Positions 1 to 64,000 of a stretch of 64,000 nucleotides of DNA are shown here, one piece after another; positions within the stretch are counted from its first letter, which is position 1; the number at the start of each line of letters is the position of its first letter. The translations under genes and the position numbers were made by a program. Origin of the DNA: Chrysoporthe austroafricana (taxonomy: Eukaryota > Ascomycota > Sordariomycetes > Diaporthales > Cryphonectriaceae); NCBI GenBank assembly GCA_001051155.2, contig JYIP02000006.1:3410001-3474000 (forward strand), written 5' to 3'. The notes beneath the pieces were generated by a model. That model ran no database searches, had not been told where the DNA came from, and saw only the letters and a list, made by a program, of their open reading frames with translations.

Positions 1-714
1 TCTTCGTATCCAAAACCCTTCTGCGGCGGTGTCCAAGACCAAAAGCACGGTGATTGCAGGTGGGGACGTGTGTGGATGGGTGGAAAGGAACTCAGGTGGT
101 GTAAGAGTTAAGGTTGATGAGCCAATATGGACGAGGGCTGAGCGGGAGGAGAGCAGAGCAAGGCCTATATTTCAGGCCTAGTAGGAAACACACTACTGCT
201 CCCCCGGTCAGCAAGACACGACAGCTACCGTTTGAGCCTCCACTTCTTGGCCAGACCAGCGAGGACCAATCCTCCGACGGGGGGAGAGCAATCTTGCGGT
301 CTCCTCTGGCCGGATTGGAATATTTGCCAGGCTGTTCAACTCGACATCTCGTCTGGGTGGAGTGCTCAGTTCTAGACTCTACGAGAGAGAGAGCGGTGGC
401 CGCTGTCACAGCGCTGCAGGCCAGGGGCATTCAGGGGCATGCACCCCTGTTGCTGTACCTGCACATGCAAGAAAGCCGCTAACTGCAACCCTGGCCGCTT
501 ACCTCATCGTCCTGCTTTATCAGCTGCCGATTCGCCGCCGAGTTTCCCTTCGATGACAAAATATCTCGACGGCCACGACCCATCCCCATTGCCCGCGCGA
601 CATGGCAGCACCAGAAAAGTCCCCGACTCACACTCCTCCGTGACAAAAAACCGGCCGTCGCGGAACCACCCGACTCCTGTCTCTGTGCAACTCGGCTACT
701 TCTTCATCAACGCC
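1..714. other. upstream region of cfd1, no convincing gene
   Basis: No reading frame here resembles a real protein; the open frames on both strands overlap one another and have no recognisable motif. The last 200 bases are pyrimidine-rich and probably hold the promoter and leader of the gene starting at 715. An in-frame ATG at 553 would add 54 residues to that gene, but the added sequence is basic and unlike Cfd1 proteins, so it was not used. Confidence 0.5.
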
Positions 715-1743
715 ATGTCGCTGTCGAAAATCAAGCACATCGTCCTGGTGAGTCTGCTCCCCCCCCCCAACCGACCAACCCGTCGCGAGGTCTCCACGGC
801 GCATATCCTCTAAACAGAACCCCATCAACAGGTCCTCTCGGGCAAAGGCGGAGTGGGCAAGTCCTCCGTCACGACGCAGCTCGCCCTCTCCCTGTCCCTA
901 GCCGGCCACTCCGTCGGCGTCCTCGACATCGACCTGACCGGTCCGAACATTCCGCATATGTTCCGGGTTGCCGACCAGGGCCGCATCACCCAAGGTCCCG
1001 ATGGCTGGCTGCCCGTGGATATACACGATGCCGATCCCACAGCTGGCCGCGGCTCCCTGCGGGTCATGAGCCTGGGATTTCTCGTCCGGCCGGGCGACTC
1101 GGTCGTGTGGCGCGGCCCGAAGAAGACGGCCATGATCAAGCAGTTCCTGACCGACGTCGCGTGGGGAGAGACAGACTTCCTCTTGATCGACACGCCACCG
1201 GGGACGAGCGACGAGCACATCTCAGCGGTCGAGTACCTGCTGCAGTTTGCCAGACCGGACCAGCTGGCCGGTGCTGTGCTGGTCACCACCCCACAGGCCG
1301 TTGCCACCGCGGATGTGCGCAAAGAGCTGGACTTCTGCAGGAAGACAGGCATCAGGATCATCGGCATCGTGGAGAACATGAGCGGCTTCGTGTGTCCCAA
1401 CTGCTCCGAGTGCACCTATCTGTTCAGCAAGGGCGGGGGCCAGGTGCTGGCGCAGGACTTCGGGGTCGAGTTCCTCGGCAGCATCCCCATCGACCCTCAG
1501 TTCTCCGTCATGATCTCCAAGGGAAAGCGGCCATCGTATCCAGAGGGCACGGTCCTGCTTGGGCAGAACATGTCGGGCGCTACGGGCGGCACCGCCCGGG
1601 AGCAGGGAGCGCAGGCAAACGGCAACGGACAGGCCGAACACGACGAGCCATTGGTGTCCATGTATCAGCACTGCTCTCTCTGTCCGGTGTACAGGTCAAT
1701 CACGGAGAGCGTCGTCAGGATCACCGGGACAGCGGGGTCCTGA
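715..1743 (+). CDS. cfd1: Cytosolic Fe-S cluster assembly factor Cfd1 (NUBP2 family)
   Basis: This is a P-loop NTPase scaffold that, with Nbp35, assembles [4Fe-4S] clusters for cytosolic and nuclear proteins. Exons are 715-747 and 832-1743, giving 314 residues, the usual family length. The intron has a GTGAGT donor and ACAG acceptor and splits the conserved start of the Walker A strand, so the first exon encodes only eleven residues. The deviant Walker A GKGGVGKS lies at about residues 15-22. It is followed by the family signatures DIDLTGP, WRGPKK and [11 protein letters not shown]. The bridging-cluster motif CPNC lies at residues 199-202. The carboxy end has another Cys pair in SLCPVY. The start was chosen at 715 because [11 protein letters not shown] is typical of filamentous-fungal orthologues. 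Assignment is certain at family level; Cfd1 rather than Nbp35 follows from the lack of the N-terminal four-cysteine ferredoxin-like extension. Confidence 0.95.
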
Positions 1744-3080
1744 AACGATGCCGTACTATCGACCGGGCCCGGAAGTCGGCCCTGGCGCCCCGGACGAGCC
1801 CCGTGCGCCATTTCGATGCAGTATTGCGGACGTATGGTCCGAAAGTTACGCCTGCAGACAGCCAATTCTGCGACTCTGAACGGAACTTCGGCCCCCAGCA
1901 TCGAGCTAGAGCGGGCCGGGGCCAGTACTCTCGTCCCCTACCGCCTCATGCTTGACCGCCGGCTGGTGCCCGCGTGCTCTCGACAACGAGACAGGCCGGC
2001 CATACGGTCTGAGTCAGACACAGCGCTATTGGCGGCACGGCCAGCTGGTATCGGCAGCCTACAGCGTCTGCCTCCGCCAGGCGCCTCAGGGCTTGTCGCG
2101 ATCCGGAGGGGCAGTCCATGTCGTCTGCGATGGCAATGGCAGAGTCGTACAACACGAGACATCGATACCAATAGATGGCTGCTCATCACACAAGTTCCGT
2201 GCCGCCCGGAAAGTAATTCGAGACATGCCGCCGTGATGCATACGAGAGCTTGCTGCCGTGGCTGTGACAGGCTGTGACAGGACAGGGTATTTACTCATTC
2301 ACATGTCGTCGTCCAGACACCGCCTGCGTGCCCAAGCCGCCTTAGCCGTGTTAGGGCCTAGCGCGTGCTGCCAGGCCCTGCCAGGCCCCGGGGGAGCTCC
2401 AGATCGACATAATTGGCCTGGATCTCGTCCCAAATTGCCCCTGCCAGGAATCCACCCCACTAAGTATACAAGGTCAAGGTACAGCCAAATCCCGCCGGCC
2501 ACCAATGCGACATCACACTGCGCAGTTTATCCAAAAAATTTCTCTGTCTCCCTCCCAACACCAACAACAACAACACCATCAGCCAGCGACATCCATCGTC
2601 TCCAGCAGTCCAGCCACGCCCCAACCCCCTCCCCTCCCTGATGAGCCGCTGAGGTTCTTCCACCCGAGAAACTCCACACAACACCGATACTCCACCACAG
2701 GTATCGGCGTCAGCCTTGCGTCAGCGGGCACACGACACCAAGCAGCCCACCATTCCGTCGTCGCAGGTCTTCCTCCTCCCCCTCCCTGCTCGACCCCCCT
2801 AACGTCCCCTCGCGAGACGTTCAGCATACCCGCCATCGACACATTGTAGCTGGCTTCGCCAGCACACGCGCGCAACCACCGTCCTGTGGGCCTACCCTCT
2901 CAAACGGACACCGCAAGGTCTGTTTGAGCTGGCAGTTAGTGTCCCGCGGAAGAAATCCCTCTTCCTCCTGCGCGCCCCCTGACCGACACGCCGTCGTGCG
3001 GCCCCCGACGGACCTCCCTCGTCCTCCTGCGCCCCGCTCGTCATAGCCCAGCACCGCGACTCGGCAGGGCCCAAACGGAT
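1744..3080. other. cfd1-spe2 intergenic region and probable spe2 leader
   Basis: No protein-like frame was recognised. From about 2500 the plus strand is rich in C and T with CAACAA tracts, typical of a fungal promoter and transcribed leader. From 2653 to the spe2 ATG at 3081 I see no ATG on the plus strand, which suggests a long translated-through leader. The frame from 2505 (114 codons) is Gln/Pro/Ser-rich and is probably not a gene. Confidence 0.45.
2641..2652 (+). promoter_or_regulatory. possible minimal upstream ORF (ATG, two codons, stop) in the spe2 leader
   Basis: The bases at 2641 read ATG-AGC-CGC-TGA, a three-residue frame (MSR) about 430 bases upstream of the AdoMet decarboxylase start. 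No further ATG is seen between it and the main start. Small upstream frames control AdoMet decarboxylase translation in mammals and plants through polyamine levels, so the position is suggestive. I cannot see whether the transcript includes it. Confidence 0.25.
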
Positions 3081-4658
3081 ATGGTTGATCTTGAGGTCCC
3101 CAACAGCAACGTCTTGTCGACATCCGAGGGTACTCCTCATCTGACCATCAACCACGATGTCGCCGCCGATCTAGACTCGTCGAACGCCTTCGAGGGCCCC
3201 GAGAAGCTGCTGGAGGTCTGGTTCGCCCCCAGCCCCTCCGCGCTGCCCCAGGGCGCCAAGGAGAATGGGCTCCTCTCCGTCCCGTCCAAGACCTGGGAGG
3301 GCATGCTCGACCTCGTCCACTGCCAGGTGCTGTCCGTTGTCTCGTCCGAGCACATGGACGCCTACCTCCTGTCCGAGTCCAGCATGTTCGTCTTCCCCCA
3401 CAAGCTCATCCTGAAGACCTGCGGGACCACGACCCTGCTGCTCGGCCTCAGACGGCTCCTGCGGATCGCCGCTGTCGACGCCGGGCTTCCCTTCCACAAT
3501 GCGCAGGATCTGGCGGACGAGAACGCGCTGGCCTCGCCCTACCGCGTCTTCTACAGCCGCAAGAACTTCCTCTTCCCCGACAAGCAGCACGGGCCCCACC
3601 GCAGCTGGTCCGACGAGTACATGTTTCTGGACAAGCTCTTCGACAATGGCAGTGCCTATCTCGTGGGCAAGATGAACGGGGACCACTGGTATCTCTACAT
3701 CACCTCTCCCACAGCCCAGGTGACGCCCCCGCGGACTCCTGACAGCGAGAAGAGCGCTGGCAGCCCTGTCCGCCCCTTTACCAAGATTCCTACGGGTCTC
3801 ATGTCGTCCTTCCCGCAGGTTCCAGCGGGTGGAGACACCCCTGACGAGACCCTGGAGATCCTCATGACGGACCTGGATCCCGAGAACGCCAAGCAGTTCT
3901 ACCTCTCCCACGCGAGTGCGGTCGCGCGCGAGCGGGTTCCTCTGCAGGCGTGCGAGGCGAAACAGGCCGCGCTGGAAAGCCTGGGCGACATCTCGGAGGC
4001 CAATGGCACCTCCAGCGTCGGTTCTCCCGTCAAGAGCGAGGATCCACTCGACGTCTTTGACAACAGCACCGGTCCTGGTGGGGCCCAGACCCCGATGACG
4101 GACATCGAGCAGCTCACGACCGAGGGCCACGCCCTCGGCACCGTGGTCTCTGACACCTGCGGCCTGTCCGGGGTCTACCCGTCGTCCAAGTACCCCGACG
4201 CGCGCATCGACGCCTACCTCTTCTCGCCCTGCGGCTTCTCCGCCAACGCCGTCATCCCCGCTCCGGTCCAGGAGGCCGAAGACGGGAGCAAGACCACGGG
4301 CGCCTCGCACTATTTCACGGTGCACGTCACGCCCGAGCCGAACTGCAGCTTCGCCTCCTTCGAGACCAACGTCCCCGGCGGGCAGAACGGCCGCGAGACC
4401 AGCGAGGTCATCGAGCACGTGGTGGGCATCTTCAAACCGGGGCGGTTCATCGTTACCCTCTTCGAGGCCAAGGGCTGCGGGGCGCCCCGGACCCCCGATC
4501 CGTACGGCCTGCGCAAGTCGCGCACGGAGGCTATCGCCGGATACCGGCGGGTTGATCGGATCGTGCACCAGTTTGATGACTACGACCTCGTCTTTGGTTT
4601 CTTTGAGAAGGACGGCTGGACCGGATTCGGGGGTGCGCGGGTGGGCGAGATGCTGTAG
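3081..4658 (+). CDS. spe2: S-adenosylmethionine decarboxylase proenzyme
   Basis: The enzyme decarboxylates S-adenosylmethionine to supply aminopropyl groups for spermidine and spermine. The frame is uninterrupted and encodes 525 residues, long for the family but normal for filamentous fungi, whose version carries inserted loops. The self-cleavage site YLLSESSMFVF is complete: cleavage is expected between Glu99 and Ser100, with Ser100 becoming the pyruvoyl cofactor. The following KTCGTT block contains the catalytic Cys114. Further blocks PDKQ..HRSW..EYMFLD and the carboxy-terminal FTVHVTPE..SFASFE are typical of the family. A Ser/Pro-rich insert at about residues 215-255 is probably a surface loop. 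The ATG at 3081 is the first after a long ATG-free leader. The gene looks intact. Confidence 0.95.
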   Translation: MVDLEVPNSNVLSTSEGTPHLTINHDVAADLDSSNAFEGPEKLLEVWFAPSPSALPQGAKENGLLSVPSKTWEGMLDLVHCQVLSVVSSEHMDAYLLSESSMFVFPHKLILKTCGTTTLLLGLRRLLRIAAVDAGLPFHNAQDLADENALASPYRVFYSRKNFLFPDKQHGPHRSWSDEYMFLDKLFDNGSAYLVGKMNGDHWYLYITSPTAQVTPPRTPDSEKSAGSPVRPFTKIPTGLMSSFPQVPAGGDTPDETLEILMTDLDPENAKQFYLSHASAVARERVPLQACEAKQAALESLGDISEANGTSSVGSPVKSEDPLDVFDNSTGPGGAQTPMTDIEQLTTEGHALGTVVSDTCGLSGVYPSSKYPDARIDAYLFSPCGFSANAVIPAPVQEAEDGSKTTGASHYFTVHVTPEPNCSFASFETNVPGGQNGRETSEVIEHVVGIFKPGRFIVTLFEAKGCGAPRTPDPYGLRKSRTEAIAGYRRVDRIVHQFDDYDLVFGFFEKDGWTGFGGARVGEML

Positions 4659-5133
4659 ACGCCTGGGTGTATCTTGGTGGAGGATCTCGATGCGCATTTG
4701 GACAGAATGAGTGCCTTTCCTTGTTCCTTTGCAGGTTTTGGATTTCATTGGATCATGCGGCCCTTCGCACCGCACCACCAACGATCGCTCTTGACGCTCC
4801 CGACGTTTTGGATGTCTCGCAAATGCGGGACCTCTGACCATGGCCCCTGGGTAAGGTGGCTGCCATTCATAAGAAGTCTCTTAGGCCCTCAGGGCATCTC
4901 AAATATCACATCACATATCCCATGTCTTATTCAGATTTAGGGCATTCTTGCAGAAGCTCATTGAAGTATAATTGTTGCTCGATCTGATCCCTCAAGGACC
5001 TGCACGAAATTGATATTGTACATCAGAAGGGTTAAAACAGCCAAATGCCCCGACCTGAAGACAGACCATCCTGAGCACCCTGCCCCTGACCGTCGCCACA
5101 AGCTTTTCCAAATGTTAATAAGAGTCGAACCAT
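4659..5133. other. convergent 3' region between spe2 and the minus-strand gene
   Basis: This short stretch lies between two convergent stop codons and should hold the 3' untranslated regions of both. No conserved frame is visible. Confidence 0.5.
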
Positions 5134-6312
5134 CTAGCCTCGCACGATGATACCCTCGTCCGAGAATCTCTGTATAAGATCAGTCGTAGACCTTGGGCCA
5201 TTCTGAATCGAATCACAGCATATGTGCACTATAACTCCACGTGGGAAGTCATCCGGCCCCGGCTGGGGCGCTGTCGAGTTACTGATCAGCCCTCTAAGCT
5301 CCACGACCGCCATCTCCTCGGAACGGAGGACAATGCACCTACCGTCGAACGACCAGTTCCGCCCATGCCATACCCCATTCACCCACATGCCCTGGGTGAA
5401 GGGATCCGTCTCGTGCCCCGGCGGCTGCGAGAGCGCCCTGCCGATCTCGTCAGCGGCCCAGCAAAAACGTCGAGCACGATGGGCTTGCCCCGAGGGGACC
5501 TACATGAGGCCGAGGATCACGGGCAGCAGCCCCGCCAGGCCAGCCGAGCGCGAGGCCCCCAGGCTCGGATTCCGGTACGAGTCCGGGACCAGGCTGCCCA
5601 CCCAGGCCGCGTGCCGTCCGGCGGCATACAGGCGCGCCCGGGACGTGGCCATGCTCACGCCCGGGCTGTTCTCGCGGATGCCGAAGCTCAGAGCGTGGTA
5701 CACTTGGGCCGCGCAGGTCAGCCGGGGCCACGCCGAACCACACACACACACACACACGCCCCCGTGGGAGAGAAACTTACTCCTCTCCTGGTCTGCATTG
5801 TTGACGTTGTTAACGATGGCGTCGCTGCCCATGAAGATGACGGGCCGGAACTGGCAGCCGCGGAAGACGGTGTAGGTTGCGAAGCTCCGCAGGTACTGCG
5901 CCTGCTGGGCAGCGGCGCCCGGCGCCGGGTTCCAGCCCGAGACGACGCCGCCGACGCCGCCGACGCCGACGCCGGGGTTCCGGTGCCAGGCGTGGAGCTG
6001 CGCCGGCACTGTAGTGACGTGGCCGTCCTGGTACCGGAAGACGGGGCTCTCGATCTCCGCCGCGAAGTGGCTTGTCTTGGCCGGCGGCAGTATGACGCCC
6101 CATCGGTCTGCCTTGCTGTCAAAATGCGTGTAAAGCTCGCTCAGGATCAGCGTGTTGACGACAAAGAGGAAGCTGAAGGTGGCATGAGGGAAGGGTCTGG
6201 GAACCGAAGACTGCACAGGGCCGTATCTGTGATGGTCATCTCGGCTCCTGTGATGGCCTGACCTGGACGAATGTCCCTTGCGCTGCAGATTGTCATCAGC
6301 ACAGCATTCCAA
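5134..6312 (-). CDS. uncharacterised three-exon protein, possible membrane protein
   Basis: I do not recognise the family. A consistent model on the minus strand has exons 6312-5781, 5702-5504 and 5437-5134 (344 residues). Both introns have good signals: GTAAGT with a CTGAC branch and AAG acceptor, and GTAGGT with CTGAC and CAG. Frame is kept across both, and each junction rebuilds a Met codon. Protein-like segments include FSFLFVVNTLILSELY, a probable TM helix near residue 45, an Ala/Gly-rich centre, a hydrophobic SAGLAGLLPVILGL stretch, and a C-terminal part with GVWHGRNWSFDG and FPRGVIVHICC. The first 35 residues from 6312 look non-coding, so the true start may be in another exon; an alternative ATG in a different frame lies at 6353. 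A relative of large fungal membrane proteins, now truncated, is possible. Confidence is moderate that the gene exists and low for its 5' end. Confidence 0.45.
5739..5757. repeat. (CA)n microsatellite
   Basis: An uninterrupted CA dinucleotide run lies inside the first intron of the minus-strand gene at 5134-6312, where it reads GTGTGT. Being intronic, length changes would not alter the protein. Confidence 0.9.
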
Positions 6313-9300
6313 GGGGGAGAAAGTGACTCTACCTCTCTGCTCGAGCTGCTCATTCTAGTTCACGAAATATGATGGTTCGGAAGGGAATGATTTTCTTGGG
6401 GACTGCAACACAATAATATGACCTTGGCGGGGGAAAACAAGAATTCACTTCCCCTCTCTTCCTCTCTTGTCCTCCTCCTTTGTGACAAGTAACACGATAC
6501 CCATCTGCTGCGATACAGTGCTTACGTCGTGGCTTAAATGGGCGTCTACGGAACCCCCCCCCCTCCAGGGCCCTCCTCCCATCACTGCTACAGGTCCTTG
6601 CTCGAGAGCCAAGACACAGGTGAGGGCAGAGCCGCATTATTAGCTAGGTTACGTCGACGCTCGCGTCGGACCAGTAGCATCAGGTCGCACCGCGAGCCCA
6701 ACGGGTCACCAGACCAGTATCTTCCCATTCCGGGTCGGTGAACTCCCCAGACCCACCGGCTCGGGTCGTGCCATTGACGAGCCAGGACGTCAATCTCGGT
6801 CGGCAGGTGTCAGACAGCATTGCTACACTGGTCGGGCATCACATGAGCACATTCTGATGTGTCACTTTTCGTATCAGCTTTTCGAGGACCGCTTCCTGGG
6901 CCAATCGACTCGTTGGCTAGGCGACAGGGGCCCTGACCGGCACAGGTTGAGATCGTGAGAATCGCGATGGTGTTGAGAGTGTAGCTGGCAGCGGCTTCGA
7001 CCACCGGCATCGCCGAGATGGTGTATCACAGCGGAATCTCGCTGCCTCTCATCAATTGGCCGAAGATAAGATATATTCACAGGAGCTGGTTTGAGGCGCC
7101 CAGGAACATAGATTCGTAGTTAAATCATCAGTTGCGGGCCGTATGCCCAGACAGCGCAGCCGATGACCGGGTGGCGTCTCCTAAAACGTTGGGCCCCAAA
7201 GAGGACAATCAGAGCCAGTTGGAACACGGCCATCGCTGCGCGGTGCACCAATGACGGCTAGGTCCCGACTCTCCATGGCTCCTAATCACGTTCAGTCGCC
7301 CCGCGAAGATGTTAGCGAGCACACCATCTTATATGCGCCGAAACGCTGTTCCCTACCACCTCCGGGAGCGTTCCTGTTTGTTCTCACTTGGGAATCTACT
7401 GGGTCGGCGACGAGGGACTGGCCTGGTAACTTCTGATAGGATAAGATGCCGTGAGGCTCATTTCATGGCCTTGCCTGCCTTGCTGCATGTCAGATAGGTG
7501 CCGCCGGAGGGGACGCTCGTTGGACAACTTGGAGAGTTGGGCTTCACCGGTTTGATTAGACTACGCATTGTAAGGCGAGTATGTGACTAGCGAGCATGTA
7601 TAAAACCCTTTTAGGATGGAAGATGTTCCTGTATAACGAATGAACAGCGTCATGGGCTTTGACCGAATAATATCACTGGCGGCCTCGCAACCGCTCGGCT
7701 AGGCGATCCGCTCATTGCGCAGACATGCAGAGACGAGTGTGACCCTCCGAATGAGTTGATTGCCTAAAAATCCGCATCAATGCTCATGGTGTGTAACAAT
7801 AGGTCGCTATCATCGGCTGTTCAACAGTTTCAACATGCATATCAGGAGATCGCAGAAGACACAACTATCTATAAGGTCGTGTTGGCACCAATGATACGTA
7901 TTGCAGGCAAATTGGGATCGGGTTTTAAATCAGAGGCATAACCTAAACGATGGATAGCGACGGAGGAGGGCGTGAAGAGCTCGCAGCCAAACACTGAATA
8001 CCGCCAAATATGCAACTTGCGGTCGGGACTCTATTCCGCTGTCCATCTTCTCAAAGTATCTACTATGATACCTGGATATTGACCGGGGAATCCTTCTCAC
8101 ATAGCTTTCGGGGCTGCCGTGATACTTCCTAGCTTGGAGTATTTCGTCATCTGCTGACCGAGGGACTTCGCTCCCTTAGCCTCAGTTCAACCCACTAGTA
8201 TTAGCTTCCATATTTCACGATATTGTTCTAGATAGGGCTGTGGCGTGGTCAGATTCTTCCTATGGATATACTAGGGCTGATGCTAAAAGTGAGAGAAGAC
8301 TGGCGCAAGGAAATCATAGGAGTGATGGCGAATCTACTTAGTTCATGGAGAAAGTTGCAATATCTGGTAAGCTTGAGTGTGTCTATACAATTCAGTGATA
8401 CTGGTATGCTCTGGTGTAGTAAGCATTTGGTTTGGTTGGAAGAACCTACTTAACCCTGAAGACAGCCAACCCTTCGATTGATCAACGTAGTAGAACCCAG
8501 GCCCTGCACGACCGGATCCAAGCTGACAGGTCGTGTGCTGCAACTGTAATTGTTCAAGTATGGCATTTATATCTGCAGTCAAATGATACCAACCTCATAG
8601 ACTCCATCTGTGGTGAGACAGAAAAGAATACTTCTGGGTTCTGTATGCTGCTATATCTTGCGGGAGAATTGAAGGGTCAGGGGATTGGGGATTGGCATGA
8701 ATGGAGTTAATACGAACGTAGTCTGGCGGAAGCAATCCAAGGCATTGCATCCTTTCAGCAAACTTGCTGTGCTTTTTGCGCTCATGGCTGGTATGCCTTT
8801 CCAACATTCACAATGGTAGAGAAATTAGAAATTAATGTGCTATGAGGGAGGGTCTGTGTTACAAGAGAACTGGTCAGCCGTAAGAGAACGAGCGTACTGA
8901 GAAAGAAAGAGAGGGCCAAAAACCTGTGAAATACGGAATTAAGATGCACAGTAGCAAAGTGATATTTTAGACCCGCTCGTCCTCTGGTGGCTGATTCACG
9001 AAACAAAGTGCCCTGGAAACTAGTAAACAATAACTGTGGGCCGGATACTGGTGTGCAATAGAGATTGTAATATCATTTTAAAAAGAGATGCCGTTCTCTT
9101 CCAATATCTTGGACTTATGCTGAAGCAGTTTCTCGGTTGAGGGCGTCAGACCATGCTCATTATCAGTCGGCACACATGCATTCCCCTCTTCTTGCCATAT
9201 TAAACCTGTAATATAATGCTCAATTTGAGAGAAATAGAGGTAATTATTATTTAAATTAATAACTGAAAAGTATTATAAAATCTATTTAAAAGTAAGGAAA

Positions 9301-9643
9301 TGTCCAGTCTTAAATATTTAGCTCTTTAATCTTGCCTATCCTGCTTATATTGCGCGGCTATATAGGCAATCGCCTATGCTGCTTATATTGCGATTCAATA
9401 TAAGCGACTTTAATCCTTAATTATATAAGAAGGGCTGCGCTGTTCCTGGATCCACTAATCCGGCCTGTTCCTATGACCTGAACCGTTCGTTAGTTCATAA
9501 CACCTGTTATAAATCCCCTCGGTACTTGGTCATCCTCGGATTGCTGCAGTGCTCATTGCATATTTGCTATATTTCTACAAAACAAGTAGTGTTTATTATA
9601 TTGTTTTATAACCTATATATTCTCAGGTTATGAGATAATACCT
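6313..9643. other. gene-poor region becoming AT-rich to the right
   Basis: About 3.3 kb without a credible gene. Open frames are short and random on both strands. Composition shifts from ordinary to strongly AT-rich from about 9180, with runs of A/T and many stops in every frame, which is how RIP-mutated or decayed repeats look in ascomycetes. I see no transposase or reverse-transcriptase fragment. The block forms the left border of the island of immune-type genes. Confidence 0.5.
9343..9405. repeat. cluster of small inverted and direct repeats in AT-rich DNA
   Basis: The 12-mer gcttatattgcg occurs at 9343 and again at 9381. The second copy opens a perfect hairpin at 9381-9405 with ten-base arms and a five-base loop. 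Between them, at 9362-9377, is another palindrome with arms ATAGGC/GCCTAT around AATC. This could be the end of a decayed transposon or MITE; no coding partner is visible. Confidence 0.5.
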
Positions 9644-10128
9644 CTATACTATATCTGCCGAAAAGTCTAGTTTCTTCGCCCTCTGCTCGCCGCCCTTCTG
9701 CACTATGTTCGCAGCTACATTGTTGCCGATATGGTCTGCATTCTGAGTATCCCCAGCAGCATTTCTTAAGTCTGCAGCATGATGTGAATTCTGAACCCTC
9801 TCCAGCGGACCATTCCACTCTGCTCGAGGGAAAGGTTTGTCAGTGCTGATTCACCGAGTTCATATAGGGGATAAGCTTTTGAGCGCGGCAGGGAGCTGGT
9901 CATACTGAAGGACATCTTGCCAGCTTTTTGTCTTCCTCTAACCATGTTCGTAGCTATGTTATATCCAATCTGCTTGAACCTGCTCTGCGACACCGCACGC
10001 GCTCCCTCTTCGGCGGGACTTGACGGATGTTTCCAAGCTAGGTAGGCGATAATAACGCCGACGATGGCGATGGCGCCGCTGGGAACGCCGACGGCTATGC
10101 CGATAATATCCGAGGTGCTCAGCCCCAT
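9644..10128 (-). CDS. small single-TM protein with two amyloid-like repeats (candidate NLR partner)
   Basis: Exons 10128-9906 and 9819-9644 give 132 residues. The 86-nt intron has GTATGA, a CTGAC branch and a CAG acceptor. Residues 7-32 form one strongly hydrophobic Gly/Ala/Ile/Val helix, then a short charged segment. Two copies of a motif follow: QIGYNIATNMVRG..KMSF at residues 53-74 and HIGNNVAANIVQKGG..KLDFSA at 104-129. They are joined by a polar Asn/Asp/His-rich linker. The same motif is in the protein at 13590-14249 and at the N-terminus of the NLR at 18781-23590. The intron falls in phase 1 directly after the conserved Phe of repeat 1, exactly as in the 13590-14249 gene. Known fungal amyloid-signalling partners (HET-S type) have paired repeats like these plus a membrane-attacking domain; here the TM helix could play that part. 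Function is inferred. It diverges from the Cdc48 paralog across 552 bases. Confidence 0.75.
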
Positions 10129-10680
10129 GGAATGATTGTATTAGCCGCTGGTAGCGAATCTGGTCTGCTGTTGGTCCGTTGAATTTAAAAAAAAAAAAAA
10201 AAAAAAGAAGAAGAAGAAGAAGAAGACGAAGACGAAGAAGGGGAGGGAGCTTTTAGCTTGGGAGCCAAGACTCGAGGGTCGGAGAATTGACAATTGGGAC
10301 TTACGTTTGTTGCGTTAGTGAGCCCTGACCGCCCACAGCCACGCTGGCTGACAGGCTGGCAGGGCAGGGTATCATCGCGTTAGGATATGGGCGCAGCCAG
10401 CGGATCCCGTCGGGTCGGGCCATTCGGCCATTTGCCAGGGCCTACCTTGCACTATTAAGCCAAGGGTCAGAGGCCTGGCTCTTCAGGCCGAACTCCAGAT
10501 GAGGAGAGCAGCTTGAGACGGCATTTCCCATAGAGGCAAGCACTCTGCAGTGCCCAGTACAGCTCTTTCCGGCTAGGTGTGAGTATATGAAGTGTATATG
10601 GTCTCTGATTAAATAGCCATCAGGGCAAGCATAGCCCTTATATTAACAAATAAGCAGTCTTCTTGTCTATACCAGCGGCT
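10129..10680. promoter_or_regulatory. divergent promoter region between the TM repeat protein and the Cdc48 paralog
   Basis: The 552 bases separate two start codons facing away from each other, so they should contain both promoters. The stretch 10187-10240 is low complexity. No reading frame is evident. A shared promoter would allow co-expression, but I see no specific operator sequence. Confidence 0.5.
10187..10240. repeat. poly-A then (GAA/GAC)n low-complexity tract
   Basis: A run of about twenty A residues passes directly into GAA and GAC triplets within the divergent promoter region. Confidence 0.9.
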
Positions 10681-13445
10681 ATGGCTGCGAAAGACCAGAC
10701 TGCCGGCCTTTCACCGAGGCATCGCGCTGTCTCCCTGGTGTAAGTAATAAACAGCCCCAAGGCATTGGAAACGTCACTTTGACGAGGATGTCAGCGTCCA
10801 CGACACGACAGACGATGATCCCTCGCTTATCTACCTCTCCAAGAGCGTTGAAGCCTCGCTCCAGCTGTCACACCACCGCGTCGTTCTCGTCCGTGGCAAG
10901 GGCTCTCATCAGCACAATGCCACCACCGTGTTGACAGTTGCTTCCGAGCCAGGGCCGCTGTGTGTGCCCACCGATGACCAGATTGCCTTGATAAGCCGGA
11001 CAGCGCAGCAGAACCTGCGCGTTGAGCCTGGCGAGGTGATTACCGTGAAGGCCTGTACAGACATTCAAAAAGTGAGTACATGGCCATTTTTTCATCCTTA
11101 CCTAGATTAATTGCTAGATTTAAATGACCAAGTTTTGTCGAGGATCGGACTGGTTGCTAAAGTTTTCTTTATTTTTCCTTGCCCTCTCCTCAGGCAGAGC
11201 GAATCGACATTAGGCCCATCAGCAACACCTTCTCCGGTGACGTGAGGGACTTGCTCAGCATATATCTCAATGTGGAAGACCGCATTCGCCCGGTTCACCA
11301 AGGCGATGTCTTCACCATTCGCTCGACCGAAGAAGTCGGCAGCCACGCCCATGGTCTCGGTGCTGATGGTGCCGGGGCCAGCCTCAACGCGGTGGTCGAG
11401 GTCCAGGTGTACCACATGGAACCGGCGCTGTACGGCCTTTTCACAGAAAACACGAACATCTACACCGGGCCACCGGTCTCATCTCCCTATCTGGACGCTG
11501 GTGGCGGAAGCGGCAGTGCAAGTTTAAAGTATAGCGATCTCGGCGGGTGCGACGCGCAGGTGGCACAGGTGCGTGAGATTGTCGAGCTGCCGTTGCTGGA
11601 CCCGGGGGTGTTCCGCGCGCTCGGCGTCCGCCCGCCGCGCGGCGTGCTGCTGTACGGCCCGCCAGGGACGGGCAAGACGCTCATGGCGCGGGCTGTGGCG
11701 GCCGAGACGGGCGTGCACTTTGTCGTCATCAACGGCCCGGAGATCATCAGCCAGATGGCGGGCGGATCTGAGGAGCAGCTGCGGCAGGCCTTCGAGCAAG
11801 CCGAGGGCGCGGCCCCCGCCATCATCTTCATCGATGAGATCGACTCTATTGCACCGAGCCGCGACAAGACAAGCGGAGAGGTCGAGAAGAGGGTTGTTGC
11901 GCAGCTGCTGACGCTCATGGACGGCATGTACGCGCGGGAGGAGAGCAGGGTGGTGGTCATGGCCGCCACAAACCGCCCCAGCGCCATCGACCCGGCGCTC
12001 AGGCGATTCGGCAGATTTGACCGCGAGGTCAACTTTGGCGTTCCGGACGAGAAGGGCCGGCTGCACATCCTAGAGATCCACGCGCGGAAGATGGCGCTGG
12101 CCGGGGACGTAAACCTGAAGAAGATCGCAGAGGAGACGCATGGGTTTGTAGGCAGCGATCTCGCAGCGCTGTGCTTCGAGGCGGCAATGCGGCACATACG
12201 GCACAAGGTCTCTAGAGGTGACATAACCCTGGGCAGGGAAACCGTGGACGCCGGCGTGTTGGGCAATCTGCGCGTAGACATGGACGACTTCCGCGTGGCG
12301 CTGGGTGCGCTGAATCCTAGCTCGCTGCGGGAGGTGGCCATCGTCGAGACACCCAACGTGTCCTGGGCCGACATTGGTGGGCTGGATAACGTAAGGGAGG
12401 AGCTGGTTGAGATGATTCAGTATCCGGTCAAGTACCCATACAAGTTCTCCGAGTTCGGGCTCAGCCCGCCGAGAGGAGTACTGTTCTATGGGCCTCCGGG
12501 GACGGGGAAAACGCTGCTTGCCAAGGCGGTGGCGCACGAGTGCAGTGCCAACTTCATCTCGGTCAAGGGGCCAGAGCTGCTAAGCATGTGGTATGGCGAG
12601 TCGGAGAGCAAGATTCGAGATGTGTTCAATAAGGCGCGTGCTGCGGCGCCGTGCGTTGTCTTCCTGGACGAGCTGGACTCTATCGCGAGCGCTAGAGGAT
12701 CGAGCATTGGCGACGCGGGAGGCGCATCGGACCGGGTCGTCAACCAGCTTCTTACAGGTATGTAAACTTCTGATGCCCTTTCTTTTTTTTTCTTTTTTCT
12801 TTTCTTATACTGGATACTTGAAGACTTGTGCTTCTTGCAAAGTATCTATTCATCTTTTCATGTAAACCCCTCTTCTTACTTTGGACAAAGAAAAGGAAAA
12901 AAGAGGGAAAGAAGGAACGAAAAAGAAAAATAGAAAAAAGGAAAGCCCTAACCTACTGATCGATAGAGATGGACGGCATGGCCCCTAAAACCAATATTTT
13001 CGTCATCGGCGCCACCAACCGCCCTGACCAGCTAGATCCTGCCCTCTGCCGTCCCGGCCGCCTCGACAACCTCGTGCATGTTCATCTGCCCGATTACAAG
13101 GGCCGCATAAGCATTCTCAAGGCGCAGCTGCGCAAAACGCCGGTCGCGAATAAGGCTGCCGTGGTGAGAGATATCGCGACGCGGACGGAAGGCTTCTCAG
13201 GCGCGGACCTGGGGTTCGTGTCGCAGCGGGCGGCGAAGCTGGCTGTTAAAGAGTCTATCAAGGCGGAAGAAGGAGGAGGAGCAGGCTCTGTCCAAGAACT
13301 AGATCAGGGCCATTTCGATGAGGCGCTGAGGCTAGCGAGGAGGTCGGTCAGCGATGCTGACATCAAGATGAGCGAGGCCTACGCGCGGACGTATGAAGAA
13401 AGCGGAGAAGGAGCCGGCGAGGTAGAAAGAATTGGGGGATACTGA
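10681..13445 (+). CDS. Cdc48/p97-like AAA+ ATPase, divergent accessory paralog
   Basis: Exons 10681-10739, 10795-11071, 11194-12757 and 12967-13445 encode 792 residues, close to canonical Cdc48 (about 820). The order is Cdc48 N-domain ([20 protein letters not shown], then the barrel ending [11 protein letters not shown]), D1 and D2. D1 has Walker A GPPGTGKT at about 267-274, Walker B IIFIDEID at about 322-329 and arginine fingers [10 protein letters not shown]2 has Walker A at about 545-552, Walker B VFLDELD near 604 and LTEMDGM spanning the last intron. All catalytic residues are present. The N-terminal tail is short and different, several D1 positions depart from the near-invariant Cdc48 sequence, and the C-terminus lacks the usual Tyr-bearing tail. 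A genome would carry the housekeeping cdc48 elsewhere, so this is best read as an accessory copy. Its place between two amyloid-motif genes suggests segregase or disaggregase activity on them, which is inference. Confidence 0.88.
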
Positions 13446-13589
13446 AACGGTTTAAAGTTGCGTGAGAGTGCCCTTGAGCATCTCTTCGCATTATAATCGA
13501 ACTAAGGCTTCGTATTCCACCAGTCTTGCTAGTTGTAAAGACATCAATAGAAAGTTTGTACGCTGAACGACGCAAACTTGCTCTCCTTT

Positions 13590-14249
13590 CTAGCTATCTT
13601 CCAAAGCCATTTTCTTATTCTGTTTTCTGTGCCCTCCCATGTTGGCTACAAATTCGATCTTCTTGGCCTTTAGCGTGCCTTCCTGACTGACCTCATTCGA
13701 GGCAATTTTTTGACCGACATGCACAGATCTCAAGTTGGCAGGCAGGTTTTCGGGAATATCAACTGCAGCATCCTTATCGGTTTGTTTATTGCTGTAGTTG
13801 GCGGCTGTGACTTTAAGTCGTACAATTAATGATTCATAGCTTAAAAGAAATAGTTGCGATGTTCTATACCAACTAACAAGAATAACACCATGTAGAAATA
13901 AGGGAGGGAAACTAACCAAAAGTTACTGCCTCTTCAATTTCCATCTTACCATCTACCACGTTAGAAGCAATGCTATCGCCCTTGTGGAAACGAGGCTGTA
14001 TTGAATACGTTCCTGGTTAGTATGACTTATCCATAGAGCTCCTGAGTCATGAGCTTTCAAGCCTCCCAGATTGTTAATTTCTGGAAAGACAAAAAGGAAG
14101 AAGAGATGATGGACCTGAGCTGGAGTCGACGTGTCCTGAGACTGCGCTACAGGCGTCTTCTCCTTGGACAGCTTCTTAGCCTCGCCCTGGAAAGGCTTCG
14201 TCGTGGTTCGAGCAGCTCTTGAATTTGGCTCGGCCATTTTGGTAGCCAT
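13590..14249 (-). CDS. small soluble protein with two amyloid-like repeats (candidate NLR partner)
   Basis: Exons 14249-14115, 13995-13917 and 13804-13590 give 142 residues. The second intron is GTTAGT to ACAG. The first has a good CTAAC branch and ACAG acceptor but an unusual GTCCAT donor after CAG. The first 45 residues are basic and Lys/Thr/Ala-rich, with no domain I recognise. Repeat 1 (HKGDSIASNVVDG..VTFAAN, residues 49-74) is almost exactly one exon. Repeat 2 (HVGQKIASNEVSQEG..IEFVAN, residues 100-126) follows a polar linker. The two copies share H-x-G-x2-IASN-x-V and F-x-AN. The protein ends in a short basic tail. The motif matches the NLR N-terminus (HAGDIIASN) and the TM protein at 9644-10128. 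No HeLo or other killing domain is present, so it may be an adaptor, decoy or prion-like relay. The 3' end faces the Cdc48 paralog 144 bases away. An in-frame Met at 14237 is an alternative start. Confidence 0.72.
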
Positions 14250-14842
14250 GCGGACTGATAGGGAGCAGTATTCAACAACGTACGAGGTTCTCTAAAGTTG
14301 GACGTTGAAAGGAGGACTAGTGAACGAGGAGTAGCAAGCGCAAGGTGGGGGCCAAGGCCGAGGGCGAGGGCCCCCGGGTCTTTAAGTAATTACTAAAGCA
14401 CCTCTTAAGCTTACGTGTTAACGACGGCCGTGCAAGAGAACCGAACGGGACCAAGCGGAGAGGGTGGTCAGACGACTTGACTAGTAGCGAACCAAGAGTT
14501 CGGCCCAAGGGTGTGCAGCAACACTATTGGGATGCTACATAAGGCTCTCGGCCGACGGAGGAGCTGACGGTGAGAAAACGGGAGCAGCTTCTGCTTTCGC
14601 TCTCAACAGAGCCGCCTCGTCAGTTTTTCGCTTTTTAGTTCTCACGGCAATCTGCATGTAGTATAATCATTAACTCTGAAACGTCTTGTCTAGAGAGATT
14701 GCTAGGAAACTGTGGGTCTTGGATATTGGAGTTGGCTTGACACGAGCTCAACAGATACGGACACACTACAGTCAATCACAAAGGACACAGAAACTATATG
14801 CCTCGCCTCGAGGCAGAAACTCGAAAAGTTGAATCTGATGCT
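14250..14842. other. promoter of the small repeat gene and 3' flank of the AAA gene
   Basis: Both neighbours are on the minus strand, so this stretch should hold the promoter of the 13590-14249 gene and the 3' untranslated region of the AAA gene at 14843-17575. No protein-like frame was found. Confidence 0.5.
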
Positions 14843-17575
14843 CTACCTCCGTCGAAGTGACATATCCTTCAGTTTCTTCAGCCCTACATAAGATAGTCTC
14901 AGCAATGCAGCGAGCACCGCCCCAATCACTGACAGGGCAACAAGGCGCCGCACCCAAGGCGGCATGGCTCTTAGAAGCGCTATTCGATACCTGCTCTGCA
15001 GGCTCTTGCCCTTGGTCTCGCTCTTCACCTCACCACCGCTAAAGCCATGCTCTTTCATGTGCGCCTGTGTTTCCTCCCACACCCGCACCATTTTCAACAG
15101 ATGCTCCTTGGTGAGGAGGCTGGCATGGTGTGCTGCGATTGTGCTCGCCGCCGAGACGGTATTACTGATCTCGCGGCCGTTCATCTCGTACTTCGCAAGG
15201 GAGCTTGCGGTCTCCTCAATATCCAACCCGACCACGCTACGAATCACCGGGGCTTTTCCGAGGACGGAAGTCAGCTGCTGCTGCCACAGCTGCCGGCGGA
15301 TAGTTGTGCTCGGGGCCGGGTAGTGCAGCATGATGTGGATGCGGGAGAGCACGGCCGGGTCGAATTTTTTGGCCCTGTTGGATGTGAGGAAGATGATGCC
15401 TTGGAAGTACTCGAGTTGGCGGAGGAAGACTTTCCGAGTTCATGTCAGCTTCTACCCCAAATGAGGTTTCCTAATTAACGGACAGTGGTGAGGGTGTATT
15501 AGATATGTACAGAGCTTTCCTCGGCGTCATCCCCCCTCCCCCAAACCCCCTTCTCTCTGTCTCTGCGTGTGTATGTGTGCATTAGATGGACATACCGGCA
15601 ACGAGCGCGTTCCGCTCCAGCGACGTCTTGCCGCCGCTCTCTCTCGACTCAAGGAAGACATCTGCCTCATCGACCAGCAGGACCGCCTTCCATGCCGTTG
15701 CGTATCGGACTAGCCGCTGCAGCTCGTTCTGAATGTCGGACAGTTGGTTGCCTAGCTCGCCTGTTGGAAAGATCAAGAGCGGCCTCCTCGTGGACTCGGC
15801 GATGGCCTCTAAAGAGACAGTTAGTCGGCGTCCCCCCATTGATGATAGAATAGCTCGTTAGCTTCATAACTACAAAGAAGTCATTCACGACCTACCTGCC
15901 CAGAAAGGAGAAGAACAAGAAGAAAAATAAAGAGGGAGGGCAGAGGGGGGGGGGATAGAAAGAGTATCACCACAGAAAACAGGTGTTAAAAACAAGTGTC
16001 ATGCCACTCACCCGCCGTGTACGTCTTTCCGGTCCCTGGTGGTCCATGTAAAGCAATTACCAGCCCCTTTCCCTTCATTTTCGACTCATCGCGTGTGCTC
16101 GTGAGAGCAAAGGAGTGGCATTCGACCAGCGGTCTGATCACATCATGGTGGCCGGATGGCAGCAGAACAGAGTTGAAGGCCTGCGTGTCGAATCTGTCCT
16201 CTTTCAGATCAGGGACGAAGAGTTGGCACCAGCAGCGCAGGTTGAGGCAGTAGCCGTACACGAAGGGGGGGCTGAGGATGTTGGGGTCTTTAATCGAGCC
16301 GCCGACTAATTCCTCTGAGATACATACGTTTAGTTGTGTCGCGTTCCTTGCAGCGTGTCTCAGTGGGCGACATACCGGACCAATTGTAGACACTGGGTTT
16401 ATCATCCCCGGCATAGTCTTCCATAAATCTCTTGAAATCAACAAAAACCCGCCCACTCGCCTTTAGAAGCATGTCAGCTGGAGGAAGAAAAAAAAAACAG
16501 AGCATAACCCTATAGCAAGATCAAAGACCCTTACCATCTGAGGGAGCCAGACCCCGCTATAGCTCCCTGGCCTCTCATAATAGCCACTCTTCAATGGCTC
16601 CTTTAGCCTTAGGCACAGCGCGTCGTACTTATACAACCCGCCTGACGTGAGATCTGCGTAGGCAATTCCTCGTTTGGCGCATTCGTTTTCTATCTCCTTG
16701 CCGTCCTGGTGCAAAGACACCGGGCTCGAGCTCAGACTGGTCACCGTGACGACGTTGTTGCCCGGCAGCTCCTCGTCTTGGTAGATTTTCAGCTCCGTAT
16801 CGACGCGGCCGCTCTTGGCCCCGTCGAAGGCGTTATAGCAGACCTTGAGAGCGAAGTATTTGCCGAACCTCCAGTCTTCGAGGTAGGCCGTGCTGCGCAG
16901 CCAGTAGAGGCGCTTGTGTCCGCTTTCCAGTCGAAAGACCAGGGTCCCGGGTGGGAAGGCGGCCCAGAGGTGCTCAAAGGTCACGAGGTTGCCCTTCAGG
17001 AGAGTCAAGGCTTGCGCGTGCGTCTCGCTGTCGAGGAAGTCGAGGAGGAGGGTCAGATGGGCGCGCACCTCCGAGCCCTCCGCAGCCGCGGCCTTGCGGC
17101 CCGTGAGCTGCTTGTAGTGGTGGTACAGCAGCGCAAAGGGCGATTTGATCTCGACCGAGTCACGCCACCCTTGCCTATGGCTGGGGTAGTATCTGACGAC
17201 AGTTTCCAGGGCCTCTAAGATAAGCGGGCTATTGATGCGCAGCGTCTTGTCGACAAGTTTCTTCTCGTGGTCGTAATTCAGGGTGGACACGAGCGCGAAG
17301 ATGTGATGCTCGCCCGTCACCTTCTCGTCCTCGGTGGCGTCTTTGATCTTGAAATTATCGCCCTCGTAGATGCGCTTGAGGAGCCTGATGCTGCAGGTCT
17401 TGCCAATCTCCTCCTTGGACACCCTGCGCTCCGCCTTGTCCTCGGGCCTGGGCTTATCGGCGTCGCCGGCTGCTGGCGCCAGGTCGCCGGGCGCATCCTT
17501 CACGGGGGTGATGCCTGACATGTCACTCACCGTGGTACCTGTATTATCACTTTCTGTGCTGCTCGACTCGGACAT
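14843..17575 (-). CDS. AAA+ ATPase with DUF7025-like N-terminal region and C-terminal TM helix
   Basis: Five exons, 17575-16535, 16460-16376, 16314-16012, 15808-15596 and 15429-14843, give 742 residues; all introns have CTRAC-type branches. The first 90 residues are acidic, Ser/Thr-rich and probably disordered. A long N-terminal region follows with the pattern of the fungal DUF7025 family (LWAAFPPGTLVFRL..YFALKVCYNAFDG..ASGRVFVDFKRF). The ATPase core has Walker [12 protein letters not shown] near 468, Walker B VLLVDEAD near 520, sensor LTSNR and arginine-bearing DPAVLSRIH. After a lid helix comes a C-terminal hydrophobic helix (WVRRLVALSVIGAVLAALL) and a basic tail, suggesting tail anchoring in a membrane with the ATPase in the cytosol. 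Members of this family have no settled function. It diverges from the NLR gene, 1.2 kb away, as accessory ATPases near NLRs may do. I found no copy of the shared amyloid-like motif in it. Confidence 0.85.
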
Positions 17576-18780
17576 GATCGGGTGCGCAGTCGCGATTGAC
17601 GATGGGGACAGAGAGATCCTGAATACTCTGACGCCATGTTCTTAAATGATCAAATTTTGTGCACATCTCTCATCCACGGAACTGCCAGGCCTGGCTGCCA
17701 TCCTGTCAGGCTGCTGCGCCCTTCCGTCCCACAGCCTTCCCGTTCGCATATCATGCCCAGCCCTCCATTTCACCCTGCGCCCGTGAGGCTATTTACCGGA
17801 TCCAGATTTCGACGACACCACGTATATCGGATCAACCGATTAGCGGCGATTTAACTGATCAAAAAGAATACGCGTGCCTGCAGGATGTTAATCAAACACA
17901 AGCCACCATGGCATGAGTGGACTAGAATGGCCTGTAGCCTTCAGCTGTAGCTGACTGTGTCTTGTCGATCAGAACTAGTTGGGCTGAAATGGCGTAAACC
18001 TTAAGTGCGGAGAATAACTTTCCCATGTCGGATTCGCCGAGTCTAAATGTTTCGATGACCGTGGTATGGCCGAGAAGGGAGGGGGAGGGCGGAAGAAAAA
18101 AGCTCCCATCTCCATTCCGCTCGGGCACCACTCTGGGTATACGGGACGGACCTTGAGGCTGAAGGAAGGGACTACTACCCCGCCAGACAAATGGAGGGGT
18201 GGGTCACCTGAGGCCGGCAGGGTGTCCTTATACCAAGCAGCCGTGATACAACCTGCGCGGAAGGCCTCATTTTCAGCTGCATAATCGCCAAGTGGCGGCG
18301 ACACCTGACCTCATAGCTTGCTGGGATTCGTCGTTTGTTAGATACATAGCGCCTTCAAACCAATAAAAAAAGAAAGAAAAAAAGAAAGAGAAAATCAAGG
18401 CTGTCCAGCGCTGACACTCGCTAGCCTAGACCGTGGCACGTGGTGCGCCTGCATCGGTCGAGATGACGGGGACGCGAGGAGGAAACGGTGCTGGCCTCGA
18501 AGGCCCATGACCAGGGCTATCGAGGTCGAGCCGCGTCGAGGTACCTAGCATTTGCAGAGATTGGCCTGGTTCCTCTCTGGAATATCTGCTGGGGGGCTGA
18601 GTACGACATCAATAAGGCTGAAGGATGGGCGCTGCTCGTCCTGGATCGTCGTCGCGGCTGAAACTCTGTCTAGATATTGTTTAGTCGGCCAGGGGCACCA
18701 GACAGAATCAATCTTCACTCTGCCACTCAACGAGTCTCTTGTTTCTCTCAAAGTTTGGGTCTGCTGATATTATGTGAAAG
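17576..18780. promoter_or_regulatory. divergent intergenic region between the AAA gene and the NLR gene
   Basis: These 1.2 kb lie between two outward-facing starts and should contain both promoters. A purine-rich tract at about 18365-18395 and a G-rich stretch near 18070-18090 are the only local features. Frames on either strand are not protein-like. No third copy-bearing small gene was found here. Confidence 0.45.
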
Positions 18781-21700
18781 ATGAGCGGTGACAAGCAGGA
18801 GCTCCCGGTAGGCAGCCGCAAACCCAGCCACAGAATGCTCTGTATTGACGTGATTACGTGCTGTTTAGCCGTTCAAGCACAAGGAAGTAGACGAGAACTT
18901 CCTCCGCAAGGCCTTTCCATACATCCACCCCAAGGATGGAGGCATTAATTTCACGCATGCCGGCGACATCATCGCCTCCAACAGAAACAATGGCCTCATG
19001 ATTGTTGAGAACCAAAACTTTTCGGCCCAGATGCCTGTCAACCACGAGCACGGTGAGTGACATTGCTATAGTTGTCTTGGACTCAGAATATGTCCAGGAT
19101 ACGCCGTCACACATACCTTGGACAGGCCTTGACCTTTCCTCGGCGTTTGTGTACAGGAATTGCAGCGCAGCTGACGAAGGAACAGGCCCCATCGGCCATG
19201 ACATCGGTTGGATCTCGCCCGAGGAAGCGGACAAAGTCCATGCGCACTCGCTACGCCGCCGGGTTGAGGGTACGAGTGCCTGGTTTCTAGACTCTTCAGC
19301 CTTTGCCGAGTGGAAGAGGACGCCTGGCAGCTTCCTCTGGCTGCATGGAAAGGCACTGTGTGGCAAGACCCTTTTGTGGTGAGTTGTGCCCGCTCACTCT
19401 CTGATGCGAAGCTGGGGATGATATGGGGCTCATGAGGAACACATCGGAAGTGCTGGGATCATTGAGAATCTGAAGGCCAAACCGCACGGGATAAAACCCA
19501 ATGGGGCCAAGCCCGACCACGAGGGGCCAAGGGAGGACCCGTCTGACGACACCAAGGCAGACGGGCCCAGCTCGGGAGACGTGGAACCAAAGGAGCCGGC
19601 TCCTCCGACCGAGGGGCCAAACGTCGTGGGATACCACTACTTCACCAACAGCAGGCCGAGGGAGGCCAAGGACGTCGACATGCATCAGGACACCGAAGAC
19701 GACCCTCTCGAGGCCCTCCTGCGCTCCCTCATCAGGCGGATCTGCCACGAACGGCCCAAACTTCCGGATGCCGTCCTCGAGCTGCAGTCCAAGCCGGAGT
19801 ACCGCAAGGACGGCAGCCGGATCGGTGTCAATGTTCTACGGCGTGCCCTCATAAAGCTTGCCCACGAGGTAGGGTCTACCTTCCTTGTCATCGACGCCGT
19901 CAACCTGCTCGGTGTTTCTCTGGGCGGCGCGACCACCGACGCTGATGACCTCAGGATGAAGCGGAGCATGGCAGCGAGCAAGATTATCAGCCTGTTCAGG
20001 GAACTGCTCAAGTGCAAGAACATTCGGCTCCTGGTGGCGACTCGGGACGACGACGTAGTGGAACTGGACACTGCTTTGCCAAAACTCGCGCAACAGAGGG
20101 GTAATCACAACGTCAAGATCGAGGATAGTGAAGTCCTTGAAGATATTGATAAGATGGTCGACGCAGAGCTTAAAGAAGCTCACTGGGCCCCTATCATCGA
20201 GGCTAGGCCGACGTGGTCAAATCAGATCAAGAACAAGGCGCGGGATTCAAACGGCAGGTACGTTATCCACCAGATACGCCGCAAGGGGCTTAAAGGAGGG
20301 ATGTGCATTTGATGTATATGTGTGCTGACTGCATCAGGCTCGGCGTAGCCATGGGCCGTCTTCAAGAGATCTATAGGTTCTTCTGCCGCAGACTGAGTCC
20401 TACGCCAGAACAGGTGCAGGCAGCGTTGGACAGGCTGCCAGGAGAGATTGATGATCTTTACAGCAGTGTGGTCGGCCAGATCTGCTCAGAGGGGAACCTG
20501 CGCATGGCGCTGATATGGCTCACGTGTGCGGTGAGGCCGCTGCGGGTGGAAGAGCTGGTGGAGCTGATGGTGTGGAACGGCGGTGGCAACCAGAGCCAGG
20601 GACTGGGCGGTAGCCACAATCGCAGTCGGGGACGCAGCAGCGACGCGGGAGGTATGGACTCGTACTTTATCCGCCAGAAGTTTGGCGGCCTGGTTTTGAT
20701 ATCGAGAAATGAGAGTGATGGGGACGGGGCGACGGTAGAGCTGGCAGACTCGACACTGAGGGACTACCTCTTTGACGATGCGCGGGGTTACAGGAAGCTC
20801 TTCGAGGCCGACGGGATGTCGGCGCACCAGACGGTGGCACACCAGTGCATCATGTATCTAACGCAGTGTTCTTCTGAGGTTCACAGCGAGGCGGATGGGT
20901 CAACGAGGGGCTCTGGGGACGTCAAGGAGGCAGGGGACGAAGGCGATGACGGAGGCGACGACGACGACAAAAAGGCGGAGCATGGTAAGGGTAGGGGCGG
21001 TAAGAAGGACTCGGACGACAGCAAGACGAAGCAGAGGACTCGGAAGCAGGGCCTCGCGGCCCGACGGCTCGTCGAGTACGCCATCACCAACTGGTACCGG
21101 CACGCCTTGAAGGGACTGGAAAAAATGCAAGCGGCGAGCTACCAAGAGCTGCAGGAGCCCCGACAGGAAGACACTCTGGCCGCGGACTCGTCACAGGGCG
21201 GCTTCGGCGGGACAGCTATAATGCCTCTTGTTGGGGCCGCCGCATCGAGGCTCTGGACCCGGCTGAGCCAGGCGTACAGCGGAATCTCAGCATTCCTAGA
21301 CAGCATTCTGCTCATTGATGGGCAGCCTGCTCGGGGGGACAAGGCCGACATTGATGTCCTCGGCGCAGCTGTGCCAGCGGCCACCGCCCAAGGCCCCTCT
21401 GCGAAACAGCAATCGTTCGCCGCCTGGGCCCGGTCCACCAAGCACCTCCTAGAAACGGCCCAGCACGACCCCGCCGCCTACCGCCGCTCCCTCAAGGCAG
21501 CCGCGTACCACGGCTACGAGTGCGTCGTCGACGTCCTCCTGGAGCAGGGCGCACCCACCAGCGCGGCGGGCTCCGGTCACAGCCCTCTCACCGCCTCGGC
21601 CAGCGGGCGCCACCACCTCACGGTCCGCCTCCTCCTCGGCGGCGAGGTTGACGAGATCTACGGCAACACGTGGTGGCCTGACGACCTCCCGGACAGGGAC

Positions 21701-23590
21701 CAGCCCTGCCATGGCCGCGGGGACGACTCGATGCGCGCCACGGACGGAACGTCAATCGTCGGGTCGCTGCTCAGAGCCGGCGCGGATGTGGAGCAACCCA
21801 ACGTGATGGGCGAGTCCGCGCTGCATCTAGCCGCCGGCCTGGGGAACGAGGGTGTCGCCTGGCAGCTGCTCTCGCGCCAGGCGGACACGGAGGCACAGTG
21901 TAGCGGGAACGGGATCATAGTTTTCATAGGGGAGAAGGAGAAGACTATTTCGTGGCGGTGGAAGTGTATCGGGACACCGCTGCACTGGGCCGTCACCGAG
22001 GGGCAGCACAGCATGGTGCGCCTGCTGCTGCGGCACAGGAGCGACGGTGTGCACGCCACGGCTCGCGGCGTGCATCCCACCGCTCTACACCTGGCATCGG
22101 TCGACGCGGACAGGGAAATGGCCGAGATACTGATCGATGCGGGTGCATCGGTGGACGCGGAGGACTCCACCGGAGCGACGCCGCTGGTGATTGCGTCGCA
22201 GTCAGGCAAGACGGAGGTGGTGGCCTGTCTGCTTGAACGTGGGGCTAACGTGCACCATTCGACCCGGAGCAGAGCGACGGCGCTCGCCCATGCCGCGTAT
22301 AGGGGACACCTGTCCGTCGTCAGGACACTCCTAGATCATCGGGATAGGGCTGGGGGTAGCATTGATCTTAAGGGCGCCGATTCCCATGAGCTGACAGGCC
22401 TGCACCTCGCAGCGCACCAGGGCCACGCGGACGTGCTAGGGTTTCTGCTGCAGCGCGGTGCAGTGCCAGATCCGCTGACCCTGTCGGGGACGACGCCTCT
22501 CATGCTTGCGGCGATGAACGGCAGGACAGAGTGCGTTAGGAAGCTGCTTGCCGAGGGCGCGCGGGTCAACCGCGGTCGCGACAGTGGGGACACGGCGCTG
22601 ATGGCCGCTGCCGAGGAGGGCCACGAGGAGACGGCAGAAGCACTATTACATGCGACTGCGAGCGTTCACACATGCGACACGTCGTGGAAGCGGGTGATAA
22701 ATGTCGCCGCCTTCGGGGGGAGCGAGACCGTGCTCCGCGCGTGTCTGGCCGGCGGCGTCCACGCGAGGGAGACAGAGGACTGGGGTCGCTCCCTGGTCCA
22801 TTTCGCCGCGGCGGGCGGCAAGAGGACGATGATCTTGAGAGTGCTCGGCATGGGCTTCAAGGCCACAGAGACGGACAAGCAGGGACGGAATGCGCTGCAC
22901 TTTGCGGCGTGCAGTGGCTCGCTGGAGGCGGTGGAGGAGCTGCTGGAGATCCCGGAGGTCAACGCCGGCCAGCCGGACAACGATGGGTGGACGCCGCTGC
23001 ACTGGGCAGCGCGCCGAGACAATGTGGAGGTGGTGAGAAAGCTGATGAGCAAGACCGGCTATGTACCAGGGAGGACCATGGCCGACACGGCGGGGATCTG
23101 GACGCCGGTCAAGATCGCCGCCTTCCACCGGCACAAAGACGTAATGGACGTCCTGGAGGGGCGGGAGCGGCCTGCGCAGGATGAGAGCGCCGAGAACGTG
23201 GGCAAAGAGGACGAAGAGCAGCTGAGGTTTGTGGAGGGATACGTCCACGAGAGCATAATATGCGACGCATGCTACTTGGTAAGCAGTTTTCCTTAACCCC
23301 ACCATTTCCTTTTCTCTCTCAAAGTATATAGATACGCTATCCCTACCATTGACTGACTCTGACAGCGCATTACCGGGAGCCGATTTCGCTGTGACGACTG
23401 CCAGGTAGTCGACTATTGCTTCAAGTGTATGAGGACGGCGGACAAGGTTGATATCGGCCACGCAGGCCACAGGTTTGACGAGATACGCGGCAGCGAGCCG
23501 GTCAACTACGACCCCGAGAAGATTGTAGCGCTCAAGGAGCTCCTAAAAGAGCGGGCGACTAGAACGATGGCAGCAGATTTGGCCAGCTAA
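18781..23590 (+). CDS. NLR: N-terminal amyloid-like motif, NACHT-type NTPase, ankyrin repeats, ZZ zinc finger
   Basis: Six exons, 18781-18807, 18869-19052, 19171-19378, 19451-20257, 20338-23278 and 23366-23590, give about 1463 residues in one frame. The third acceptor is least sure, as other AGs lie nearby. Residues 36-65 hold NFTHAGDIIASNRNNG..NFSAQ, one copy of the motif paired in the proteins at 9644-10128 and 13590-14249. The NTPase follows: Walker A GKALCGKT at 130-137, a Walker B-like FLVIDAVNLL without the usual acidic pair, and the sensor RLLVATRDDD. An acidic then Lys/Gly-rich insert precedes roughly a dozen ankyrin repeats at about 780-1350. The C-terminal 80 residues form a ZZ finger with pairs CDAC, CDDC, CFKC and a GHAGH histidine pair. 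Fungal NLRs of this layout sense non-self and trigger a partner by amyloid templating; that role here is inferred from the motif and neighbours. Confidence 0.85.
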
Positions 23591-23790
23591 GATGCTATAG
23601 TAGCTGAATATAATGGATGGGATGAGGCTGGAAGGGGGTGTATATGTAATGATGCACTGCTATACACAAGTATAGAGTACGTCAGAAGGGTCTATGCTTT
23701 TAAATAACAAGAGCAGTAGCAGTAGAGTCTGACTTATACAGAAATACCAATCAATAAGCGGTGTTGATCATTAATTTAAGTAGAATATCA

Positions 23791-24269
23791 TTAAGAGTAA
23801 AGTAATATTTTAGACCACGAGAGCTGGCCAGCAAGGCTCAGCCCCAGAGAGACCTATTCCCGTGTCAGCCTTCCATAGCCGTTGTCGTGGGCAGCCGTCG
23901 ACCTATACCACATACCGCTGGATTGAACAGGCCCCCTGATATCCTGTAGAACGCCCATACGTTCACCAGCAGGGAGAAGCCGTAGACAATAGAAATGAGG
24001 ACGACGGTGTCGCTGCTCGCGCCCCCCGCGACTGCCGAGCTGGACGCCTGGCTGAGGACCATGAGCTGCCCGGAGTACGCCATCCATAGGAAGAAGAAGG
24101 TGCCGACGAATTCGCCCGACGAGGCGATAAAGTGGCTTTGGATCGAGCTGATGTGCCCCCCTTCGACGTGCGTGTTCCTGGACCGCCGCTTCAGGCTATT
24201 CTTGACCATGTCCATGATGCCCTTGGTGAAGCCTGCTCGTGGGGGCGTGCAAGATGGGGATTCGAGAGG
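23791..24269 (-). pseudogene. truncated aquaporin (MIP family), N-terminal half only
   Basis: Minus-strand exons from about 24269 to 23916 and 23853-23791 encode the start of an aquaporin: a basic cytosolic tail, GEFVGTFFFLWMAYSGQ in TM1, VVLISIVYGFSLLVNVWAFY in TM2, then SGGLFNPA with the first NPA box. A 62-nt intron (GTATGT, CTGAC, TAG) cuts directly after NPA, and the next exon continues in frame as VSLGLSLAGQLSWSK. The frame stops five residues later in AT-rich DNA about 200 bases from the end of the NLR gene. TM4-TM6 and the second NPA box are absent, so no channel can form. The 5' exon is not clear either. Rearrangement or insertion beside the NLR gene is the likely cause. Confidence 0.75.
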
Positions 24270-26923
24270 CTGAAGTTATCTCGAATTTGATTATGCCATA
24301 GGCTTTCGACGTCATCGTTATGGACGCGAGGTCGCTCCATAGCTGTGGGGCAGGGCGGCGCGTCTCACATTTCGATAAGTTAGTGGTCGGCGAGGCCATT
24401 CCCGGATTAGTGAAGGCGTGGGCTAGTGAAGGACTAAGAGGACCTCGGCTTTGTTCTACACTTCGCTGCTTACGGGACGGTCACAGCCGTGTCTTCCATG
24501 ACGCAAGAGCGATCATGTGTTTGGTGTCTCTCTGCCGTTCAGCCCGATATATGGGTCTGGGGAACGACTAGTCTGTTGTGATACTACGAACGACGTGCGT
24601 GAGCAGGGCGTCGACTGCGGCCTGTCAAGTTGCGTCGACGGGCTGGTACAAAATACATACAAACCCACCGCCTGTTTCTCCCAATTCCACAGTCCAGTCG
24701 CATCCGGCTTGTGTGGTAACTGAAATCACGCCTTAGTACGACAATTCCACTGGGGCTGTGGGAGGTATGTAGGAGGGTTCACGATTTGGACACTTGGGAA
24801 GCTGATGGCCCCCCTTCGTCCTTTCGAATTATTGCGTCTAGGCTAAGATATTTTTTCAGTCCGAGGAGTCTCAGATTGCTTAACGCGATGAAATCAGAAA
24901 ATAAATCGTAGAGTATATCTTGTTGCTGTCCATCACGCACAATACTATCCGTGTTCAACGGTGTGATCATTTCTGCAACATAGCCGCTGCGGCCTATTCA
25001 GACAAAAGCGCAAGCAATGTCCTTAAAGAAGAAGGCCAATCTGATGCCATCGACATCTAAGCTGGGTCAAGAAATGGACACTGACGAGGGGCAGTGCTGA
25101 TCCTGCGTTGAGACGCCATCAGAAGGAGAAGTGAGTATCCATTATCTAGTCATGCGACTTGATAATGAACCCAGCAATTAATGAGAAGTATAATGAACAG
25201 TACATCCCTGGCCATGCTGATGATAAAGCCATCGTCTAACTGAGGTTGGCCTAATTCTACATGAGGTAGACCTCTTTCATTAGCCACTCGCTCTGCTTCG
25301 AGGCGCCTGCAGCTGTCAGTACGCTGCGAGCCACGTTCACAACTTTCATTGGCAGGCGGGATAATAAAGTTCCGACGAAGTACAGCTTGACATACCGTAT
25401 CACGGTTTCGGGTACGGCGAATTAATTATAGTCCTATAGGCTTTGTGTAATAGTATCGCGGTGTACGACGCCCAAAATCCCCGAGGCTGCTGCCCAGCTC
25501 CCTCCCCTTTTCTTTGCCCTGCTCTTTGGATCGGCTACAGTGCCTAGACCACGGATCTCATGGTCACTTCATCCTAACCCTAGCTGATCATACACCCGAA
25601 CAGGACGGGATACACAGCATCTGTGAGACCTAGGCTGAGGACTCAGTATGACCTTCTGCAATACGTAGTACACGGGAAGCGTCGGGTGGGCATGGAATAG
25701 CTCGTTGGTCTACCCTGACGCAGGCGACTACTATTAATTATATGCGTATCGCCTAGAGATGCTTAATTGTCGAGATCCGAGCCCCGATGACATCGTGTTT
25801 GGGAACTGAACTGTTGCATGACTCCCCGCACCATGTTCCAGAACCCTGTGTCCTTGACCCATCAAGCCATAACTAACTCGTATAAACCGTTTAGGATATC
25901 GGTATGATATTCTCCGTGAATTGGGTACCGGTCGTTTATTTTTGTCCCCCCCAGACCCACCCATATTAACTTTGCTACCTCAGCTGCGCTTTTTCGCGCG
26001 ATGCCATAAATGCATAGTCTATTGACTGAACGACTTCGTGTCTATTTACTATTGCCCATGGAGTCAAGCCGACTAGGATCACATTTGCGCCAGCCGCGTC
26101 GCCAAGCGCAGCGAGCCGTAGCTCATCCGGCACCAGGGCTGTCAACGGCCGCGTGGCCAAAGTAACAGCGCGACACCGAGGTGGAGCACGGCGGCGACGA
26201 TGGGACCCAGAGGCGTCCCCCGCGGACCCGGGGGGAGCCATCGACAAGCTCGGCCTGTCGCGTCCGGCTGGGCAGGTCATGCGGACGGTCGGGTGGGATG
26301 ATAAGCTCAGGATTCTCCGCGCGTGGGGGAGGGCAGATCATCCGCATGAGACTCGCCTCGGGACCCATGGGCACACAGAAAGTCCACGCGCAGGCTCTAA
26401 CTCACCGAGGGGGGCCGGCAGACGGAATATGCCGAGAATGGGGGCTGAGGGAGGGAGGAGGACGACGAGCGCGCCTGACCCCCAGCGCGGGCCCGCATCC
26501 GACAGACAGCGAGGGCAGCGCCGCGCCGCCCACGGGAGCCGTAGCGCTTATCGTGCAGAGCCAAGCTGCACGGCCGAAGAGAGAGTGCGTCAGCGGCACA
26601 AGAACAAAAGGACGCAGGCCTGCGCGCGGCCTAGTGTTCCTTGCGCGCCAGCTCGCCGAGACGTCGCATGACCGGGGCGCTGCCTTTGTCAGTAAGCTGA
26701 CTCAAGGACGTGCAGCAACAAAGGGCGCGTAAGGTGTAAGACCGCTGCAGGACCAACTGCAGATCGCGGCCGTAGGATCCGTGACGGAGTGTGTTGCCTG
26801 GGACGATAACCCGGAAGTCTTATACGGGTGGTCCGCCGCCCTCAGCACGCCTGGTGCGCAGTCCTGCTCGAAATCTAGGTAAGGCGGAGAAACCACGGCC
26901 GCACGAGTTACAGCCTGGCAAAG
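24270..26923. other. gene-poor right border of the island
   Basis: The left two-thirds have mixed, fairly AT-rich sequence with no credible frame. A minus-strand frame at 24779-24970 (LYDLFSDFIALSNLRLLGLKKYL) is faintly protein-like but matches nothing I know. From about 26100 the sequence turns sharply GC-rich, where open frames on both strands are long by composition alone. The last few hundred bases should hold the promoter of the membrane-protein gene at 26924. Confidence 0.45.
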
Positions 26924-28144
26924 ATGTCTTCGCAGCGACCACCACCGCCCGTCCTCACCCAGCCCCTGCCCAGGCTGCTCCTCCCCCTCCTCCCCCTCCT
27001 CCCCCTCGTCCTCCTCACGATCGCGGCCTTCACGGCCGCCATCCGTGCCAACTCCGCCAGCCTCTGGCCCCTCTGGACGCAATGCAGCAGCCCTGCCCAG
27101 CCCCTCCGCCCCATCCTGGCGGGCGGCGCGAGCCTGCCGGCGCCGCTCTGCTTCGCCGTGCTCTTCTTCCAGACGGCCCTGGACTCGACCCGCTCGCGCC
27201 TCGAGATGGCCGCCATCACCGGCCTCCTGGCCGGCCTCGCGACCATCACGGCGACGGAGGCCGCGCGGGCCCGCGCGGAGCGGGCGCGGGCGTGGGGCGG
27301 TGGTCTTGCGGGCGGCAGCGTCTCCGAGAAGGCGAAGCCGGCGCCGGGGAGCGCCGGCGCTGACGGTGCTAGCTCGCTGGGTGCCAGGATCATCCGCAAC
27401 CTTACGGTCCCGTGGCTCCTCTACAACCTCGCCCTCGGCGCCGTGGCCTGGCAGGCCATCATCGTCCCGGCGTTCCTGTGGCAGTCCTCCTCCGCCCGGT
27501 CCGCCTCTCAGCGCCGTCCTCTCAGCCCGGCAGGGGAACGCAGCGGGTTCGCGCCCGTCGCGGTGCAGAGCCGCCTCGCCATCGCCGCCGGCGTCGTCCT
27601 CGGCGTCCTCGTGCCCTCGACGCTGATGCTCGTCTACCACCGCTCGCCGCCGGCCATCCTGGCCTGGCTCCTCTTCCCCGTCTGGGCGGGCCTCGCCCGC
27701 CACGTCGTGCGGCTCGCCGCCGGCCCGCGCCGCCGGCCCGAGACCACGTCAGCCTCCATGGCGCCGGTCTACGCGGTCCCCATCCTCTACTCCGCGGCGT
27801 CGCACGCCCTCCTGCTCGCCGACCTGGTCCGGGGCGCCGACGACCGCGCCGCGCCGGCGCGCGCCGCCGTCCTGCTCCTCGAGCTCGACCACGCCGCCAT
27901 CTTCCTCACGTTCCTCTACTGGCTCCACGCCGAGGCCGGCGCCCGGGCGGCGTGCGCCGCCGCCGCCTCCGCTGCGCTCCTCGGCCCCGGCGCGGCCGTC
28001 TGCCTGGGCTGGGCATACCGCGACCGCGTGCGCGCCGGTCTCGACGCCGGACGCGGCGCCCCCAGGGAGGCGGCGCCGAGGCCCAAGCGGAGGGCGAGCG
28101 CGAGGGCGACGACGGGCCACTTCTTCGACGGGCCTTTTGTGTGA
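26924..28144 (+). CDS. uncharacterised polytopic membrane protein
   Basis: A single exon of 406 residues with very high GC at third positions. The N-terminus is Pro-rich and followed directly by a long Leu/Pro hydrophobic helix (RLLLPLLPLLPLVLL). Some seven to eight further hydrophobic segments follow, including PAPLCFAVLFFQTAL, WLLYNLALGAVAWQAIIV, LAIAAGVVLGVLVPSTLML, AILAWLLFPVWAGLA, AVPILYSAASHALLLADLV, AAIFLTFLYWLHAEA and AAASAALLGPGAAVCLGWAY. It ends in a basic cytosolic tail. The pattern of helices with few charged residues suggests a membrane-embedded enzyme or transporter, but I recognise no catalytic motif and give no function. Codon choice and helix pattern in this frame are more protein-like than in the overlapping frames on both strands. 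Confidence 0.65.
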   Translation: MSSQRPPPPVLTQPLPRLLLPLLPLLPLVLLTIAAFTAAIRANSASLWPLWTQCSSPAQPLRPILAGGASLPAPLCFAVLFFQTALDSTRSRLEMAAITGLLAGLATITATEAARARAERARAWGGGLAGGSVSEKAKPAPGSAGADGASSLGARIIRNLTVPWLLYNLALGAVAWQAIIVPAFLWQSSSARSASQRRPLSPAGERSGFAPVAVQSRLAIAAGVVLGVLVPSTLMLVYHRSPPAILAWLLFPVWAGLARHVVRLAAGPRRRPETTSASMAPVYAVPILYSAASHALLLADLVRGADDRAAPARAAVLLLELDHAAIFLTFLYWLHAEAGARAACAAAASAALLGPGAAVCLGWAYRDRVRAGLDAGRGAPREAAPRPKRRASARATTGHFFDGPFV

Positions 28145-29241
28145 TGAGACTTCCTGTTGGCGAGGAGCACAAGGGGAGGGGGTTGCTGGGCCGAGATATG
28201 CCACCGGGTCGGCACGCGCCCGCCGCTCGCCGACCTGTCCTGGTGCCGCGGACCAGGCCAGGCCCGGAGGGTCGGCTCTTGCGCTGCCGACGGGCTCGAC
28301 ACCCCTTCAGCTGAACGCCGGGTGCCGGGGAGGTGACGGAACGACGGATCATTGGGGACGGATGGAACCTCATATACCTACGCTAGCAGCCCTGCATACT
28401 AGAATGTGTGGACCACCTCTTTAGAGTCCTTGGTGACGGGCAGGCCAAGACCAGGCAGAACGGGGACGGTGGCGTTCTATAGCGGTACATCCTAGCCATC
28501 AAGTCGCGTGAGCTTATCTGGCGCTTATTTTTGTTCGGTCCTTTCTCATCCTTTAGAAAATCCACAGCTTCGACCCTGTGTTGATGATGGGTTCTGCCCC
28601 TGGTCTGGAACGCGGGATAGCCGCAATGATGACATTCAGTGGGGCCATCTCGCCATGCTTACGCCTGCTCCATGGGCGCGCCTTCAGAGCCTGGGAGGCC
28701 TTCCCCTCCTCAGGTGTGTCAAAGCCCCCCATGGCACTGGAGCATCCTGATAAGGCTGGAAGCCATCGTGAGCCTAGAATCTGCATTGTGATGTCACCCT
28801 ACCTCGTTTCAGACATGAATTGGAAGTGCAAAATCGGTGGGTGCCGAGGCAGAAAGGGGGTACCGGTCTCCCAAGAGAAAACCATGCTCCGCGAAAATGG
28901 CCGCGATGGGCACGTTGCGCACGAGACCGGAATAGAAGTGAATATGTGATAGATTTTCTAGGTAGGACCGCGGCACGAACAAGGACCCGCCGCGGGGGAT
29001 TTCGCAGCTGCAAATTTGGTTCATTAGTTTGATAAACCCCCTTGGGCTATCATTTATCTACGCAGCTGGCCTTTCCTCCATTGGATATCGAACCTTCATA
29101 TCATGATGCTGGGTTTGCTGTACGTACGATGATTGTTTTCACTCGATTTTTCGCCCAATGGCCGCCCGCTTCAAAATATCATCGACCCGGCGTCCTGAGT
29201 CAAGCAGCCGATCGTTCCACCACTCGTGGGCATCGCCCATG
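28145..29241. other. intergenic region with a possible coding remnant on the minus strand
   Basis: The minus frame at about 29039-28809 reads like protein (GGSLFVPRSYLENLSHIHFY, then FAEHGFLLGDRYPLS). A second minus frame at 28786-28553 may continue it. I could not join them with a convincing intron, and neither recalls a known family. This may be a decayed gene or chance. The rest holds the 3' flanks of the two neighbouring genes. Confidence 0.3.
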
Positions 29242-31609
29242 TCACATCATCCCTCCGTGCCTCGATGGATCCGGGTCCATCGACCAGTCCCCAGTATACC
29301 AACTCGATGAGTCCATGCTGAATGGCTCGAGCGCGCCGAGACTGCCGAGACCGACGAAGTTAGACCCGTCTAAGGCTCCCTCGAAGGCATTGCTGGTGTT
29401 CGAAGACACCCCTGCCATCATACCCGCGTGAGCACCCGCCGGCATGGGCTCGTCTTCTGGCGGCAGACCTGGCGTCTGGGCCTGCATCGGTGCCTGTGGC
29501 TGTGCATCGTCCATGTCCTCATCAGCCGGCTGATTTTGCGGGATGGCTGGATTGTACAACTGGTGGGCGACATCTGCGTCCTGAAGCGCATCTCGCTGGA
29601 GCATCGGGTCGACGGCCATACCGCCCTCCTGCTTGGGCGTGTCAGATATATCGGGTGAGGTTACAGTGCTGGGTGTTGTGGGCCTTATCCAGCCGGTCTC
29701 CATGAGCTTCTCGAGAGCTTCAGCCTGGTCATATGTCAGCTGCGAATTCATCCGTGGACACATTTGAGGAGCGCGTCGGGTGGTCACGAGAGGGCAATAG
29801 GCCAGCACTCACTATCGCCTGGGCGGCCGGGCCAGGAGCGGACTGCTTCACGATTTTGAGGCAGTTGTTTGCCATGTCGGTCACGCTGGCTGGGGAAAGG
29901 CTGAAATCGTCAGGACACGCTGCAAGCGTGTAGAACAGCGTGTTGGCACACTGATACACGCAGACCGGCAGGTCGAGATCTGACACGGGAACTCCCTTGT
30001 CAAACTGAGTCACCTCCGCAAACATTTCGGCCATGGCTTTTGCGTGCTCGAAGCACTGCTCCTTACAGCGCCTGACGAAGGCCGGATCCAGCAGCGCAAT
30101 CGCCTTTTTGGAGAGGCTCTCCCTCCTTCCGACCAGCGCGATCCTGTACAGGTCGCAATGGCACTGCCGCCACCAAATGTGCGTCATCAGAAATACGCAC
30201 AGCCGGGGGTGGTAGGCTCGCAGCCGCAGGTTCTGTGAGGTCCATCGGAATGGTCCCGGCAGCCGCTGCTCGAATGCATCCAAGTCCGCCTGGAGCTCCT
30301 CACACCTGCGCGGAAGTGCTTGGAGGTCCGCAGCCTGGGGTTTCTGGGTCACAAAGGACTTGGTGAAGGCCAAAATCTTGCTCCGGATCCACTGGATGCG
30401 GACGTGGAGCGCCAAGAAACCAACATTGTCCGACAGCGGTGGCAGGGTGCCATCAGGCAGCATCGGTGGCGGAGCAAGCGCCTCGGTATTTTCTGGGAGG
30501 TCGTACTCGAAATTTCGCTCGTTGCAGGGCAGCTTGAGGTCTATCATGTTCGGTCGGTGCGCCCACAGCGTGAAGTCGGGGTGGCCCGCTGCCATCCCGA
30601 TGTCGATCATAAACAATGACCACATCAGGCGGCGGCGCGACTCCTGGGCGAGGAAGCAAAGCTTGGGGATCTCGTGGTTTAGCCGCAGGGCAGCCGCAAA
30701 ACGAGACGCCAGCCCCGTCAGCATGAAGGCGTCCGAAAACCGGCGGCAAAAGATGCGGTGCTTGATGATGAGAACCAAGGCCTGGATTTTCAGCACGGTG
30801 GGCCTGTCCAGGTCCCTCAGGATGAGCCTCTCCGCCACGGCTATACACCTGTTGCCGTACTCACGCGCACCATGACCGAGGTCGGTGAGAAGGGAGGTGA
30901 TGCCGATGAGAGACAAAAGCAGGGCTCGGTCCATGGAGCCCGAATGGTAACGCTGCATCAGGGAGGCCTGGTGCAGGAAGGAGAAGAGGGGGATGTGGTG
31001 GATGTGGCGGAAAAAATTCTCGAAGGTCTTCAGGATGAGGCTCTCTTCGGGTGGAGGTAGATGCCGGAGGGTGGCAAGTGCGTTGTTCTCGGCGATGTCA
31101 GACAGGCTGCGGCTCTGGTCCGAGAGGTAGCCGTCCCTGCTGCCGGAGGTGTCGCCGGCGAGAGAGTCGCGCGTGGCCGCGCCGGGGGTGGTGCTCGTCC
31201 TGGAGCGCTTGGAGGGGCGGTAGACGCAGTCGAGGCCGTGGACGCGGCACCTGTCGCACTTGGGCATGGTGCCGCTGCATTTTGCCTTGCGCGAGTGGCA
31301 GGTCTGGCAGGCCTGGCGCACGCGGCGGCGCGGGGGATGGGCGGCGACGACATGGATGTTGAGGGCCTCGCTGCCAGCGGTGCCGGAGGGGATCATGCCT
31401 GCGGCGGAAGCGCTGTTGAGGTGGTGCGGGATGGAGTCGTCGTACGAGCAGGTGAAGCCGAGGCGGGAGCAGTTCTGGCAAACATCGCGGGTACCATCGC
31501 AGCGGACCTTGCGCGCGCGGCAGGTCACGCAGGTGTTGGAGGGCTTCTTGATGGGCGGGATGGTGATGTTCATCAAGGCCGGCCTGGCGGGGGACTGGTA
31601 CGCGTTCAT
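29242..31609 (-). CDS. fungal transcription factor with two tandem Zn2Cys6 clusters
   Basis: Exons 31609-29813 and 29724-29242 give 759 residues; the 88-nt intron has GTGAGT, CTGAC and CAG. Two complete binuclear zinc clusters are present, each with the spacing C-x2-C-x6-C-x6-C-x2-C-x6-C: residues 27-54 (CVTCRARKVRC) and 101-128 (CQTCHSRKAKC). A Lys/Arg-rich stretch follows the second. The middle (about 190-560) is the fungal-specific transcription factor homology region, recognisable by HIPLFSFLHQASL, FCRRFSDAFMLTGLASRFAAALRL and ESRRRLMWSLFMIDIG. The C-terminus is Met/Gln/Pro-rich with acidic patches, a likely activation region. The Met at 31609 was chosen because the upstream in-frame sequence is Arg/Ser-rich and not domain-like. 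Target genes cannot be read from the sequence. Confidence 0.88.
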
Positions 31610-32963
31610 GGGTGACGAGTGAGGGCGAGGACGAGGGGTTGAGGTTGAAATTGAGATCCGGTGACGGCAGCCGGCGGGGCGGGAAGACCGGTTTTCAGAT
31701 CGGCGCGGTGCGGTGCAGGGCCACACGTCAAGTCGAGGCTTGGTTTATGCAGTTCCGATTCCAGGCCCAGTTCCAGGCTGCTGGACGAGGCACGCGAGTC
31801 AAATTTGGCGTGGGGCGGCAAACAGGCCGGCCTGAGAGCAGTGCGGGTAAACGAACAGGCCTTTTGTCTCGGTGGCGGGGCAGAGAGCGGCCGAGGATGG
31901 ACCCCTATTCTCGACTCTGCCTCGACCTGCCTCTGCTCGCCTCTCGCCTTTTCCCTCTGCGCGTGGACGCTCTGCCCAGCACCGGATGGGCTTGGCTCGG
32001 CCGGCGGGTTCGGACGAGGTCCGTGGGCGGGCGAGGGGACGGCAGCTCCAGCTGCGCTGCGATGGCTGCAGCGCCCTCGTGCTCACCAGGGTTCTCGAAC
32101 CAGCGGGGAGCTCTGCTTGCAGGTCGCGGTGGATTGTCCAGGCGGATGCCGCAGCGGATGGGGCTGTGGCTGGTGGGGGGGTCCCTCGATGAGCCTACCG
32201 GGGCGAGGCTTCTCAATGGGGGCCTCTTCTCTTGCGCTCTCGCGGGTCAGTCCGGATCTTCCGTCAGCCCACAGCGTCTCCTGCAATGGCCTCTTCGTAT
32301 GCGATGGCAGCGCTGCAGGCGATCATAACAACAGCTGGTAGACGGAAGGCTGCGGGTTGTGACGAGACAGAGAATTCTAACGTAGTAGCGAAGAGAGGAG
32401 AGGAGAGATTGTAATTGTGTCCGGAGGAGGAGCCGGGTTTGCTGATCCGCAGTCGGCCTCGGTCAGGAGGATGAGCGTGCAGGCCCAGGCCCAGCCAGGT
32501 CCAGATTCAGGCTCTCTCCGGCCGCGAAAATAAGAATGACGCCTTGTTCAGGGTCGAATTGGTTAATTGGGGCAGATGGCGGGGGATCCCAACCCAGCCG
32601 GACGGAAACTAGAGGGTCGTCGATAGAGCTAGAGAGCCAATGCACGATAGAGCCGCCCGTCTACCTGGCGCGGCGGCGCGGTGAGGAGATGAGCAGCACA
32701 GCGGTGGGCCTTGGCGGGCGAGGGCACACGAGGTCGAGCTGTCGTCGATGCGACCAGAACGGGAATCGCCAGATCAGAAAGCCCCACGAGGCAGAGGACA
32801 GGTCAGAAAAGGCGCCCGGACAGCGGCAGACATTGACCCAACAGCGACACGACACAGCTCCCAACACGTGAGCTGTCAGAGATGTCCCGGGGCACGAGGG
32901 CCGATTAACTCATGGGGACATCAGAATTCGTAATATTCGCAGGCCGGTGGAGATGCGCCACAT

Positions 32964-32994
<31 letters not shown>

Positions 32995-35900
32995 GCAGCA
33001 TAGAAGACGGTATGTATGTTGGTGTATTGTACTGTACCGCCTCGTACTGTATGCGCTCGATGTCGCAATTGGCAAATGGCGTCCGGAAGAGGTCGAGGGT
33101 TTGAATGCTCGCTCGCTGTTGGTCGGTCGGCTATTGCTTCGGCTCGGGGTTGGAGCGGCAGCAGGGTGGGTTGATGACCTCAGGAGATGAGCCAGGACGC
33201 GAGGCGTGAATTCAGAGTGTCTGTCCGTCCTGGTTCCTGGCCTGGGAGGAGAGGAGACAACTTTGCCCTTCGCCCCTTGCAAGACCAGAGGCAGAGCAAA
33301 GCCCAAACAAGGCCCGCTTGGTCATCTGGGAGGAAATTCTTTCTCGGTGGCACCTTCCCCATCGCTTCGCCTCTTCCCCATCTTTTCCTTCCATTTGTGG
33401 GGACTACGCAGACGCATACAGCAGTGATGGATGGCTGCGACCGCCGTACCGTACCTGGTGTATCTACCGGGTGTACCTGCTGTATGCATCGTGCCCTATC
33501 CGGTACCCAGCCAGCCTGCTGTGCTACATGGCAGTAAGCATACCATAGTTGCTGCGTACTGCTGCGTACCGCAGTAGCACGCCCGTAAGTACACCGTACT
33601 ACTGGGTAGCCACTCCGCATTTCCGTGACCCTTGCTGCGATACGTACCAGGCTCTTGCCGTGCTTGCTTACTTAGTACTCGCCCTGCTGGCACCGGGGGT
33701 CTCAGATCGCAACCGGCTGCTCCTGCTGCTTCTGGTCTCGCATACTAATGACACCACGAGAGCGAGCACTGCACGCCTGCACTGCACGATGCAGGTGCAG
33801 CGCGCTGAGGCTATGCCATGGGACGACTTCTGCAGCAGGGTGCTGAGGTACCACGGTACCTCCTCGTCTCCCCGCTGCCCGCTACATACCACTGTCGCAC
33901 CACAGCATTCCTTCGTACGGGCTACTTACACCACGGGGGTACATGGGTGATCGTGTTAGATGGGCGCTGGCTCTTTCCGTTTTTCGTGCTGTCACCTAAC
34001 CCACTCCATCACTTGCATCACCTCATCCCTGCCACCGGCCAGCCCGTCCTCAACGTTCGTTCAACGCCCACCGCGCCGCACAGAATAAAGTGTTCTGGTC
34101 TCTGGCGGGGTGGATCTGTCTCTCTTCTCTTCTCCCGATCACCTCATGGTACTCGCCTCTTAGCCCACCACCGGGTACCCTTCATGGAGTGGGTATGGCT
34201 GCAGTCTGCGTCCTCTGACGACTCGAACCTCGCTCGCGGGGTAGCAACCCCCTGGCACAAAAACTCGACGGCGAGGGCGCAGGATCACGAGGAGGGGGAC
34301 GAGGAGCACCGAGCCGAGCATAGGCTTCTCCCCGACTGGCCCTCTACCCACGTCTTCTTGGCGGGAACTCCCGAAGACCCCATGGGGAGAAGCTGAAGGA
34401 CGCGGTAGGGGGGAGCGGGTTTGAAGCGTTTACTGTGCAGCTACTCGGCGACGCGACGCATACATTTCCTCTTTGAACAAGGACGCGCTAGACCTTGCAG
34501 CATGATAACGGACCACTAGGTAGACATGCCCACAAGTCATGCGAGCGGCCTTCACGCCTGTCGGGTTCGTCCCTCGGAACCGCGGTGGTATCTGGTGCTT
34601 GCTTGCATCTTCCTGCTCCTGCCATCCACAGCGCGGCTGGTGAGCCTCAAGGAGGCCTACATCGCCATGAAAGGCAACAGGAAGACAGGAAGACAGACCA
34701 CTGGCATGCCATTCTCCGAATGGTCTAGCTCATTTCGGCATGTTGGACCCCGTGCCCGGGCCAGCTTGGCTGGAGACCAGTGTGTGTGTTGTACGTGGGC
34801 AGTAAGTCGTCGGATTACACAGTACTTGCAGTTGAGTTGTCTCGATCCACAAGTCCTGTCAGCGCGGAGCTCGACTTTTAAGACTATCTCAACAACTCGG
34901 TCCGCCCCACGTAGCAATCTATCATGTGACTCGGTCTGCACGGTTTTCTCGACGTCGATCGCGGCGCAGTCCATAGGTCCATAGGTCCATCAGGGTTTCG
35001 CCTCTCCCTGAGCTGTCATTGCGGCATGGCGCGTGCCGATGGTGCAATATGTGCGGTAAGCCCAAAGCGCGCCGTCCAAGACCGCCCGTTGCGAATGCCA
35101 ATGCGCTGGTCTGTCTCACCCTCCAATCCCCGGGGGCCCTTCGTGGCGTCCCGGCTGCATCATGCTGTGTTTGCCCAGAGGATCCCCCGATGGCGACATA
35201 CATGCTGACTATTCGGTCACCGTCTGTGTAACCCCCCCGACACTGTACGTTTCCTGCCTGTAATTTGCCTCATAGGGCGCCCGGAGGCACAGCCATCACA
35301 TTTCCCCATGAGGTTTGATAGATTGAGACATCTCCGAAGCCGGACGGGCGCCGCATAGGTCGTCTGGCCACCGGGCATGTGCTCCTCGCTCGAGGTCTTT
35401 CTTCGACAGCCGCGGAAGCCTCGAGGCCAGTACGGACACTGTGGAGCCACGGAACAGCGCATGCGGCTTGTGGGAACGGATATGTTGTCCTCTGTTCCCC
35501 ATGGAAAGTATGCGTGAGCGATACTCTGAGCCAATTCGATGAAACATGCTTATCCGCGGTGATGATTCATTCAGCTGGTCATTGATCCCACCATGGAGAG
35601 GAGGTCCCCGAGGAACTGGTCGTATGGCTGAGGTGCAGCCAGGATGATAAGCAAGCCGTGATAGCCGTCCTGTGGTGAGCTTATCACTGAATGAACAGGA
35701 CGAATACACCAAACCTTCCGAACAATAACGTTTGTGGTGCCGAGAAGGTAAACCAGTATCATCTGAAGGGCAGGATGTAAGACGTGGCTTCGAACTAAGA
35801 TGAGTGAGCGAGTGAGTGAGTCGCCGGAAGATCATGCCACATAGGGAATTTGTTACACAAGATATAGGGGAGAAGCATTCACAATAGTGCGACGAGCTAG

Positions 35901-36218
35901 CTTGGAGGTTATACGTCTCAAATTATGTTAACAACCGCTTGCTTCAATGTGATCAACCCCGTGCCCCTTTTCGCGTTAGCCCCTGCGCGGCGTCCCCAGG
36001 TCAATGATAGATGCATCAGACAGCGGGATGAGATGGGTCCACCGTCTCATTATTTCATTGATGGTCGTCTGCAATGCAATGGCTTGCATGGTGTCTTCCT
36101 CGTGCCCTTGCCCTGCCTCCCCTCCAGACCCACGCTGGCGGACAGCACCGTCTCGCGGGTGTCGCTGTACCTGGTCTTCTGGATCACCGATGTGGCCTCG
36201 TTCAAAGGTGTGTTCCTT
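31610..36218. other. long intergenic region upstream of the transcription factor
   Basis: About 4.6 kb without a recognisable gene. The part next to the factor (31610-32400) is GC-rich with long but unlikely frames. From 32400 to 34500 there are many short simple repeats, including a CAG run at 32964 and recurrent GTACC/TACCG words around 33440-33620. From 34500 to 36200 nothing stands out except that the last few hundred bases hold the 3' flank of apm1. Long complex promoters are common for fungal regulators, which may be what this is. Confidence 0.4.
32964..32992. repeat. (GCA)n trinucleotide repeat
   Basis: About ten uninterrupted GCA/CAG units in the region upstream of the transcription factor. 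It is not in a credible reading frame. Confidence 0.9.
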
Positions 36219-37760
36219 TTAGACAGCATCCGGCAAGCGCACCGCGATATCCCCTGACTGTGTGATATATCTTACCCATGGCAACGACGGATATTGCAGC
36301 TGTAGCACATGTCAGCGGTCTCGTCCTTCCGGATGATAAGTCTTGAAACTAAGACAGGACTCACCTTGGGTTCTGTGATCTTCAGGTACCGCACCTGTAT
36401 CCCACTTGTTGTGAAATAAGGAATTTCAAACTTGACTTGGATCGGTCTCTTCGCCCCCTTTCCGGGTGCGCCAACGCCACCCATACTGCCACCAAAACCG
36501 CCCGTCATGCCGCCACCGTGCTCATCATCGCCACGGACGCTCGGAAGGCCCAGCTCTGCTCGCATGAGGAACTCCTTAAGACCCCCGAATTGTTTGATCT
36601 TCCAGACGATGGCGCTCTGCTCTGGTGCGTAGTGCACGCTTCCTATATTCGTCCTGAACCTCGGGGTGTCTGCATCCTCCGGCACCGGCACGATGATCTC
36701 GACGTTGTTGGCTGTGCTGCGCCGCTTGAACTGCGCCCGTGTCTTGACCATGTACTGGATGCGGCTCCCGGAGTAGCTCTCGACGGCGCATTCGACCCAG
36801 ATGAGTGGCTTGACCTGGGTGTTGAGCCGGTAGGACATGAGCTCGAACTCGCCGTCGGGGGGGATGAAGGAGATGGTGCGGTCATTCTCGAAGCGCGATA
36901 GCCGCACGCACTGGTGGAACTTGACGTCCTCCATCTCGATCGCCTTGCCCCGCGTCGTCCGCCCCGTGGTCTCGAACATGACCTTGTCGTTCAGGCCCAG
37001 CCGCAGCTCCGGCATGCCCGACAAGTAGCACTTCATCTTAATGGCGCCCAGGATCTCGGACCGTAGGACGTTGCCGTTGGCGGAGACGAGGAGGTTGAGG
37101 CTCTCGACGACGTCGAGGAAGACCTCGTTCTTGCGGTAGCGGATGCCTTCAGATCGCCATGACACGGAGTTCGTAACCGCTATGGGCGGCCTTGCCTGCA
37201 CCTCGAGCTTGTGGGATTCCTGGGTGATGTATTCTTGGAGGATCTTGGATTCGGTGGTCTGGGGGTAGCCAAAGTCCATCATCTCGTCGAGAAGCTCGTA
37301 TATGACCACAAAGTTGTCCCGGATGGATTCCTCCTCGAGAACCTTGAAGTATTCGGTGAAGACCTCGACGATCTTGTGTAGGAAGAGAATAATCTCTGCG
37401 GCGTTCGTGTTGCGCTTCGTAAGGGCGAGGAGGTAGAGGTTGTTATGCCGTATGTACAAGTACTGCGGCAGGGAGAATTAGTCATAGCCCAAGTCTAAGC
37501 AAGCATTCTGGACGGAGAACCGGCGTACGTTGATTCCCTCATGGGAGAAGCATGGCGGTACTGCTGATGATTCTTCTTCGGCATCGCTGAGAAGGACGGG
37601 GAACTTCTCGACGGCTGACATGGGGATGTCTCCCCTATAGTTCCGGGCAAGAAGGGTCTGCAGCCGAGCGCTGGTCAGTCTCGGGATCTCACAACTACAT
37701 TGCAGTCAAGGTCGGACTGACCTTGCCCTTCAAGTCCAGGAAGAACACTGCGGAGGCCAT
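36219..37760 (-). CDS. apm1: AP-1 clathrin adaptor complex, mu subunit
   Basis: The medium chain of AP-1 sorts cargo with Tyr-based signals between trans-Golgi and endosomes. Four exons, 37760-37722, 37657-37529, 37462-36365 and 36299-36219, give 448 residues, the normal length. The longin-type N-terminal domain begins MASAVFFLDLKGK, then TLLARNYRGDIP, and continues through LYIRHNNLYLLALTKRN. The linker and mu homology domain follow, with VSWRSEGIRYRKNEVFLDVVE, the cargo-binding region, and the end LPWVRYITQSGDI. A Gly/Met-rich loop of about 25 residues interrupts the homology domain near residue 370. The last exon is short and restores the canonical carboxy end; its intron has CTGAC and ACAG signals. 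RYRKNEVFLDVVE and the carboxy end fit AP-1 better than AP-2. Confidence 0.95.
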
Positions 37761-40700
37761 CTTGACAGCTGAAGTTGCCACGAGCCACTGCGTTCGAAAG
37801 GAGGATGCTCGCTATGGAGGGGCACGTGGAGCAGCCGACGCGCTGACCGGGAACCTAGGCTGCCGGTGAAGATTACCGCATGCAAGGGAGTCTCTCTGTG
37901 GTGCGCAAGTAGGGGGCACGAAGGGCGAGAGACGCCAGTGGATGAGAGGTGTGGTGGAGGATCAGAGTCGTCTTTGGCAACGGTGTACGTTGTGCTGTGC
38001 TCGTGCTAATCGCGACGCCTGAACTGCTGCAAGGCCAACCAGGCCTCTTCGTCAGACTCAGGGGCCCGCTGTTAGGTAATCAATCTGCCGCTCAGAAGAA
38101 GCATGGGCCACCGGGCCAACCAGAAGACCGGAGCCGGAGAAACGCGTACGGAAGGAGAGCGTGCACGGACCACCTGCAGCACCTAGTCTCGCGGGCTCTG
38201 CTACCGCCTGCTAAAATCTCTGCTGCGGGTCTGGACGACTTCCTCCCTCTTCTTCTTCTTCTCCCAACGCTCCCTAAAAGACAGTGCAGCCCATCATATT
38301 GCGACACGCCAGATGCGGGCATCCTGCTCGTCATCGCCTGTGCTCGATGTTGGTGAGGATTTCTGCGATCGTGGAAGCGGAGAAGGAGGAAATTACTCGG
38401 TGCCATTAAGAACTGCCCACGTATTTTCCCTGTTACTTTGGCGGCGTCAGAGGCACCGTACATACCACCACGCATCTTCATCGTTGTGACCACTTGACCG
38501 ATTTCGAGACTGAATGGCGACTGGGCCACTGGACATTTCGGCGAGTGCGTCATCCTGGGGAGGGATGGCAGCATGGAAGTCGCTGTGATGCATGCGCGAC
38601 CACCAGCTTGGACACGGCCAACGTCACCAGCACTGTCGAGTACGTCGCGACGCACACCAACACCTTGTATCGCCCTGCCGTGCGTGTGTATGGTATTTGA
38701 TCCCGCAACCCTGGACGCCTGGCCTCAAGTGCCGACGGGAGTTAGGGCCAGTCTGTAGGCGAGGCGCCCCCTCACCTTGGACAGGCACAGGAGATCTTCG
38801 CGCCGCCTCTTGGAAATGGCTTCGTCGAGACCTGTCGGCACCTGTTCCTCACTTGTACTCAGTATTGCTGCGCCGGTCTAGCCGGGCACCCAGCCAACTT
38901 TCTGCAAAGTGAAAGCCAAAATCAGGACGTTGTCACAGTTTCAAATATAGCTAGTCACATGAACGACCAGTCTGGAAAACCGTTCTCGCAAGCATCATCA
39001 CAGTGGATAAGCCACTTAGAACCCACGTTTCGGATCTTCGTTTCGGCTGTCGGGCGCCAACTTCACAGGCAGATCCCACGACCCAGTCAATCGTCTTCAA
39101 AGGCACACTTATCCACCGTCATGGATCGCCTGGCGTCGTTCTGTGGATGACAAAGACTTGCATCAGACCCCGGGCCAGGCGCAACCCGAAGCTGGTGCTC
39201 TAGCCGACGGCGCAACGCAGTCTGTCGGACGAGAGAAAAAAATTGCTTGTGATACTGGCTTAATGTGGGGGCCCCAGCAGGAGCGGCCAATACGCTCGCA
39301 GCCTGTGACACAAAACCGTGCCTAACTGGCGGCACCTTTTGAGCATGTGACAGGACAGACCACCCGAGATCACGCTATGATAGGAAACGGCAAACTCGCC
39401 CCTGGAGAAGACGGGGGCAAGGGGGGTGGGGGGTCTGCCAGCAGAGGCTGGGCCCATGTGCTGACATGTGCCAGTGGGCGGGCTTGCCCCCCTGTGGCCC
39501 TCGGAGCCGACGCTGGAGCCGTGCTCTGGTCTTGTCGGAAGCTACCTTGACAGGCATTCTGGTCTCTGTGCGTGTGATGTGCACAGGATGTTCGAGAACG
39601 CTGCAGAGGGACAAAGGAAAGCGGCCCAGCGTGGTGGTTCGAATCCATCCGCTGGCGCATGTGAACGTGGCCTGAGCGGGCAAGGTCCACTAGCTGTAGT
39701 AGTATGAACGGCTCGGCGGTGCCTAGGGCGTCAGATCATCATGGCCCGAAGAGAAGAACCAGTTCCCACCACTACTATGTATGGTATCGTATCGTATGGG
39801 GCATGCAAGGAAGAGACGAGATCATCCCCAGGGGCGTGTCAGATCAATTGGCTCCTGGCGCCGGCCCTGGGGGCTGCGAGCCGGGACATGGGGGACGTCG
39901 TCATGATAAAGTGCTACTGTATACGCCCACTATGGCTGCTGGGGCCCTCAGCACTGGGACTGAGTATCTAAGGAAGTAGTCTCTCTTCATACCCTACACT
40001 GTCCCTCAGACATCTTCACCTAGTGAGATACGTCCTACACAGCAACAAACGGTCAGTGTCGTCGTCATCGCTGCTGGCCTCGTCACCGTCGTCCCACCGG
40101 CTGTTTTTTTGCTTCTGCACGCCCAGCAATATATCCGGACCGACATCATCCAACCCACCCTGCTACCTGCATTACGGCCTGCAGACTGCCTGCCACACAC
40201 CGATTGCGCGGTGTAGACCACCTCCTCCCTCCCCCCCTTCCTGAGCCAGCACCCTCCAGTGCCGTTGCAACCTTATCTCGAGGCACACTTCTGACATACT
40301 TTACCTCCTGGGACCTGCACGAGCATACGCCCATCGGCTCGGCCTGCGTGTGTGCCTGCTCCTCAGCCCTCCTCTCTGGCGTTGAGGATCTATCCGCCTG
40401 TGCGACTACATTATCCCCCGTCTCTCTCACACCCTCTCGCCCTGCCGTTCTACCCCAGGTACACCCGAGTCATTGTCTCGCACGTTTTTTGCCGGGCCCT
40501 TCCTACGACCGAGGCTGGCCTGTCATCTGAGATGACTACGTGAGGGTCCCGTCTACAGATTATTCGGCCCGTGACGACCTGTTCCTGTCCCTGGCTCGAA
40601 TCTGGACCGCCCAGGCCGACCTTGCAAGACGTCACCCGACTAGCAAGTAGGGCGCAAGCGGAGTCGGCAGCAAGAGGAGGAAAGAGAAGGAAAGAAGGAA

Positions 40701-40782
40701 AGGAAGAAAAAAAAAAAGGTGAAAAAGAGGACCACGCCCGCACGTGCGAGCGAGATAGGAGGCGGCAGCTTTGCTACCCACA
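37761..40782. other. intergenic region between apm1 and opi1
   Basis: About 3 kb between divergent genes. No frame resembles a known protein. A minus frame at 38092-38655 has a short plausible stretch (VVTTMKMRGGMYGASDAAKV) but no domain. A perfect tRNA-type B box at about 39633 is discussed among the rejected items. The last 500 bases before opi1 are C/T-rich and then purine-rich (40660-40730), as expected for a promoter and leader. Confidence 0.4.
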
Positions 40783-42982
40783 ATGGAGCAGCAGCTAGAA
40801 AATCACATGCGCCTCCCACCTCCCGTCACCACCAGCGCCAGCCCAAACGGCGCCGATTCAACCACCGCTCTTCACCAGCCACCGCGCCAGCAAATGCAGG
40901 CCGAGCAACAAGCGTCTTCCCAATCCCACGGGACTCTGCCGTCGCCGCCGTTTGTTCACGCCAATCCGACCCTATCTCGAGGCGCCGGCAGCGCGCAACA
41001 CCAGCAGATCCCGTCGTCGTCGTCCTTGTCTCCCCCGACGCTGGGCCAGGTGCCGTCGTACTCTCCGCCGGCCTATGCATTCTCGCAACAGCCGAATCAC
41101 GATCCTGCGACCCTGAACCTCCCAGAGGCCCCGTCCAACGAGCTCGCGCCCCTGCAGCTGAGCGCGCACGGCGACAGCAGCCTCGGCTCTCTGCCCTCAC
41201 TGGCGTCTCTGACAGGCGCATCCACGACCTCCTCGCTGAGGTTCGCACCTCCCTCGGCAGCCCGCGACACGTCCTACTCGCCGCCCCCGAGATTGCGGCA
41301 CTGGCCCAGTGGCAACCCCTACTCGGCGTACTACGCTGCTGGTCATGGGCATTCGGCTGATTCGCCAGCGAGGATGGACATGGACAATATGAGCAATGGC
41401 ACAAGGGGGCCGTTGAGCCCAGATCACCTCAACGGGGGGGCGAGCAGCGTGAGCCTGGACGACCCGGACGTGCGAATGGCGGCCGAGGCTCTTGGCCATC
41501 TCAAGGCCGGTGAGTAGCCCCGTGATCAGCCCATATCATTAAGCCCTCTGTCCCGACCCCTTCCAGCACAGGTAATCGCTTGATGTTGCAATGATCCCAA
41601 CTAATTATGCCTTGCCACAAAAAGATTTCGTCTCTTCCCCCCAGAACAAGAATAACACCATGCCAACGTCGCCTCCGAATCACTTCGGTACGCCGGGACC
41701 ACCTGAAGCCGAACCACTGCTGTCGTTGGTGCTGTCATCGGGCTCTTTACTGGCAAGACCGATCGAGGGAACTGTCACAGCCTACAATACGACCAAGAAC
41801 TTCTCCCCGGGCTTTATTAAGGCCCCTGTTGAGTACGTCGAAGGTGTCGTGGGGTCAGGCTTTCACATGTCTGGTATCGAGGGTGGCGTGAGGTGGTTCT
41901 TCCGCGGCAAGGGTAGGCATCCGTCATCGGGCGACCTGGAGACAGGCGAGAGTAGCCACAAGAGGCGGAAGGTGGGCAGCAGGGGCAGTTCAATGTCGGC
42001 ACCTCGGCGCAGTGATGCGTCCGGTACCGTGGCCCTCACCAGCTCGCACAGCCCGGAGATGGAGCCTTTCAGCTTCAGCGATAAGGACCGGAGGCTCTCT
42101 GTGGGCACCGTCGACACCCTCCCAGCCTACGACGATGCCCGCAGCCCGGCATATACCGAGAACGCCATGGCTGCACCGAACGGTAAGACCATGTCGGACA
42201 GCAACCAAGCCACACCCACAAACTCACGCCCATCCTCCACCAACCCAGCCTGGCAACAAAGGCTCATGATGTCAACGTCGGGCCTTTCCATTGCCATGAG
42301 CGAAGAGAGCCTGCGTTCCCTCAAATACTGCCTCACCTGGCTGCGGTGGGCGAACGACCATATCGGGCGGGTTATAACGGCCCTCAAGGACGCTCTTGAG
42401 AAATATGATAGCCAACATCCAAGAGATGCAGCCATGGGGAACGATGCCGGCGGCGCCAAGGACCCGGAGCACGCCCGCCGCGAGCTGAGTGCGCGTGTCA
42501 TCGCGCTCAGGTCCGACGTCCTCAAGACGCTGACAAGTGTCATCGAGACGGTATCGAAGTACACGGGCGGCGCCCTGCCGGAGAACGCGCGGCTGCTGGT
42601 CAGAAGACATCTCAAATCGCTACCGCAGCGGTTCATGCTCGCGACGCAGGAGAATGCGAATGCGAATGGAAACGGCGCAAGCCCGGCCCCCGCGACGGAG
42701 GAGGGCGCCAAGGAGAAAGATGCGCGTGAAGGCGCGCACAGAGTGCTCGTCATGGCGAAGGAGGGTCTGGATATGATGGCACAGGTCAGCTGTGTGCTGG
42801 ACGGCACGATTGTCAGTGCCGAGGAGTGGTGTGAGAGGTTAGGGCGGAAGAAGAGGGAGCAGAGCGCGCAGTCTGCTGGCCGGCAACAGGAGCAGGGCCA
42901 GGGCTATGCCGAACAGCAGGCGCAGACTGTAGCGTTCACGGGCGTTGGTGTTGGGGTTGATGGGGACGTCAAGATGGGTTGA
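40783..42982 (+). CDS. opi1: Opi1-type transcriptional repressor of phospholipid synthesis genes
   Basis: Opi1 proteins repress inositol- and choline-responsive genes and are held at the ER/nuclear envelope by phosphatidic acid in yeast. Exons 40783-41509 and 41625-42982 give 694 residues. The intron lies in the conserved joint LGHLKA-DFVSSP; its donor is GTGAGT, with a CTAAT branch and AAAAG acceptor. The N-terminal 240 residues are Ser/Pro/Gln-rich and low in conservation. The Opi1 domain starts at the intron: ADFVSSPQNK, EPLLSLVLSSGSLL, TKNFSPGFIKAPVEYVEG, then VEGGVRWFFRG followed by SHKRRKVG, a basic stretch that could bind lipid or serve as nuclear signal. The conserved C-terminal helical region runs SLRSLKYCLTWLRWANDHIG to LDMMAQVSCVLDGTI. 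The start at 40783 is the first ATG after a purine-rich leader. Confidence 0.92.
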
Positions 42983-43534
42983 GGTCCCAACGGAGCAGCA
43001 ACACGACAGGCGACGGCGCTCCGGCCAAAAGTTACCAGATGTGCAGATCTGTAATGGTCACTTGAGACGGAAACCAGGATCGAGGCAAGACAAAAACGAC
43101 GACCGACTCTCAAAATTTTCATTTGTCTAAATACCAGGGCCGGGAGTTTCGCATACATAATGGCCGGGGTTGCGCGGAGACAGGGTGCTTTGGAAACAGC
43201 ATTGGAGGGAAGATACCTGATTGTTATGTTTTGTTCGTCGAACGCCTTGTACCGCTTGCTACTACTGCAGACTAGCTTTTTCTACTGCCGTTGGTGATGG
43301 AGCTTCGCTCGGTTGTACGTAGGAGATCTCTGTAAATGCTAGGCCAGGCCGACATAAAAGTGATTTGCCGATAACGCCCTACGTCTCCAGCAGGCAAATG
43401 GAACAAAGCCGTACTATGTTTTGATCATTAGACGCTCCGGTCCATTTCCATTGGAGGTGACGAGATGGTGACGGACTCAAGAGGCGTCAAATGGCGCCGT
43501 GCTACCTCGAATTTCCTACCCGGCTCTGAAGCAT
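42983..43534. other. convergent 3' region between opi1 and the MFS gene
   Basis: Two stop codons face each other here. The sequence has no protein-like frame and should hold both 3' untranslated regions. Confidence 0.5.
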
Positions 43535-45123
43535 CTACAGGCGATACCTAAACCCAGCGATCTGCCAGTCCGTCACGTCCTCATAATCCTCACTCCTCAA
43601 CTCGACCCCAGAGATAGCGTCCGCCCCGCCGTCGGCGATGTCCACCACCTTGCCCCCTGCCACGGCCCCCGACGCACCTGCGCTGCCCTGGAATCCCTCT
43701 TCCCTCGCCCTCTTCGCGTTCATCCACCCGAGGTACGCCCTCAGCGTCAGCGCGAGCGCGATCGCCAGCGCGTAGCAGACCATGATGGCCCGGAACGCCG
43801 TTTCGTAGGTGGGCGCCTCGTCGGCCCGGAAGAACTGTGGGCCGGCGATGTTGCCGGCGCAGTACGCCAGGAACAGCAGCGCGGTGACGGTCGCCTTCTT
43901 GGTGACGCCGCGGTAGTTGGCCTGCGCGAGCGACAGCGCGAGGGGCATGGCGGAGGAGCCGGTGCACAGCAGGAAGTAGCCGAGCAGCTGGGCGCCGCGG
44001 GCGACGCGGGCGCGGGCGTAGATGAGGGCGGCGCCCGCGACGCACGGCAGCAGCACGGCGGCAACGAGCAGGCAGCCGGCGGCGCGGAAGCGGCCGGCCA
44101 GCCAGCCGGTGAGCAGGATGCAGCCGCCCGACAGCAGGGAGTAGGGGATGTTGAGGAGGGTGGTCTGCAGGCTGGTGAAGCCGAAGGACGCGAGGACGAG
44201 GTTGGCGAAGCTCTGCGTGCCGCCGTTGGGGACCTGCGTGGCGATCTCGAGGCCGACGAGGAGCCACGTCTTGGGGTCCGCGAGGCACTCGCGCGCCTGC
44301 GCCCACTTCCACCCGGCGGCCTCCGTGCGCCCCGTGCCGGCTACGACGACGCGGTCGGCGGCGTGCCGGCGCTCCTCCGGCGTCAGGAACCGCGCGGCGG
44401 ACACGCTATCCGGGAGCGCGAGCCACAGGACGAAGCCCCAGAGGAACGTCGCCACGCCCAGGATGATGTACATCCAGCGCCAGGGGCCGACGCGGTCGGT
44501 GACGTGGCCGACGCCGAAGGCGAACAGCGAGGCGACCATGCCGCCGATGCTGTTGCCGGAGAACCAGATGCCGGTGCGGACGGGGATCTCGTCGCGGGTG
44601 TACCAGCTGGAGGTGATGAACATGAAGGCGGGCGAGATGGTGGCCTCGGCGACGCCCAGGAGGAAGCGCACGGCCAGGAGCCCGCCGTAGTTGGTGCACG
44701 CGGCCGTGAGCGCGACGACGGCGCCCCACAGGAGCGCGTTGGCCGCCATGTAGCGGGCCACGGGCAGGCGGGCGATGAGGATGTTGGTCGGGTACGTCCA
44801 GGCGAGGTAGCCGAAGTAGAAGATGGACGAGACCCAGCTGTAGTCCTGGCCCTTCAGGTTCTGTGGCGGCGAGTGTGAGCGAGGGGTGTTCAGGCCTCGG
44901 GGGCCCGGAGCCGATGAGGAGTTTTACGAACCGTGTCATCCTGAAGTCCAAAGACGGACGCGCTGGACAGGATTGTCTTGTCCATGAAGCTGAGCCCGTA
45001 GGTGATGAACAGCAGCGGGATGAGCCTCATGTCGATCTTCCGGAGGACGCGCTTCGCCATGGCAGCGTCGACGCCATGGAGGCTCGACTCGTTCACGACG
45101 ACGTCTTCTTCCGGACCCGCCAT
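43535..45123 (-). CDS. MFS transporter, anion:cation symporter (allantoate/Dal5-like) family
   Basis: Exons 45123-44932 and 44861-bounded 44860-43535 give 505 residues with the twelve TM helices of this family. The 71-nt intron has a GTTCGT donor and ACAG acceptor and sits in the loop after TM1 (FGLQDDT then NLKGQDYSW). Family signatures are clear: DMRLIPLLFITYGLSFMDKT in TM1, LLGVAEATISPAFM in TM4, WYTRDEIPVRTGIWFSGNSI in TM5 and FANLVLASFGFT in TM7. Members import carboxylate-type solutes such as allantoate, nicotinate or related acids; the substrate here cannot be told. An in-frame upstream Met at 45231 would add 36 basic residues; 45123 was preferred because MAGPEEDVV is a usual acidic N-terminus. 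Codon use is very GC-rich. Confidence 0.9.
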
Positions 45124-45493
45124 GGTGCCTGACAGCCTCTCGTACCTATAATCAGGATAGCAAGAGCCACTTGAGGACGGCCTCGCTCGAGGAGAAAAGA
45201 GGCTTCTCAAGAGTTGCCATGGTCCAGACATGCTGGGTCCTTTTCACGGAGACCCCTTATCATAGGCCCGGAAGTAACGTTCTCGCTGCTGTGGAGTGCA
45301 TGACCCGGGCAGGCTGCGGGTGTGGACGATGGCACCTCGTCTGAGAGGATCGGCAAACATGAGGTGAGGCTTTCTGGATCTGTCTGCCGGTGGCCGTTCC
45401 CTTATCAGGGCCCTTGCACGGCGGAGCAGGGCCGGTTCGGCCCTCTAGCGAGGAAGGGGAGCATTATTAGGGTGTGCTTCCGAAGCCGCCCGC

Positions 45494-45495
<2 letters not shown>

Positions 45496-45527
<32 letters not shown>

Positions 45528-45585
45528 GACGTTTATTGTAAAGATCAGAAAAAAAAAAAAAANCTGGCTCCTTTCTTCCAAAGGG

Positions 45586-45620
<35 letters not shown>

Positions 45621-45757
45621 TGGGGCTTTTTTTGCTCTCTCTTTTTTTTTTTTTTCCCTTTTCTCTGTGGGGGGCGCCGGGAGGGGGGGAGGGGCGGGGT
45701 GGCGCCCTCAGGGGGGAAGAGGGAAAAAAAAAAAGGGTGAATCAGAAACCCCCCCCC

Positions 45758-45792
<35 letters not shown>

Positions 45793-45814
45793 CCCTTTGG
45801 AAGAAAGGAGCCAG
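45496..45814. other. homopolymer block with one N and a perfect inverted repeat: likely assembly artefact
   Basis: Runs of about 30 A, then A with an N at 45563, then about 29 T, then more T, G, A and C runs fill this stretch. The 27 bases at 45564-45590 return exactly as reverse complement at 45788-45814, both directly flanked by the T and A runs. Such a fold-back around homopolymers is typical of a bad join or low-quality consensus. Frames predicted across it are Phe/Lys runs and not real. Sequence up to about 45300 and beyond 45840 looks normal. Confidence 0.8.
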
Positions 45815-46401
45815 AAAGACGTGAGACTACAGGAAAGATTCCTACGCTCTTACTAGACTTGGTGTCTCCTGTTTACATCCCTAGAAAGTAAGATACCCAA
45901 AGGTAATGCCACTCGAAACACCATTGCATGTGCAAGGGGCTTTCTAGTTTCCTCGATTGCTGTTATTCCTATTGACTTACTATGCTAAATGATATCCCAC
46001 ACCTGTTCTGTTGCAGTGGGTTAGTGACGAGCTTGCTGTCGTTACCTTCAGACCGTGTACTCCGCCATCCTGTTACCGGGGAAAACACATCCCAAGAGTC
46101 TAAGACATATTATGCAGCACCATGATGATCGTCCATACTGCGAGACCGGTCCCGCCCCCCCCCCCGCCAAGTCCAGGAAAAAAAAAAAAAAGGAATCCCA
46201 GGACATATATGCACCAGGAGATGCTCCCAATAGACCTTGATGCTGTGTACTTTGCTCCAGAAACCCACTTGCTGTCCCGCAGCCGGCATGCCGGTCTGTC
46301 TCTGTCCGATCCCGATGCTACTCCGCCCTGGCCTTCCCCTTAAAGCTCACAAAACGCCATGCGATAGCAGCCGTGCTGAATCCGGCCTGAGGGGTAGAAC
46401 G
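45815..46401. other. 3' flank of the second MFS gene
   Basis: No credible gene is present. A C-run followed by an A-run lies at about 46156-46191. The rest should be the 3' flank of the minus-strand gene ending at 46402 and the distal upstream part of the 43535-45123 gene. Confidence 0.5.
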
Positions 46402-48066
46402 TCAGTCAGTACACGGAGGAGACTCCACAGGGTCGATGATCGGCACACGTACCGCTGCAACAAAGAAGGGAAGGCCCCTCAAGACCCCATGCACGCCCAT
46501 GGACGCCGCAAAGATTCGGAGTAATATAGGGTCTCCACACATCCTGCCGATGCCCTCAACAATCTGGGCAAAGCCGAAGGTGCTTGCCCTTGTGTCCTCG
46601 TCGGTCCATGCCGTGAGCAGCGAAAGGACGGCAACCCTGGTGCCATACCCCGTGGCGAAGAATAGCACAGCTATCGCAGTAGTTAGTTTATTTGCTTTAG
46701 GATGTAGGTTCCGAGATCTCTTACATAGGATCAGCCAGGTCATGGAGGACGCAAAGCCCATCAGGGCAGCGCCGATCGTCAAGATCGCAAGGCTGGCAGA
46801 CACGACATTGTAGTCGATGATCTGGGGCACGATATGCCACCGCGACGTGAGGAACGCGACGGTCTGGGGCAGGATAACCAGGAACAGCACGATGTTGCTC
46901 GCCGCGATGGCCGAGACAAGCATCGCGGTCTGCGAGGTAGGCCACCCGAAGCGCACGGCCGCGTACTGCAGGAGCACCGAGACGGTGCCCTGCCTGAGGG
47001 CGCCGATGAAGAGGACGAAGAGGGACAGCAGGATGTTCCGCCTCCGCAGCACCGCCAGGAGGCCCTTCCTAGCCCGGGCCGGGGGCGTCTGCGGGCGTTC
47101 GGGCGCGGAGGTGAGGAGGGGGCTGGTCTCGTCCTGGTCTTTGTTTGGGCGCCGCCGCATATCTCGTCCGCGGGGGCCCTCGACGCTGTGCGTCTCTGGC
47201 ATGATGCTCAAGATCGGAAAACACAGGAAGAGGCAGGCGAAGCCGACGCCGAAAGGGATGATCAAGTGCCTCTCGATGGTCGCGGACGCGAGAGCCGGGG
47301 CAAAAAGCTCGCAGACCAGGAAGGTGGAATAAAGGTAGTAGAAGTAGCGACTTCTCTGCGACGGCGGGCAGGAGTCTGCTGCCATGGCGTAGATGGTGGC
47401 ATTTGCGGATGACAAGTTGCCCATCAGGAGAAAGATGGACGACACCCAGATCAGTCGCATGTCGCCGTTGCCATATCCGCCCATACCTAGAGATGTTAGA
47501 ACGAGGCTGTATGGCCAAGCCGGTCCCGCATCTCGAATATGCACAAACTCACAAACTGTGACAACCCAGCACAGAGACAAGAGCGGCCCAAGAATACTTG
47601 TCATGATCACCTTCTTGCGGCCTATCCTGTCGGCAAGGAGGCCCATAGGCACCGCAGTGAGAAGAACTTTGAACATATTAGCAGGCCCACCGGCGCGATA
47701 TGAATCCCGGGGTCAGTCCATACTGGCAACGCCATCAAAAAACGCCTTCCAACTCCTGAGCCGGGCAAGCTGATACTGCACCTCCGGCGATTTACACACC
47801 TCGAGGCCATGCTCGAAGTGTGCAGGGGAGTAGGCACTGCAAACCCATCTCTCGAACAGAACTATCTCGGGCACGATCCTGATCTGGTCGTACGTCTGCG
47901 TGAGGAAGTCGAGGAGGATGCAGGCCAGCCTAACCCAAAGTGGCTGATGGCCGCTCGCGTCCTCGATGTCGGACCCGTTCTCGACGTCGCCCTCGACAAC
48001 ATCCGCGGGGGGACGGTGCTGGGCGACGGCGTCGTCGTCCGCAGGGGAGCGTTCTGTCCTATACAT
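46402..48066 (-). CDS. MFS transporter
   Basis: Four exons, 48066-47724, 47666-47553, 47486-46725 and 46670-46402, give 495 residues. Every intron has CTAAC or CTAAT near its 3' end. The second intron is a multiple of three and would read through without a stop, but removing it gives a better TM helix (LSLCWVVTVCMGG). Twelve TM helices are expected. The cytosolic loop between TM2 and TM3 has the MFS signature GLLADRIGRKKV, rebuilt across the first intron as ILLTAVPMG. A hydrophilic N-terminal tail of about 40 residues and a central charged loop near 230-270 (RRRPNKDQDE) are typical. Later helices include RQGTVSVLLQYAAVRFGW and VLFFATGYGTRVAVLSLL. The substrate class is not evident; it differs from the allantoate-like transporter next door, from which it is not a recent duplicate. 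Confidence 0.85.
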
Positions 48067-49128
48067 GTTGGTACATGGCCCGCGAAGAAACAGGAGACGA
48101 GAAGATGCGCCAGCGCAGGCTTAAGATCGCATCTCGAGGGGTGGTGGAGGCGAGAAAGTCGGTCGGCAGCGCGGAGGTTCTCGTCCCAATAACGGGGGTC
48201 AGGAGACCTGCATACTGCCTTGTCCCGTGTCGGTCGGCGGCACAGGATTCGTCCCCGCTGTGGACCAGATCTGACAGGCCGCCCACCGCCTAACGCGCGC
48301 CTATCTCTTATTCACGGCTCCCGCCATTGCCCCTGAAACAGGCGGGACGGTGGAGCGAGGGCAAGCACGACATATGCAGCCGTTATTTCTCGTCTTTTGA
48401 TTTATCACTGATCGTATGGGACCACGCACTTGTGGCACTATTTGTCTCTTCATACGACGCTCCTGACTGGGGAGAGAGCAATGTACTTCCGACTTTACTG
48501 ACCTACGTCGTATCAGCGTGCCCTCAAAGCTGGAAATTTCGGGGGAATGCCAGCAGTTGAGCAAAGACCACGCTGAGGAACGAGTTCTCAAAGGGGCCTT
48601 CCGGTGTGCCTGAGCGGTGCAAAAGACTAAGTACACCGGGACTTCTACGCGAAATCGGTGTTGTGTCATGTGGAAATGTTACACATTGTAGTTGTTACAC
48701 ATATCTTCTGCTGTGTTACAACCGTTTTCTTGTCCTACTAGGCCTACCCCCCCCTCTTCTTCTTTGATCTAGTGATTGTGTCCTCCGCCGAAGGATTGAA
48801 TTCTACCTCAGGCGTCGTAACACTGCACCACGAGCGTCGTGTCTTTGATTTCTTTTCGCCGCCAGATGCCCGGGGAGTTAGGGTTCTCAAGACCCTGTCT
48901 CAATATGTGCTCTCTGTTCTATTTGAGGTGATACTCGCTCGATATGTGACGGAAAGCCTGGCCGGGTATGAGTTGCGCGCTGCTCCTTCTGCTCTTCAAG
49001 AATATTCTATTCATTGATGGCCTGTGCTGTGATTATATCCCGCCAAGAGGTATACGGATCAGATTGCTGTTTCGTCGGTGGAATTCCCAGGGTTCCGGAG
49101 AGGAGCCACAATCGCGACTCTGCCATGT
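48067..49128. other. intergenic region
   Basis: Holds the promoter of the MFS gene on its left and the 3' flank of the minus-strand gene on its right. No frame looks coding. Confidence 0.5.
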
Positions 49129-51281
49129 TTATTGAGTTGTCACGTAGTCTTCTGTGACCGAAGCAGAGTCACCGGCGCCGGAATCAGGCATTTCTTTCGA
49201 AGGGGTCGTGTCTGGCGCAGGGACTGCGCCGCTCATGGTGACTTCAGATATCTTGCTGAGAGAACGCGAGTGGGCACTGAGATGGCGCTGGGCTTTTGAC
49301 TTAGACGAGTCCGACTCGCCAGTGCCCGCCTCGGACTCGCTAGTTGAATGATACACCGCATCTGATTCAGTGCCGTCTTCCACAGCCCCCGGCCGCCGGG
49401 ACGACGCTTCATCAGCCTGAGTGCCTTTGTACTTGGTTCGAGACCGTGATGTTGTGGTGCGTTCGGCATTTCCTTTACCACGAACATCTAGGGCTTCTCC
49501 ATCCCAAAGCTCAACCGAGCGGATGGAAAATGCCGATCCCAAGATGCTCCTGAATACGCTCTCGATGGTGGTCATCATTGCGTAAGGCTCATTTTCGTGT
49601 ACAGCAACTACGACACCATATAGAACCGCGCCTTGGACGACCCAGGCTCCGGCTACATCAGCATCTGTTTCACTTCGTCAGTCTTGTTGGATGCATCGAA
49701 GCTTGTGGGCCTCATAGACCTACCGAGAGGGCTGCTGAGCTGGATTCTCCGAACACGGAAGTGTCTGCCTCTGGCAATAAAGCATACGGATCCCCGTACA
49801 AGCTGACCCTCGACAACGTCTCCTCTGCCACGCAGGATATGCACAAGCCCTTCGTCTACGGATGCCGAGCTCGCAGATGCTGTCGAGGTGATGCTGACAG
49901 CCTGTTCTGAACGTGGGGGGATGTATTGATTCTTGACATAACTGGACAGCCTCCCCAGCCGCAGGAGTGCAAAGTCCGTCGTATTGTCCGGCCTCGACCG
50001 GTTGATCGCCATCTCGCCGCGCGAATTCATGGAAATGCCAAGGAAGTCGACGGCCGCGTCGCGCGTGACGTCGTGCCATTTCGAGACCCGGCCGGCCTCC
50101 TTCACAGCCGCATCTCGATCGACAGCCTTTTCGGGCGGCAGTTCTGACCCGGGTGCCTCATCGATTGGGTCTTTGAAGACGCCGCTGCTGTTTAGCATTG
50201 CATGCGCTGTTGACACGCCTAGTATGTATTTTCCGTTGATTTTCAGCAGTCCCCCCATGCGACAGAGGCTCTGTACTCTTTTCTCGTCCCTTTCTATCGT
50301 CACGCAGCACAGGGCGCCGCAGACGGAATCCGCTTCTTGACAATCCTCGATGTGGACCGAGAGCGCCGCCCCGCCAGGGAGCTTGATGCTGTCCTTGTGG
50401 TCCAGCTTGGTTTCGGTGAGCATGCGGTCGCTGCTCAACTCATACCGCCCGCCGCCTTCCTGTATTTCGTGACCTTTTTCCAGGTAGGAGATCCTCGAGA
50501 CGGCTTCATGAAGCTTATCGACAGACGCTTTAGACCCTGCCGACGCATACGACCTGTACAGAATCCAGACCGTCGGGGAGAGGGTGACAGTGTCTGCGCC
50601 GGCACTTGCGTGTCCCGACATTCGAAGCTCGTAAGTAATGTATATACCCTGCTGGCCGAGATCTCCGCTGGTCTCATGCAGATCACGCTCAAGCAAAGGC
50701 AGGGTCTCCATCTCAAATTCCAACAAGGCCGCGGGAGGGAGCTGGACGAAGCTCGGCAGCCCGACATACAGATTCCGGGCGTTTGGAAATTCGTAGACGG
50801 CGGCAGAGTCCAGTTCATATTCGTACTGGCCTAGGCCCGGTCGCCGGGTGCTGAGGTCCGCGATGGCCGTGTCGGCCGGGACTGGAAGGTGACTCTCACC
50901 GGGGACGGCGAGGTTCCCATTGCCATGCGAAAATAGAGATGCCAGGGAGGCCAGGTACGCCCTCTGCGAGACCTCAAGCGCCGGCAGCCCGTCTGGCGCA
51001 TCGGAACTCATCCTCGTCGGGGTGCCCCATCCGCCCGTGGCCGAGGGAGACCGCGCGCCCCGGCTGGCGCGGCTCGAGACGGACCTGGTGGACCGCCTCG
51101 AGCGCGGCACCGACAGGCGGTGGACCGTCGCGTCGGACACACGTTTCAGGAGCGAGCTCGCGTGGCTGCGCGCGGTATGCCCGGTCGAGACGCTGTTGGA
51201 ATCGGCTTGGTCCGCCGCTGCCGGCTCGTGCTGCGTCTCCCTCGGGGGCGGCCGCGCGGACAGCCGCCGTCCGAATATCAT
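49129..51281 (-). CDS. S1-like pseudo-protease domain protein, catalytic Ser apparently lost
   Basis: Exons 51281-49724 and 49664-49129 give 697 residues. The N-terminal 90 residues are Arg/Ser-rich and disordered. A unique region follows (about 100-310). Then comes a region laid out like a fungal trypsin-fold protein: MGGLLKINGKYILGVSTAHAM with His360, TTDFALLRLG with Asp436, and the barrel end VRRIQLSSPL..AGAWVVQGAVLYGVVVA. In related fungal proteins the last block reads GDSGSWVV, with Ser the nucleophile. With the CAG acceptor at 49665 this gene reads DADVAGAWVV, and with a later TAG acceptor it reads AGAWVV, so Ser is missing either way. The C-terminal 150 residues are Ser/Thr/Glu-rich. 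Such proteins are usually large, lineage-specific and of unknown role. A binding rather than proteolytic function is likely. The intron has GTAGGT and CTGAC signals. Confidence 0.68.
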
Positions 51282-52274
51282 TGTCGCGCGATCAGACAGA
51301 CTCGGTTACGGAGCGGTGGTCATCTGCGGTGGGCGGTGCACCATAGCTGTGAAGGCGACATAGCAGGGCAGGGCATAGCAGGGCAGGGCAGGGCAGGGTG
51401 TCCGTGTGTTGTCTTTCTCTGGTGATGAGCCCGAGCGCGTCCGCGGCGGGCGAGGTCTTATCGAGCTGGCAAAAGGCCAGCGCTAGAACACACGAAGTCC
51501 GTGGCTGACCGGGCGCTCACTGAACCTGAGGAGGGGCACGATTAATACGCAATCTCAAACACAGGGGTATAGCTGCGCGTGGTGGTGCGACGCTACGCTG
51601 GCGACGGCATAGCTTCGCCCCGGGCTGTTGATTCAACCCGCGCGCGCACGCCACAATGGCGATGGCACTGCCGTTCCAGAACCCTACAATAGCGTCGATT
51701 CCAGGCCTCGCCGCGGCCTCTCCCTCCCCAGCTGGCCAGCCACGCCAGGCTAAGGGTCGAGCAGGGCCCGTCGCCTGGAAGGTTTCGGCTAGCACGTGGC
51801 TTGCACAGCCAGGACCCCGTTCTCGCCGTGTTCGAGCATGCCGTGAGACCGAGCACGGCACCTCGCATTGCTTTGCTCCTGGCCAATGGTCACGGCGATC
51901 CAGTCAGGGTGTGCAGTACCAAGGTACATCTAGTCACGCGCATAGAGCTGAATGCTACTCTAGATGTATGCAACCTCTGCAGACCCCGGATTTCGATAAG
52001 CCACGATTGTGGTCTCCCATGCCGCCCATCTAGTGACCGTTAGACCACTGCCAATGTCTTGGCCTTTATTTTGGAAGAACACGGACATGAGAAGCGGCAA
52101 AGAGACTCGGACAGGAGGGGAGTCAAAATCTCATGGAGTTGCCGAAACGCCTATTATACTACCGTATGCACAGGTCTCCCCGTGAAATCCAACCTCGAGC
52201 GGGTCGCAATCACACGGTATGTACAGACCAACAGATCCCATGTCCCGTCCAAGATCCGACGCTCGATCGATCTC
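51282..52274. other. intergenic region with a GCAGG minisatellite
   Basis: Holds the promoter of the pseudo-protease gene and the 3' flank of the P450 gene. The tract at 51363-51399 is listed separately. No coding frame was accepted. Confidence 0.5.
51363..51399. repeat. short GCAGG tandem repeat
   Basis: Seven five-base units, mostly GCAGG with one GCATA variant, lie about 80 bases upstream of the pseudo-protease start. Confidence 0.85.
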
Positions 52275-53933
52275 TCAAGACCTCCTCATGATCCCTATGT
52301 CCAGGCCCAACGGCTTCCTCAGGAAGCCTTCCCTCGTGTCCATGTAGTCCTGCCTCAAGAAGACGCTGTACCGCCTCGCCCACGTCGCCACGATCAGCTT
52401 CATCTCCATCTCGGCCACGTTCCTGCCGACGCAGGCCCGCGGGCCAGAGCTGAAGGGGATGAAGGCGTTCTTCTGCCGGGCCGTGACGCTGTCCCACCTC
52501 TCCGGCCTGAAGTCATCTGCGTCCTGGCCCCATATCTCCTTGGAGTGGTGCATCGTGTACGAGGGCACGCTCAGCACCGTGCCGGGCGGGAAGTAGTGGC
52601 CGAGTAGGTGGACGCCCTGCGGGCTGTCTTCGGGGATCTGGCGCGGGAGCCCGATCCCCGATGTCGAGTGGTACCGCAGCGTCTCGTTGACAACATTCTG
52701 CAGGTACGGGAGGTCGCGGACCATGTCGTACGTCGGCACGTCGGTGCCGGCGGAGATCGCGGCGTCGAGCTCCGCCTGCAGCTTCTCCAGGCACCCCGGC
52801 GTGCGCGCGACGTGGTACAGCAGCGCGCAGGACGAGTTGGACGTCGTGTCGCTGCCGGCGATGAGCTGCGTCAGGGCCTCGGCGGTCAGCTCCTCGCGGC
52901 CGAGGGGCTCGCCCTTCTCGTCGCGCCCCTCCATGAGCCGCGCCAGCAGGTCCTTGCGCTCCGCCTCGGGCGGGTGATCCAGGCGGCCCTTGACGCGCGC
53001 GATGGCGATGCCCGCGAGGTTCTGCACGGCGTTGAGCCCGCGGCTGAAGAAGGGGTCCGGCAGCCACCGCGCGTACGGCTTGAGCTGCGGGAGGCAGCCG
53101 AGCGTCGCGCTGACCTCGCCGCGGCGGTTCAGGATCTCGATGGCCGGCGCGTAGATGGGCTCGGCGTCCGGCGCGCAGCGGACCTCGGCGATGTCGGCGC
53201 CGGACCGCAGCATGCCGAACGGCGCGCCGAAGGCGAGGTCGCCGATGACGTCGAAGGCGAGGTAGTTGAACCACTTCAGGCAGTCCACGTGCGCCGCGTT
53301 CCGGCCCTCGCCCGCCGCCGCCGCCGACGGGTTGCCGACGCTCCTGGCGATGAGGCCGTCCCACTGCTGCACGAACAGCTCGAGGTTGCTGTGGATGTAC
53401 GGCTCGAACTGCGAGATGGACTTGAGCGAGAACGTGTGGGACACAATCTTGCGCTTGCGGGTGTGCTCGGCGCGGTCGCGCGTGTTGAAGAGGCCGCGCT
53501 TGATGGACACGAAGGCGTCGTAAAAGTCACTGGCACGCCGTCAGTCCTGCTTGGCTTGGGCACACGTTCTTGGCGAAGAGGGGGACGTCCTGCAGCCTTC
53601 CGGCATTTCCGACCTCGTGCCCTACCTTTTGAGAAAGCCATTGCCGTGTCCGTAAATCACCTGGATGGCGTCGTCGTCGGCAACACTGATATGGTTCGGC
53701 TGGATTCGCACCAGTGGTCCCAGGCGCTTGTGCAGTCGGTCAACGACCTCGTAGCGATTCCCCCTCCTGCACACTGACAACAGCCACAGGTTCGAAAACT
53801 GAGCGGGGAACGCAGCCGGGATGTCGCGAAGGTGGCCATAGGTAACGAAGTATGGGTACAGGTAGTAGACAGCAAGCAGCACGGGCGCCGCAAGCAGCGG
53901 CCACGGCGAAAATATCAGGTTGGTCAGAGCCAT
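52275..53933 (-). CDS. Cytochrome P450, CYP53-like (benzoate 4-hydroxylase type)
   Basis: Exons 53933-53626 and 53529-52275 give 520 residues. The N-terminal TM anchor (FSPWPLLAAPVLLAVYYLYPYF) places it on the ER membrane with the haem domain in the cytosol. Canonical motifs are intact: I-helix AGSDTTS, K-helix NETLRYHS, FRPERW, and the haem loop PFSSGPRACVGR with Cys469 as haem ligand. The segments DIPAAFPAQFSNLWLL and NGFLKSDFYDAFVSIKRGLFNTRDRAEHT resemble fungal benzoate para-hydroxylases (CYP53A, bphA), which convert benzoate to 4-hydroxybenzoate in the beta-ketoadipate route. That substrate is inferred from similarity alone. The intron follows NGFLK and has GTAGGG, CTGAC and CAG signals. 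Confidence 0.9.
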
Positions 53934-54853
53934 CGTTGCCTTCTTCTCCTCTGCTCGATGCCTGGATGCTTGTCGCCCTCTGAGCTGCTGGTCGCCTAGG
54001 AGGCAGACGTGATGAGGACGAGGGGCACCCGAGAGCAGGACTGGTCCGTCGGTTGGTTTAAATTTTCAACTATAGATCCCTAGCGGCGGCCCCTGAGCGG
54101 ATATCTTCAGAGGCGATCTGGGGCCCCAGTTCTTCCCCACGCGCAACCAGGCCAATTGTGTAGGAATGATCTGTCAGCGCTAAGACCTGTCACTTGCTTG
54201 TATGACATCGCGACGGGGGGGTCGCGGTTGTTGTGTCGGCTATTCATAGCTGGGAGGAGCCACGCAATCCCCTATGCGGACGTGGAGTGCGAGGTGGGAT
54301 GAGGTGGTGGTTGTCCCGCTGACTCGGCCCTCGCGCTGTCGACGGTGCGGAGTGCTGGACAGTGCCCCTATAGTCTCCATCGGATGTGGACCGTCAGCCC
54401 TGTTTGGCACGCTCCGGAGGGGTTACAGTGTAGCTGGTGAGCCGCCGGGGCGAAGAACCTCACGACCCGCCGCTTGTCTCTCCAGGGCGTCTTCCGGGCG
54501 GCATTTGAGGACGGCAAGCTGGGTCATTAGGACGGCCCTGAGTCGCTACCGCTCGCGACAATCGCTAGTCGCGAAGACGCCGCCCACCGCTAGCACCCTG
54601 CGTACTACCCAGTAGTATGCACATGCGGGCTTTCGGCAGTGAAGCCGGAGTCATGCATGTCGTTAGAGACGCCTGTGGGGTATGTTTGGGCCAACTGGGT
54701 ACGGTGAACGAATCGACTGGGTGCTGTGGTCCCTGCGACCAACCTGCTGACGTAAACTACGGGTACCTACTCGTACGATACTGAATTATTCGAATATACT
54801 ATGTTTGCTATCTTGTCTGCAAGGCCCCACATTCCTGGTAGCAAGCAAGAGCG
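53934..54853. promoter_or_regulatory. divergent region between the P450 and F-box genes
   Basis: Two starts face away from each other across about 0.9 kb, so both promoters should lie here. No reading frame is protein-like. Confidence 0.45.
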
Positions 54854-56317
54854 ATGTCGACACCTGCGAGCATGGCTCATCTGGCGCCAGAACTTCTGCG
54901 CAACATATTCCTCCTCGTGCACCAGGAGCCTTTGAATGATCAGCCCGAAGAGGCTCCTCCTGTGTCCGTCTGGCCTCCGCCCGGAGACGACGTTGGCCAG
55001 CCTCAGTCCCACTGGCCCAACAATAGCGCACTGCTCCAATGCATGCTAGTTTGCAGACGCTGGTTTCCACAGGCTAAGGAGGTCCTGTATAACCACGTCG
55101 TGCTGGACAACACCTCCTTCTCCAGATTTGCGCTGCGCAGAACATCCTCGGATAGTACAGATGGAGCAGTGCAGACGCTCACGATCCGGCTGGACCCTGC
55201 GCAGATCGACCAGCCGACCGCCTCTCAGCTGCTGCAGGACCTGGGGACACACCACATTAGGTTCATGAGCAGGCTCAGGTGCCTGTCGGTTTACCAGCTG
55301 CCGACAGGCCGGCTGAGGAACGGATTCGCAATTCCAACACGAGGTCTTGCAACCCTGCTGGAGAACCTTCCAGCCTCCTGTACGGCGCTTGAGATCTGTT
55401 CAAAGAAGCTGCCCCCCCACAGCTTTGATCCTGCAGACTACCTAAAGGACAGCCCAGGGGATCAAGCGCATTTATGCCCCCATCTCCACCAAATCCTTCC
55501 ACAGCTCGAGTACCTCCATCTTCGCCTAGACACTCTCTGTCCTGAGATCTTTGGCCTGAAGTACTGCTTCAGTGAACAAGACCCGTCTAGAGTATTAGAT
55601 ACATTTCAGCCCGCAGACTTGCCGCGGCTCAAAGAATGTGTATTCAGTGTTGCCAGAAAATATGGCCATGGAGTCGGTGCTCATGGTCCACCCAACTCAT
55701 CGCTCTGCAACGCCCGCACAAAGCCTTGTCTTCCCGTCATGGCGGCCCATCTGCGCCATCTTGTCGACAAGGCCCACTGCCCTGCTATGAAGAGGCTCTG
55801 GATCATGGACCTCCAGCCCTCGGCCGACCCCAACGAGTACTCGGCTTTTGTGCGCCGCGATTTGCTGGCCGGCGAGAGCTTGGCTCTCCCGCACCGCAAC
55901 ATCGGGGCGTTCCAGTGGACCAAGTCCTGGCACCTGCGCCTCCCGGGTCCCACGGATCCCAAGGCCGAAGGCAGCGGCCAAGAGCCTCATGTGGAATGGC
56001 GAGATGTCATCGGCACGCCGTGGGCTATCGAGCAGCTCGCCGAAGGGCCGGTATGGGGGGAAGGAAGCCGCCGAGGTGATCGGCATCCAGTCAGGTACGG
56101 AGTGGACACAGGACACTCATTAGATGTGCTGTCGAAAGACGAATTCTTTACCAAATCTAAACTGAGGACTGTCTTATGGGAAAACGAGAGAAGGGTTGGT
56201 GAGTTGCTGATGGTTCCTCGAGCGAGACCCCTCTTAGCAGAGCATCGACTGGAGATGGTCATTCCGGAGGGCTGGCAAGCAAGTCCCGAGTCAGCGTTCT
56301 TGGAGAAGTCTGTTTGA
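54854..56317 (+). CDS. F-box-like protein
   Basis: A single exon of 487 residues. The start has the F-box pattern MAHLAPELLRNIFLLVH, then after a Pro-rich loop LLQCMLVCRRWFPQAKEVLYNHVVL, the second half of the box. The remainder resembles the irregular leucine-rich C-terminal part common in fungal F-box proteins (LRCLSVYQLPTG, PQLEYLHLRLDTLCPEIFGL), with no WD40 repeats. F-box proteins link substrates to SCF ubiquitin ligases through Skp1; the target is unknown. A Met seven codons in (54872) is a possible alternative start. The frame is intact and free of intron signals. Confidence 0.8.
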   Translation: MSTPASMAHLAPELLRNIFLLVHQEPLNDQPEEAPPVSVWPPPGDDVGQPQSHWPNNSALLQCMLVCRRWFPQAKEVLYNHVVLDNTSFSRFALRRTSSDSTDGAVQTLTIRLDPAQIDQPTASQLLQDLGTHHIRFMSRLRCLSVYQLPTGRLRNGFAIPTRGLATLLENLPASCTALEICSKKLPPHSFDPADYLKDSPGDQAHLCPHLHQILPQLEYLHLRLDTLCPEIFGLKYCFSEQDPSRVLDTFQPADLPRLKECVFSVARKYGHGVGAHGPPNSSLCNARTKPCLPVMAAHLRHLVDKAHCPAMKRLWIMDLQPSADPNEYSAFVRRDLLAGESLALPHRNIGAFQWTKSWHLRLPGPTDPKAEGSGQEPHVEWRDVIGTPWAIEQLAEGPVWGEGSRRGDRHPVRYGVDTGHSLDVLSKDEFFTKSKLRTVLWENERRVGELLMVPRARPLLAEHRLEMVIPEGWQASPESAFLEKSV

Positions 56318-58553
56318 AGAAAAATAAGAGTTCCAAAAAGAAGACTACGATAGCATAACCCTATCGTTCGTTCATCAACCTCTTGCACGTCTACAGCGAT
56401 CCGTTATGTGCAATCAAATCCAGTGGGCGACTATATGCCCTGACTGCCGCAAATTATCGTACAATTGCGAGCCTGAAGTCGTCGTCGGTGGTTTGTTTAT
56501 TTTATTCCTAAAAATAAATCACTGACAGAACTGAAAATAAAAAAGCTTCACAACGTTGATCCTGTCTTGAATTCTTGGTATTTTGTTCATGATTATTTGG
56601 TCTACACTTCGCTTAGATCTTCAGATGGTTTTGAGATATTACAATCACATGTGCAGTACGGTATATATGTACCGGACGAGACGTCTGACCACTCTTGTAT
56701 GACCGGACTACTCCTGCGTGACCGGACACGACTTCCAAGATATACACCTTGTCGATCCAATCATTTTCTGCTCCTTGAACAAGGTAGTCCGCTGCGGGTA
56801 CATCATCCAGAAGCACGTTGCGCCATTTTCTAATATCGACCAGATCTGAGTTTGTATGACGAGACATCGCGTGCTCCTGTGGACTGAACGCTGGGGGTCG
56901 TGATGCAAATCAACCGGGACTTCACCTCCGGCAGTGAGATTCTTGTCGCGAAGCATCTCGTTAAGACAAAGGAGGGAGAAAGTCCCCAGGTGCTCCAGCT
57001 GTATGTGGATGCGAGCAGGCCGTATCAGCTGAGCTCCAACACGTGAGACTTCTGTGGCGTGCGAGATCCCCGGGCCAAGGTGGGATGGAGACCCCGGAGG
57101 AAATGAAGGTCTTGAGGGTGGATACGCCGTCAGGGAGCGTGAGGCATTCTGTCTGGGCACGGAGACTCAGACGTGGTGAAGATGGCAGTCCGCAAATCTG
57201 GGGCTGCAACGGAGGCGCTGGATGGAGTGGGAGAGATACAGACGCCGCTGAGTGAGCCAAGCGTGGGGGTGCGCCGTGGCATTGGGGCCAGGGGGGTCTG
57301 ACAAGGCTGCAATGGCTTAGACGAGGCTGTGGTGGCGTATTCATGTGGAACGACTCGGTTTAAAAAAAACCGCAAAGGGAGGGAGGCAACGCCTCAACAT
57401 CCCCACAATTGCAAAGCCCATCGTTGCATGACAATCGCAAGTCAATCCCGCCTACCACATCGGGCCACGCGAGCAGGAGACCAGGTCATGCCAGATTTGC
57501 AGTAGCTTGCAGTGGTGCTGCACGTCTACTGGGCAATGGCCGAACCATCTGCTTTTGCCTGCGCCTGTCAGCACTCAATGCTTGCCGCAGAGCAACGTAG
57601 CACCGCCGCAATAGGGTGACGAGCCGTGGTTAGCCCGGAGGTGATCATCCAGGTGCGCTGTAGAAAAGAAGAAGAAAAGAAGAGCTGGGATATCAGACTA
57701 GGCTTACGGGCAGGGCAAATGTAACGACAGTGGCACAGTGGTCAGATAATGATCTGCCGATGAGAGATATCTCCAGCGTTACGGGGTGAGAATATGCTGA
57801 GAGGTACCCCCCTAAACCCCTGTACGAGGAACGATGATAGGGTCTGACGAGAAATACGTAGTCGTCCAGCAGCTCGACACGAAAATGGAATATCCATAAT
57901 AATCGCTGCCTCCCCCCCCCCAAAAAAAAACCCACCCGCCTTTTTGTATGTGGGCTTCATCACAAATCATCTCGTGAGCCTTTGCTTTGGATCATGAACG
58001 CCGGCCAGGATTCGTTCAGCCCATACGAGCCAGTCTTGAGACCGGTCATCAGACGTAGGGATGGCCGCACGGTCTGCTGACTACAAGTCTTCTCATCCTC
58101 CACAAGATCAAGAGCGTGATCGCCAGACACAGGAGGGAGACTTTGCAACCTGCTTGGTGGGTCTTCTGACCCACGAACCCTGCAAGCCGTCAGCAAAAAC
58201 ACCTCCAACAATCAGGTGAATGCGTGCTTTCTGTTTCGGGTGTGAGTACGGCGGTCCAAGGTGCTACCACCGACCCTTGTCCAGGAGACCCCCCCAAACC
58301 CCCCAACCCCCCTCCCCAAAGCTCCCCGCACTCATGGTCAACTGAGCCCAGTACAAAAAGCCCCACTACAAACTGACTGTACCTCGCGACCTCGAGCTGC
58401 CACACCATCAAGTGTATCGTCATTCTGCTGCTCTCTCCACTTCTGTTTAACTTCCGCCCCCCCTCCCCAAAAAACACCTCTTCTTCAACGTCATACGAAC
58501 CGCAGATTACAAACTACGATCGCCACAACGAGAACCGCCAGACAGTAGCAATC
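56318..58553. other. intergenic region with a possible coding remnant on the minus strand
   Basis: Two minus-strand frames overlap at 57160-56708 and 56867-56613. The stretch NLTAGGEVPVDLHHDPQ in the first and DLVDIRKWRNVLLDDV in the second look protein-like and would need a frameshift to join, so a decayed gene is possible. No family is recognised. The tract 57917-57930 is homopolymeric. The last 300 bases before 58554 are C-rich and should hold the glc8 promoter and leader. Confidence 0.35.
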
Positions 58554-59420
58554 ATGGCAGCAGTCGAGAGCACCAGCCCCGTTCCCCACTCGCCACCACC
58601 AGCCAACGCCAAGCGACCCAAGGGCATCCTCAAGAACTCGTTCCAGCGCTCGCCTCCCATCTCCCCCACCGCGGTCAGCGGCTTCACGGCAGCAGCCAAC
58701 AGCACGTCTCCCGAGCGCACAGTGTCCGAGAAGGAGGTCACCATCGAGAACACCAAGATCAACGCGGGCCACCGGCGCTCCTCGTCGACCGCTGGCAGCC
58801 GCCCGAGCGGCTCGCGGCGCCATAGCTCCCACACGCCCTCTGTCGCCGACCCGAACGAGGAGGCCGACCCGCGCATCAAGTGGGATGAGGCGAACCTGTA
58901 CCTGACCGAGCAGGAGCGCACGAGCACGATGAAGATCACGGAGCCCAAGACGCCCTACGCGAAGCACTACGACCCCGCGGAGGACCCGAGCGACGAGGAC
59001 GAGCCCATGGGCAGCGCCGCCGCCGGCAGCGCCCGCGGCAAGACGGCCCGGGGCCACAACGAGGACGAGATCCCCGCCATGTCGCTCGGCGAGCCCGAGG
59101 AGGCCGTTCCCGAGATCCCCCTCGACGAGGTGGAGATGGCCAACAGCAGGCGGAAGCACAGCGGCAGCGGCAGCCGCGTGCACGTCATCGATGACGAGGA
59201 GCAGTCGGGGCTGTCGCCCGAGGAGCGCGAGAAGCACCGCCGGTTTGAGGAGATGCGGAAGAAGCACTACGAGATGAAAGAGGTCACGCAATTCCTGGGC
59301 CACCCCGAGGACCTGGACGAGCTGGTCGACGAGGAGGATGGTGACGAGCAGGAGGAGAATGGCAGTGCTGTGCCGCCTGTGCCTCCACTGCCGGCTGGGG
59401 TCAATGGCAGGTCGACCTAG
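58554..59420 (+). CDS. glc8: Protein phosphatase 1 inhibitor-2 homologue (Glc8/IPP-2)
   Basis: Inhibitor-2 binds type-1 phosphatase and in yeast (Glc8) activates it after phosphorylation. The frame is a single exon of 288 residues, mostly disordered. All three family landmarks are visible: the N-terminal KGILKNSF, the middle KWDEANLYLTEQERTSTMKI followed by EPKTPYAKHYDP, where the Thr-Pro is the regulated phosphosite, and the C-terminal helix EEREKHRRFEEMRKKHYEMK. Between them lie Ser/Arg- and acidic-rich linkers, and an acidic tail ends the protein. Length is within the fungal range. The start fits the phosphatase-binding motif at the N-terminus. Confidence 0.93.
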   Translation: MAAVESTSPVPHSPPPANAKRPKGILKNSFQRSPPISPTAVSGFTAAANSTSPERTVSEKEVTIENTKINAGHRRSSSTAGSRPSGSRRHSSHTPSVADPNEEADPRIKWDEANLYLTEQERTSTMKITEPKTPYAKHYDPAEDPSDEDEPMGSAAAGSARGKTARGHNEDEIPAMSLGEPEEAVPEIPLDEVEMANSRRKHSGSGSRVHVIDDEEQSGLSPEEREKHRRFEEMRKKHYEMKEVTQFLGHPEDLDELVDEEDGDEQEENGSAVPPVPPLPAGVNGRST

Positions 59421-60019
59421 GGGCCTAGATCTCTATGAAGACAGCCAAGGGCCTAGGCCGAGGCAACAAGGCACGTTGGTGGGCTACACGTTCAGGGCCT
59501 CTATCTTTCCTAGCAACTTTATCATTCGAGGTCATCTTACGGCGAACGGCGGATGGGCGTCACATGGTTGGAAATGCCGTCTCTGTATGTTGCTTCTGGG
59601 GTTAGAGAGAATACGATGCGACTACAGATGCCAGGACGGCAATTATCACATGGGTCATGAACATGAATGATGCAAAACACCCCGGGATTCGGGAGGACAG
59701 CGGGGAGATGTTTGCAGTCGTTGCGAGGCTGCAAGCCTAGACAGCAACGGCATCGATTTGAGCCTTTACAGTTCATGATCACGAGCGCTTTATCGTCATG
59801 ACGAATTGACCTGGTTATCGAGGTGATCGTGATGCACCGGATCGAATGCTAACAATCAGGCAACGATGCTACAGCGTCTTCGTGCATGATGCAGACGTAG
59901 GAAGTTCTGTTCCATAAACAGTGATTGTCATCTTGGTTCCTCTATGGCACCTGCTCAGCAGAGTATCTCTGACAAGTCGCCTTGCCATGTACCCTATACC
60001 TTTGTCATTCGAAGCGTTC
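59421..60019. other. convergent 3' region between glc8 and lcl2
   Basis: Two stop codons face each other and the space should be 3' untranslated sequence. No credible frame. Confidence 0.5.
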
Positions 60020-60446
60020 TCAGAGCAATCCCTTCCTTGCCAACTCGACCTTCCGAGCCGCCTCTCCTGCCTTGAACCCGCCTTTCGACACGCAAACCCG
60101 CTGTCCGTCCGCAAGCTCAAACTTGTCCTCGTGACTAGGCCAAGCGCAGGGGCAGTGGTGTGGGAAGTGGACGCAGGCGAGAGTGTCGGGGCACAGGTAG
60201 TTGCTGCAGTGTGCTATTTTCCCGGTCAGCTTCAGCGCAGCATAGACGGGCACCAGAGAGAGATCAGTTACCTCGATCAACTTGTGACCTGTAGAGTGAC
60301 GAATCCGACGGGACGTTCTGCTGCTGGTGGTGTTGCTGCTGGCCGCCGCCGCCGCCACCACCGAACATCTGCTCGAAGATGTTGAACTGCGCGGAAGCAA
60401 GGCCCAAAAGGGCGAGGAAGATCGAAAGAGACAACGGAAATTTCAT
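60020..60446 (-). CDS. lcl2: Lcl2 family secreted protein (long chronological lifespan 2)
   Basis: Exons 60446-60272 and 60213-60020 give 122 residues. The N-terminus is a clear signal peptide ([17 protein letters not shown]), then [10 protein letters not shown] with a Gly then Gln/His run. The conserved core follows: [48 protein letters not shown] and the end LARKGLL. Six cysteines suit disulfides in the ER or outside the cell. In yeast the family is linked to chronological lifespan and ER-associated degradation; the mechanism is unclear. The intron has GTAACT, CTGAC and a TAG acceptor that rebuilds an Ala codon. The Met at 60446 starts directly before the signal peptide. Confidence 0.93.
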
Positions 60447-60701
60447 TTCGTCGTCGGTCAATTGTATATACAGAAAAGAAAACAAGCGGGAGTTCGAAGA
60501 TGAGATGCGAGGAGCCGTCAAGGGACAAGTTGGCCAACTTCACAGCGCTGCGGTTCGCATCCCTGAGCTCTTATCGTTATCGCCCTGCTGACTCAGCCAT
60601 CGAATGCTAGAACAACGACATTTTTCTCAGAAGCTCGTCATGAACACCAGCATACCGGCGGCTTGTTTTCCGGAACGAAGCTCGCGTCACACCTCACCAC
60701 G
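60447..60701. promoter_or_regulatory. bidirectional promoter between lcl2 and mrp7
   Basis: Only 255 bases separate the two divergent start codons, so both promoters and leaders must share this stretch. No specific factor site is claimed. Confidence 0.6.
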
Positions 60702-62176
60702 ATGCGACTTCCCCAATTGCAGCGGCCATTACAGGCCGCTGTCATAAATGGCAGATACAGACCGGTCCTGGCCACGTTCACGCTTCCAGCACGACCCGCA
60801 ATACCCTCAATATCGATACCGACACAATCAACGAATGGAAATGGAGTTGTCGAGGGGAGGAGGTATGCCAGTGTCAAGTCGCAGGGAGCTTATAGAATAC
60901 CGAACAAGAAGACGATAGCGAAGAAGCTGGGCGCGAAGAAGACTGGCGGTATGTTTCAGCCACTACTACAGGGCCGCTCTTGTCCAACACCTGATCGCAC
61001 CACTTAAGCCTACGCATGCCGCGACCAGACAAAGCTAACAACGACATTACTTGCCTTACAGACCAATATGTCATTCCCGGTAACATAATCTTCAAGCAGC
61101 GCGGCACAATCTGGCACCCAGGCGAGAACGCCCTCCGCGGGCGCGACCATACAATCCACGCCACGGTGGCTGGCTATGTGAAGTACTATCGCGACCCGGA
61201 GCTGCACCCAGACCGCCAATACATTGGCATCGCCTTTAACAAGGAAGACACGCTTCCGTACCCGAGGAACGAGCCAAGGCGTAGGAAATTGGGCATGGTC
61301 GCCCACATACGCAAACCTTCGAAGGGGCCTAGCGATGGAACGTCGCCCAGTGGCATTCCCACACGCGTGCTACGCAAGGGTGGTCTGTATAACATCGACA
61401 AGCTGCAGAAAAACTTGTGGTCGAGGGATAAAGCGAGGGAGTTGGCTGAGGCGCATCAGGCTGCTGCCGAGGCAAATGCGGCGAGGAAGGCAAAGAAGGG
61501 CAGCAAGGAGGCACCACCCGCCACAGTTGATAGCCCAGGGGCCAACGCTGAGGCTGTAGCTGCATCAACTCACCGGAAGACTGTGCTGCCTACAGCGGCC
61601 GCTGGCGACGAGACAACCTCCGCGGACACCTTCGCGGCTCAAGTCGCCGCAGCTCATGAGGGCGAGGTCGCGTCTACGCCCGTCACCGCCGCGTCCGTCA
61701 CCCCCGGACAGCAGCGCCCGCGGTCAAAGAAGAAGAAGTTCGTCATGCCTCTCGCCTTCATTCAGAAGCGCTGGCTCGAGCGGCGGCGCACCAAGGTGCT
61801 GCACCTCAACCCGCGCAACTACGCATACTCGGAAAGCAACGCGGCCATCGGCCGGCTGGTGAGCAGGACGATGTACACGCCGCCGTGGAAGCTCGGTGGA
61901 CGGAGGGCGCGCTTTCGGGCGAAGAGGCAGAGGAGGGAGCAGAGGATTAAGCAGATCAAGGCGGACAAGGAATTGGTGAAGGCGGAGAAGGAGAAGGAGA
62001 GGATCGCGGAGGAGCAGAAGAGGGCGGCGAAGCTGGCGAAGCAGCGGGCTCGGGGTGCTGGCAAGGCTGAGAAGGCTGTGGCTGCTGAGGGGGGAAAGGT
62101 CGTGGCCGCGGCGGGAGAGCAAGTGAAGGCTGAGGAAGCGAAGGCTACAGAGTCCGATAAGCCCGTTCAGGCGTAG
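60702..62176 (+). CDS. mrp7: Mitochondrial large-subunit ribosomal protein bL27m
   Basis: Exons 60702-60948 and 61062-62176 give 453 residues. The N-terminus is an Arg/Gln-rich, acid-free mitochondrial presequence, followed by [53 protein letters not shown] broken by the intron within KKTGDQ; this is the bL27 fold with its tail reaching the peptidyl transferase centre. The domain ends near [19 protein letters not shown]. As in other fungi, a long extension follows: an Ala-rich linker, a conserved basic block ([22 protein letters not shown]) and a Lys/Glu/Ala coiled-coil-like tail. The intron has GTATGT, CTAAC and ACAG signals. An in-frame Met at 60663 would add thirteen residues; 60702 gives the better presequence. 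Confidence 0.93.
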
Positions 62177-62759
62177 GTGGAGATGATGTACAATATTTAG
62201 GTATATGCCTCAATGCATGATATTGAAAGCGGCCGGTGGCGCACAAGCCAGGTGTTTGCATGGACTCATAGGTCTGATTCTTATTTTTGCCGGGCCTGTA
62301 TCGTCGAAGCCCGGCTACTGGGGTCTCATCTATCGCCACAGTAGTCGAACTAGGCCGTAGAAATGAAGTCTTTTACGCTGTTTGCACCCAGAACAAGACT
62401 CGTCGACATCCTGGCACCGGTGCAATCGCGTGGACACCACTCACCAGATCCGACTGACTAGCCTTCTGGTGCGTCTCGCGATCCGCCTGACTGGTGTACT
62501 AATTGACAGTCACTTTGCGGCTGAACTGGCTGCTTACATGGCTATTCTGCTGCCTAACATGTAGCTTACAACCATCTCGACGAGTAGCGCTCAGGCAAAG
62601 CTATCAAGTCGGACCTCAATGGCTGGTACGACAGGCAACTGAGGCCCCCCCCCCGGCCCCCATCCTGACATCGACCAGAGAGGCTTCAGCCGCAAGAATC
62701 AGCTGCTCTCTCGACCCCCCCAAACCTCCCACCTCAGTTCGGCCCCTCAATTTCTAGAA
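62177..62759. other. 3' flank of mrp7, no gene seen
   Basis: No protein-like frame. A C-run lies at about 62646-62658. Confidence 0.5.
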
Positions 62760-63710
62760 CTACCTATCTCCGACGAGCAACGTTGCCATGGCCACGCCGG
62801 CTTGTCCCTCATGCGAAAGTCTGTCAGGGGTTTCGACGACGCCATAGGCTCCCGTGCACCGTACCAACGACTTATCGCACAGCCTGTCCGAGCGTGCGAA
62901 AGCCCTTGTCGATGTCAGAGGTACGCAGGTCGAGCCGGCCCAGGGAGCACAGAGGCTTGCTGTAGAGTAGGTAACCGCCCGGTGTCGCCTCTGCATCGAG
63001 ACTTCTCTGGGAAGGATACCAAGTTTTGCGACTCCCTGCGGCTCAATCCGTCGGTGCCGACATAGAAATTGGATATCCGTAAGGTCCAGTGGGTACTCAG
63101 CAATGATAGCGCTATGGACGCGATGAGGGCCGGCTCACATAAGAAGGTTGAGCTCGAGCCCTCGGCGATTTCGTTCTTCTTGCTGCCCAAGCAGATATAA
63201 TCGTCACAGTCCCGGCCGGCCTAGCAAATATATCCACGCATCAGCAGACCCAAGAGCTGCTAGGTTTATTGCAGAGCGCTGTAGAGTCCGACGCGAAGCC
63301 TTTCAACATCGCCCTGCGGATTCGGTAGCTCCAGGCTAGCTTCCTACCACATATGAATTTTAAGCAGCCTTTCTTGTTCGAAGATGCTCAAGGCAGGCTC
63401 TAGTCATTCTTTATCGGGTGCATTAGCTCCTCCGGCGCCTTTTTAACGGTAATCGAGGCACAATTCAGCGATTTATCGGGCACGAGGAAGGTTCGAAATA
63501 TGGAGTACACCTTGCAAGACACTGCTTCCAAGAAGACAAATCACATCAGTAAGCCTTCGGCGTCCGTATCTCGACTTAGGAGGAGAAGAACCATCAGCAC
63601 GGCCTTTCAGGTAATTAAATCATGCTTTAGAAAGCTCGGAATTTGTCCTAGACGTTGTAAGTCCAGCTATTTTATTCGGCATGGAGAATGGCTCAGTAAT
63701 ATGTAGGCCT
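62760..63710 (+). pseudogene. decayed fungal ubiquitin-like-domain protein gene
   Basis: The plus strand keeps protein-like segments broken by stops and frame changes. In order: DFSGKDTKFCDSLRLNPSVPT, TAG, KLDIRKVQWVLSNDSAMDA to FFLLPKQI (62990-63198); a shifted frame IVTVPAGLANISTHQ then ELLGLLQSAVE; then after TAG a segment FKQPFLFEDAQGRL, TAG, and FLTVIEAQFSDLSGTRKVR leading into MEYTLQDTASKKTN (63330-63560). The last part has the layout of the ubiquitin-like domain found in many lineage-specific ascomycete proteins (FEDALGR.. then EAQF.. then EY.LQD). At least three in-frame TAG codons could come from CAG by C-to-T change, as expected for RIP. No intact reading frame remains. The 5' part before 62960 is too decayed to place. 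Confidence 0.6.
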
Positions 63711-64000
63711 AGTGGTAGGGCCATTGTCCACCACGGCAATCAAGTCGGTACCAAAGTTACCCAATTATAGTCCAACACGCCTCCAAACATTGGCCCATTC
63801 AACGGGCCCTTCATTGGCCTTTTAATTGGCCCAAGATGCAACACAAAGACATAACGAAGCTCCGGACAGTATTCAAAGCTTATAAACACAACCAAGACCT
63901 TTGTGAATGTAGTGAAGCTTTTTGTGACCGCAATAAAGCCTTCAATCACTGATTACATTTCGAAAACTTCACGAAGCTCCGATTAGCTGAAGCGTCTTCA
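63711..64000. repeat. short repetitive tail at the right window edge
   Basis: ATTGGCC occurs three times within 63789-63830, and CGAAGCTCCG occurs at about 63857 and 63972, with further AAGCTT words between. This looks like part of a repeat continuing beyond the window. No gene was recognised. Confidence 0.4.

Follow-up and report, generated by a model that had tools for sequence, protein, structure and literature searches.

A paired motif in two small proteins, likely shared with a nearby NLR of Chrysoporthe austroafricana, and a fungal membrane-protein family with exchangeable tails

The window analyzed here is a stretch of 64,000 nucleotides from Chrysoporthe austroafricana (assembly GCA_001051155.2, contig JYIP02000006.1, positions 3,410,001 to 3,474,000 of the forward strand), to which all coordinates refer. 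The region 9644-23590 holds five genes, in the order small membrane protein (minus strand), Cdc48-like ATPase (plus), small soluble protein (minus), AAA ATPase with a DUF7025 domain (minus) and NLR (plus). The membrane-protein gene (9644..10128) encodes a single-pass protein of 132 residues, and its spliced model is clean, with exons 10128-9906 and 9819-9644 separated by one 86-nt intron of the form GTATGA...CAG. The gene of the soluble partner (13590..14249) comprises exons 14249-14115, 13995-13917 and 13810-13590, the donor of the first intron, GTCCAT, being weak. The initial annotation had already given 132 residues for the former protein, while its 142 residues for the latter became 144 in the new model. 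The NLR gene (18781..23590) encodes 1478 aa in exons 18781-18807, 18869-19052, 19126-19378, 19451-20257, 20338-23278 and 23366-23590, the start of exon 3 being one among eight in-frame options. A search of the 48.15-Mb genome gave no clear second copy of any of these three genes.

From its N- to its C-terminus, the NLR consists of a short motif-bearing region, an NTPase domain, ankyrin repeats and a cysteine-rich end. The NTPase matches NPHP3_N with 46.4 bits for the first piece and 27.7 for the next (Pfam cut-off 24.8), and the ankyrins match Ank_2 with an E-value of 3e-89, so that the protein has the composition by which fungal NLRs are recognized, a NACHT/NB-ARC-type NTPase followed by C-terminal repeats; it was absent from the 26 genomic matches of the NACHT profile PF05729. 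We read the cysteine-rich end as a ZZ finger; the sole Pfam match in that part is an ANCHR-like B-box, below its cut-off.

The five motif copies that had been reported for these three genes are all present in the sequence. The membrane protein carries one at residues 53-74 (9907..9972, minus strand), seen in the sequence of the spliced model and with the foreign profile described below, and a second near its C-terminus at residues 104-127 (9662..9733, minus strand), which is the best six-frame match of that profile. The soluble protein carries copies at 13918..13986, found by the genome-wide core search and by the foreign profile, and at 13650..13721, found by the core search, both on the minus strand. 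The single NLR copy lies near the N-terminus (18956..19021, plus strand) and was found by the core search and by a profile of the partner copies in the window. The motif is 22-24 residues long; G, A, N, G and F are common to all five aligned copies, and the consensus can be read as H-x-G-[DN]-x-[IV]-A-[ST]-N, followed by about eight variable residues that include the second G and then by x-[KR]-hydrophobic-x-F. The layout first proposed, with a single N-terminal NLR copy and a pair in each of two small neighbors, was borne out, and C-terminal pairs recur in three proteins of other fungi.

At the DNA level the core HxGxxIAxN has 13 occurrences across the 48.15 Mb of the genome, and three of these fall within 5.3 kb at this locus; the reversed pattern, used as a control, occurs at five sites. 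Among the remaining 10 sites, eight give an open reading of the core; by eye, none looks like the full motif. These 10 sites would give about 0.003 expected per 14 kb by our own arithmetic, an estimate that is post hoc because the core pattern was derived from the copies in the window itself.

The paired motif was further evaluated with a foreign profile, built from the six copies of three relatives in other fungi (P0011-P0013, see below) with no copy from the window, and run against 1793 six-frame segments. The membrane protein of the window ranked first (E 0.0075; 0 of 2000 shuffles reached its score) and copy 1 of the soluble protein second (E 0.062; 1 of 2000 shuffles as good), followed by an unrelated segment (E 0.29) and by copy 1 of the membrane protein (E 0.71). 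As judged by these comparisons, the paired motif in the partner proteins is well supported. The foreign profile did not pick up the NLR within its first 100 residues (170 of 2000 shuffles scored equally). A profile made from the four copies of the window partners placed the NLR exon directly behind its training set (8.3 bits at E 0.23, reached by 1 of 5000 shuffles) and an unrelated segment from another locus close below, at 7.4 bits; with a pooled profile of ten copies the NLR exon was matched by 2 of 5000 shuffles, and one unrelated segment of the window outranked it. The match of the NLR copy lies mainly within its first nine residues, and a search with the first 135 residues of the NLR returned none of 106 candidate database proteins at E<=10, so that the pairing with an NLR is known from one genome only. 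It is likely, although the case is thin, that the NLR carries the same motif. Charged residues make up 3 of 22 positions in the NLR copy and 4/22, 6/24, 7/23 and 7/24 in the partner copies, the NLR thus lying below three of the four; fewer charges on the NLR side is also the direction reported for HET-s motifs in PMC4518210. Charge complementarity between repeats was not significant over five proteins (the net value of 4 was reached by 2144 of 20000 shuffles), even with the soluble-protein pair anchored by hand unlike the others, a choice that favors complementarity.

The motif core of the NLR is translated only when its exon is joined to the 27-nt first coding exon. In that motif exon the GC content at codon positions 1/2/3 is 0.54/0.29/0.76, resembling the 0.65/0.44/0.76 of the neighboring Cdc48-like gene, which supports the reading frame. 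The signal is weaker in the membrane protein (0.55/0.44/0.57) and is missing from the second exon of the soluble protein (0.58/0.35/0.38).

The transmembrane segment of the membrane protein spans residues 4-33 (10030..10119, minus strand), with a hydropathy of 2.38; the soluble partner is without such a segment, its best 19-residue value being 0.57. A single-sequence search with the membrane protein yielded two relatives among 11 candidates, one in Xylaria acuta (53% identity over 53 residues) and one labeled Lasiodiplodia mahajangana (67% identity over 33 residues), and a profile of these three sequences, run on 7281 candidates, matched 54 proteins at E<=10, 24 of which, including the two training relatives, had E<=1.3e-4. 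In 23 of these 24 the length is 99-154 residues, P0011 having 216. The transmembrane segment is near-invariant across the 25 aligned sequences, and in 25 of 25 the net charge after the helix exceeds that before it, which by the positive-inside rule predicts a cytosolic tail. None of nine relatives scanned exceeded any Pfam cut-off; below threshold, the segment matches the ordinary fungal surface proteins Mid2, SKG6 and Psg1. Against the genome, P0001 gave 12 weak sites elsewhere (E 0.001 to 1), and the two that were inspected, L033 and L040, are Ser/Thr-rich proteins of the ordinary surface type.

The tails of the 24 relatives, assigned by eye (34 of the 54 matched sequences were inspected), fall into three classes. 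The first has the paired motif as in the window and comprises P0011 from Podospora pseudoanserina, P0012 from Immersiella caudata and P0013 from Triangularia setosa, in which the pair is at the C-terminus and identity is 38-41% across 95% of the query. The second, with ten relatives mostly from Xylaria and other Xylariales, ends in a single short element, GD-x-x-GD...G-N-x-x-T-x-N-F. The third, with nine (P0014-P0016, P0018-P0022 and P0024, from for example Neopestalotiopsis, Hypoxylon, Madurella and Oculimacula), has many GGxA-like units in each tail, which could possibly form a repeat fiber or solenoid; P0002 and P0023 were placed in none of the three. A pattern expression for the paired motif matched twice in each of the window protein and P0011-P0013 and in none of the remaining 21 of the 25 sequences. 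The identity of the transmembrane segment averages 61, 63 and 67% between tail classes and 68-73% within them, while the tails are not alignable across classes. Despite the visual resemblance of its best member, we treated the second class as separate, because its tail profile failed as a test: 391 of 3000 shuffles equaled the NLR score, and neither partner in the window gave a useful match. As judged from these alignments, the membrane protein is a member of an unannotated and unnamed fungal family with a near-constant anchor and differing tails, which the initial annotation overlooked in calling the three proteins otherwise unrelated. This combination suggests a new route by which NLRs could target the membrane of their own cell. 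The tag of P0011, QC764_210290, a relative from a laboratory model, may point to the vicinity of the NLR Pa_2_10340 of P. anserina, under what we take to be the tag scheme. The product of Pa_2_10340 is given as a sesB-like/NB-ARC/TPR NLR in PMC4986451.

Structures were predicted for P0013 and P0014, both of low confidence outside the helix. For P0013 (three-row alignment), AlphaFold placed helices at 28-56 and 62-70, while no further element exceeded pLDDT 50 (mean 44.9) and no beta structure was predicted in the tail; in P0014, a member of the GGxA class, it placed a helix at 23-50 and isolated strands of one or two residues at low confidence. The stacked beta-solenoid anticipated for the repeats was thus not what the monomer prediction of P0013 returned. 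The models fit a membrane helix followed by a disordered tail, and they neither back nor rule out a solenoid in a polymer.

The arrangement was compared with known amyloid-signaling systems. As in NWD2/HET-S and HELLF of Podospora anserina, one N-terminal NLR copy is accompanied by two C-terminal copies in a small, nearby, membrane-acting partner; in contrast to them, the partner in the window has no HeLo or HeLo-like domain and its helix is hydrophobic from the outset, not freed by refolding, and unlike NWD2 the NLR has ankyrins at its end. The PP (HELLP, SBP) and sigma (SESA, SESB) systems offer precedents for a single NLR that serves two partners (PMC5485727), and this likeness includes the sharing of a motif; their motifs, however, are single in each partner (sigma being a threefold repeat of submotifs), whereas that of the window partners is paired, and their partners are HeLo-like/SesA and lipase proteins. 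No Pfam match to PF17046 or PF17106 was found in the window proteins or the scanned relatives, so that membership of PP and sigma was rejected. PUASM with its PNP_UDP partners is likewise a fungal NLR system with a nearby motif-sharing partner, but neither its FxGxGxQxxGxGxF pattern nor an enzymatic partner was seen at this locus. In bacteria, BELL partner proteins are likewise of small size and contain a transmembrane helix (PMC7889193); BASS/BELL systems share with the window an NLR adjoined by a small protein that has such a hydrophobic helix and a C-terminal motif. According to its published description BELL forms a helical bundle, whereas here there is one helix with a disordered tail. 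NLR34, an unassigned ascomycete motif of 28 residues in 29 NLRs for which PMC9815663 found no neighbors, may or may not be identical with the motif of the window. Membrane partners of this kind are undescribed in the portions of the open-licence literature covered, including PMC12881547, PMC12261475, PMC12258605, PMC4986451 and PMC8086366.

Building on the motif copies and their architecture, on the family with its exchangeable tails and on the predicted topology, we hold with moderate confidence that the locus encodes a variant of fungal amyloid-type signaling, in which the NLR would template or cluster membrane partners that are inserted beforehand, to the damage of the membrane. The NLR of such an ascomycete-type fungus would sense a cue through its ankyrin repeats and oligomerize, and would thereby gather its N-terminal motif copies, which might then engage the pair on the cytosolic tail of the membrane protein, by binding or by templating. 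The latter would already be seated in the membrane by its one glycine-rich helix before NLR activation, and the crowding of such helices could open or weaken the membrane, or mark it for repair or death. Having the pair and no helix, the soluble protein of 144 residues might serve as a relay, an amplifier or a competitor. Contact between NLR and partners, its amyloid nature and the membrane damage are proposals that draw on the analogy to NWD2/HET-S and HELLF and to the PP and sigma systems.

A serious alternative, which we consider possible though doubtful, is that the repeat is genuine and conserved but folded or peptide-binding and not amyloid, the membrane protein being a scaffold or cargo receptor and the proximity of the NLR incidental. 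The absence of predicted beta structure is consistent with this, as are the weak similarity of the NLR beyond nine residues, the two AAA genes that separate the module members, and the sub-threshold matches to Mid2, SKG6 and Psg1 together with the similar weak genomic matches of the transmembrane segment. The rarity of the core, with three of its 13 genomic sites at this one locus, and the position of the C-terminal pairs on disordered, exchangeable tails argue against it.

We consider it quite improbable that the motif is a diverged HET-s-related motif (HRAM) and hence a new member of a known family. In HRAM systems the partner carries two C-terminal copies against one in the NLR, glycine 19 after hydrophobic positions 16 and 18 is perfectly conserved, and the partners are of the HeLo type, as set out in PMC4518210. 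The copy arrangement is the same here (two in each partner, one in the neighboring NLR), the length is close (22-24 against 21 residues), and several copies have K/R and then hydrophobic-x-hydrophobic near the end. However, the conserved residues of the window motif differ, a glycine after the last hydrophobic residue is present by inspection in 2 of 11 copies only, and Pfam revealed no HeLo, HeLo-like or SesA domain in the window proteins or the scanned relatives; the likeness to the NWD2/HET-S arrangement extends to the copy layout but not to the HRAM glycine or the HeLo-type domain. Pfam gave no match to HET-s (PF11558) in the window proteins at E<=1 or in nine relatives at E<=10, although Pfam detects just 38 of 155 published HRAM pairs (PMC4518210). 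The HET-s profile also found no match in the whole genome, a search that was uninformative because the controls were equally silent. That the likeness is a chance one of short peptides, or an artifact of wrong splice models, is hardly credible given the motif pair in relatives from other fungi and the codon bias of the NLR motif exon, even with the atypical donors of the first introns of the soluble protein and the NLR, the eight in-frame options for NLR exon 3 and the weak or missing codon signal in two small exons.

We regard the membrane family with exchangeable tails as the more interesting result. A broader version, which taken jointly in all its parts we think unlikely, would see a wide fungal family of execution proteins with a conserved helix and an exchangeable polymerizing tail, in which NLRs would gather inserted helices by tail templating without the unfolding of a toxin domain, lineage-wise swaps between tails with the paired motif, a single short motif or GGxA repeats would insulate pathways from one another, and the second Cdc48 would be a dedicated disaggregase here. 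The preferred reading of a templated membrane partner, if true, would provide fungal NLRs with a minimal membrane effector that lacks a globular execution domain, as well as a new motif family in which to test templating and cross-seeding barriers. It would also mean that length filters have hidden effectors: in PMC9815663, one search for NLR neighbors was limited to 200-400 residues, a limit that excludes 23 of the 24 relatives, and the other started from known effector domains.

Other candidate assignments were tried and rejected. The PADLOC library of defense systems returned 0 families for four proteins, a three-sequence profile against solved structures gave an unrelated best match (E 0.38), and of 30 stretches on viral contigs that fit a pattern none was confirmed.

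The two AAA-ATPase genes between the module members, left out of the initial annotation, are listed here as neighbors, with no membership in the module implied. The Cdc48-like gene (10751..13445, plus strand), between the two small motif genes, has AAA domains and CDC48_N, the latter below its cut-off, and is a diverged second Cdc48 with 65% identity over 528 residues to another copy on contig 17; that it might act as a dedicated disaggregase is a guess. The ATPase with DUF7025 (14846..17641, minus strand), between the soluble partner and the NLR, has, on visual inspection, a hydrophobic stretch close to its C-terminal end. Beyond the NLR, the open frame 23854-24275 (minus strand) looks aquaporin-like by eye.
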